A stretch of 37,677 nucleotides of DNA, from the NCBI GenBank assembly GCA_017625835.1, contig JAGAKF010000012.1:1-37677 (forward strand). The letters are read 5' to 3'. The notes beneath the pieces were generated by a model, which saw only the letters and a list, made by a program, of their open reading frames with translations, was not told the origin of the DNA and ran no database searches. The translations under genes were made by a program, and so were the position numbers. This DNA comes from Clostridia bacterium. GTDB taxonomy: Bacteria > Bacillota > Clostridia > Oscillospirales > Acutalibacteraceae. Below, piece by piece: positions 1 through 37,677 of this stretch. Each line of letters starts with the position of its first letter. Positions within the stretch are counted from its first letter, which is position 1.

Positions 1-50
1 AGGGATACTTCGTGAAAAGCTTGATTTTTCATAGTTTTTTGTAAAAATAT

Positions 51-97
51 CCCCCAGTCACGACTTCGTCGTGCCAGCCCCCTTTAGGCAAGGGGGC
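51..97. repeat. Two-hairpin intergenic palindromic repeat
   Basis: Two adjacent perfect hairpins are visible. The first pairs CACGAC (59-64) with GTCGTG (68-73) around a TTC loop. The second pairs GCCCCCTT (77-84) with AAGGGGGC (90-97) around TAGGC. A run of five C precedes them. This compact, GC-rich double hairpin in an AT-rich intergenic stretch looks like the dispersed palindromic repeats found in many Ruminococcaceae genomes, but only one copy lies in this window, so its repetitive nature is inferred from general knowledge. Confidence 0.55.
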
Positions 98-153
98 CTG
101 ATATCTGCAACATTGAAGATCCCGACAAACCCGAATTTGTCTTTCATCAGTGA

Positions 154-183
154 AAAAGAGAGTTGCCGAAACAACTCTCTTTT
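154..183 (-). terminator. Rho-independent terminator of cysE-cysS
   Basis: A 12-bp perfect stem (154-165 with 172-183) with a 6-nt loop is followed by a T run when read on the minus strand. It lies directly after the cysS stop codon and closes the cysE-cysS operon. Confidence 0.85.
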
Positions 184-189
184 GAAATA

Positions 190-1581
190 TTATTCTCTAT
201 GCCACTTAACGCCCTGAGCTGTGTCTTCAAGCACGATACCCATAGCCTTAAGCTCGTCACGGATTCTGTCAGCTTCCGCCCAGTTCTTGTTCTTTCTTGC
301 CTCTGTACGCTGTGCGATGAGAGCCTCAACCTCGCTGTCGAGATCCTCTTTCTTTCTGTCGTAAACAAGACCGAGAACGTCGCAAAGCTCGTCGAAAAGT
401 TTTGCTGCAGCTTCGCAGTTGCCCTTTACGGGTGCGTCTGTGATAACGTTTGTATTGATATCACGTACAAGCTCAAAAACAGCTGAGATAGCATCTGCTG
501 TGTTAAGGTCATCGTTAAGAGCTGCAATAAACTGCTCGCGACGTTTGTCAAGCATTGCTGTGATTTCTTCGCTTACTTCACCGTCAACAGCATTTGAAAG
601 CGCAAAATCAAGGTTGTCACGGCAAGTGTAGAGTCTTGTAAGTGAAGCCTTGCACTGCTCGATAACGTCTGTGCTGTAGTTGATGGGACTTCTGTAATGA
701 GAAGAAATCATAAGGTATCTGATAGGCTCATAACCGTAAGCTTCAGCAACGTCGCGTACTGTAAAGAAGTTGCCGAGAGATTTTGACATCTTAACGTTGT
801 CAACGTTGATGTATCCGTTGTGCATCCAATAGTTTGCGAACGGTGCACCGTTACAGCATTCGCTCTGTGCAATTTCGTTTTCATGGTGGGGGAAGATAAG
901 GTCCTGACCACCGCAGTGAATGTCGATTGTGTTGCCGAGGTAACGTCTTACCATAGCTGAGCACTCAATGTGCCAACCCGGTCTGCCGTGTCCCCACGGT
1001 GACTCCCAGTACGGCTCGCCCGGCTTTGCACTCTTCCAAAGAGCAAAGTCCATCGGCTCTTTCTTAACTTCACCGACCATAATTCTTGCGCCTGCTTCGA
1101 GGTCTTCAAGGGGCTGATGCGAAAGCTTGCCGTATTCGTCAAATTTTTTGGGGCTGAAGTAAACGTCACCGTTAACTTCGTAAGCAAATCCTTTTTCAAT
1201 AAGGCTTGAAACGATCGCGATAATCTCGTCGATGTTTTCGGTTGCCTTCGGGTGAACAGTTGCCTCGCGGATGTTCATTCCCTTAACGTCTTTCCAGAAT
1301 TCCTCAATATACTTTTCGCTTACTTCTTTGTAAGTAAGGTTTTCTTCATTTGCGCGTTTGATGATCTTGTCGTCAATATCGGTAAAGTTCTGAACGAAAC
1401 GAACGTCATAGCCTACGTATTCAAGGAAACGGCGAAGCACGTCAAAAACGCAGAGCGGTCTGGCATTACCGATGTGGATAAAGTTATAAACCGTCGGTCC
1501 GCAAGCGTAGATTTTCACCTTGCCTTCTTCGATCGTCTTAAGTTCTTCTTTCTGTCTTGTGAGTGTATTAAATACTTTCAT
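190..1581 (-). CDS. cysS: Cysteinyl-tRNA synthetase
   Basis: Class I aminoacyl-tRNA synthetase that charges tRNA-Cys with cysteine in the cytoplasm. The 463-residue product has the normal family length. The N-terminus carries the CGPTVY segment, with zinc ligand Cys27, and the HIGH-type motif HIGN at residues 36-39. The second signature KMSKS sits at residues 264-268 and is followed by LGNFF. Further zinc-site elements (ECSAM, and GGQDLIFPHHENE) are in place. The ATG at 1581 has a GGAGG ribosome binding site 9 nt upstream, inside the end of cysE; the two genes overlap by 14 nt, so translation is probably coupled. Expression should follow the Cys T-box leader upstream of cysE. Identification is secure. 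Confidence 0.98.
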   Translation of the reverse strand: MKVFNTLTRQKEELKTIEEGKVKIYACGPTVYNFIHIGNARPLCVFDVLRRFLEYVGYDVRFVQNFTDIDDKIIKRANEENLTYKEVSEKYIEEFWKDVKGMNIREATVHPKATENIDEIIAIVSSLIEKGFAYEVNGDVYFSPKKFDEYGKLSHQPLEDLEAGARIMVGEVKKEPMDFALWKSAKPGEPYWESPWGHGRPGWHIECSAMVRRYLGNTIDIHCGGQDLIFPHHENEIAQSECCNGAPFANYWMHNGYINVDNVKMSKSLGNFFTVRDVAEAYGYEPIRYLMISSHYRSPINYSTDVIEQCKASLTRLYTCRDNLDFALSNAVDGEVSEEITAMLDKRREQFIAALNDDLNTADAISAVFELVRDINTNVITDAPVKGNCEAAAKLFDELCDVLGLVYDRKKEDLDSEVEALIAQRTEARKNKNWAEADRIRDELKAMGIVLEDTAQGVKWHRE

Positions 1582-2209
1582 TATTCTCAGCCTCCACTTT
1601 CTTTTTTAGTTTGTCTATTTCAGCACGTAATTTGCAAAGTTCCTGCGAAATCGGGTCGGGGATATGCACCTGGTCAAGATCCTGAACGCGTTTTCCGTTA
1701 CGGCGCACAACTCTTGCAGGCACACCGACGGCTGTCGAATTTTCGGGGATTTTGTCAAGCACAACTGCACCTGCAGCAATGTTGGTGTTGTCGCCCACGG
1801 TTACGGGACCGAGGATTTTAGAACCTGCACCGATGAGAACGTTGTTGCCGATTGTCGGATGGCGTTTGCCGACGTCTTTACCTGTACCGCCGAGCGTTAC
1901 ACCCTGATAGATAGTAACGTCGTCACCGATTACCGTCGTTTCACCGATAACAATTCCTGTTCCGTGGTCGATGAAAAATCTTCTGCCGATCTCGGCACCG
2001 GGATGGATTTCAATACCCGTTCTTTTTACGTTGCGCTGTGAAATCATTCTTGCGATAAAGAACATCTTGCGGTTATAAAACCAATGAGCCTTTCTGTGGC
2101 TGCGTATTGCTTTGAACCCGGGATAGAGAAGCATAACTTCTACTGCCGAATGTGCGGCAGGGTCGCGGTCAAGGACGCAACGGATGTCCTCTCTCATTCT
2201 TTCAAACAT
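1568..2209 (-). CDS. cysE: Serine O-acetyltransferase
   Basis: Makes O-acetylserine from serine and acetyl-CoA, the first step of cysteine synthesis. The 213-residue protein is the short form of the family seen in Firmicutes. It has a brief helical N-terminus (HRKAHWFYNRK) and then a left-handed beta-helix of hexapeptide repeats. Diagnostic segments include GIEIHPGAEIG, the catalytic DHGTGIVIGET, GGTGK and KRHPTIG. It is the first gene of the cysE-cysS operon and sits behind a T-box leader with a cysteine specifier. Low charged tRNA-Cys would therefore raise both cysteine supply and tRNA charging. Gene linkage and T-box control are known from other Firmicutes. Confidence 0.97.
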   Translation of the reverse strand: MFERMREDIRCVLDRDPAAHSAVEVMLLYPGFKAIRSHRKAHWFYNRKMFFIARMISQRNVKRTGIEIHPGAEIGRRFFIDHGTGIVIGETTVIGDDVTIYQGVTLGGTGKDVGKRHPTIGNNVLIGAGSKILGPVTVGDNTNIAAGAVVLDKIPENSTAVGVPARVVRRNGKRVQDLDQVHIPDPISQELCKLRAEIDKLKKKVEAENNESI

Positions 2210-2253
2210 AAAATCAACTCTCTTTCAAAAGCAGCCGAAGACAACGGAAAATA

Positions 2254-2487
2254 AAAAAGCCCCATCGCCCGAAAGCGACGGAGGCGGTTATCCGCGGTTC
2301 CACTCCGACTTATTACTTTTTAGCCCTTTAACGGTGGCGTCCGCACAGGGATACTGAGAAAACTTTTCCCCCTGCGTGCTGGCGGGTGCATTTCACAAAA
2401 GACGGAACAAGAAGCTTTCACCGTAATGCTTCATTCTCTGCTGAACCGAACAAGAGTTACTTCTCCCGATAATCGCATTTAGTTGGT
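2254..2487 (-). ncRNA. T-box leader, Cys-type, controlling cysE-cysS
   Basis: Read on the minus strand, the leader contains the T-box core GAGTGGAACCGCGG (about 2293-2306). It is followed by a terminator hairpin built from GCCTCCGTCGC and GCGATGGGGC and a T run ending near 2254. A stem I region with a GAGAATGAAGC-type internal loop lies upstream. A TGC triplet at 2388-2390, followed by a purine and preceded by GTGAAA, fits a cysteine specifier codon. The RNA should bind uncharged tRNA-Cys and switch from terminator to antiterminator. The T-box is certain from its core; the specifier assignment is inferred from position and from the downstream genes. Confidence 0.92.
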
Positions 2488-2489
2488 TC

Positions 2490-2518
2490 ATTATACTACT
2501 ATTCTAATTAAAAATCAA
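2490..2518 (-). promoter_or_regulatory. Promoter of the cysE-cysS T-box transcript
   Basis: On the minus strand, TTGATT (2513-2518) and TATAAT (2490-2495) are separated by 17 nt, directly upstream of the T-box leader. This is a near-consensus vegetative sigma-A promoter. Confidence 0.85.
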
Positions 2519-2622
2519 GATGCTTGTTACCAAATTAATTTGTGACGGAGGATATCTTTTTGCATAGAATGTAATAGGCGCAGGCAAAACTGAGCCGAGC
2601 AAACAAAAAGGAGCTAATCAAG

Positions 2623-2856
2623 TTGAATAATTCACAGTATACTCATCATCACGTTAAGCCGACAGGTTACTATAAACCGCGCTTCAGTGATGATTGCGGT
2701 TGCAGAACAACGGCTTTGCCCGAAAATCCGCAGGTCGCAATGATGTACGTTCCTTTTCAGACGGATATGACTACTTTTGACGAAATGACAGCCCTCAGAT
2801 GCGGAACACTTTTTCCCGTGCTGAGCAAGCCTTTCCTCGGAAGTGGTAACAGATGA
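2623..2856 (+). CDS. cotJA: Spore coat protein CotJA family
   Basis: Small protein of 77 residues at the head of a cotJA-cotJB-cotJC operon. CotJA is a minor component of the inner spore coat made in the mother cell in Bacillus, and this operon is common in spore-forming Clostridia. The protein has the family-like core PQVAMMYVPFQ followed by LRCGTLFPVLSKPF. The start is TTG at 2623 with AAAGGAG about 10 nt upstream. Its stop overlaps the start of cotJB by 4 nt. Identification rests on the sequence core plus the strong cotJC downstream. Confidence 0.88.
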   Translation: MNNSQYTHHHVKPTGYYKPRFSDDCGCRTTALPENPQVAMMYVPFQTDMTTFDEMTALRCGTLFPVLSKPFLGSGNR

Positions 2857-3098
2857 CAAGAGGAATGATTCTTCAGCGGCTTGATGCAGTGCAGTTTGCA
2901 ATGTGGGAATTGCACCTTTATATGGATACGCATCCCGACGACCTTGCAGCACTTTCACTTTACAAAAAATATGAAGAAATGAACGAAAAACTCGTGTGCG
3001 AATACGAGGAACAGTTCGGCCCGCTTTACGGAAACTCCGACCCCGGTGCGTCGTGGCTTAAAAATCCGTGGCCGTGGGACTTAGGAGGCAGTTGCTGA
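2853..3098 (+). CDS. cotJB: Spore coat protein CotJB
   Basis: 81-residue protein of the CotJB family. The sequence has the expected pattern: a helix (LDAVQFAMWELHLYMDTHPDD), then YKKYEEM, then a C-terminal GASWLKNPWPWD segment. CotJB is a partner of CotJC in the inner coat. The gene overlaps cotJA by 4 nt at its start and cotJC by 1 nt at its end, so the three are translationally coupled. Its own 3' end carries the AGGAGG ribosome binding site (3083-3088) that serves cotJC. Confidence 0.9.
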   Translation: MTRGMILQRLDAVQFAMWELHLYMDTHPDDLAALSLYKKYEEMNEKLVCEYEEQFGPLYGNSDPGASWLKNPWPWDLGGSC

Positions 3099-3694
3099 TG
3101 TTTGTTTATGAAAAGAAATTACAGTATCCCGTAAAAATCACAAATCCGAACCCGAAATATGCACAGATTATTATTTCACAGTATGGCGGACCCGACGGCG
3201 AGCTTGGCGCGTCGCTTCGTTACCTCAGCCAGCGTTATTCAATGCCGTTCCCTGAATTAAAGGGTCTTCTTACTGACGTCGGCGTGGAAGAACTCGGCCA
3301 CCTCGAGATGATCGGTGCGATTGTTTACCAGCTTACGAGAAACCTCACACCCGAGGAAATCAAACGCAGCGGATTTGATACTTACTTTGTTGACCATACA
3401 ACAGGTGTTTATCCGACGGCGGCAAGCGGTATGCCGTGGACAGCTGCAAGCATGCAGTCAAAGGGTGATCTTATCACAGACCTTTCCGAAAATATGGCGG
3501 CTGAACAGAAAGCACGTACAACTTACGACAACATTCTCCGCCTTGTGGATGATCCCGATGTCCGCGAACCGATTAAATTCCTGCGTGAAAGAGAGATTGT
3601 ACACTTCCAGCGTTTCGGTGAAGGCTTGCGACTTGCAACGGATAAAATGGACTGCAAAAACTTCTACGCTTTCAACCCGAGCTTTGATAAATAA
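3098..3694 (+). CDS. cotJC: CotJC, manganese-catalase-like spore coat protein
   Basis: 198-residue member of the manganese catalase family found in spore coats. It begins MFVYEKKLQYPV, as expected for CotJC. The ferritin-like four-helix core carries likely dimetal ligands in the segments DVGVEELGHLEMIG and NMAAEQKARTTYD, and in EREIVHFQRFGE near the C-terminus. The frame is open upstream, but ATG 3098 is preferred: it has AGGAGG 9 nt upstream and matches the family N-terminus. The operon ends at a strong shared terminator. The gene supports a spore-forming host. Confidence 0.96.
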   Translation: MFVYEKKLQYPVKITNPNPKYAQIIISQYGGPDGELGASLRYLSQRYSMPFPELKGLLTDVGVEELGHLEMIGAIVYQLTRNLTPEEIKRSGFDTYFVDHTTGVYPTAASGMPWTAASMQSKGDLITDLSENMAAEQKARTTYDNILRLVDDPDVREPIKFLREREIVHFQRFGEGLRLATDKMDCKNFYAFNPSFDK

Positions 3695-3696
3695 AA

Positions 3697-3722
3697 GAAA
3701 GACCTTCTGCGGAAGGTCTTTC
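3697..3722. terminator. Bidirectional terminator between cotJC and the chromate transporter genes
   Basis: An 11-bp perfect stem (3697-3707 with 3712-3722) with a TGCG loop, flanked by A-rich and T-rich tracts, lies between convergent genes and can serve both strands. Confidence 0.88.
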
Positions 3723-3727
3723 TGATT

Positions 3728-4324
3728 TTATAACACATATCCTGTTACAATACCGAGCACTGCGGCAAGGATGATAATTATAATCGGATGAACTTTTTTG
3801 AATGCAAGCACCGTGCACAGAACAAAAATTGCGAGGTAGCAATAGAATGTAACGTCCTTTATCGAAGACATCAGGCTTGCAACCGAAACTCCTGCAGGTA
3901 AAAATACCGTAAGAGCTACGGAAATAATTGCTGAACCGATAAGTCCGACAACTGCAGGCTTGAGACCTGTCATACAGCCTTTTACAACAAAGCTGTTCTT
4001 GAATCGTTCGAAGCACTTAGCAACAATAAGGATAACAACAAAAGACGGAACAACAACACCGAGCGTTGCGCAGAATGAGCCGAAAACAGAGCCTAAAACT
4101 CCGTATGCACCGCCGACTTCCGAACCGACATATGTTGCCATATTTATTGCAAACGGTCCGGGTGTACTTTCGCTGACGGCAATGAAGTTAACGACGTCGG
4201 AAAGCTCCATCCACTTGTGCGCAAGAACTTCTTCCTGCATCAGCGGAAGCATAGCGTATCCGCCGCCGAAGGTGAATGCACCGATTTTGAAAAAAGTGAG
4301 GAAAAGATCAAGGAAAATATTCAT
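3728..4324 (-). CDS. Chromate transporter, half-size subunit (second)
   Basis: 198-residue integral membrane protein of the chromate ion transporter (CHR) family, half-size type. The N-terminal signature FFKIGAFTFGGGYAMLPLM and the internal ESTPGPFAINMATYVG motif are diagnostic. Several hydrophobic spans follow, ending with a hydrophobic C-terminus. It starts with an ATGA overlap on the preceding paralogue and has AAGGAGGG just upstream. Such paired half genes replace the single long ChrA of proteobacteria and probably form a heterodimer. The real substrate in an anaerobe is unknown; chromate export is only the family label. Confidence 0.9.
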   Translation of the reverse strand: MNIFLDLFLTFFKIGAFTFGGGYAMLPLMQEEVLAHKWMELSDVVNFIAVSESTPGPFAINMATYVGSEVGGAYGVLGSVFGSFCATLGVVVPSFVVILIVAKCFERFKNSFVVKGCMTGLKPAVVGLIGSAIISVALTVFLPAGVSVASLMSSIKDVTFYCYLAIFVLCTVLAFKKVHPIIIIILAAVLGIVTGYVL

Positions 4325-4878
4325 TTCTCAGCCCTCCTTTTTGCGATTACGGAGGTGACAAGACCGAACACTGCACAGCCGATAATAACGAAAAGTACGT
4401 TGATGTCAAAGAATGCTGTAATGATAAACGAAGCCGCGATAACAATGTACGAAACAACGTTTTTCGGAGCTTTTTTGTACATTCCGACAAGTGCCTTGAT
4501 GAGAAGTGCAAGCACACCTGCGCGGATTCCGTTGAACGCGTACTGGACAGCCTTGATGGACTGGAACTCTCTTAAAACAAAAGAAATCAGAAGAATGATA
4601 ACAAAAGAGGGGAGAACAACACCGAGCGTTGCAAAGAATGCACCGAAGAAACCTGCAACACGGTAGCCGACAAATGTTGCGGAGTTGATTGCAATCGGGC
4701 CGGGGGTCGATTCGGCAATTGCAATAATTTCAAGGATATCGTCGTCAGTTATCCATTTTCTTTTTTCTACAATTTCTCTTTGAATAATCGGGATCATTGC
4801 GTATCCGCCACCGAAGGTGAATGCACCTATCTTAAAAAAGGTGACGAAAAGCAGCAACGCTTTTGAAAATTTACTCAT
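4321..4878 (-). CDS. Chromate transporter, half-size subunit (first)
   Basis: 185-residue CHR-family membrane protein, paralogous to the next gene in the operon. It shares FFKIGAFTFGGGYAM and ESTPGPIAINSATFVGYRVAG, then GVVLPSFVIILL in a hydrophobic span. The ATG at 4878 has GAGGAG 12 nt upstream, placed over the stop region of the AI-2E family gene, from which it is separated by 8 nt. The three genes form one transcription unit. The likely product is one half of a two-component anion transporter. Confidence 0.9.
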   Translation of the reverse strand: MSKFSKALLLFVTFFKIGAFTFGGGYAMIPIIQREIVEKRKWITDDDILEIIAIAESTPGPIAINSATFVGYRVAGFFGAFFATLGVVLPSFVIILLISFVLREFQSIKAVQYAFNGIRAGVLALLIKALVGMYKKAPKNVVSYIVIAASFIITAFFDINVLFVIIGCAVFGLVTSVIAKRRAEK

Positions 4879-4886
4879 CGTAGTTT

Positions 4887-6053
4887 TTACTCCTCTTTTT
4901 CTTCATTATTGAAATCACCAGGTACAGCAAGGATATCCCAGGGTTTATCTTTTTCTGTTCTCATATCGTCGCGGATGAGCTTGTAAACAGTTGCGGCAAC
5001 GGGAACTGCGACGAGCATACCGATGATTCCCGAAACTGAACCGCCGATTGTAACTGCGGCAAGCACCCAGAGTCCGGGCAATCCCGTTGAACTGCCGACA
5101 ACCTTCGGGTAAATAAGATTACCTTCGATCTGCTGAAGGATGATAACGAAAACTATGAACATCAGAGCTTTGATCGGTGAATCCATAAGGATAAGAAATG
5201 CGCCGACACCTGCACCGATAAGTCCGCCAAAAATCGGAATAAGAGCGGTGAATCCCATAAGAGCGCCGATCATCGGAGCGTAGGGGATGCGAAGGATGAA
5301 CATACCGATTGTGCAGAGAGTGCCGAGGATAACTGCCTCAAGGCACTGACCGACAATGAATTTGTGGAAAGATTCGTTGAGAACATATGTCACGTGGTAA
5401 AGCTTTTTGAAAACTTTTTCGGGAAGGTAATGCGAAGCGATTTTCTTTACCTGACGCATAAGCTTGTCTCGTTCAATCAGAACGTAGAGAGAAATAATGA
5501 TTGTGATAACAACGTTTGCGATGGTCGTGAAAACTGAAGAAATAGCGGTAAATGCAGCTTCAAATGTGCTTCCGATGCCTGCAGCGATTTTTTCTGTCAT
5601 ATCGGCAAGCTTTGTTTTCCAGTCGAATTCCGTGAGTGCACCGACAACATTTTTAGAAAGAAATTCGTTTTCGTTGAATTTTTCGATTACGAAGTCGATC
5701 GCAGGGGGAATCTTCGCAAAGAGCATTTTGATACAAGCCACGAACTGCGGAGCAACAAGAACAACGACCATAGCGACAACGCCGATGATTGAAATAACAG
5801 CCGCAATCAGGCATACCGGCTTGCGAAGCTTGATTACAGCCTCTTTGTTGCTTTTCGGGAAGAAGTGTCTTTCATAAAACGCCATAAGAATATTTATGGG
5901 ATAGGCAACAACAAATCCGAAGATAATCGGTGTTGCGGCAGAGAGAACCGAACCGAGCACGCTTGCGATATTCGGCCAGTAACGCGTAGCAAGGTAAACG
6001 GCAATAATTGCCGCAGCAACGCTTGTGACAATTTTTAAATCAAGTTTTTTCAA
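4887..6053 (-). CDS. AI-2E family transporter (UPF0118 permease)
   Basis: 388-residue polytopic membrane protein of the AI-2E/PerM family, whose members export small molecules or act in ion and pH homeostasis. There is an N-terminal pair of spans (IVTSVAAAIIAVYLATRYW, then PIIFGFVVAYPINILM), a long central soluble stretch, and a C-terminal bundle with the conserved segments GALMGFTALIPIFGGLIGAG and QQIEGNLIYPKVVG. The frame is open to an ATG at 6095, but that codon is only about 17 nt past the -10 box and lacks a ribosome binding site. TTG 6053, preceded by AGAGGTGG at 5 nt, is the better start. It is the first gene of an operon with two CHR genes. Substrate unknown. Confidence 0.92.
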   Translation of the reverse strand: MKKLDLKIVTSVAAAIIAVYLATRYWPNIASVLGSVLSAATPIIFGFVVAYPINILMAFYERHFFPKSNKEAVIKLRKPVCLIAAVISIIGVVAMVVVLVAPQFVACIKMLFAKIPPAIDFVIEKFNENEFLSKNVVGALTEFDWKTKLADMTEKIAAGIGSTFEAAFTAISSVFTTIANVVITIIISLYVLIERDKLMRQVKKIASHYLPEKVFKKLYHVTYVLNESFHKFIVGQCLEAVILGTLCTIGMFILRIPYAPMIGALMGFTALIPIFGGLIGAGVGAFLILMDSPIKALMFIVFVIILQQIEGNLIYPKVVGSSTGLPGLWVLAAVTIGGSVSGIIGMLVAVPVAATVYKLIRDDMRTEKDKPWDILAVPGDFNNEEKEE

Positions 6054-6112
6054 GGAATCCACCTCTTTTATAGGATTACACAAAAATGTATACATAACAA
6101 AAATGATAAAGT

Positions 6113-6141
6113 ATTATATCACATAACAAATAAACAATCAA
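6113..6141 (-). promoter_or_regulatory. Promoter of the AI-2E / chromate transporter operon
   Basis: On the minus strand, TTGATT (6136-6141), a 17-nt spacer and TATAAT (6113-6118). It places transcription start near 6105 and supports the internal TTG start of the permease. Confidence 0.8.
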
Positions 6142-6222
6142 TATTTATGTTGTGATATCAAGGTATAAAGCAAAATGTTGAAAAGACAGAAACCAAGTGG
6201 ATTTTTTGCTTTTAAAAAGAAA

Positions 6223-6248
6223 AACCTGACGTCAGCAAACGTCAGGTT
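6223..6248 (-). terminator. Terminator of the unknown membrane protein gene
   Basis: AACCTGACGT (6223-6232) pairs perfectly with ACGTCAGGTT (6239-6248). On the minus strand it is followed by a T-rich run and lies just past the stop at 6263. Confidence 0.85.
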
Positions 6249-6262
6249 AAACATCTTTAATT

Positions 6263-7183
6263 TTAATGAACAGTTTGTTTTTGCTTTTCTTCCGATATGG
6301 TTTTGCTTTCTTTTTTGTCAAAGAAAGAAGTGAAGTTTATGATGAACAACAATGCGTATGCAACCCACATAGGAAGATTTTCAATGAATGCACTCTTACC
6401 GACTGTTACGAGAAGTACGAGCATAAGAATGAGCACCGCGCAGAAAACGATTGTTGCGACCATATACTTTTTGTCTTTCTGTCTGAATTTATGCAACAAA
6501 AAGATAATTACTCCTGCCGCGCCTAAAAAGGCAAAGATGAGGGCTGTCGCCCAATGGGAAAGGCATCTTGCGGTCATAACAAGGTCGAGGCCTGCTGACG
6601 GAACGTTGATTGTAACGTAAATTGCTGCGCAACCGAGTGAAGTTACGATAACACCTGCTTTACCTTTGTAGTTGTTCTTGCGGTACATATACAGTGTGTT
6701 CGTGAAAATTGAAAGCGAAGCCAGAACACCCCAAATTTTGAAATACCAGGGGTATCGCAGACCGAGCATACTTGCAGTAACATCGGTAAGGATATTTCCA
6801 AATTGAGCAGGGAAGCTTAAAAATCCGTACCATGTGATGAAAGCAAAACCTGCAATCAGATTAACTGCGCAAAAAACGGTTGTTGTTTTTGTAATTTTGT
6901 CAGCAAAGAGAATCTTTTTGATGAACAAAGCGTACATAAAAAGAACTGCAGTTGAGAAAATTACCCACAGCCAGTAAACCGTAGCGTTGGCGTACAGCGG
7001 TTCATAAAGCATACCGTCGAATTTTGCAACAAATTCTTCTGCCGGTAAACGCATATCGGCATCTGTCGGGATTATGTACGGGTATTGATCCCAACGCATA
7101 AACAGTGACATCCATAAGCCGTATACGGCAGCGATTATTCCGCAGACAGCCATATAAGTTTTCTGCATTTTATTTTCTTGCAT
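6263..7183 (-). CDS. Multi-span membrane protein of unknown function
   Basis: 306-residue protein with about eight hydrophobic segments, for example MAVCGIIAAVYGLW near the start, VYWLWVIFSTAVLFMYALF, VFCAVNLIAGFAFITW and, near the end, MWVAYALLFIINFTSFF. A charged tail (DKKESKTISEEKQKQTVH) ends it. I do not recognise the family. An aromatic motif WFLS-like (TWYGFLSFPAQFG) and a RYPWYFKIWG segment are notable but give no function. ATG 7183 is chosen because AAGGGGTGG precedes it; an in-frame ATG at 7231 lies inside the -35 box. It is a single-gene unit with its own promoter and terminator and a palindromic operator-like site over the promoter. Confidence 0.85.
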   Translation of the reverse strand: MQENKMQKTYMAVCGIIAAVYGLWMSLFMRWDQYPYIIPTDADMRLPAEEFVAKFDGMLYEPLYANATVYWLWVIFSTAVLFMYALFIKKILFADKITKTTTVFCAVNLIAGFAFITWYGFLSFPAQFGNILTDVTASMLGLRYPWYFKIWGVLASLSIFTNTLYMYRKNNYKGKAGVIVTSLGCAAIYVTINVPSAGLDLVMTARCLSHWATALIFAFLGAAGVIIFLLHKFRQKDKKYMVATIVFCAVLILMLVLLVTVGKSAFIENLPMWVAYALLFIINFTSFFDKKESKTISEEKQKQTVH

Positions 7184-7202
7184 ATTACCACCCCTTTTTT
7201 CT

Positions 7203-7231
7203 ATTTTAGCACTGCCTTGCATTAAATGCAA
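7203..7231 (-). promoter_or_regulatory. Promoter with overlapping palindromic operator
   Basis: On the minus strand, TTGCAT (7226-7231), a 17-nt spacer and TAAAAT (7203-7208). A perfect 17-nt palindrome, CTTGCATT-A-AATGCAAG (7216-7232), covers the -35 box and half of the spacer, as a repressor site would. The repressor is not identifiable here. Confidence 0.75.
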
Positions 7232-7300
7232 GCAGAATAATTGTGTCAGATTTATATTGTTTTAATGACAAAATGGGTTGTATGAATAAGTATGTTTGAT

Positions 7301-7329
7301 TTGTCTTTTATTTTGTGTTATTCTATAAA
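7301..7329 (+). promoter_or_regulatory. Promoter of the radical SAM gene
   Basis: TTGTCT (7301-7306), a 17-nt spacer and TATAAA (7324-7329), ending 35 nt before the chosen start codon. Confidence 0.65.
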
Positions 7330-7364
7330 AAATCTTGACCGCAGTTAAAAGAAAGGAGAAAACT

Positions 7365-9035
7365 ATGAAGGTCGTTATTGCTTGTCTTAATTCGAAATAT
7401 GTCCACGCTTCGCTTTCTCCTTGGTGCTTGCTTGCGGGAGTACGTGAATTCGCAAAATCTTCTCATGACACTACGGTTATGGAAAGCACGATTAACGGCG
7501 ATATAATATCATTTGCCGAAAAGATCATAAATGAAAAACCTGATGTTGTGGCTTTTTCCTGCTATATCTGGAATATTACGAAAACGCTTGAAATCTGCAG
7601 TGTTTTAAAAAGAACCCACGGCTGCAAAATTGTTCTTGGGGGTCCCGAGGTTGCGTACCGACCGAAAGATGTTCTTGAAAAATACAGTTTTGTTGATTTT
7701 GTTCTTTCGGGAGAAGGGGAGTGGTCATTTCCTGATTTCCTTGATAATATGAACGGAGATTTTGCGACAGTTTTTGGTCTTACGTACAGAAAAAACGATG
7801 AAATAATCACGACACCTGAAAGAGAGTATATGGATAGTCCACCATCACCGTATAGTGACGAATTTTTCGAAAATCTCAACGGCAGAATTTCTTATATTGA
7901 AACTGCACGCGGATGTCCTTACCGCTGTGCTTTCTGCCTTTCGGGAAGATGTTCACCGCTTCGCTTTTTCAATATTGAGCGGGTGAAAAATGATATAATC
8001 AGACTTGCTCAAAGCGGAACGCAGACGGTAAAATTCGTTGACCGAACTTTCAATGCAAACTCAGAACGGGCTAACGAAATTTTGCTTTTCATCAAAGAGA
8101 ATTACGGCAAAGAGATTCCTGAAACTGTGTGCTTCCATTTTGAAATCGCGGGTGATATTTTAAAGGAAAGTACACTTGAAATTCTGTCTTCAATGCCCTA
8201 CGGTGCAGTTCAGCTCGAAGTAGGTATGCAGTCATTTAATGAGGAAACGTTAAAGATAATTAACCGAAAGACCAACACAAAGAAGCTTGTTGATAACATA
8301 AGGAAACTTATATCATTCAATAATATGCACATCCATATCGACCTCATCGCAGGACTTACGGGTGAAGACCTTGAAAGCTTCAGAAACAGTTTTAATATTG
8401 GTTATTCACTCAAAGCTCATATGCTTCAGATGGGGTTTTTAAAGCTTCTCTATGGTGCGGATATGAGAGAAAACAGTGAAAAATATCCCTGCACGTTTGC
8501 CGATGAGCCGCCATATGAGGTTACGTCAACACCGTGGCTTTCGTCAGATGAAATTAAAATGCTGAAGAATTGTGAAGATGCCGTTGACCGACTTTACAAC
8601 AGTGGACGGTTTTTATTTACTCTTGAATATCTTACGGATGAAGTCGGCCTTTCTCCGTTTGATGTTTTCAATGATTTCGGAAATTCTGTAAACGGTAATA
8701 AAATGCGATTGAGTGACTATGCAGAAAGTCTTTACAATTTCTTCTGTTGCAAGTGTAACAAGGAGATTTTAAGAGAGAAAATTCTTTGCGATTTGCTCTG
8801 TTGTTCGTCGTCGGTGCAGATTCCTGAAGTTCTGAAAATCAAAGATCCGCTTTATAAGCAAGTGAAGAAATATTTTATTGAAAATATCGACAAAAGTATA
8901 AAAACAGCGATTCTTTATTCAACGAATCAGGTTTTTGCAGTCAATCAGAGTAAAGAAAAAAATCTTTACAACAGATATGAGTATGAAATCTATGGTTTTG
9001 ATAAAAACGAGTTGCTTCGGAAGGCGGATTTATAA
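7365..9035 (+). CDS. B12-binding domain radical SAM protein (DUF4080 type)
   Basis: 556-residue protein with an N-terminal cobalamin-binding-like Rossmann domain (VVIACLNSKYVHASLSPW, typical of the DUF4080 group; KPDVVAFSCYIWN; KIVLGGPEVAY). A radical SAM domain follows, whose iron-sulfur cluster ligands are Cys184, Cys188 and Cys191 in GCPYRCAFCLSG. Later elements include VKFVDRTFNAN, GMQSFNEETLKIINRKTN and HIDLIAGLTGED, as in class B-like radical SAM barrels, then a C-terminal DUF4080-type region. ATG 7365 has AAAGGAG 9 nt upstream and fits the family N-terminus. The gene stands alone with its own promoter and terminator. Substrate unknown; tRNA modification or another methylation/rearrangement is possible but not shown. 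Confidence 0.92.
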   Translation: MKVVIACLNSKYVHASLSPWCLLAGVREFAKSSHDTTVMESTINGDIISFAEKIINEKPDVVAFSCYIWNITKTLEICSVLKRTHGCKIVLGGPEVAYRPKDVLEKYSFVDFVLSGEGEWSFPDFLDNMNGDFATVFGLTYRKNDEIITTPEREYMDSPPSPYSDEFFENLNGRISYIETARGCPYRCAFCLSGRCSPLRFFNIERVKNDIIRLAQSGTQTVKFVDRTFNANSERANEILLFIKENYGKEIPETVCFHFEIAGDILKESTLEILSSMPYGAVQLEVGMQSFNEETLKIINRKTNTKKLVDNIRKLISFNNMHIHIDLIAGLTGEDLESFRNSFNIGYSLKAHMLQMGFLKLLYGADMRENSEKYPCTFADEPPYEVTSTPWLSSDEIKMLKNCEDAVDRLYNSGRFLFTLEYLTDEVGLSPFDVFNDFGNSVNGNKMRLSDYAESLYNFFCCKCNKEILREKILCDLLCCSSSVQIPEVLKIKDPLYKQVKKYFIENIDKSIKTAILYSTNQVFAVNQSKEKNLYNRYEYEIYGFDKNELLRKADL

Positions 9036-9062
9036 AGTCAGCAGAGAAATTTAAAGTATATA

Positions 9063-9102
9063 AAAACACCTTTGCGTTTGTAAATCGACACAAGGGTGTT
9101 TT
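9063..9102. terminator. Bidirectional terminator
   Basis: A 12-bp stem with one G-T wobble (9063-9074 with 9091-9102) is followed by a T run on the plus strand and has an A/T-rich flank on the minus strand. It lies between the convergent radical SAM and AraC genes. Confidence 0.8.
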
Positions 9103-9133
9103 TTTCTTGAGCTTTTATTGAAATACTTTTTGG

Positions 9134-10357
9134 CTATTTTCGTTTCATTATTTCAGCACGGAAGCCCGAGGGTGTTTTTCCTGTTTTTTGTTTAAACAGC
9201 TTTGAAAAATAATGAACATCCATAATTCCGCAGTGAAGTGAAACTGTCTGGATCTGAAGAGAAGTAGTCTGCAGTAAATGCTTCGCATAGGAAATCCGTT
9301 TGTCATTTATATATTCCGTAACTGTTTTACCTGTTTCTTTTTTGAATATTGCGGAAAGATAAACGTTGCTAACATTAAGCTGTTTGGCAAGTGAACTCAG
9401 ACTGAGTTCTGCGGAAAGATCGGTGTCTATTGCAATAACCGCTGATTTTACAATTGGTGAATACGATGAGGATTTTTCTCTTACAAGTCGGCAGTAGGCT
9501 TTAAACATCTCCGTCATAAGGTCGTTGCCTTGCTCGACCGAAGTGAAAAGTTCGATTTTTATGGCGAAATCGGAGGAGATTTTGTCCAGATGTATCGGGT
9601 GAACACCGCCGCGTTCAGCTGCTTTTCTGAGGAGAGTGTTCATAATGATTCCGTAGTTCTTTGCGTTTCGTACAGGGTCTGCAACACGCCGTTCAAAAAA
9701 AGATTCGTTAAAAGCCTGAAAAAGCTTGTTCAGCTTGCTTTCGGAACCCATTGTTACGGCATCCAATATTTCATTTTCAAAAGCATAACGGCGCTCCATT
9801 GCTTTTGTTTCTGAAAATATTTTATCAAGCTCACGTCCGGAGTTTTCCGTAAGAGACGGCTGTTCAGATGCGCTCTCACTTACGATATCAACAATCGTAT
9901 ATTTCCCGTCCCACATTCTTTCGCAAAAAGAATCCAGAAACACATATATGGGGTTGTATGGTGATAAAATCGGAATAATTGCACAGAATTCATTTATGGA
10001 TTTTTGATATTTCGGTTCAAACCTGTTTTTCTGGCAAAGCTCCAGTATTTGTCCCTCGTCTAATCTTTCCTGCAAAAACGGGCCGATTACGACAACTCTG
10101 CGACCTGTGCTTTGCGGAAGCAAGAAAGCATTGTATAAAAGGGAAAAAGAATCTTTAAATTTGTAAAGAGTATTAGGTTTAATACCGCCGAGCATATTGT
10201 CTAAAGTAGTGTCGGACGAAAAAATTTTTTCAAAAAAAGTTATATCCCGTTCGTCAATTATGTCGAAAACAGTGTCGTTCGGGGAGACTAAAGTAACGCT
10301 TAAACCGCATTTTTCAAGCGATTCTTTTAAAAAAGAAAATTCGTTTTCCTGAAACAT
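9134..10357 (-). CDS. AraC family transcriptional regulator
   Basis: 407-residue regulator. The C-terminal 100 residues form the double helix-turn-helix AraC domain: LSSLAKQLNVSNVYLSAIFKK, then GKTVTEYINDKRISYAKHLL, then the FSKLFKQKTGKTPSGFR signature. The N-terminal 290 residues have no recognisable cupin motif and look like the long sensor regions of Clostridia AraC proteins. The ATG has AGAGGT upstream. The gene is divergent from the GPH symporter and GH2 genes, so it is the likely activator of that sugar locus in response to its substrate. The ligand cannot be read from the sequence. Confidence 0.93.
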   Translation of the reverse strand: MFQENEFSFLKESLEKCGLSVTLVSPNDTVFDIIDERDITFFEKIFSSDTTLDNMLGGIKPNTLYKFKDSFSLLYNAFLLPQSTGRRVVVIGPFLQERLDEGQILELCQKNRFEPKYQKSINEFCAIIPILSPYNPIYVFLDSFCERMWDGKYTIVDIVSESASEQPSLTENSGRELDKIFSETKAMERRYAFENEILDAVTMGSESKLNKLFQAFNESFFERRVADPVRNAKNYGIIMNTLLRKAAERGGVHPIHLDKISSDFAIKIELFTSVEQGNDLMTEMFKAYCRLVREKSSSYSPIVKSAVIAIDTDLSAELSLSSLAKQLNVSNVYLSAIFKKETGKTVTEYINDKRISYAKHLLQTTSLQIQTVSLHCGIMDVHYFSKLFKQKTGKTPSGFRAEIMKRK

Positions 10358-10392
10358 TATAAACCTCTACAAAATAATCATTATTTTTACAC

Positions 10393-10421
10393 ATATTACC
10401 ATATTTTTTGTATAAAAACAA
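10393..10421 (-). promoter_or_regulatory. Promoter of the AraC regulator gene
   Basis: On the minus strand, TTGTTT (10416-10421), a 17-nt spacer and TAATAT (10393-10398), 36 nt before the start codon. The box match is moderate. Confidence 0.5.
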
Positions 10422-10582
10422 CCATAATTTCCGATGATATATTAAAATAATACAAAAATAATTTAAAATATTACTCACTCAATACATCCTGAATATTTTA
10501 TACTGTATACAGCGGGTTATTTATAGGTGATTTTTAATAAATTTGCCTTGTTCTAAAAATTTTGAAGAAAAGAGGAATCATT
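10422..10582. promoter_or_regulatory. Divergent control region between AraC regulator and GPH symporter
   Basis: Very AT-rich stretch between divergent genes. On the symporter side no pair of consensus -35/-10 boxes is convincing, which is usual for AraC-activated promoters. A perfect 10-nt palindrome, CTGTATACAG (10503-10512), overlaps a possible TATACT -10 box (10499-10504). The binding site of the AraC protein is expected here but is not proven. Confidence 0.4.
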
Positions 10583-12010
10583 ATGGCAAAAAAACAAGTT
10601 CAGCTTGATGCTAACGGAAACCGCAAGTTCAGTATCCGTGACTGTGTTGCTTACGCTGCAGGTGACCTTGGCTGTAACATGAGCTTTGCTCTTAAAGGTA
10701 CAATGGCTATATTCTGGACACAGTTTATGCAGATGGACCTTTGGTACGCACTTCTTTTAATTGTAGTTCAGGTATGGGACGCTATCAACGATCCGCTTAT
10801 CGGTTCTATTATTGACGCAGACAAACGCAAATATAAGAGAAATAAGTTTCTCGCATACATCTGGTTCGGTTCAATCGGTCTTATCGTAGGCGGTGCTTGC
10901 TGCTTCCTGCCCTTCCCGAAGGCTCCGACTTTTGCAAAGGCAATAATCTTTATTGCAGGTTATGTTATATGGGATGCTTTCTATACCATTGCCAACGTTC
11001 CGTACGGTTCACTTCTTTCTCTTATTTCTAATGACGTTAAAGACAGAGCTTCGCTTTCTGCTTGGCGTTCTATCGGTTCAATTTTCGGAAATATGCTTCC
11101 GATGGTTATTCTTCCCTTTATTATTTATGATAAAGACAACAACCTCATAGGTGAAAGAGTATTTATTGCGGCTCTTATTATGGGTGTTCTCGGTTTCATC
11201 TGCTTTGCGTTTATGATAAAGAATACTGAAATCCGTGTTGACACCAACGCTGAAATCGGCGAAGAAGCTCCGAAGTTTAATGTATTCAAGGCTTTCGGCA
11301 ACTTTATCAAAAACCGTCCCGCAGTCGGTGCAACTATTGCTGCAATGGGTATGTTTATCGGTATGCAGGGCGCGACTACCGCCGTTACTGTTATTTTCCA
11401 GTCATACTTTAAAAATGTTCAGATTTCGGGTATCATTCAGCTCTTTGCTATGATTCCGATTATGGTGTTCACACCGCTTGCACGTAAATGCGTTGCCAAG
11501 TTCGGTAAAAAAGAGCTTGCAACATTCGGTTCAATCGTTTCCATCGTTTCAGGTCTTGGTCTTTTCCTTGTATTCCCCGAGAATACAAAGCTTGACCTTG
11601 TACTCTACATTGTCTGCCAGCTGTTCTTCTCACTTGGTCTCGGAATCTATTCTACTGTTTCCTGGGCTATGATGGGTGATGCTATTGACTATAACGAGTG
11701 GAAATTCGGCACACGTGAAGAAGGTACGGTTTATTCTCTTCATTCTTTCTTCCGTAAGCTTGCTCAGGGTATCGGACCTTCCCTTGTTCTTGTTATTATG
11801 GTAGCATTCGGTTACGTAGGTGCAAACGAAGGCAATCAGGTATGGGAAGTTGCTGTTAATATGAGATATATCGTTGCTGCAACTTATATGTTCTCGGCAG
11901 TTCTTCAGTTTATCGGTCTTGGTCTTGTCTACAACCTTGACAAGAAAACTCTTGCTAAGATGAACGCAGAACTCGGCAGAGAAAATACAGCTGAAATCGT
12001 TGAAAAATAA
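10583..12010 (+). CDS. GPH family sugar:cation symporter (MFS)
   Basis: 475-residue membrane transporter of the glycoside-pentoside-hexuronide:cation symporter family (MelB/XynB/UidB type). Signs are the N-terminal FSIRDCVAYAAGDLGCNM, the motif WDAINDPLIGSIID in the first half (the family D-x-x-x-D-P motif used for cation and sugar binding), YVIWDAFYTIANVPYGSLL, RASLSAWRSIGSIFGN and, late, SWAMMGDAIDYNEWKFGTREEG. About twelve spans are expected. ATG 10583 is preferred over a TTG 21 nt upstream because AGAGGA precedes it. It is followed by a GH2 gene and probably imports an oligosaccharide or glycoside that the GH2 enzyme splits in the cytoplasm. Confidence 0.95.
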   Translation: MAKKQVQLDANGNRKFSIRDCVAYAAGDLGCNMSFALKGTMAIFWTQFMQMDLWYALLLIVVQVWDAINDPLIGSIIDADKRKYKRNKFLAYIWFGSIGLIVGGACCFLPFPKAPTFAKAIIFIAGYVIWDAFYTIANVPYGSLLSLISNDVKDRASLSAWRSIGSIFGNMLPMVILPFIIYDKDNNLIGERVFIAALIMGVLGFICFAFMIKNTEIRVDTNAEIGEEAPKFNVFKAFGNFIKNRPAVGATIAAMGMFIGMQGATTAVTVIFQSYFKNVQISGIIQLFAMIPIMVFTPLARKCVAKFGKKELATFGSIVSIVSGLGLFLVFPENTKLDLVLYIVCQLFFSLGLGIYSTVSWAMMGDAIDYNEWKFGTREEGTVYSLHSFFRKLAQGIGPSLVLVIMVAFGYVGANEGNQVWEVAVNMRYIVAATYMFSAVLQFIGLGLVYNLDKKTLAKMNAELGRENTAEIVEK

Positions 12011-12021
12011 AACTTAAAATA

Positions 12022-12053
12022 AAAAGTCCGATAGCTGAGCCTGTCGGACTTTT
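12022..12053 (+). terminator. Hairpin between symporter and GH2 genes
   Basis: AAAAGTCCGA (12022-12031) pairs perfectly with TCGGACTTTT (12044-12053) around a 12-nt loop. The T run is short and broken by ATAA. It may be a partial terminator that sets the ratio of the two genes rather than a full stop, since no separate promoter for the GH2 gene is evident. Confidence 0.7.
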
Positions 12054-12080
12054 ATAACTAAAATAAGTCAGGAGAGAATT

Positions 12081-14336
12081 ATGAGAAATATTATAAACTT
12101 CAACAGAAAATGGGACTTTACAAAGCAGGCAAATGAAATCCCGGCAGCAATGCCTGCAGATTGGAATTTTGTTAATCTTCCGCATTCGTGGAATGCTATC
12201 GACGGACAGGACGGCGATAACGATTATTTCCGCGGTACGGCTTATTATGCAAAATCTTTCGGCAAAATGGATCTTCCCGAAGCGGAACAGTATTATCTTG
12301 AAATCAAGGGAGCTAACTCGTCAGCCGATGTTTATTTAAATGGTAAAAAGCTTGCTCATCACGATGGCGGATATTCTACCTGGAGAGTCAACCTTACAGA
12401 TGCCATTGAGGCGGTGAACATTCTTGTTATCACTGTGGACAACTCGGCAAACGAAACCGTTTACCCGCAGATGGCAGACTTTACGTTCTATGGCGGACTT
12501 TACAGAGACGTAAATCTTATCTGTGTCAATGAGAGCCACTTTGATCTTGATTTCTTCGGTGCTCCCGGTATTGCCGTTACTCCTACGGTAGACGGAGCGA
12601 ATGCAAAGGTTCACGTTGAGACTTATATTACAAACGCAAAAGCAGGACAGACTGTCCGCTATACGGTATATGATGCGGACGAAAATATAGTTGATACTGT
12701 TGAAACAGCCGAAACATCGGCAGATCTTGCAATCAGTAACGTCCGCCTCTGGAACGGACGAATTGATCCGTACCTCTACTGCTGTGAAGCGGAGCTTGTT
12801 GAGAACGGTGAAGTAATCGATAATGTTTGCACACGTTTTGGTTGCCGTACTTTTGAAATCGATCCCGAAAACGGTTTTATCCTTAACGGTAAGGAATATC
12901 CGCTCCGTGGTGTTTCGCGCCATCAGGACAGGTGGGGCTTCGGCAATGCACTTCTTCCCGAGCATCACGAAGAGGATATCGACCTGATATGCGAAGTCGG
13001 AGCAACAACAATCCGTCTGGCGCATTATCAGCACGATCAGTATTTCTATGACCTTTGCGACGAAAAGGGTCTGGTCATCTGGGCTGAAATTCCATATATT
13101 TCAAAGCATATGCCGACAGGCAGAGAAAACACAATCTCTCAGATGAAGGAGCTTGTTTACCAGAATTATAACCACCCGTCAATTGTTGTCTGGGGACTTT
13201 CTAACGAGATCGGTATCGGCGGATCTGATGAGGATCTTCTTGAAAATCACAGAATACTCAACGATCTTTGTCACGAGATTGATAAGACCCGACTTACAAC
13301 CGTTGCGGCCGTTTCCATGTGCAAAATGGATGACCCGTATCTGCAGATTCCTGATGTAGTATCGTATAACCATTATTTCGGATGGTATGGCGGAGAAACC
13401 TCAATGAACGGCCCGTGGTTTGACAAGTTTCATGAAATGCATCCCGACATTCCGATCGGCTGTTCGGAATACGGTTGCGAGGCGCTTGACTGGCATACAT
13501 CAGACCCGAAGCAGGGCGACTATACCGAGGAGTATCAGGCATATTATCATGAAGAGCTTATCAAACAGTTCTTTACCCGAAAATATATGTGGGCAACTCA
13601 CGTATGGAATATGTTCGATTTTGGCGCTGATGCAAGAAATGAGGGCGGCGAAAACGGACAGAATCACAAGGGACTTGTAACGTTTGACCGTAAGTATAAG
13701 AAGGACTCTTTCTATGCTTATAAAGCATGGCTTTCCGACGAGCCGTTTGTTCACCTTTGCTCCAAACGTTATGTTGACAGGGTAGAGGACGAAACTTCGG
13801 TTACCGTTTATTCAAATCTTCACGAGGTTGAACTTTTTGCAAACGGTGTATCGGTGGGCAAAAAGACTGCCGAAGATCATTTCTTTAAGTTTATGGTTAA
13901 GAACGAAGGCGAAACTGAGCTTGTTGCTGTCGCAGGAGATCAGAAGGATTGCAGCATTATCCGTAAGGTAGATAAGTTTAATGAGTCATACAGACTTGTT
14001 GAAAAGGGCGCTGTGCTTAACTGGTTCGATATTGACGCTCCTGAAGGATATCTTTCTCTGAATGATAAAATGAGCGATATCATCTCCACTCCGCAGGGTC
14101 AGCAGCTGTTTATGGGCCTTTTTGCTAAAATGATGGGCGGTAAAAACGGCGAAGAACCGCAGATGGAAGCTATGGGATTTGAAATCAATGCTGATATGAT
14201 GAGCATGATGGGCGGATTTACCGCGCTCAGACTCTTCACCCTTATGGGCGGTATGATGGACGTCAAGTTCACAAAGGAAGAGCTTCTTGGTCTTAATGCT
14301 CAGCTTAACCAAATTGAGGCACCGAAGAAAAACTAA
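12081..14336 (+). CDS. Glycoside hydrolase family 2 (beta-galactosidase / beta-glucuronidase type)
   Basis: 751-residue cytoplasmic enzyme without a signal peptide. Order: GH2 sugar-binding jelly roll (LPHSWNAIDGQDG, YYLEIKGANSSADVYLNG), immunoglobulin-like linker, then the TIM barrel from LRGVSRHQDRWGFGNAL. The acid/base is Glu376 in WGLSNEIG and the nucleophile is Glu463 in GCSEYGCEALDWH. A further domain with VELFANG follows. The last 90 residues are unusual, rich in Met and Gly, and do not resemble a standard GH2 domain. The start has CAGGAGAG upstream. The gene lies behind a GPH symporter and an AraC regulator, so it likely hydrolyses an imported beta-glycoside. Exact specificity cannot be told. 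Confidence 0.94.
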   Translation: MRNIINFNRKWDFTKQANEIPAAMPADWNFVNLPHSWNAIDGQDGDNDYFRGTAYYAKSFGKMDLPEAEQYYLEIKGANSSADVYLNGKKLAHHDGGYSTWRVNLTDAIEAVNILVITVDNSANETVYPQMADFTFYGGLYRDVNLICVNESHFDLDFFGAPGIAVTPTVDGANAKVHVETYITNAKAGQTVRYTVYDADENIVDTVETAETSADLAISNVRLWNGRIDPYLYCCEAELVENGEVIDNVCTRFGCRTFEIDPENGFILNGKEYPLRGVSRHQDRWGFGNALLPEHHEEDIDLICEVGATTIRLAHYQHDQYFYDLCDEKGLVIWAEIPYISKHMPTGRENTISQMKELVYQNYNHPSIVVWGLSNEIGIGGSDEDLLENHRILNDLCHEIDKTRLTTVAAVSMCKMDDPYLQIPDVVSYNHYFGWYGGETSMNGPWFDKFHEMHPDIPIGCSEYGCEALDWHTSDPKQGDYTEEYQAYYHEELIKQFFTRKYMWATHVWNMFDFGADARNEGGENGQNHKGLVTFDRKYKKDSFYAYKAWLSDEPFVHLCSKRYVDRVEDETSVTVYSNLHEVELFANGVSVGKKTAEDHFFKFMVKNEGETELVAVAGDQKDCSIIRKVDKFNESYRLVEKGAVLNWFDIDAPEGYLSLNDKMSDIISTPQGQQLFMGLFAKMMGGKNGEEPQMEAMGFEINADMMSMMGGFTALRLFTLMGGMMDVKFTKEELLGLNAQLNQIEAPKKN

Positions 14337-14348
14337 TATCATATAGAT

Positions 14349-14383
14349 AAAAGTCAGGAAATACTTGGTGTTTCCTGGCTTTT
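14349..14383 (+). terminator. Terminator after the GH2 gene
   Basis: A 13-bp stem with one wobble pair (14349-14361 with 14371-14383) followed by TTTTTATAT. The first arm is nearly the same as that of the terminator at 20423. Confidence 0.85.
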
Positions 14384-14453
14384 TATATCTTTGTTCTCTC
14401 TTCGCGCTATCGTATTATCATTCTCAGATAAACCAGAACTTTTTTCGGTAGGC

Positions 14454-14489
14454 TGTCAAATTGACAAATAAAAACTATTAAATTATAAT
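14454..14489 (+). promoter_or_regulatory. Consensus promoter with palindrome over the -35 box
   Basis: TTGACA (14461-14466), a 17-nt spacer and TATAAT (14484-14489) match the sigma-A consensus exactly. The perfect palindrome TGTCAA-A-TTGACA (14454-14466) includes the -35 box and could be a repressor site. It drives the secreted GH71/GH99-like gene. Confidence 0.85.
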
Positions 14490-14527
14490 ATTGCTGAAAG
14501 ATAAATTTAATCACTGGGGGAATCGGA

Positions 14528-16402
14528 ATGTCAACAGTATTAAAGACGATAATTTCTGTTTTCACAACAATTTTTATGTTGCCTTCAATGATAGGTATCG
14601 GCCTTTTCGGGACGTACAATGTGAATGAGAATTACTACGGAGAAGTACGCCCTGACACCTGGGTGGCTGTTGACGGTCTCGGAAGAAGCTTGCCGACATA
14701 CGAAGAGGTCGGAGAACGCGACGGCGAGAAGTTTGTAGGTTTGTTTTACTGGATCTGGCACTACAATTTTGCATCGGGATTTGAGGCTGAGAACGCAACG
14801 GAAATGCTTTCGAAGTACCCCGAAGCTGTTAATGACTATAACCATCCTGCGTGGGGAGAGCGTCCTGACGGAAAACCGTACTATTGGAATGAGCCTCTTT
14901 ACGGTTACTATCAGAATCTTGATGAATACGTGGTCAGGAAACACGCTGAGCTTATTGCCGATGCAGGTGTTGATGTAATCATATTTGACTGCACAAACGG
15001 AACACAGATCTGGGACGAGGGTTATGAAGCTTTGTTCAGAGTTTTCGACGAGGCGATCAAAGAGGGCGTGAATGTCCCGCAGATTGCTTTTATGCTTCCG
15101 TTCGATGCAGGGGAGGATTCGACGGTTTCTCTTCGCAATTTATATGAAAGAATATATTCAAAGGGCAGATATCAGCACCTCTGGTTTATGTGGGACGGTA
15201 AGCCTCTGGTTATGGCACACAAGGAAGCTCTTGATGAGTTTGACGATTATGAAAAAGAGATTCTTGACTTTTTTACGTTCAGAAATAACCACCCGACGTA
15301 TTTTACGGACAACCGTTCTATAACAGAAAAAGTGTGGGGATGGTGCAGTGACTATCCGCAGACGAAGTTCGGAACATCGCTTTTCGGCGGTGTTGAGCAG
15401 ATGTGTGTTTCTGTTGCGCAGAATGCTGCTGACGGCGAGCTTGTTGCAATGAACAGCGGTGGCAATGTGCAGGGCAGAAGCTTTGCTCACGGTGATTATT
15501 CATACAGCTTTAAAAAAGGTGACGAGATTGTAACGGTTGATTCCTCTACCGAAAACAGTATGCTTTACGGGCTTAATTTCCAACAGCAGTGGGATTATGC
15601 AATTGAGTGTGACCCTGATTTCATATTCGTTACGGGTTGGAATGAGTGGATTGCAGGCAGATGGCAGGAATGGATGGGAACGGAAAATGCTTTCCCGGAC
15701 CAGTTCAGCGACGAATACAGCCGTGATATTGAGCCTGCGGCAGGAATTCTAAAGGATCATTATTACTATCAGCTCTGTGCAAATATACGCCGTTTCAAGG
15801 GCGTTACCGAGCCGATGAAAACCCAGGGTGGACAGACAATAAATATCTTCGGCTCTGATAAACAGTGGCAGTGGGTCGACAATGAATATATTCATTATAC
15901 AGGCAGTACCAAAACAAGAAATGCTGACGGTTGGGTTGGTCTTCGTTACGAAAGCGACACAATGCGCAACGATTTCAGAAGCGTAAAAGTAACGTATGAC
16001 AACAAAAATATTTACTTCAGAATCGAGACGGTTGACGACATAACACCGTACACGGATTCAGCGTGGATGCGGATTCTCATTGATACCGATTCTTCGGGCA
16101 AATCAGCAAACTGGGAAGGCTTTGAATACGTAATCAACCGTGACAATACAACGGAAAATACGGTAAATATTGAACGTTCAACGGGTGGCTGGAACTTTGA
16201 AAGTATGGGAACCGCACAGTATACCGTCAACAAAAATGTTATGCAGTTGTCCGTGCCGAGAAAGGCACTCGGGCTCGAAGCAGGGGCGGAGATTCATTTC
16301 AACTTCAAGCTTTCGGATAATATGCAGACCGACGGCGACATTATGGATTTTTATAAGTACGGTGATGTTGCGCCCGGCGGAAGATTTATGTTTGACTTCT
16401 GA
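14528..16402 (+). CDS. Secreted GH71/GH99-like TIM-barrel protein with CBM9-like C-terminus
   Basis: 624-residue protein with an N-terminal hydrophobic segment (about residues 5-27, signal peptide or anchor). The central region (about 45-430) reads as a TIM barrel of the GH71/GH99/WbsX-like group: FVGLFYWIWHYNF, AELIADAGVDVIIFDCTNG, QIAFMLPF, HLWFMWDGKPLVMAH and VTGWNEWIAGRWQEW. The C-terminal region (about 460-624) resembles a CBM9/DOMON beta-sandwich (VKVTYDNKNIYFRIET, MRILIDTDSSG, FEYVINRD). GGGGGA precedes the ATG. It is a one-gene unit with its own strong promoter. The fold assignment is by pattern only; the substrate could be a mannan, alpha-glucan or host glycan. Moderately sure of fold, unsure of activity. 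Confidence 0.75.
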   Translation: MSTVLKTIISVFTTIFMLPSMIGIGLFGTYNVNENYYGEVRPDTWVAVDGLGRSLPTYEEVGERDGEKFVGLFYWIWHYNFASGFEAENATEMLSKYPEAVNDYNHPAWGERPDGKPYYWNEPLYGYYQNLDEYVVRKHAELIADAGVDVIIFDCTNGTQIWDEGYEALFRVFDEAIKEGVNVPQIAFMLPFDAGEDSTVSLRNLYERIYSKGRYQHLWFMWDGKPLVMAHKEALDEFDDYEKEILDFFTFRNNHPTYFTDNRSITEKVWGWCSDYPQTKFGTSLFGGVEQMCVSVAQNAADGELVAMNSGGNVQGRSFAHGDYSYSFKKGDEIVTVDSSTENSMLYGLNFQQQWDYAIECDPDFIFVTGWNEWIAGRWQEWMGTENAFPDQFSDEYSRDIEPAAGILKDHYYYQLCANIRRFKGVTEPMKTQGGQTINIFGSDKQWQWVDNEYIHYTGSTKTRNADGWVGLRYESDTMRNDFRSVKVTYDNKNIYFRIETVDDITPYTDSAWMRILIDTDSSGKSANWEGFEYVINRDNTTENTVNIERSTGGWNFESMGTAQYTVNKNVMQLSVPRKALGLEAGAEIHFNFKLSDNMQTDGDIMDFYKYGDVAPGGRFMFDF

Positions 16403-16415
16403 TAAAAGTATTATA

Positions 16416-16442
16416 AAAACGGACCTGATTCAGGTCCGTTTT
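16416..16442. terminator. Bidirectional terminator
   Basis: A 12-bp perfect stem (16416-16427 with 16431-16442), a 3-nt loop and a T run on the plus strand. It sits between convergent genes. Confidence 0.88.
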
Positions 16443-16471
16443 TTGTTATATTTAGTCGTGGCTTTGTAAAT

Positions 16472-17584
16472 TCAGATAACTCGGATCGGTTTGCTGACAT
16501 TTCCATTATTGTCGGTGAAAAGAATTTCTGTTGATTCTTTGCCGAAAATATATCCGCAGCCCGTAAAGTTACCTGAATCAAAATCGATATCAGAACCGAC
16601 TACGATGTTGCAAGGATGTCCCAAAGTATCTTCTTTTCCGCCTGGCTTCCATACAGCAGTGTCGTGGAAATGACCGCATATCATAAGATCAGGTTTGATA
16701 TACTCTCTTAAAAGCTCAGCCCACTGAGAATATATTTCCTGCTCAATATTGAAGGGCGGTTTAGCAATACACGTGAAAGGGTTATGGCAGATGACCAACC
16801 GTGTATCAATGCCGTCAGCTTCATATTCTTTATCTTTTTCACAAATTATTTTCTTTAAAAATTCTGTCTGGCGTTTGCGGAATCTGTGGCAGGCAACGGT
16901 ATAGCCGTATTCGGGATGGTCGTCAGTCTTGTCCTCACCGCAGTCAAGCACAATTCCCCACAATCGACCGAGCCTGAATGTGTAATAAGTGTTGCCGTTT
17001 GAATTCGGTGTGTAGTCTGCAAATTTTTCCGCATAATTTCCGCGCAAGTCGTGATTACCGCGGCTGAAAATCACAGGTTTCATACCGCCCGTAAGCTCGG
17101 AACAGATGATGTAAATGTTTTCAAACTTGGACGGATCACCGCTGTGGTCTATAACGTCTCCGTTGAGTATAAGAAAGTCGATGTCTCCGAAAGTTTGAGC
17201 CGCCTTGACAGGACCGTCAATGTGATTGTGCGCATCAGCAATATGATAGGCCCTGATTTCTCCGTCGGGTACAGGATAAAATTTATATTCGTACGCCCTG
17301 AGAGATTCTGTTTCGGTAAAATACGGCTTCCTTTCAATAATCGGACGGACAAAAACGGTATATTTTCCTGCCTTATCAAGTTCAGACATAGGAACAATGA
17401 CTCTGTGTACCGACGACTGCGAGCGCATAATGCCGTTAGATTCATCAAAGTATTCTTCGTCGCCGACCCTTACAAAAACAAGAGATGGATAGCTGATGCT
17501 TACCATAATATGATACGTGTTTTCAACGGCGAAGACAGAGGGAGCGATTGAAAGCTTTGTGTTTTCGGATTTATTATCAGGCAT
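16472..17584 (-). CDS. Metallophosphoesterase, cytoplasmic
   Basis: 370-residue calcineurin-like phosphoesterase. All metal-site blocks are present in order: IADAHNHID, LNGDVID, RGNHD, CHNP and CGHFHD. A 120-residue beta-rich N-terminal domain (possibly fibronectin-like) precedes them. No signal peptide, so it should act in the cytoplasm. ATG 17584 with AAAGGA 9 nt upstream is chosen; another in-frame ATG at 17611 lies only 6 nt from the -10 box. The substrate is unknown; neighbours with IMPase and GDPD-like folds hint at phosphorylated polyol or phospholipid head-group turnover, which is inference only. Confidence 0.9.
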   Translation of the reverse strand: MPDNKSENTKLSIAPSVFAVENTYHIMVSISYPSLVFVRVGDEEYFDESNGIMRSQSSVHRVIVPMSELDKAGKYTVFVRPIIERKPYFTETESLRAYEYKFYPVPDGEIRAYHIADAHNHIDGPVKAAQTFGDIDFLILNGDVIDHSGDPSKFENIYIICSELTGGMKPVIFSRGNHDLRGNYAEKFADYTPNSNGNTYYTFRLGRLWGIVLDCGEDKTDDHPEYGYTVACHRFRKRQTEFLKKIICEKDKEYEADGIDTRLVICHNPFTCIAKPPFNIEQEIYSQWAELLREYIKPDLMICGHFHDTAVWKPGGKEDTLGHPCNIVVGSDIDFDSGNFTGCGYIFGKESTEILFTDNNGNVSKPIRVI

Positions 17585-17617
17585 ATTTGTGCATCCTTTC
17601 AGAATAAGCATAATTCA

Positions 17618-17645
17618 ATTATACATCACCTTGAAAACATATCAA
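17618..17645 (-). promoter_or_regulatory. Promoter of the metallophosphoesterase gene
   Basis: On the minus strand, TTGATA (17640-17645), a 16-nt spacer and TATAAT (17618-17623). Confidence 0.75.
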
Positions 17646-17683
17646 GCAAATTACAGAAAATATATTTTCGTTAACGACATTTA

Positions 17684-17713
17684 TTGATTTACACATTTTG
17701 AATATGCTATAAT
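17684..17713 (+). promoter_or_regulatory. Promoter of the inositol monophosphatase family gene
   Basis: TTGATT (17684-17689), an 18-nt spacer and TATAAT (17708-17713), about 60 nt before the start codon. Confidence 0.75.
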
Positions 17714-17773
17714 GCTATTCGGAAAAACCAAACGAACAAAAGAAAAAACTGTTATATAAAAGGATGATGAATT

Positions 17774-18532
17774 ATGGTTAATAAAATTATCGAAACAGTA
17801 AAAGAAGCAGGCAAGATTATTCTTTCTGCACACAATCAGGAAAGCAGTATAACTGCTAAAGAAGGTAAGAAAAACTTTGTGACAAAGTATGATGTTGCTG
17901 TGCAGGAGTTCCTGTTTAAAGAGCTCAGCAAGTCTTTCCCAGAGGCTGAGTTCATCGGTGAAGAAGGCGAAAATGATTTTTCAACAAGCGGATTGCGCTT
18001 TATCATAGACCCGATTGACGGCACTACGAACTTTATGCAGGACTACCGATGCAGCTGTATTTCCGTTGCACTCTGCGAGGCAAACGATGTTATTGCAGGT
18101 GTTGTGTATAATCCTTATACCAACGAGATCTTCAGCGCTGAAAAGGGCAAGGGCGCATACCTGAATGGCGACAAGATAAACGTCAGCGACCGTCCTCTTT
18201 CCGACGGACTTGCACTTTTCGGAACATCACCGTATCATCCTGAAAACACAGACGAAACCTTTGCACTTCTTAGAAAAGTTTTTGATCTTTCCCGTGATAT
18301 CCGCAGAAGCGGTTCAGCTGCTTACGACATATGTATGGTGGCCTGCGGCAGATGTGAAGTGTTTTTCGAAAAAGGTTTACAGCCCTGGGATATAGCGGCG
18401 GGAACGCTGATTGCAAAAGAAGCTGGTGGTATAGTATCAAACTACGATGGCGAAGAAATCAACTTTTCAACGCCTAACGATGTTGTTTTTGCAAATCCCA
18501 ATGCCTACAAAGAGTTTATGATATTGCTGTAA
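17774..18532 (+). CDS. Inositol monophosphatase family protein
   Basis: 252-residue Mg-dependent phosphatase of the IMPase/SuhB/CysQ superfamily. Metal ligands are in place: Glu63 in FIGEEGE, Asp79 and Asp82 in IDPIDGTTNF, and the C-terminal PWDIAAGTLIAKEAGG. Family members act on inositol phosphates, fructose bisphosphate or 3'-phosphoadenosine phosphate; the residues seen do not decide among these. AAAGGATGATGA is upstream of the ATG. It is a single-gene unit, divergent from the metallophosphoesterase. Confidence 0.95.
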   Translation: MVNKIIETVKEAGKIILSAHNQESSITAKEGKKNFVTKYDVAVQEFLFKELSKSFPEAEFIGEEGENDFSTSGLRFIIDPIDGTTNFMQDYRCSCISVALCEANDVIAGVVYNPYTNEIFSAEKGKGAYLNGDKINVSDRPLSDGLALFGTSPYHPENTDETFALLRKVFDLSRDIRRSGSAAYDICMVACGRCEVFFEKGLQPWDIAAGTLIAKEAGGIVSNYDGEEINFSTPNDVVFANPNAYKEFMILL

Positions 18533-18567
18533 ATTGACGATTAAAGCACCAGAACAAATCAAAGAAA

Positions 18568-18606
18568 AAGACCTGTGAAGTTGGCCGAACCAACCTCACG
18601 GGTCTT
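18568..18606. terminator. Bidirectional terminator
   Basis: An imperfect 17-bp stem (18568-18584 with 18590-18606) with a CCGAA loop between convergent genes, flanked by A and T tracts. Confidence 0.82.
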
Positions 18607-18624
18607 GTTTATAGTGTTTGATTT

Positions 18625-19464
18625 TTAATGGGTACTGAGCCACCATTCGGTATAAGCATCAGGATAATTCGTTTTGAATCCTGCTATGCCCATATCGCAG
18701 ATCTGCTGCCACCATTCGGGGTAATCGCCGAGGTTTGAAAAAACTTTGATTCCCATACTTTCAAACATTTCAACATCAGCTTTGGTAAATGCCTCATTAT
18801 TAAGTCCGACTTCCCAAAGGTCAGAACGTTTAACGAAATCCATTGTCTTTTCGTTGATAAAGCGGATGTTTGCGCCGAAGCGAAGACCTTCGGGTTTGCC
18901 GTTTTTGCGGTAATGCTCCTGCATTTCCTCAAGGACTTCCCAGTCGCCCGAGAAAAAGATGTATCGTGAAACGTTTGTTGATTTTGCAAGTATTTCGTCC
19001 ATTCGCGGACACATACCCTTGCACTTGAATTCAACCTCAACAGTGAAATCATAGTCAACGGTAGATAACCACGCGTCAAATTCAGGGAAGGTAATCAGAT
19101 GCGTAACTCTGTCTTCAACATAGTCGGGCGGAGTAATCATACGCCTGCCTCCGAAATGCTCCGTCCAGGGATAGGGAGGGTATTTGAACTTGAGTGCATC
19201 ACGGTATGGAATGTCAAACTTTTTAATCTGCTCAGCTGTCAGGTCTTTAAGAACATCACGGTGCCTTTCAAAGGTCATATAACCCAAATTACCGTTATGG
19301 GTTATGATTATTTCGCCGTCTCCGCTGATCTGGAGATCCATTTCAATGCCTTCGAATCCAAGCTCGGCTGCTTTCTGAAAAGCTTCCAATGAATTTTCGG
19401 GCGCAAACTGTGTAACTCCTGTATGCACGATTCTCATCGGCATTCCGCAATACTCTTTTTTCAT
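18625..19464 (-). CDS. Glycerophosphodiester phosphodiesterase family protein
   Basis: 279-residue GDPD-type TIM barrel. The N-terminal block is VHTGVTQFAPENSLEAF, where the usual H-R-G is H-T-G, followed by GFEGIEMDLQISGDGEIIITHN with the expected Glu, Asp and second His. Late strands include YDFTVEVEFKCKG and GIKVFSNLGDYPEWW. No signal peptide. ATG 19464 with GGAGG upstream is chosen over a longer frame that would start at 19542. Loss of the Arg next to the first catalytic His is unusual and may mean altered activity. Family members hydrolyse glycerophosphodiesters to glycerol-3-phosphate and an alcohol. Confidence 0.88.
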   Translation of the reverse strand: MKKEYCGMPMRIVHTGVTQFAPENSLEAFQKAAELGFEGIEMDLQISGDGEIIITHNGNLGYMTFERHRDVLKDLTAEQIKKFDIPYRDALKFKYPPYPWTEHFGGRRMITPPDYVEDRVTHLITFPEFDAWLSTVDYDFTVEVEFKCKGMCPRMDEILAKSTNVSRYIFFSGDWEVLEEMQEHYRKNGKPEGLRFGANIRFINEKTMDFVKRSDLWEVGLNNEAFTKADVEMFESMGIKVFSNLGDYPEWWQQICDMGIAGFKTNYPDAYTEWWLSTH

Positions 19465-19745
19465 ATCTGAACCTCCGCAATAATCAATGTATATATAAAC
19501 ATTAACATACGACTGAATAAAAAAGCAAGTATACTGTTGCAAAAACTGGACAAAAAGAAAAAGATTTGTATTGCTTCTGCGAATTGTTTATGATGAGTCT
19601 GATTGAACAAGAGAAGTAGTTTAAACGCTTTTGAGTGTTTGGGTATCATTCGTTTTAAATAAAAAAACAGGGACTTATAGGCCCCTCAGACATTGACCTT
19701 TTTTAATCCTTAGACTATAATTAGAGACGTAATTGAACAAAGTTT
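19465..19745. other. Gene-free gap between GDPD-like and zinc-ribbon genes
   Basis: About 280 nt of AT-rich sequence between divergent genes. The short open frames here have no ribosome binding site and no protein-like composition. A possible weak promoter for the GDPD-like gene (TTATTC, 17 nt, TATATA on the minus strand) can be seen but not trusted. Nothing else recognisable. Confidence 0.5.
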
Positions 19746-19774
19746 TTGTGTTAAGGGAAACGGTTTGTGATAAT
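19746..19774 (+). promoter_or_regulatory. Promoter of the zinc-ribbon/TPR gene
   Basis: TTGTGT (19746-19751), a 17-nt spacer and GATAAT (19769-19774), 39 nt before the TTG start codon. Confidence 0.6.
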
Positions 19775-19813
19775 ACATAAAAGAAAATGAAAATGTAATG
19801 GAGGGTGATCTGT

Positions 19814-20407
19814 TTGTCAGTAGACGTATTGGATTTAAAGTGCAGAAACTGTGGTGCACCTTTGGAGATAGGTGCGAAAAAATGTGAATATTGTGACGGA
19901 CCGGTTGCAATTTCAACTTTCAACAGTGTTGCGACGATGCCGTTGCCGATGGTAAATAAGTACGCTATGTCGTACCAGAGGGATTTGTCCGCAGAACCGG
20001 ACAACAACGAAGGAAATACAGCGATTGCATACTGTTATCTTAAACTGAAAATGTATGACAAAGCATTGACGTATTTTGAAAGAGCGGTTGTGGATAACTT
20101 CGATAATTCTGAAGTTTATTTTTATGCTGCGATTTGTTGCCTGGGCGGTAAAAGAGCATTTTTGTCGCAAAAGTCTGCAATCAATAAGGCTGAGGAATAT
20201 CTGAATGCAGCAGTTATGATTGAACCCAAAGGGATCTATTATTATCTGTGGGCATACATAAAGTACGATTACTATAAAATGAAGTTCTTAAATTCGAAGC
20301 CGGATTTTAAAGAGATGCTGAATATGGCTGAATCGATAGGCGTTTCGGTTTATGATAAAGAGCAGCTTTTCAATATTCTTAATGCTGAAAAACCTTCAGT
20401 TTTATAA
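19814..20407 (+). CDS. Zinc-ribbon and TPR-repeat protein, unknown role
   Basis: 197-residue soluble protein. Residues about 9-30 form a zinc ribbon with two CxxC knuckles (CRNCGAPLEIGAKKCEYC). The rest is helical and contains tetratricopeptide-like units (GNTAIAYCYLKLKMYDKALTY and a following VYFYAAICCLGG). The TTG at 19814 lies 9 nt after GGAGGG; a GTG at 19805 touches the ribosome binding site and is less likely. Proteins of this build often act as adaptors. No partner is visible next to it, and it ends at its own terminator. Confidence 0.85.
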   Translation: MSVDVLDLKCRNCGAPLEIGAKKCEYCDGPVAISTFNSVATMPLPMVNKYAMSYQRDLSAEPDNNEGNTAIAYCYLKLKMYDKALTYFERAVVDNFDNSEVYFYAAICCLGGKRAFLSQKSAINKAEEYLNAAVMIEPKGIYYYLWAYIKYDYYKMKFLNSKPDFKEMLNMAESIGVSVYDKEQLFNILNAEKPSVL

Positions 20408-20422
20408 TTTTCAGAACAAATA

Positions 20423-20455
20423 AAAAGTCAGGAAATACGCAGTATTTCCTGACTT
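20423..20455. terminator. Bidirectional terminator
   Basis: A 15-bp perfect stem (20423-20437 with 20441-20455) with a GCA loop between convergent genes. Confidence 0.9.
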
Positions 20456-20458
20456 TGT

Positions 20459-21259
20459 TTATTTCTCGATGGATTTTCGTATATTCCATTCGTTTTTTTC
20501 GAGAAGCTTTTCTGCGTTTTCAGCTGTACACCCGAGGATTTCGGTAACGATGCCAATCATTCTTTTTCGAAGCTTCTTATTCGTCGGGCGAAGATTTATC
20601 ATCAGATTTTCATAAATACAACCGCATCTGACCATAGAAGCGGTCGAAATCATATTGAGTATGATTTTCTGTGCCGTTCCTGCTTTCATTCTTGTCGAGC
20701 CTGTGATAACTTCGGGACCCGTATCCGCACAGATATCAATGTCTGCAACAGTACCGAGCTCGGTATCAGGGTTGTTGGTAATTGAAGCAGTTTTTGCACC
20801 GATGCTTTTTGCATAACCGACAGCTGAAATAACATAAGCTGCCGATCCCGAGGCTGAAATGCCTATCAGAACATCCTTGTTGCAAAAATTATGGCTTTTA
20901 AGGTCTTCAATTCCTGCTTCGGGATTGTCTTCTGCATTTTCAGCCGCCTTGAACATACAATTTTCTCCGCCTGCAATGATTCCGTTGAAAAGGTCATACG
21001 GAACGCCGAAGGTCGGAGGACATTCGGCAGCATCGCAGACACCGAGCCTGCCCGAAGTTCCGCTTCCAATGTAGAACACTCGTCCACCGTTTTTTATTGT
21101 ACCAGCGACCGTGTCGCACACTACCGAAATCTGCGGTAAAGCGTCCTCAACGGCTTTTGTAACAACTGCATTTTCATCGTTGATTACTTTCAGCATTTCA
21201 AGCGTTGACATCTTATCGATATCATATGTATTCTTGTTTCTTGTTTCGGTTTTCAGCAT
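20459..21259 (-). CDS. murQ: N-acetylmuramic acid 6-phosphate etherase
   Basis: Cleaves the D-lactyl ether of MurNAc-6-phosphate to give GlcNAc-6-phosphate and lactate during cell-wall recycling. The 266-residue SIS-domain protein has the signature GSGTSGRLGVCDAAECPPTFG (residues about 65-85), with a catalytic Glu, then ENAEDNPEAG and GPEVITGSTRMKAGTAQK. The C-terminus stops at WNIRKSIEK, making it about 30 residues shorter than the usual 300. It starts at ATG 21259 in a TGATG overlap with the upstream kinase gene, so the two are coupled. The pair resembles the murK-murQ arrangement described in Clostridium. Confidence 0.96.
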   Translation of the reverse strand: MLKTETRNKNTYDIDKMSTLEMLKVINDENAVVTKAVEDALPQISVVCDTVAGTIKNGGRVFYIGSGTSGRLGVCDAAECPPTFGVPYDLFNGIIAGGENCMFKAAENAEDNPEAGIEDLKSHNFCNKDVLIGISASGSAAYVISAVGYAKSIGAKTASITNNPDTELGTVADIDICADTGPEVITGSTRMKAGTAQKIILNMISTASMVRCGCIYENLMINLRPTNKKLRKRMIGIVTEILGCTAENAEKLLEKNEWNIRKSIEK

Positions 21260-22164
21260 CAAAGTTCACCGTTTTCTGCTATTGACTTTGCAATCAATAC
21301 TGCACCGTCAATCATCTTTTCATCTGAAAAAATGGGTAAATCGTCGCCTTCAAGGTGATCAGCAAGGAAAGGCAGTAATATTTCTTTCTGTTTGCAAAGT
21401 CCGCCGCAAATAACCGTTTTACCGCCGTTTTTAAGGTGTTTACGCGCGGTCTTGATTATCTTTGCAACTTCATAAGTGTTACGTTCAAGGATTTTGCGTG
21501 CCACGTCGTCGCCCTGCTTATATGCCTCAAAGACTATGGGTGCAAAGGATGCGACAAAGGTTGCTCCTCCCGCATAGATTGCAGGAGCCGAAGAATCAAG
21601 GCTCTGGCCGAGTTTTTCTTCAACAAGATTAAAGATAAGAGCGCTTTCACCTCTGCCGTCAAGGTATTCAAATGCAGCGGTAAGGGCATCGGAACCATAA
21701 TTGAAGCCGCAGCCACCTTTGTCGATCAGATAGCCTCTGCCGCTGACACGGTGAAGCTCACCCTCACAACTGCTGAAAGCAATAATACCGGTTCCCATAA
21801 TCATAGCAACGCCGTCTTCGTCCTTAAGTGCAATTTTCACAACGCTGTCGGTATCTCTGCCGTTTAAGTATGCGCCGAAGCCGAATTCGCCAATGAAGTT
21901 GTTAATTTCAGTTTTCAGGTCTCCCGTGCCGCCACCTGCAAGCCCTGCAAATACGGAAATTTCCGCAAAGTCAAAACCCTCACAGATTTCTGTTATTCCC
22001 TGATGAAGAACTGCTTTTGTGTTTTCAATTCCGATATTGACAGGATTTGACGGACCGAGAAAAATGCGTTTTATTTCTTTTTCGTTCAGATCGGTCAGAA
22101 GAAACTCAGTTTTTGTTCCTCCACCGTCAATTCCGAGAAGGTATTTTATTTTACTCTCTGACAT
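21259..22164 (-). CDS. murK: MurNAc/GlcNAc kinase, MurK-like (BadF/BadG/BcrA/BcrD ATPase family)
   Basis: 301-residue ASKHA-fold sugar kinase. The N-terminal phosphate loop is LLGIDGGGTKTEFLLTD; a second is MIMGTGIIAFS. The conserved GRGYLIDKGGCGFNYG segment identifies the N-acetylglucosamine kinase-like group, and VVICGGLCKQKEILLPFL is the adenosine loop. Overlap with murQ argues that it phosphorylates MurNAc (and perhaps GlcNAc) at position 6, as Clostridium MurK does. The symbol is by context, since GlcNAc kinases of the same family look alike. The ATG follows GAGGTGG and has its own promoter. Confidence 0.88.
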   Translation of the reverse strand: MSESKIKYLLGIDGGGTKTEFLLTDLNEKEIKRIFLGPSNPVNIGIENTKAVLHQGITEICEGFDFAEISVFAGLAGGGTGDLKTEINNFIGEFGFGAYLNGRDTDSVVKIALKDEDGVAMIMGTGIIAFSSCEGELHRVSGRGYLIDKGGCGFNYGSDALTAAFEYLDGRGESALIFNLVEEKLGQSLDSSAPAIYAGGATFVASFAPIVFEAYKQGDDVARKILERNTYEVAKIIKTARKHLKNGGKTVICGGLCKQKEILLPFLADHLEGDDLPIFSDEKMIDGAVLIAKSIAENGEL

Positions 22165-22198
22165 AAATGTCCACCTCGCAGCATAATTTCTAATCTTT

Positions 22199-22227
22199 AT
22201 GATATCAAAATATTATCTTCCGGTCAA
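22199..22227 (-). promoter_or_regulatory. Promoter of murK-murQ
   Basis: On the minus strand, TTGACC (22222-22227), a 17-nt spacer and TATCAT (22199-22204). A pair of overlapping hairpins lies just upstream (22230-22251). Confidence 0.65.
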
Positions 22228-22300
22228 TCGAAGTTGCGAAAAAACTTCGCAGCGGAAGCTCAGGCTGTTTCCAAGAACGATTGTACCGCGACAGAAAAGC

Positions 22301-23182
22301 TTATTTATAATATTCAATCAGGTTTTTGTGTTCATCGTCGGTTATATGAAGCATTGAACCGTGTCGGGGTCTTAAATGATTAAGTGAAAAGCAACCTTCG
22401 TCAACCTTTTTAAAGTTAATCATATCAGTTGTTTCCTGCATAAAATATCCACCGTCTCGGAATTGGTCTGCAATTAAAACATACTTATCCGTACTGTGAA
22501 TTTTATATATGCAGTTGCCCTCTAAAGCGACGGTTGCAACTGAAACTTTGTTATCATCAGGCTCATAGTAAGGACCGTTAGCGTTATCGGACACCGCATA
22601 GCAGATTGCCTCTTCTTCTCCGTCTGCCTGATAGAGATAATATTTGCCATCTTTTTCGATAATATCGGCATCGATTCCGCACATTCCGCTTTTGGGCCTG
22701 AACAGAATCTTCGGCTCTGTAGTCAGAGTCGCAAAGTCCTTTGTGTAGGCATACCAGGTTATTGTATCAAGGTCATCGTCAGAATTATTGTGAGTCCAAT
22801 AAATCATATATTCGCCCTTTTTCTTATCGAAAATCACCTCGGGTGCCCACACTCTGTCTGCGCTTTTTGTACTTTCGAACTTTGAAAAATCTATTATTCT
22901 TTCGTTTTTCCAAACAAGAAGGTCTTCACTGTCCCAGACAACCATTGAGTTGTTGCTGTTCCAACCATCATAACAACGCATATCTGTCGCAATGATATGA
23001 AAAATATTGTCTTCGTCGCGGAAGATGAACGGATCACGGCAGCATTTTTTGCCGAGCTTTTGCTTTATAATCGGTTCGTTTTTATTTAACGGTTCAAAGT
23101 TATAGCCATCGGATGATACGGCAAAATGCACTGATTCCTCCTCAGGCATATTACCGACAAAATAGCAAAATAAATATTTCAT
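22301..23182 (-). CDS. GH43-like beta-propeller glycosidase
   Basis: 293-residue protein that reads as a five-bladed beta-propeller of the GH43/GH32/GH130-like type. Segments include CRDPFIFRDEDNIFHIIATD, WAPEVIFDKKKGEYMIYWTHN, CGIDADIIEKDGKYYLYQ and LEGNCIYKI, with acidic residues where GH43 enzymes place their catalytic Asp, Asp and Glu. No signal peptide, so cytoplasmic. ATG 23182 is preferred over GTG 23191. It follows the GH5 gene by 29 nt and should be its operon partner, acting on side-chain sugars such as arabinose or xylose, or on a host-derived glycan. Specificity cannot be read. Confidence 0.82.
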   Translation of the reverse strand: MKYLFCYFVGNMPEEESVHFAVSSDGYNFEPLNKNEPIIKQKLGKKCCRDPFIFRDEDNIFHIIATDMRCYDGWNSNNSMVVWDSEDLLVWKNERIIDFSKFESTKSADRVWAPEVIFDKKKGEYMIYWTHNNSDDDLDTITWYAYTKDFATLTTEPKILFRPKSGMCGIDADIIEKDGKYYLYQADGEEEAICYAVSDNANGPYYEPDDNKVSVATVALEGNCIYKIHSTDKYVLIADQFRDGGYFMQETTDMINFKKVDEGCFSLNHLRPRHGSMLHITDDEHKNLIEYYK

Positions 23183-23211
23183 ATTAATCACCGTATTATC
23201 TGAACGGATTA

Positions 23212-24357
23212 TTATGCTTTTGCATATTCGGAAAGCAAAGCATGGTCATTCATCGGTTTACAGCAGATTTCTGTTCTGACAGAAGACCATTTGCGTTCAA
23301 TTTCCTCGACGGAGTCGTTATTAATGTCAACAACATTGTCAGGGTTATCCGAACCCATCATAAACCATTGGCTCGTTTTTCCCTCTGCGCAGTGTCCTTT
23401 ATAAGTCCATGTCTGCCAGTTATATGAGCATTCGTTGAAAAGCTTCAGTATGTATTCCCAGTCTGCCGTTCCGCGGCAAGGGGAGAATTCACCGACAAGC
23501 ACAGGCACATTGAAGTTTTTACTTGCGTGGTGTGTGGTAACTTCCTTAAAGCTTTCGTTTGAATCGTCATAAAGGTGATATTGATACATCACATTTTCCC
23601 ATCCTCGCTCTGACGGATGCGGCATATCATCGGGCGTCCAGATCGCCTCAAGCGTAATTATATGCTCAGGGTCATTTGCTCTGACCGCATCATAAAGCAA
23701 CGAGTAAACATCGTGATACTTGCTGTTGACTTTATCTTCACCCTCGTAATCGCACATCGGTTCATTCATCAGGTCGTAGGCGGCAACAGTTCCGTTACCT
23801 GCAAAATGACGGGCAATTTCACTCCATAAATCACAGGCAAGTGAACGGAAATAAGCACCTTCTTCGGTTTCATCGTAAAGCTTGCAATGGTTCACACGGC
23901 AGCAGTGGTGAGCGATGCTCTGATGCCCGGGTACACCGTGCATATCAAGAATGACGTACATTCCTCTTTTTTCGCATTCATCAACGATCCAATCAAGTCG
24001 AGAAAAATCAATTTCGCCGTTTTCCTTGCGCTTCCAGGTGCCTGAATCGTCCATCTGAAAATTACGGTACCAGAAAGGTACTCTCACACAGGTGAAACCG
24101 AGAGACTGAAGATAGTCGAGATCATATTCTGTTATATAGTTGTCTTCGCGGATTTTTATAAGTCTTTCGGCTTCCTGTTTGCCGAAACGCCTTTCAAGCG
24201 TGGTCACGATATCCCACTGAGCTTCTCCACCCTTGAAAAAGCCCTGCCATAATTCATCGAGCAACCATCCTCCAAGATTTGTCCCGCGCAAAAGCACCTG
24301 TTTTCCTTCGACATTGATGATTTTTTCACCGTCACAATGCAGCATACTCAGACTCAT
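23212..24357 (-). CDS. Glycoside hydrolase family 5 (cellulase / exo-glucanase type)
   Basis: 381-residue GH5 TIM barrel without a signal peptide. It starts with LLRGTNLGGWLLDELWQGFF as in exo-beta-1,3-glucanase-like members. The barrel then shows GFTCVRVPFWYRNF and YVILDMHGVPGHQS. The acid/base is Glu199 in YDLMNEP and the nucleophile is Glu290 in VLVGEFSP. GGGAGG precedes the ATG. It is the first gene of a unit with the GH43-like enzyme. A cytoplasmic GH5 suggests trimming of imported oligosaccharides, but no transporter lies in this unit. Confidence 0.93.
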   Translation of the reverse strand: MSLSMLHCDGEKIINVEGKQVLLRGTNLGGWLLDELWQGFFKGGEAQWDIVTTLERRFGKQEAERLIKIREDNYITEYDLDYLQSLGFTCVRVPFWYRNFQMDDSGTWKRKENGEIDFSRLDWIVDECEKRGMYVILDMHGVPGHQSIAHHCCRVNHCKLYDETEEGAYFRSLACDLWSEIARHFAGNGTVAAYDLMNEPMCDYEGEDKVNSKYHDVYSLLYDAVRANDPEHIITLEAIWTPDDMPHPSERGWENVMYQYHLYDDSNESFKEVTTHHASKNFNVPVLVGEFSPCRGTADWEYILKLFNECSYNWQTWTYKGHCAEGKTSQWFMMGSDNPDNVVDINNDSVEEIERKWSSVRTEICCKPMNDHALLSEYAKA

Positions 24358-24438
24358 ACAGTATCCTCCCGTTACAATAAATTTCAGATTGAGATTAAGA
24401 TTTCATAGCAATAGTTTAAAAATTCGCTTATTAAAATA

Positions 24439-24468
24439 ATTATACCATCCGTACCAAGTAAAGCGCAA
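24439..24468 (-). promoter_or_regulatory. Promoter of the GH5-GH43 unit
   Basis: On the minus strand, TTGCGC (24463-24468), an 18-nt spacer and TATAAT (24439-24444), about 80 nt before the GH5 start. Confidence 0.6.
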
Positions 24469-24532
24469 CCAAAATCAGTTATTCTTTCTAGATTCGGCCA
24501 ATTTTCTGCAATCATAAAACTTAATACACAAT

Positions 24533-24568
24533 AAAAAGGTCAGAAACTACCGCGTTCCTGACCTTTTT
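24533..24568 (-). terminator. Terminator of the ceramidase-like pair
   Basis: AAAAAGGTCAG (24533-24543) pairs with CTGACCTTTTT (24558-24568). On the minus strand it ends in a T run, right after the stop at 24594. Confidence 0.87.
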
Positions 24569-24593
24569 GCAATATTTTCAGTTCGGTTTCAAT

Positions 24594-26075
24594 TTATTCC
24601 ACAGAAGCAATCAGGTTTTCCATAGCTTCAAGTATTGCACCTGCTGCCTTTGGTCCGAGCGAGTTTGTCTCTTCGTAGTGTCTTCTGCCGTTTTCATCAT
24701 CGGTATTGTTGAAGTAAGGCAACCATTCGTGAAGAAGAAAATCGTTTTCGGGAATGATGTATCCGATTTCGTCATTACAAAGACCGATAACCAAATTATG
24801 CTCGCAACGAGCCATTTCGGAAAGTGCGGTATAATCCGCCTCTGTCTTATTTGCAGAATCTTCCGCAGGCAGGAAATTACCGCTTTCAAGCTCAGGTGAA
24901 AGCTCACCGGGAATCATATAAACACCAATCTGCCTAGTACCGAGTTCCATATATGAAACTTCGGTAATGATGGATATGTTTTTGTCTTTATCCTTGGAAA
25001 TATCGTTGTTAAGAACACCGAGAATTCTGACAAGCAACAATGCTGTATTATCGCATTTTATTTCAATTGCTTTGGTTTTAATATTAATCGCAGGAGCAAT
25101 AACAGTCTCATTGTCTATGCTCATAACAACTTCGCCGACATCCTTGCCGAATTCCTTGACATATTCAAGACCGAGCTCAAAGTTGCGCAGAACATCATCA
25201 AGCTTTTCACAGGTGATAAGCCCACCGATTGCCCCGTTTATGAAGACGACATTTGCACCGTCTGTCTGCTCAACGATTTCCTTTTCCATGTATGCGGGGA
25301 AATCTGCACTGACAACGGTTGTTCTTGCTCCGAGACATTCGGCATGGCAAGCAAAATTCACTATATAAGTGTCATTGCTGCCGTCCGCAGGATCAAATCG
25401 GAGTCTTGTAATTGTAGCGTCATAGTCAATGGGGGTTCTTGTATCTGTCAGAAGGCCTTCGCTCTCCGCTGTGCCCAGGTAGAGCTTTCCGTCTTTTCTT
25501 GCCTCGTATGCGGAAATAATTGCATCGGCTGTTCGGACTTTGAGCTCATTCATAAAGTCCTCATTTTTACCGTCAGAGAGGAAGTTTTTGCCCCAGAGAC
25601 CCTGAGTATCAATCGCAGAATGAGTATGCGTTGCACAGATGTTAATTGATTTAAGGTTCGGAATTTTTCCACTTTCGATTACAATTTTTCGGATATCATT
25701 GATATCCTTACGGCTGATTCCGACGCAGTCGATAGCACAGATAACAACTCCGCCTCTGCCGGAATTATCATCAAGATAAACTGCTTTTGCATACATATCA
25801 TCAAGCACGGACTGTGCAGGGTTGTTTGTATTGTAGCCCGCGATATAATACTTTTCTTCCGTTATGTCATCGGGAGTAAGCACTTCTTTTGCAAAGCCGA
25901 CTGTCCATTTCTTTCCGCTGTAAGAAAAGGTTTCGTCACCTGTGAGCATATATTCCGATGTTTCATCGATGCTTGTATATGTTGAATTAGGAACAAAGAA
26001 AAGTATAAGCGAAAGTAAACCTGATATTATTCTTCTTACCAGGTTCGGAAGGCGTAAAAATCGAAGTATTTTCAT
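24594..26075 (-). CDS. Neutral/alkaline ceramidase-like protein, membrane-anchored (second copy)
   Basis: 493-residue protein related to the N-terminal domain of neutral ceramidases. An N-terminal hydrophobic segment (about residues 14-30, after RFLRLPNLVRR) should anchor or export it. Core: VGFAKEVLTPDDI, AVYLDDNSGRGGVVICAIDCVG, and the metal-ligand motif CATHTHSAIDTQGLWG. Where true ceramidases have an N-x-G-D-x-S nucleophile region, this protein has FINGAIGGLI, so hydrolysis of ceramide is doubtful. It starts 6 nt after the stop of its paralogue, with GGGGGT as the ribosome binding site inside that gene's end. Likely a metal-dependent hydrolase at the outer face; substrate unknown. Confidence 0.8.
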   Translation of the reverse strand: MKILRFLRLPNLVRRIISGLLSLILFFVPNSTYTSIDETSEYMLTGDETFSYSGKKWTVGFAKEVLTPDDITEEKYYIAGYNTNNPAQSVLDDMYAKAVYLDDNSGRGGVVICAIDCVGISRKDINDIRKIVIESGKIPNLKSINICATHTHSAIDTQGLWGKNFLSDGKNEDFMNELKVRTADAIISAYEARKDGKLYLGTAESEGLLTDTRTPIDYDATITRLRFDPADGSNDTYIVNFACHAECLGARTTVVSADFPAYMEKEIVEQTDGANVVFINGAIGGLITCEKLDDVLRNFELGLEYVKEFGKDVGEVVMSIDNETVIAPAINIKTKAIEIKCDNTALLLVRILGVLNNDISKDKDKNISIITEVSYMELGTRQIGVYMIPGELSPELESGNFLPAEDSANKTEADYTALSEMARCEHNLVIGLCNDEIGYIIPENDFLLHEWLPYFNNTDDENGRRHYEETNSLGPKAAGAILEAMENLIASVE

Positions 26076-26081
26076 CCGAAA

Positions 26082-27548
26082 TTACCCCCAGACCTCAAGA
26101 AGTTCAAAGAATGCCTTTGAGAATGCAGTTCCGCTGTTTGAACCCGTTGAAACGGTTTCTTCATAATGACCCTCAGCGCCTGATGAACTGTAATCGTTGT
26201 CGGGTACGATATATCCTACTGCATCGTTGCAAAGACCGAAAACGAGTACCTCGTCGTCTTCGTCAAAGCAGGTTGCAATTCCTTCATACGGATATTCTGT
26301 ACCGTTGAAAGCTTCTTCAGCTGAATAGAAGCCGCCGTAAACAAGCTCGGGAAGAATCTCGCCCGGAGCTTCGATGATCTTTATATTCTTGCCGATTTCA
26401 ACATAACCGACCTCACTTGTGAGATATATCTTGCCGTCTTCCTTGAATGCCTTGACATTACAAAGGTCGGCACTTGCAGCAAGGAGGAATACAAAGTTGT
26501 TTACTTCAAAATCTATCTGCTCATGTCTTACATTGAGAATAGGTTCAACTGCTTCACCGTTTTTTGCAAGGTCAGCAAGAATATCTGCAACAATCTTGCT
26601 GTATTCCTTCATTTTTTCAAATGATGTAAGCTCCTCGGGGATACCATTTTCAACGCCCATGTTATTGTGAATCGCACCGCCGATTGCACCCTGAACGAAG
26701 ATAAAATCAGCGTCTGTGTTTTCTGTTACAGCCTGTTCGATATAATACGGGAAATCACCCGAAAGCTCTGTGTTACTCCAACCGAGATTAATCGGATGAC
26801 CGCCGAAGTTTGTTATGTAAATTTCTTTCTTACCGCTGTCTTTCGGAACAAAACGGAAGAGGTGAATCTTTTCGTCAATTGAATACGGAGCTCTGCCGTC
26901 ATAGAATAATTCAGGACAAGCTTTTGCCGAATAGTAAAGTGTGCCTTCGCTACGGCTGTTGTAAGCTTCTCTGATTGCATCGGCTGTTTTTTCGATTATC
27001 GAATCAATATAGTCCTGATTTCTGCCGCTTTTCGGGATATTGCCCCACAAGCCCTGAGTATCGATTGCACTGTGGTTATGAGTAGAGCCGACGTCAATGC
27101 TGATAAGCTTGCCGTCTCCTGTAATATCACCGAGTTTTTCACGGATTTCCTTTATGTCAGCATTCATAAAGCCGACTCCATCAATCCAGGCAAAAGCCGC
27201 AGCACCTCTGCCTGAGTTATCATCAAGTACAACTGCTCTGACAGCTAATTCATCAACAACACCTGTTGCTTCCTGGGCAGGGAATTTAAGAAAACCGCCG
27301 AGGAAATAGCGTGTTTCGTCTATGTCTTCAGGAGTAAGAACCCTGCGCGCATAACCCGCTGACCAGTATTCTGCACTTGCTTCATCAATAAATTCTGCGT
27401 TGCCCTCAAGAAAATTCTCTTCTATTGCAGCAACAGGCCTTTCGTCATAGCCTAATTTCGTAAGGCTCTGGAACACTGCACCGATAAGCGACGGCAAGCC
27501 TAAAAGGACTGCCAAAATTGCTGAAACCCATCTGATAATTACTGCCAT
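26082..27548 (-). CDS. Neutral/alkaline ceramidase-like protein, membrane-anchored (first copy)
   Basis: 488-residue paralogue of the next gene in the operon. N-terminal anchor or signal (VIIRWVSAILAVLLGLPSL). The core repeats the same motifs: AGYARRVLTPEDID, AVVLDDNSGRGAAAFAWIDG, GSTHNHSAIDTQGLWG with the likely zinc ligands, and FVQGAIGGAIH in place of the ceramidase Ser motif. The C-terminal half has GLCNDAVGYIVPDNDY, also present in its partner (GLCNDEIGYIIPENDF). AAGGAG precedes the ATG. The pair arose by tandem duplication and both copies look intact. Family assignment is by motif reading; the substrate is unknown. Confidence 0.82.
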   Translation of the reverse strand: MAVIIRWVSAILAVLLGLPSLIGAVFQSLTKLGYDERPVAAIEENFLEGNAEFIDEASAEYWSAGYARRVLTPEDIDETRYFLGGFLKFPAQEATGVVDELAVRAVVLDDNSGRGAAAFAWIDGVGFMNADIKEIREKLGDITGDGKLISIDVGSTHNHSAIDTQGLWGNIPKSGRNQDYIDSIIEKTADAIREAYNSRSEGTLYYSAKACPELFYDGRAPYSIDEKIHLFRFVPKDSGKKEIYITNFGGHPINLGWSNTELSGDFPYYIEQAVTENTDADFIFVQGAIGGAIHNNMGVENGIPEELTSFEKMKEYSKIVADILADLAKNGEAVEPILNVRHEQIDFEVNNFVFLLAASADLCNVKAFKEDGKIYLTSEVGYVEIGKNIKIIEAPGEILPELVYGGFYSAEEAFNGTEYPYEGIATCFDEDDEVLVFGLCNDAVGYIVPDNDYSSSGAEGHYEETVSTGSNSGTAFSKAFFELLEVWG

Positions 27549-27573
27549 ACTAACAACTCCTTTTGTTCTGTAT

Positions 27574-27618
27574 GGTTTAATAATACAATATTTTTTTCAT
27601 TTTTACAATTATTAAACC
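27574..27618. repeat. Inverted repeat flanking divergent promoters
   Basis: GGTTTAATAAT (27574-27584) and its exact inverse ATTATTAAACC (27608-27618) are 23 nt apart. They bracket the promoter of the ceramidase-like pair; one arm covers its -10 box and the other touches its -35 box. Confidence 0.75.
27580..27608 (-). promoter_or_regulatory. Promoter of the ceramidase-like pair
   Basis: On the minus strand, TTGTAA (27603-27608), a 17-nt spacer and TATTAT (27580-27585). It is embedded in an 11-nt inverted repeat. Confidence 0.7.
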
Positions 27619-27632
27619 GTAGATATTGCGCC

Positions 27633-27661
27633 TTGATTTTTGTGCGTTTTAATGATACACT
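27633..27661 (+). promoter_or_regulatory. Promoter of the GNAT-serine hydrolase-namZ operon
   Basis: TTGATT (27633-27638), a 17-nt spacer and TACACT (27656-27661). The leader would be very short, with the ribosome binding site within the first few transcribed bases. Confidence 0.65.
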
Positions 27662-27680
27662 CGTATCGGAAGTGATGAAA

Positions 27681-28238
27681 ATGACCATAAGACCGTACAA
27701 AGAAAAAGATAAAGAAAATGTCCGTTTTGTCTGCCTTAACAGTGAGGGTCCCTGCAAAAGTTCAAAGAGGGGAATCAATTTTTCTCTTGCAGTTTACTGT
27801 GATTATTATATCGAAAATGAACCCGAAAACTGCTTCGTTTCAGCCGATGAAAATGATAAGGCGATCGGTTATGTAATATCAACTGAAAATTTTGATAAAT
27901 TCAAAGAGGTTTACTTAAACAGCTACTATCCGCGAATCAAGAAATGGGAATATCGCAGAAGAAAGTCGGCACTAAAAGCGATTGAATCTCAGGAAAAATA
28001 TAAAGAAGATTATCCTGCGCATCTTCACATTGATATACTTCCCGAATATCAGCATATGGGACTAGGCAGAAAGCTTATGGATGCACTTTGTGACAATCTT
28101 CGTAAAAAGGGTGTCAAAGGTGTTATGTTTACTGTATGGCACAAAAATTACAATGCAATAAAGTTTTACGAGAAATACGGTTTCGAGCTTATAGAAACAA
28201 AAGAGACAACACTTGTTTACGGTTTGAAGCTTAAATAA
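27681..28238 (+). CDS. GNAT family N-acetyltransferase
   Basis: 185-residue acetyltransferase. The N-terminus MTIRPYKEKDKENVRFV is a standard GNAT start. Motif A is LHIDILPEYQHMGLGRKLMDAL, with the acetyl-CoA pyrophosphate loop QHMGLG. Motif B is FTVWHKNYNAIKFYEKYGFE. ATG 27681 is chosen because GGAAG lies 8 nt upstream; codons nearer 27633 lie inside the promoter. It heads an operon with an AmiE-like hydrolase and NamZ, so an amino sugar or peptide product of wall turnover is a possible substrate, but this is guesswork from context. Confidence 0.92.
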   Translation: MTIRPYKEKDKENVRFVCLNSEGPCKSSKRGINFSLAVYCDYYIENEPENCFVSADENDKAIGYVISTENFDKFKEVYLNSYYPRIKKWEYRRRKSALKAIESQEKYKEDYPAHLHIDILPEYQHMGLGRKLMDALCDNLRKKGVKGVMFTVWHKNYNAIKFYEKYGFELIETKETTLVYGLKLK

Positions 28239-28250
28239 AGGGCTGTATTT

Positions 28251-29327
28251 ATGTTTGAAGAGGCGTTACAACTAATAAATAATGGTGTGGGAACAGCGTT
28301 TCCGTGTGCTGCGGTTGCTGTCGGTGTCGGACATCAAGTTTTTGTCCGTGAATTTTTCGGACACCGTCAGACAGAACCTGATGTTTTAAACATAACTGAA
28401 GATACACTTTTTGACATTGCATCTTTGTCAAAGCTTGTTTCGACTACGATGATTGCCTTGAAGTTTATTGAAAAGTCTATGCTTTCGCCGAACGATAATA
28501 TAGGCAAATTTCTGGACTACACTGGCAACTTCAGCGACTGTAAAATACATCATCTTATGACTCATACATCGGGTATGCCTGCAGGAATTCCGCTTTTTAG
28601 TATGGACCACAAAAACGGTGACGCATTAAACTCAATTCTTGATGCTGACAGGTGTTGTAAAACGGGCGAAGAGGTAATCTATTCTTGTATGGGATACATT
28701 GTTCTCCAACGCATATTGGAGAATGTAGGTAAAGCTTCGCTTGATAAGCTTGCACAAAAATACGTCTTTGATCCTCTAAGGATGAAAAATGCCTGTTATA
28801 ATCCTGTTGTTATGGAATCGATGCCGATTGCTGCAACCGAGCGCTATCCTCATTCGGGAGAATGGGCAACGGGACACGTGCATGATGAAAATGCATATTT
28901 CCTTGGCGGAGTGTCGGGGAATGCAGGCGTTTTCGCAACTCTGGACGATATGATTTTATTTGCAGGTATGTGTTCTGATAAAGGTGTTGCAAAGAACGGA
29001 GAAACATTTCTTTCAAAAGAAGTGATTGACCTTGCGCTTGAAAACTATACACCCGACAAGCGGGAGTCAAGAGGACTCGGTTTTCAGCTTAAAGGTAATC
29101 AGGAGTTCCCCGGTGGTAAGGGCTTGTCTTCAGGCAGTTACGGTCATACGGGTTTTACGGGAACAAGTATTTATGTTGACCGCGAAACAGGCCTTTGGGG
29201 TGTGCTGCTTACAAATGCAGTACATTACGGAAGAGAAAACCGAAGCGAATATTTTTCTGTTCGCAGAAATTTTTATGATAAGATAATTACAGAATATAAT
29301 CAGTTGCGCAAGGGAGGCAGAATATGA
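28251..29327 (+). CDS. Serine hydrolase, beta-lactamase class C fold (AmiE/YbbE-like)
   Basis: 358-residue penicillin-binding-protein-type hydrolase. The nucleophile motif is S58-L-S-K61 in FDIASLSKLVSTT, followed by HLMTHTSGMPAG. The second motif, usually Y-S-N, reads YSCMGYIVL with Cys in place of Asn. The third motif is GHTGFTG. No signal peptide. In Bacillus the AmiE (YbbE) amidase of this fold lies beside namZ (ybbC) and releases MurNAc from its peptide; here the next gene is namZ with an ATGA overlap. The same amidase role is therefore likely, but an esterase is not excluded. Confidence 0.87.
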   Translation: MFEEALQLINNGVGTAFPCAAVAVGVGHQVFVREFFGHRQTEPDVLNITEDTLFDIASLSKLVSTTMIALKFIEKSMLSPNDNIGKFLDYTGNFSDCKIHHLMTHTSGMPAGIPLFSMDHKNGDALNSILDADRCCKTGEEVIYSCMGYIVLQRILENVGKASLDKLAQKYVFDPLRMKNACYNPVVMESMPIAATERYPHSGEWATGHVHDENAYFLGGVSGNAGVFATLDDMILFAGMCSDKGVAKNGETFLSKEVIDLALENYTPDKRESRGLGFQLKGNQEFPGGKGLSSGSYGHTGFTGTSIYVDRETGLWGVLLTNAVHYGRENRSEYFSVRRNFYDKIITEYNQLRKGGRI

Positions 29328-30448
29328 AAAAAGGAAAACAAAAAGTTCTCTGCGGTGCGGATGTTGTTGCACGTGAGGGATTCCGTTTTCAAGGAAATTG
29401 CGGTCTGATCACAAATCCCACCGGCGTTCTGCGCGACCTTTCTTCAACTGTGGATATGCTCAGGCAAAGATGTAATCTTACTGCACTTTTTGCCCCCGAA
29501 CACGGAGTAAGAGGTGACGTGCAGGCAGGGGAAAATATATCAACTTATAAAGACGCAAAAACAAACCTTCCGGTATACAGTCTGTACGGTGATGATGCAT
29601 CAGAAAGCAAAGCGAAACTTGCTTCGCTTGATACCGTGATTTTTGATATTCAGGATGTGGGAGCAAGGTTTTATACTTATGCTTACACGATGACGGATGC
29701 GATGAAGCTCTGTGCCGAAAACGGTGTTAAGTTTATCGTACTTGATCGTCCTAACCCTTTGGGTGGAATAAAGGCGGAGGGCACTGTTCTCGACAGACGT
29801 TTTTCGTCCTTTGTCGGCAGATTTCCGACTCCTACGCGATGTGCGCTTACCATCGGCGAGTTTGCCCTTATGATGAATGAAACCGAAAATATCGGCTGTG
29901 ACCTCACAGTCATTCCTATGAACGGTTGGAAACGTGATATGTATTACGACGATACGGATCTTGTTTTTATTCAGCCGTCACCCAATATACCTACTGTTGA
30001 TACAGCGTTTGTCTATATCGGTACCTGTATTTTTGAGGACACAAATCTTTCCGAAGGCAGGGGAACAACCAGACCTTTTGAGATGATCGGTGCACCGTGG
30101 CTTAACAGTGGAGCTGTTATTGAAAAAATGGGACATCAGGATGGCGTCATTCTCCGCGAATGTTCATTTACTCCGACTTTTTCAGACTACAAGGACATCT
30201 TTTGTCACGGCATTCAGCTTCATGTTACTGACAGAGAAGCTTTTGAGCCCTTTGCCGTAGGAATAAGATTGCTTGAAGCAATCCGCAAAACTCATTCGGA
30301 ATTTGAAATCGATCCGTCAATAACGAAGCTTATTGGTTCGGACGAGATTTTAAAAGAAGATTTTTATGCCGAAGCATTTATAAACTGTGAAAAACAAAAA
30401 GTTGAAGAATGGCAAAAGCTTTCACGAAAGTGGCAATTATATAAATAA
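29324..30448 (+). CDS. namZ: Exo-beta-N-acetylmuramidase NamZ (DUF1343, GH171)
   Basis: 374-residue DUF1343 protein. Diagnostic segments are LTALFAPEHGVRGDVQAGE, IFDIQDVGARFYTYAYTM, FIVLDRPNPLGG, IPTVDTAFVYIGTCIFE, and NLSEGRGTTRPFEMIGAPW. The family removes non-reducing-end MurNAc from wall fragments. The Bacillus enzyme is exported, but this protein starts MKKGKQKVLCGADVVAR with no signal peptide, so it appears cytoplasmic. It overlaps the serine hydrolase gene by 4 nt, has AGGGAGG upstream, and ends at a strong terminator. It should supply MurNAc to the kinase and etherase encoded at 20.5-22.2 kb. Confidence 0.94.
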   Translation: MKKGKQKVLCGADVVAREGFRFQGNCGLITNPTGVLRDLSSTVDMLRQRCNLTALFAPEHGVRGDVQAGENISTYKDAKTNLPVYSLYGDDASESKAKLASLDTVIFDIQDVGARFYTYAYTMTDAMKLCAENGVKFIVLDRPNPLGGIKAEGTVLDRRFSSFVGRFPTPTRCALTIGEFALMMNETENIGCDLTVIPMNGWKRDMYYDDTDLVFIQPSPNIPTVDTAFVYIGTCIFEDTNLSEGRGTTRPFEMIGAPWLNSGAVIEKMGHQDGVILRECSFTPTFSDYKDIFCHGIQLHVTDREAFEPFAVGIRLLEAIRKTHSEFEIDPSITKLIGSDEILKEDFYAEAFINCEKQKVEEWQKLSRKWQLYK

Positions 30449-30450
30449 AT

Positions 30451-30479
30451 AACCGCCGAGGATTTTCTCCTTGGCGGTT
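30451..30479. terminator. Bidirectional terminator
   Basis: AACCGCCGAGGA pairs with TCCTTGGCGGTT (12 bp with one wobble; 30451-30462 with 30468-30479) between convergent genes. Confidence 0.87.
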
Positions 30480-30484
30480 TGTTG

Positions 30485-31822
30485 TTATATCATCGAAAAA
30501 AGAGTTTTGAAGAATGAAATTGTTGCAGTGAAGAAATTGGCTTTTGAGTCCGTCGTGTTGTCGGTTACCTCAAAAGAATCAATAATTTCGTCTGTATCGG
30601 TGCGATAAGTCGTGCCGACAATCGCATCATCGGTAAATGTAAAAGCCGTGTAGGTTGGAACGCGCACATCAAAGGCGGAAACGGTAAACGATGCAGCTGT
30701 TTCGGGAAGCGGGTCATAGTTGCTGCCGGAAGCTGAGGAGGACTGAACGTATACAGTACCTTCACCGTCTGTGATTTCGCCTGCGTACATAGTGTCTGTG
30801 CGTGAATAAAAGTGGTCGTGTCCGCTAAGGCACAGGTCTATATCGTATAAATCATAGAGCGATGAAAAGAAGAGTCTTTCTTCTGAAAAATCATCGTCAC
30901 TCAATGAGGCTGAATAAGGGTTGTGGTGCATTGTAACAACTCTCCACTTGGTGTCGGGATAAGCCTTTGTTGCTTCGCGCAGAACCTTTGCGGTGTCAAA
31001 CATAAAATTGTTGTTTGAGTTGATTGTAATAAAAAGCACATCACCGTAAGTGTAATAATATCCCGTTCCCGCTTCACTTGGCATAAGCTCGCAAACCTCG
31101 TTCGGGTTGTTAAAAATTTCACCGTAAAGTGTAGAGTCATCATCGTGGTTTCCGATAGTATTAGCGACAGGCAGAGAACGTAATGCTTCGGGAGAAAGGT
31201 AAGCCTTCATCTGAACGAGACTGTCGGGCGACTGGAACTGGTCACCGCCTGAAATTGCAAAAGCGGCATTCGGGTAAGCTGTAAGCATTTTCTCGACCGT
31301 ATAATTCCAACCGCAGGTGTCACGGATAAGTATTTCTTCAAGTGTTTCGTCGCCGGAACGTCCGATCTGTGCATCGGAAACGTAAAGGACGGTGAATTCA
31401 TCTGATGGCTGAACCGTAATCGGCTGCGCTTTGCTCCATACACCGTTTTCGGTGTATGAATAATAATAGGTTTTGCCTTGCTCAAGTCCTGATACGGTAA
31501 CCTTGTTTGAATTGAGATCTTCGATAGCATCAGCAGTAGTCACCTCAAACTCTTCTGCGTCAGACATATCGCTGTTTTCCGAAACCTTGAAATCGGGATC
31601 GCTGTCCGTTGAGCCTGACAGCCATGCAAAACGAAGTTCACCGACTTTGCCGCCCGGAGTAACGGAAATCACCGTGTCATCAGCCTGTATTTGTGACCAT
31701 CTCGGAGTAAACGCCACAAGCACGTCGTCCTTGTACGCAAAGCCCGGCTCGGCAAAAGCCGTTATACTCATAACAAGAGAAAGAACAAGAACAACAGCTA
31801 TTGCTTTGAGTGTTTTCTTCAT
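30485..31822 (-). CDS. Secreted metallophosphoesterase, purple acid phosphatase-like
   Basis: 445-residue exported protein. A clear signal peptide (basic KKTLK, hydrophobic VVLVLSLVMSI, cleavage after AFA) is followed by a fibronectin-like N-terminal domain of purple acid phosphatases. The phosphoesterase domain has YVSDAQIG, SGGDQFQ, TIGNHDDD, MHHNP and LSGHDHFYSRT. A Thr/Ser-rich linker leads to a short amphipathic C-terminal tail (FFTATISFFKTLFSMI), perhaps a membrane or wall targeting signal. The typical iron-ligand Tyr of purple acid phosphatases is not evident, so a bimetal phosphodiesterase or phosphatase is the safer call. It may scavenge phosphate outside the cell. Confidence 0.92.
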   Translation of the reverse strand: MKKTLKAIAVVLVLSLVMSITAFAEPGFAYKDDVLVAFTPRWSQIQADDTVISVTPGGKVGELRFAWLSGSTDSDPDFKVSENSDMSDAEEFEVTTADAIEDLNSNKVTVSGLEQGKTYYYSYTENGVWSKAQPITVQPSDEFTVLYVSDAQIGRSGDETLEEILIRDTCGWNYTVEKMLTAYPNAAFAISGGDQFQSPDSLVQMKAYLSPEALRSLPVANTIGNHDDDSTLYGEIFNNPNEVCELMPSEAGTGYYYTYGDVLFITINSNNNFMFDTAKVLREATKAYPDTKWRVVTMHHNPYSASLSDDDFSEERLFFSSLYDLYDIDLCLSGHDHFYSRTDTMYAGEITDGEGTVYVQSSSASGSNYDPLPETAASFTVSAFDVRVPTYTAFTFTDDAIVGTTYRTDTDEIIDSFEVTDNTTDSKANFFTATISFFKTLFSMI

Positions 31823-31848
31823 ACTGATTCCTCCAATTCTATACCTAT

Positions 31849-31877
31849 AATTTAATACTTAAACAGAATTTTGTCAA
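31849..31877 (-). promoter_or_regulatory. Promoter of the secreted phosphoesterase gene
   Basis: On the minus strand, TTGACA (31872-31877), a 17-nt spacer and TAAATT (31849-31854). The -35 is perfect and the -10 weak, which may mean a need for an activator. The rest of the gap to 32029 holds no gene; an 8-nt inverted pair (AAAAGCAA near 31885, TTGCTTTT near 31961) is visible. Confidence 0.5.
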
Positions 31878-32029
31878 CGGAATAAAAGCAACTCACTTAC
31901 GCAAATCGCTGAAAAAGTTTAGGACAAATCGTCACTTTATAAATCCGGTATTTCATACTGTTGCTTTTGTACATTCAGTTAGATTGATTGTGATTTATTT
32001 TATGATCACTCATTCAATGTGATTGTACA

Positions 32030-34315
32030 TCATTCCGTATAAAGTGTAACGGGACCGTACAGTCCGCCTGATACAAGGTCTTTTGCGTAATTCAACTCGC
32101 CTTCGAAATACTGAGACAATTCATCGATATTCCACTTGTCAAAGTAATCTGTGTGAACATACCAGTTTGCCGATGTGTTGGTTACAACAATTTTAAGGTT
32201 GTTGTTTTCAGCAAGAATATTTTTGGGTATTTTTAATCTGAACGGAGGCGTCAAAGCAGTGCCGAGCTGATGTCCATTGAGCCAAACCTCAGCCGCATAA
32301 CGCACATCACCGAGATCAATTACACCTTCTTTTCCGATCTTTTCAGAGGGAAGTGTAAACGATTTTTCATAAACAGCACTTCCTGAATAATCACAGCCGA
32401 TTATCCTTGCCCAATCTCCGAGATTAACGGGAAGAGATTTTTCAGAATGATTAATGCATTTAAATCCGTCTTCGTTGCACACAAGCTCAGTTTCTTTACG
32501 GAAAACAAATCCGTCGGAAAGATCGGTTTTAAAGCTGAATTCCTTCTTGCTTTCAGCATCAAAAGTTTCATCTGTAAGCATTATGACCGCTGTTTCGCCA
32601 ATGGACAAAGAAAGGTTAAGAATTCCGTTTTCCGTCTTGAAACTCTGCAAGTTTCCCGTTTCCGGATCAAGAAAATAACCGTTTGGCAAAGGCAGATGAA
32701 TGCAGTAATCTCCGCTTTCTCCGTATTCGCGGAACAAAAAGAACAGATCTGCGTTTTCAGCTTTTCTGTGCATTGCCCGTAAGCCTTTACCGTCAGCATT
32801 AATTACAGGCTCAAGGTCTGAAAGAGAATATGAAACCTGTCCGCCACTTTGAACAAAACGGTCTAGAACAGATTGTGTTTCAAACGGAATGAAAGCTCCT
32901 TCAGGGATGATGATATTTCTGTATTCTGCATTACCCATGCGGATACAGCCGTTGATTGCCCCCTCCGATAACTGTATAACATCATCGTCAACGATGTCAA
33001 AATCCACAGTCATATCTTCAAGCGCTCTTCCGAGATAATCGAATTCTTTTGCAATAACCTTCGCTTTCAGTTTGCCCTGGAAATCGGAAACAGGATAATA
33101 CAATCCGGTTTCGCAGACTCTTTTGCCAAGCGACGATAAATATGACAGCCTTTCTGTATAACGGTTAAACTGACCGAGGAAACGGCAATACGGCTGACTC
33201 TCCGTAAAAACGGGGAGTTCCTGAGCAAGAAGCTGACCCTTTCGACCGAGAGGGAAGTTGAAAGGATTGAATATGTTAATTCCGCGAACCGCCTGATATC
33301 CGACAGTATAACGCATTGTGTCGTAAGTCATTGCAGCTCCAGCAACGCCGAAGATTTCGCTCAATGCAAACTTTGTGCCGTTCTGAACGGCAGCAGAGGA
33401 AGCATATCTCGGGAAAAATCCGTTGTAACCGTTCATCTCGTTTCTTTCTGCGGTTTTATTTTCGGGATAAAGCTGACGCCATATAACATCAACTCCGGGA
33501 ATGTCAAAACAACGAAGTGCCCGCATAAGATTGAAATTGTAACCGCCATTCATACAACCGTCAGGACTGTGGTCAACATCGAGATGTCCTGTAAAAGCAA
33601 TACCTTTTTCGTTTGCCCATTTTTTGCAGGGTAAAAGAAAATTTTCACAGAACGCACGGCTACATAAATCATACCATTGATGCAATATGTGAACGTTTTC
33701 TTCTGTAGGAGCAACTTCACCTTTGATTAACGGAAGATACTGCGATATTGATTCACCATAGAGCTCTTTGTATCTGTCCTGCAACTCTTTGTTAGAAGCA
33801 GTAAACGGTGCTTTAGGTTCATCTGTGAACACTGCAGTAACATATTCGGGGAAATCTTCTCCTATGGCAGAAGCATATTTTTCGTGAGTAATTTCTATAA
33901 AATATTCTGTTGCTTTTTTGTTTAGCAGATCAGGATAAGAGGAATTTTTAACCGAATATTCCGGATGAGCCTCTGTAACTTTACCGCAAGCGCTACCGGA
34001 TGGCCAACCGCCTTCATCATAAATCCAACAGTTCATTCCGAGTGCTTTGGCTTGTTTTATCGCGTATTTGCAAAGGTCAAAAAATTCGGGTGTCAGATAG
34101 TCGGGTGTAAGGTTAGTCGGCATACTGTCGGGTCGGAATTCCTTCGGCTCGGGAAGAATATAAAATGCCCTGATGCCAAGATGCTGCATTTCTTTGAGTT
34201 GTTCATATATGATTTTTTTGGTGCAGATGTCATTCCATACCCATACATAAACAGGGGAGTGGAAAACATCAGGAGAAATGAAGCTTTTAATATCAAATTT
34301 ATCGTTATTCTTCAT
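32030..34315 (-). CDS. Glycoside hydrolase, GH106 alpha-L-rhamnosidase-like
   Basis: 761-residue protein without a signal peptide. The barrel region resembles GH106: VYVWVWNDICTKKIIYEQLKE, LGIRAFYILPEP, CWIYDEGGWPSGSACG, VFTDEPKAPF, and GHLDVDHSPDGC. The C-terminal part has a galactose-binding-like jelly roll (GVIDLGDVRYAAEVWLNG, then LKIVVTNTSANW). ATG 34315 with AAGGGA upstream is preferred over a frame reaching 34396, which would run into the MFS gene. It lies 19 nt after the MFS gene, so the two form a transport-and-hydrolysis pair. Rhamnosidase activity is the nearest family guess; fairly sure of the superfamily, not of the sugar. Confidence 0.8.
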   Translation of the reverse strand: MKNNDKFDIKSFISPDVFHSPVYVWVWNDICTKKIIYEQLKEMQHLGIRAFYILPEPKEFRPDSMPTNLTPDYLTPEFFDLCKYAIKQAKALGMNCWIYDEGGWPSGSACGKVTEAHPEYSVKNSSYPDLLNKKATEYFIEITHEKYASAIGEDFPEYVTAVFTDEPKAPFTASNKELQDRYKELYGESISQYLPLIKGEVAPTEENVHILHQWYDLCSRAFCENFLLPCKKWANEKGIAFTGHLDVDHSPDGCMNGGYNFNLMRALRCFDIPGVDVIWRQLYPENKTAERNEMNGYNGFFPRYASSAAVQNGTKFALSEIFGVAGAAMTYDTMRYTVGYQAVRGINIFNPFNFPLGRKGQLLAQELPVFTESQPYCRFLGQFNRYTERLSYLSSLGKRVCETGLYYPVSDFQGKLKAKVIAKEFDYLGRALEDMTVDFDIVDDDVIQLSEGAINGCIRMGNAEYRNIIIPEGAFIPFETQSVLDRFVQSGGQVSYSLSDLEPVINADGKGLRAMHRKAENADLFFLFREYGESGDYCIHLPLPNGYFLDPETGNLQSFKTENGILNLSLSIGETAVIMLTDETFDAESKKEFSFKTDLSDGFVFRKETELVCNEDGFKCINHSEKSLPVNLGDWARIIGCDYSGSAVYEKSFTLPSEKIGKEGVIDLGDVRYAAEVWLNGHQLGTALTPPFRLKIPKNILAENNNLKIVVTNTSANWYVHTDYFDKWNIDELSQYFEGELNYAKDLVSGGLYGPVTLYTE

Positions 34316-34334
34316 TATAGCCATCCCTTGAAAT

Positions 34335-35513
34335 TCAGACATTTGAATCGTATTTATTCTGCTTTTTAAGTCGGTTAACAAAGCACTTGAGGGCAATAAC
34401 CATTATTGCATAGAGTAAGGCAAGCAGCACGGGATATATCTTGATTCCGAACAGTCCGCTTATCAGACTGACAGCAGGCGGTGCAAGCATAACACCGATA
34501 TATGCAAATGCTATCTGTGAGCCCATAATCGATTGCGAAACATCTTTGCCGAAATTGTGAGGTGTCAGGTGTATCATATTCGGATAGATTGAACCATTGC
34601 CCAAGCCAATAAGGAATAAACCGACAACTGTAACCGCACCGTGAAGAGGAAGAAGCATTAATAAAATTGCAGGGGCGAGAATTGCCGAGCCGATTCCGAT
34701 GCGTTTCCATGTGCTGATTTTATCAGAAAGTAAACCTGAAACGAAACGTCCTACTGACATTCCGACATAATATACAGTCAGAGCAAGCGCTCCGTGTTTT
34801 GCCTCGAAGCCTTTTTCTGAAACAAGATATGTACTTCCCCATACTCCGCAGGCATATTCGATTGCGTTCGTTGCAAGCATAATGATCCATACCTGACGGA
34901 CTTCAGGCATTTTTGCCATCTGAACAAGAGTAAGGTTTACACTGTTTTCCTCTTCCGATTCATCGGCAGAGGATGATTTCTTCCACATGGGAACAGAAAT
35001 AATTAAAAGCAAAGTGATTGCTGCCTGAACATAAAACGCATAGCGATAACCGCTGCGCCACCCTGCATTGCTTAATGCCTGTGACATAAGATAAGGACTC
35101 AGACTTACTCCGACACCGTAAAAACAATGCAGAAAATTCATATGACTTGCTTTAAAATGCAGAGCAACGTAATTGTTAAGTCCAGAGTCGATCGCACCTG
35201 CTCCGAGTCCGAGGACAACGGCAAGCGGTATCATAAACCAGAAAGACGGAGCAAAAGAGAAACCAAGCAAAGCGGCAGCTGTCATAGCTGTGCTGAAAGC
35301 CGTGACCTTGGCTGTACCGAATTTGTTGAGAATACCTGCACTGAACATACTTGACAGGACTGTGCAGCCCGAAATAATAAATGTGAGAACACTTACCGCT
35401 TCAACGGGAATATTCATTTCCGTATGAATAGCAGGCCAGGCAGAACCGATGAGTGAATCAGGAACACCGAGACCTATAAATGCAACATATATAACAACTA
35501 ATAAAAAAACCAT
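34335..35513 (-). CDS. MFS transporter (fucose permease-like)
   Basis: 392-residue major facilitator with about twelve spans. The N-terminal GLGVPDSLIGSAWPAIHTEM, the FGTAKVTAFSTAM loop and VVLGLGAGAIDSGLNNYVALH resemble FucP-like carriers of Firmicutes. The second half has the VGRFVSGLLSDKI motif and FLIGLGNGSIYPNMIH. GGAGG precedes the ATG. The gene sits between a VOC protein (42 nt) and the GH106-like enzyme (19 nt). It probably imports the sugar or glycoside that the enzyme cleaves. Confidence 0.9.
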   Translation of the reverse strand: MVFLLVVIYVAFIGLGVPDSLIGSAWPAIHTEMNIPVEAVSVLTFIISGCTVLSSMFSAGILNKFGTAKVTAFSTAMTAAALLGFSFAPSFWFMIPLAVVLGLGAGAIDSGLNNYVALHFKASHMNFLHCFYGVGVSLSPYLMSQALSNAGWRSGYRYAFYVQAAITLLLIISVPMWKKSSSADESEEENSVNLTLVQMAKMPEVRQVWIIMLATNAIEYACGVWGSTYLVSEKGFEAKHGALALTVYYVGMSVGRFVSGLLSDKISTWKRIGIGSAILAPAILLMLLPLHGAVTVVGLFLIGLGNGSIYPNMIHLTPHNFGKDVSQSIMGSQIAFAYIGVMLAPPAVSLISGLFGIKIYPVLLALLYAIMVIALKCFVNRLKKQNKYDSNV

Positions 35514-35555
35514 AAATCCTCCGAATTTTAATCCTGTGCTAAAATGATAATCTGA

Positions 35556-35918
35556 TTACACTGGTGTTCCCACTTCGATTAAATTACCGTCTAAATCGTA
35601 GAAACGTATTACCCGTTGACCCCAACTGTGCGTCATAAGACGATTTACATATTCAATCGAGGGGTATAATTTTTCTAATTTTTCAACGAAAGATTCGATA
35701 TCTTGCTCCTCAAAATACAATTCGCAAGAGTTGCTCTTTGGGACAATATCTCTATCTAAAAAAGATTTCCATATTTTCTCGTCTTGAAGGACAAGACCTT
35801 CTGTTAAAATCATATTGCCGTCGTTATCAAGCACCAACTCTATGCCAAACAAATCGTGATAGAATTTTCTTGATTTTTCTATGTCTTTAACAACGATCAG
35901 AATGTTCTTCAATTTCAT
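35556..35918 (-). CDS. VOC family protein (glyoxalase/bleomycin-resistance fold)
   Basis: 120-residue single vicinal-oxygen-chelate domain protein. It begins MKLKNILIVVKDIEKSRKFYHDLFGIEL, the standard first beta-alpha unit, and ends with RVIRFYDLDGNLIEVGTPV, which carries the usual metal-site Glu. A likely partner residue is in ELYFEE. GGAGAA precedes the ATG. The substrate is unknown. A dyad repeat copy (35932-35972) lies 13 nt upstream of its start codon, between it and the GH16 gene. Confidence 0.93.
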   Translation of the reverse strand: MKLKNILIVVKDIEKSRKFYHDLFGIELVLDNDGNMILTEGLVLQDEKIWKSFLDRDIVPKSNSCELYFEEQDIESFVEKLEKLYPSIEYVNRLMTHSWGQRVIRFYDLDGNLIEVGTPV

Positions 35919-35931
35919 ATCATTTCTCCGT

Positions 35932-35972
35932 CAAATTCTTATTTATCTAACTGTTCTATAAATTGGAATTTG
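35932..35972. repeat. Dyad repeat copy A (41 nt)
   Basis: Plus-strand arms CAAATTCTTATTTATC (35932-35947) and TATAAATTGGAATTTG (35957-35972) form an imperfect inverted repeat; the second arm holds the inner palindrome AAATT-GG-AATTT. It aligns without gaps to copy B. The stop codon of the GH16 gene and its last few codons lie in this copy. Confidence 0.85.
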
Positions 35973-37026
35973 CTGTTCTGTACAAATCAGGGATCTTACT
36001 TAACAAACGCTCAAAGAACTGATGACACTGCGTATAAAGGTCTTGAAAAAATGATAAAATACGCTGTTCAAATGCAGTGAGCGAGTCGCACATATCTTTA
36101 ATAAAACGCTCAAATTTTGTAAGTCTGTTGTTTTCGTCATAACCGTTTTTATCTTTATACACACGGACGTAATCAATAAGCCATTCTATGGGATAGACAT
36201 TTTCAGGTTCATCCCAACCGCTGAAATCAGAATTGATATACATAGACAGAATCATACACATTCTGTATTGGGGTGATTCTATGGTCTTAGCCACTTCTTT
36301 TCCGTCCACATAAAATGTTATCCCTTCAGGTCTCCAGTCCATAGCATAGGTGTGAAATTCGTTTACATAATCCATCGGGTCGCCATCCAATTCAACTTTG
36401 CTTGCCCATTCGTCAAGATCGGGATCATCCCATGCATGAACCTTGGGTTCAAACACTCCCGGAGATTTGAAAAAGGTTTCCAATACGTCTATTTCACCAT
36501 TCTGCTGAGAACCTGTTCCGTCGGGACGGACATCATCCTCTGCACCTATAAGCCACCATGATGCGTATCCGCCGCCCTTGGTGTCAGGCATTTTCATTCG
36601 TATCTCAAAGTAGCCGTACTGTGTGGCATATCCTTCGTAAGGCTCAACTTCCCTCTGCTGACTACCGCCGGGATGCAGATGATTCTTTTCCCATGTCTGA
36701 ATACCGTTGGCTATCCATAAAAGATTATCGGGATCTGTCGAGCCGGGCTGACCGCCGAAATAATCAGGCGAATCCTTTGTGATATACAGATTCAGACAAC
36801 CGTTCTCAATTTTATACCTTGCAGAGGAGCCTTCAGTGCTGGTAGTACAGTGAGGCAGGTATTGTGGTAGCCAGTATTCTGTATTTAAATTACCGTCATC
36901 AAATTCGGTGCTGAAATCAAGCACATATCCTTCTTTTTCAGGAACGCTGTCTTCTGCAGATGCTCCTATCGGCAATCCGACAAGCATAGATAAAACAAGC
37001 AACAAAACCATACTTTTTCTGAACAT
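35956..37026 (-). CDS. Secreted GH16 glycoside hydrolase (beta-glucanase type)
   Basis: 356-residue exported enzyme. Signal peptide: MFRKSMVLLLVLSMLVG, cleavage near GASA. The GH16 sandwich shows the FSTEFDDGNLNTEYW start, GYFEIRMKMP, WWLIGAEDD and the active site E178-I-D-V-L-E183 in GEIDVLETF, the six-residue form found in laminarinases and agarases. FHTYAMDWRPEGITFYVDG and WLIDYVRVYK end the domain at about residue 295. A 60-residue amphipathic tail follows (FEQRILSFFQDLYTQ, FFERLLSKIPDLY). The last five residues, ANSNL, are encoded by repeat copy A. It likely cuts a beta-1,3-linked or mixed glucan outside the cell. The start has GAAAGGAT upstream. Confidence 0.93.
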   Translation of the reverse strand: MFRKSMVLLLVLSMLVGLPIGASAEDSVPEKEGYVLDFSTEFDDGNLNTEYWLPQYLPHCTTSTEGSSARYKIENGCLNLYITKDSPDYFGGQPGSTDPDNLLWIANGIQTWEKNHLHPGGSQQREVEPYEGYATQYGYFEIRMKMPDTKGGGYASWWLIGAEDDVRPDGTGSQQNGEIDVLETFFKSPGVFEPKVHAWDDPDLDEWASKVELDGDPMDYVNEFHTYAMDWRPEGITFYVDGKEVAKTIESPQYRMCMILSMYINSDFSGWDEPENVYPIEWLIDYVRVYKDKNGYDENNRLTKFERFIKDMCDSLTAFEQRILSFFQDLYTQCHQFFERLLSKIPDLYRTANSNL

Positions 37027-37045
37027 AGTTTGTTATCCTTTCGTA

Positions 37046-37086
37046 CAAATTCTTATTTTCATAACAGTTCGACAAATTGGAATTTA
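37046..37086. repeat. Dyad repeat copy B (41 nt)
   Basis: Arms CAAATTCTTATTTTC (37046-37060) and TCGACAAATTGGAATTTA (37069-37086). Aligned without gaps, about 34 of 41 positions match copy A. It lies between the GH16 gene and the pyrophosphatase-like gene and supplies the stop codon of the latter. Confidence 0.85.
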
Positions 37087-37428
37087 TCGACGTATTAAAA
37101 CACCTTTCATAAACTGTGTTTCATTATGTGTTTCGTAAACTATTTCCTTTTCCTCTTCTGTGCATCCAATTAATATTTTAATTTCTGAATCTTTCTTCAT
37201 CAAATCAACTATGCACATTATTGCATCAACCTTTTTCTCGTCGCTTCCAACCCACACATCTATTCCTGCACCATCCATAGAGGTTGTGTCCTTTAAATAT
37301 CCATAATCAACCCGATAAATGAAATCAGGATACTTAGGGTGTGAAGTCCCTTTTGGTCTATCAATTATTATTTCTGAATTATTCACCAATTCATCTAATG
37401 CGTTCCAAAATTCAACATTATGTTGCAT
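37084..37428 (-). CDS. Small inorganic pyrophosphatase-like protein
   Basis: 114-residue protein that carries the core of family I soluble inorganic pyrophosphatase: IDRPKGTSHPKYPDFIYRVDYGYL and the active-site-like DGAGIDVWVG, where the classical enzyme has DGDPLDV. Family I enzymes are about 170 residues; here the first strands and the C-terminal helix are trimmed. One of the three conserved active-site acids (second Asp of DGD) is replaced by Gly. It may be a small PPase-fold protein with another role. AGAGGA lies upstream of the ATG, and a promoter is embedded in repeat copy C. Confidence 0.8.
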   Translation of the reverse strand: MQHNVEFWNALDELVNNSEIIIDRPKGTSHPKYPDFIYRVDYGYLKDTTSMDGAGIDVWVGSDEKKVDAIMCIVDLMKKDSEIKILIGCTEEEKEIVYETHNETQFMKGVLIRR

Positions 37429-37465
37429 CTTATCAATCCTCTACAAATTCTTATTTATCGAGATC

Positions 37466-37493
37466 ATTATACCACCCGCAAAACAAAAAGCAA
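37466..37493 (-). promoter_or_regulatory. Promoter of the pyrophosphatase-like gene
   Basis: On the minus strand, TTGCTT (37488-37493), a 16-nt spacer and TATAAT (37466-37471). The -35 box is formed by the 3' arm of the terminator just upstream. Confidence 0.65.
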
Positions 37494-37515
37494 CAGTTTT
37501 CAGGCTGTTGCTTTT
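37486..37515 (-). terminator. Terminator inside repeat copy C
   Basis: An 11-bp perfect stem (37486-37496 with 37505-37515) with an 8-nt loop, followed on the minus strand by TTTTTGTTTT. It would end transcription from the partial gene at the window edge. Confidence 0.8.
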
Positions 37516-37597
37516 GAGGTTTCAGTTCGATAAATTGGAATTTGTTGAACTGATAAGCAAAAATTTTATTGTTACTACCAAAGGCATTTAAAACAAT

Positions 37598-37677
37598 CTA
37601 TCTCGTCCAAGCATATTCATACATATCTATTCCTGATTCATTCTTCTCAAGACATTTTATTTCATGTAGACATAAAT
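37598..37677 (-). CDS. 3' end of an unidentified gene (partial)
   Basis: The minus strand stays open from the window edge for 25 codons and ends at a TAG (37598-37600). The translated tail includes KNESGIDMYEYAWTR. A terminator follows 83 nt later. The fragment is too short for a family call, and its status as a gene rests on the open frame, its plausible composition and the layout, where each neighbour is followed by a dyad repeat. Confidence 0.45.
   Translation of the reverse strand, partial: LCLHEIKCLEKNESGIDMYEYAWTR

Follow-up and report, generated by a model that had tools for sequence, protein, structure and literature searches.

In many gut bacteria, short slots that run from promoter to terminator hold a gene that is replaced, edge to edge, by unrelated genes from other species, one of them a known antibiotic-resistance gene. 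Sequence comparison delimits this unit, its boundaries, its spread between bacterial families and the geometry of its promoter and terminator. We consider it likely that these are interchangeable single-gene slots of a gene-cassette system, swapped by site-specific recombination at the cores of two sites, L and R. On balance, and with more reserve, we lean towards a broader view: an undescribed and widespread cassette system of gut Clostridia, with expression slots on chromosomes, mini integrative elements and transposons, through which hosts acquire, lose and exchange genes at two sites that are inverted and not identical. The enzyme would probably be one that has so far been linked to no cassette system. 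Such a system would reach other phyla, and it would have supplied genes to transposons of clinical and veterinary bacteria, lnu(C) among them. No account of this site family or system was found in the open-licence papers searched, which is weak evidence of absence.

Results

The array in the window

The window, i.e. the whole stretch of 37,677 nucleotides that was analysed, is the entire contig C98, and the contig end falls inside an array of genes separated by dyad repeats (Table 1). The first-pass annotation had described three dyads, A (35932-35972), B (37046-37086) and C (37444-37552), with no further copy in the window, and both observations were reproduced: patterns of the 17- and 18-base arms (up to three mismatches each) gave six matches, each in or overlapping A, B or C, compared with means of 0.41 and 0.14 in shuffled sequences, which never reached six. 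In copy B, the L half has diverged further and lies outside these six matches; its inner 13 bases match exactly. All three complete genes are, as had also been claimed, co-oriented on the minus strand and mutually unrelated, with Pfam scores of 105 bits for VOC/glyoxalase, 51 bits for GH16 and 26.1 bits for the InPase-like gene, just under the cut-off of 26.8. The unit proposed at that stage was one repeat plus one gene. Each copy is, however, not a single element but the R site of one gene followed by the L site of the next. Each dyad thus consists of two back-to-back half-sites, R (CAAATTCCAATTTRTCGAAC) at the stop codon and then L (GTTCGAYAAATAAGAATTTG), which opens the next gene and lies just ahead of the ribosome-binding site of that gene, on whose side its inner end points. 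The gap from R to L is 1 nt in copies A and B and 61 nt in copy C, where it holds a hairpin with a T-run and a -10 box. The same genome has one more half-site (1 mismatch) on a 3,059-bp contig, which starts with GAATTTG, the inner end of an L site.

Table 1. Features of the cassette array, in window coordinates.
Feature	Position	Strand	Basis or remark
Cargo gene 1, VOC/glyoxalase	35556..35918	-	Pfam; without R site after it in this genome
L site, cargo gene 1	35932..35951	-	First half of copy A
R site, cargo gene 2	35953..35972	-	Second half of copy A
Cargo gene 2, GH16-like	35956..37026	-	Pfam; stop codon inside R
L site, cargo gene 2	37046..37065	-	First half of copy B; outer arm diverged
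R site, cargo gene 3	37067..37086	-	Second half of copy B
Cargo gene 3, small inorganic-pyrophosphatase-like protein	37084..37428	-	Pfam just under cut-off
L site, cargo gene 3	37444..37463	-	First half of copy C
Putative slot promoter, -10 box TATAAT	37466..37471	-	Ends 2 nt before the L 20-mer; same spacing in 18/36 L sites elsewhere
Terminator-like hairpin and T-run after upstream cassette	37480..37515	-	Terminators after R in 61/172 cases
R site, upstream truncated cassette	37525..37544	-	Second half of copy C
Fourth cassette, 3' end, cut by contig end	37545..37677	-	99% identical to the end of a cassette in genome G460

The window genes in other genomes

Copies of the window's VOC gene with 86-91% nucleotide identity are present in ten genomes, which represent seven genera and four families; the window's own family is not among the four. 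The likeness begins within about 20 nt of L and stops at or near the stop codon; an R-like sequence follows the gene in several of the ten copies and in more distant ones, and none is evident in three of the ten (loci L268, L271 and L274) or in the window. For the GH16 gene, an 87% identical copy was found in genome G460 (same family, other genus) behind a different promoter-like stretch with a TATAAT-like box, and the InPase-like gene has relatives at about 78-80% nucleotide identity in four genomes of the order. The truncated fourth cassette corresponds to the end of a complete G460 cassette (L346, on another contig, with a 213-aa ORF), whose outer R arm differs from that of the window. Moreover, a relative (L347) holds an array with several R-A-L junctions of the same type as in the window; the strict pattern used to search for such junctions misses some that are visible in other slots. 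The recurrence of repeat-bounded genes as units in different contexts and genomes, together with this multi-cassette array, supports the "divergent cassette system" that was among the suggestions of the first-pass annotation. The stretch upstream of the neighbouring MFS gene differs in all seven genomes of the genus that have this gene, and no L or R site was found in the stretches examined there. Copies of the repeat are scattered, but they are tied to gene exchange.

Independent assortment of genes and surroundings

Between L and R, loci L018 and L035, which come from different families, agree in 597 of 613 positions, yet their flanks are unrelated and their outer arms differ. Further pairs of loci show the same pattern. 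Conversely, four pairs of loci (L043/L081, L157/L172, L152/L164 and L103/L138) share a flank, up to 100% identical as far as the core, and hold different genes; L157 and L172 are two copies of one slot element within one genome. Among 166 R sites (core TG only, with at least 100 nt on both sides), flanks were unrelated in 54 of 58 pairs with similar cargo and cargo was unrelated in 81 of 85 pairs with similar flanks, four pairs sharing both; these pairs have members in common and are not independent. Up to six contexts were found for a cargo cluster (13 of 136 clusters occur in more than one) and up to eleven cargoes for a context (21 of 111 contexts have more than one). Within the site itself, position 7 tracks the flank (67% identity in same-flank pairs vs 44% in same-cargo pairs) and position 20 tracks the cargo (80% in same-cargo vs 46% in same-flank pairs). 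Since position 7 follows the flank and position 20 the cargo, the switch lies in the 12-bp core AAATTGGAATTT, between positions 8 and 19 of the 20-mer. Contigs also tend to break near the sites: of 121 R sites, 51 are no more than 500 bp away from the end of their contig, compared with 7.9 expected, and among those within 1000 bp of an end, 50 of 64 have the break on the cargo side, as expected if the cargo varies or recurs in the sampled population.

L and R might instead be conserved UTR signals, for example a 5'-3' mRNA stem, with the apparent exchanges due to homologous recombination or assembly error. L does adjoin a promoter, R precedes terminators and the two are complementary. However, near-identical genes sit in unrelated flanks with just 12-20 common bases at each edge, and shared stretches of 12-20 bases are too short for homologous recombination. 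The passenger of the transposon ISSag10 also changes in deposited plasmid records. In 35400-37677, Rfam models yielded two matches, with E values of 0.11 and 0.55, both scoring far below the gathering thresholds. We regard this explanation as very improbable.

Slot anatomy and junction types

Promoters and terminators were counted at L sites whose core is AA and R sites whose core is TG, provided that 60 nt or more of outside sequence was available. TATAAT (up to one mismatch) occurs within 20 nt of L in 26 of 36 sites, compared with 28% in shuffles, and in 18 of these 36 L sites the -10 box ends exactly 2 nt before the L 20-mer; at R sites the corresponding numbers are 38 of 174 and 20%. Terminator-like hairpins follow R in 61 of 172 cases (172 of the 174 R sites were scored), with one in shuffles, and lie outside L in 4 of 36, with none in shuffles. 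There are several slot families, with different promoters and outer arms, and this variation of the arms blurs the recognition site. One family (L154, L084, L167 and L178) has a leader like GTAATACAAAGGCGAAACTGGCGATAAAACA before L, with no adjacent TATAAT, and is perhaps served by another promoter type or a regulated leader. At L048 (7377-12822), tandem elements each repeat the 3' end of a gene that we take to be rubrerythrin-like, together with its terminator and a promoter, and each holds a different, unrelated gene.

L and R are inverted, and their core letters mostly differ (AAG vs TGG). At gene ends the core is TG in 103 of 112 sites and AA in one, and at gene starts, where some ORFs are misassigned, it is AA in 26 of 53 and TG in 16. 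Besides these two kinds of site, five candidate inner-inner junctions, in which two genes are fused at one core without outer arms, were found (L122, L019, L050 and two in L052). In outer-outer junctions, the candidate empty slots at L015 and L020, the left flank runs straight into R. In L028, which is occupied, a similar flank precedes L; identical alignment columns number 131 of 152 for L015 and 111 of 156 for L020. The right flanks of both are unlike that of L028, and no pair of filled and empty slots that agree in both flanks was found. The inner 7 nt of R match a known outer arm (up to one mismatch) in 28 of 207 R sites, compared with 0.7% in controls; because R is nearly symmetric, the distinction between inner and outer arm is blurred, and for this reason and because of the differing right flanks L015 and L020 stay candidates. 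All three slots, the apparently empty ones at L015 (1378-1520) and L020 (1288-1425) and the occupied one at L028, lie directly 3' of a gene for a phage-type integrase.

These junctions also bear on gene-carrying, MITE-like mini-transposons, whose terminal inverted repeats would be L and R and whose transposase would act in trans. Inverted ends, a single gene and dispersed copies are what such elements would have, and a MITE family had been proposed for the dyads from the window alone. However, the outer arms stay with the location while the gene changes: they differ between copies of one gene and are common to different genes of one slot. Moreover, a cut-and-paste element would not be expected to fuse two genes at a single core. 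A MITE origin therefore seems improbable to us.

Spread of the sites

In a set of 148 genomes, made up of that of the window and related ones, R (up to one mismatch) was found in 34, with 58 matches in all, compared with three for a reversed control pattern. In 398 genomes of the phylum, a near-identical R pattern matched only in the window's genome, with none of 392 genomes outside the order and none of the five others inside it. An exact scan of a public genome set returned at least 117 stretches with the site. By record title, those listed are mostly bins of Oscillospiraceae or other Clostridia; ten are titled Bacteroidales, Prevotella or Prevotellaceae, and one each Flavobacteriaceae, Thermoguttaceae and Akkermansia. 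In the contig titled Thermoguttaceae, the cassette stretch has a G+C content of 0.39-0.41, compared with 0.44-0.65 around it. Most of the loci analysed come from metagenome bins, and the evidence is comparative. In two contigs titled Prevotella (L075 and L125), the R site lies directly upstream of a gene that is presumably FKBP-like, with the cargo just before it on the same strand.

Cargo genes and the passengers of ISSag10

Cargo ORFs were listed by rule (150 ORFs, some surely spurious, with about 117 cluster representatives). Leaving out the doubtful ones, we analysed 81 proteins, i.e. 77 cluster representatives and four further ORFs (three of the window set and L010); the L020 integrase, on the inner side of an R site, was not included. 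They matched 95 Pfam families. The 25 families listed include GNAT, HTH, GrpB, VOC, methyltransferases and AAA proteins, and no recombinase; the commonest GNAT model accounts for 13 proteins.

One cargo of the window's genome is Lnu(C), with 357.8 bits against a cut-off of 300. This lnu(C)-type lincosamide resistance gene forms a cassette at L010 (21-515, contig C47), and the same gene lies in a different slot on the contig titled Thermoguttaceae (L090, 5398-5892), identical at 468 of 495 bases. On plasmids, lnu(C) sits in ISSag10, and the sequences that border it there are diverged yet can still be recognised as L- and R-like. In a plasmid of Campylobacter coli, ISSag10 carries a GNAT gene instead of lnu(C), and in a C. 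jejuni plasmid the passenger of ISCco2, which is 95% identical to ISSag10, is a gene for an AAA protein. The three passengers (L293, L296 and L297) thus lie behind one diverged L site, with left flanks alike up to AGAATTTG; the right flank resumes after CAAAT for the GNAT passenger and is not shared for the AAA passenger of ISCco2. The exact L sequence of ISSag10 was found in one of 197 genomes of the order, again with lnu(C). Beside the gut slots, ISSag10-like transposases were limited to two weak matches, about 30% identical, at the overlapping loci L033 and L055.

Search for a recombinase

A recombinase very likely performs the gene exchange, and it would act in trans. Its nature bears first on the reading of the dyads as a divergent integron, with attC-like sites and an unseen integron integrase, as the plan of copy C had suggested to the first-pass annotation. 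Small single genes in arrays behind a promoter, a GNAT-rich cargo that includes resistance genes, gene-gene fusions at one core and candidate empty sites all agree with an integron. The junctions of copies A and C also form hairpins: when folded as single-stranded DNA, they were reached by at most one of 200 shuffles, and copy B did not fold better than shuffles (22 and 26 of 200). However, the integron integrase model TIGR02249 gave no match over the cut-off in ten site-rich genomes, five of which are less than 90% complete. It had been noted from the window that the attC core GTTRRRY is not kept in all copies, and this extends to the whole family, whose consensus is GTTCGAY, with C at position 4 in 79-94% of sites; copy A (GTTAGAT) fits GTTRRRY by chance. 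In addition, the switch lies in the AT-rich 12-bp core and not at G/TT, and half-sites occur at both ends of single dispersed genes. Altogether, the integron reading is not supported, and we give it hardly any weight.

No recombinase was found consistently beside the slots when recurrent ORFs around them were compared; these ORFs include a single cluster of phage-type integrases with four members, of which three lie no more than 141 bp from a site. A family of tyrosine recombinases of about 280 aa, the sole family tested for co-occurrence, was rejected: it is present in 10 of 34 site-positive and 25 of 114 site-negative genomes (p = 0.37), and the nine stretches around its genes hold no L- or R-like sites. 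Members of this family (L332, L335, L336 and L338-L340) lie beside varied genes, with up to 15 matches in one genome (G124). Serine recombinases were set aside as well, being present in 15 of 17 genomes, site-positive and site-negative alike. The array had no match in phage records.

Our leading guess, tentatively held, is a Xer-type tyrosine recombinase, host-encoded or related. An order-wide Xer-like protein matched strongly in 14 of 17 genomes, and the three without a strong match are 77-84% complete. A palindrome TTNNACAAAA-N6-TTTTGTNNAA lies within 7 kb of the gene for this protein in five genomes (G006, G097, G104, G122 and G126); of 14 stretches around the gene, 4 contained such palindromes. 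Beside the Xer-like gene at L225, L227, L229 and L230, the palindrome is near-perfect and makes a candidate dif site. The general Firmicutes dif pattern was uninformative, with one match (one mismatch) in 10 genomes, compared with four control matches.

A dif site has two 11-bp arms around a 6-bp centre. The slots might be a kind of Acinetobacter-type dif module, in which genes between dif-like sites are moved by the host Xer; this would be a special case of the cassette system that names the enzyme, and we see it as possible, though short of an even chance. Genes between inverted sites, in several contexts, are the pattern of dif modules (PMC6449649). The outer arm of the cassettes, TTCGAYAAAT, has the leading TT and the AYAAA of the palindrome, an arm likeness (TT..AYAAA) noticed after the fact. 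However, the arms of the cassette sites are spaced 2 bp closer than in the predicted dif palindrome, and the two N letters are mostly CG in cassettes and vary by host in the palindrome. The palindrome pattern alone is also unspecific, with a reversed control matching in 10 of 25 genomes, and the same Xer-like protein is present in site-negative genomes.

Discussion

In the mechanism we propose, a slot would comprise a promoter, the L site, a gene with its ribosome-binding site, the R site and often a terminator, and might lie on a chromosome or on a mobile element. The gene between the L and R cores would be replaced, gained or lost through site-specific recombination at these cores, the outer arms remaining with the slot and the inner arms moving with the gene. 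Such recombination should leave four arm combinations, outer-inner (L), inner-outer (R), inner-inner and outer-outer. The four junction types found are consistent with this, and their simplest reading is recombination at the cores by an enzyme acting in trans. Genes might move as excised circles, by double exchange between two slots (a natural cassette exchange), or by both routes, and back-to-back sites (R-A-L) would give rise to operon-like arrays such as that of the window. The differing cores of L and R could fix the direction of the gene and favour slot-to-slot exchange over excision. The idea that they help to fix direction is weak, because 16 of the 53 gene-start sites have TG, and the differing cores would not be the whole story, given the gene-gene fusions and the candidate empty slots.

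The integron, the textbook cassette system, was not found in the ten site-rich genomes tested, and a second system of different build, by which single genes are taken up behind an existing promoter, would account for some of the gene turnover in gut Clostridia. L and R would also provide a simple sequence handle for collecting such cargo from metagenomes. Moreover, the slots suggest a route by which passengers such as lnu(C) may have entered small transposons.

Among known systems, the slots resemble integron cassettes in that small promoterless genes are gained or exchanged as units beside a promoter, form arrays and include GNAT-type and resistance cargo. In contrast to integrons, inverted half-sites lie here at both gene ends, and many dispersed slots have their own promoter and often a terminator; the integrase, the GTTRRRY consensus and the position of the switch set the two apart as well. 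The dif (pdif) modules of Acinetobacter, as described in PMC6449649 and PMC13141974, consist of genes between inverted short recombination sites, with a module in different contexts and the recombinase encoded outside it. Inverted sites around a gene and the same module in several contexts were likewise found here, whereas the sequence, symmetry and spacing of the sites differ, and the slots are mainly chromosomal slots of gut Clostridia with a built-in promoter and terminator. A third comparison is with insertion sequences that carry passenger genes, here those of the IS1595 family, to which ISSag10 belongs and in which a review places MTnSag1, an element with lincosamide resistance (PMC5704250). 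Plasmid ISSag10 holds lnu(C) or other passengers between L- and R-like sequences, as the slots do; the difference is that the transposon is just one of many places that hold such a slot.
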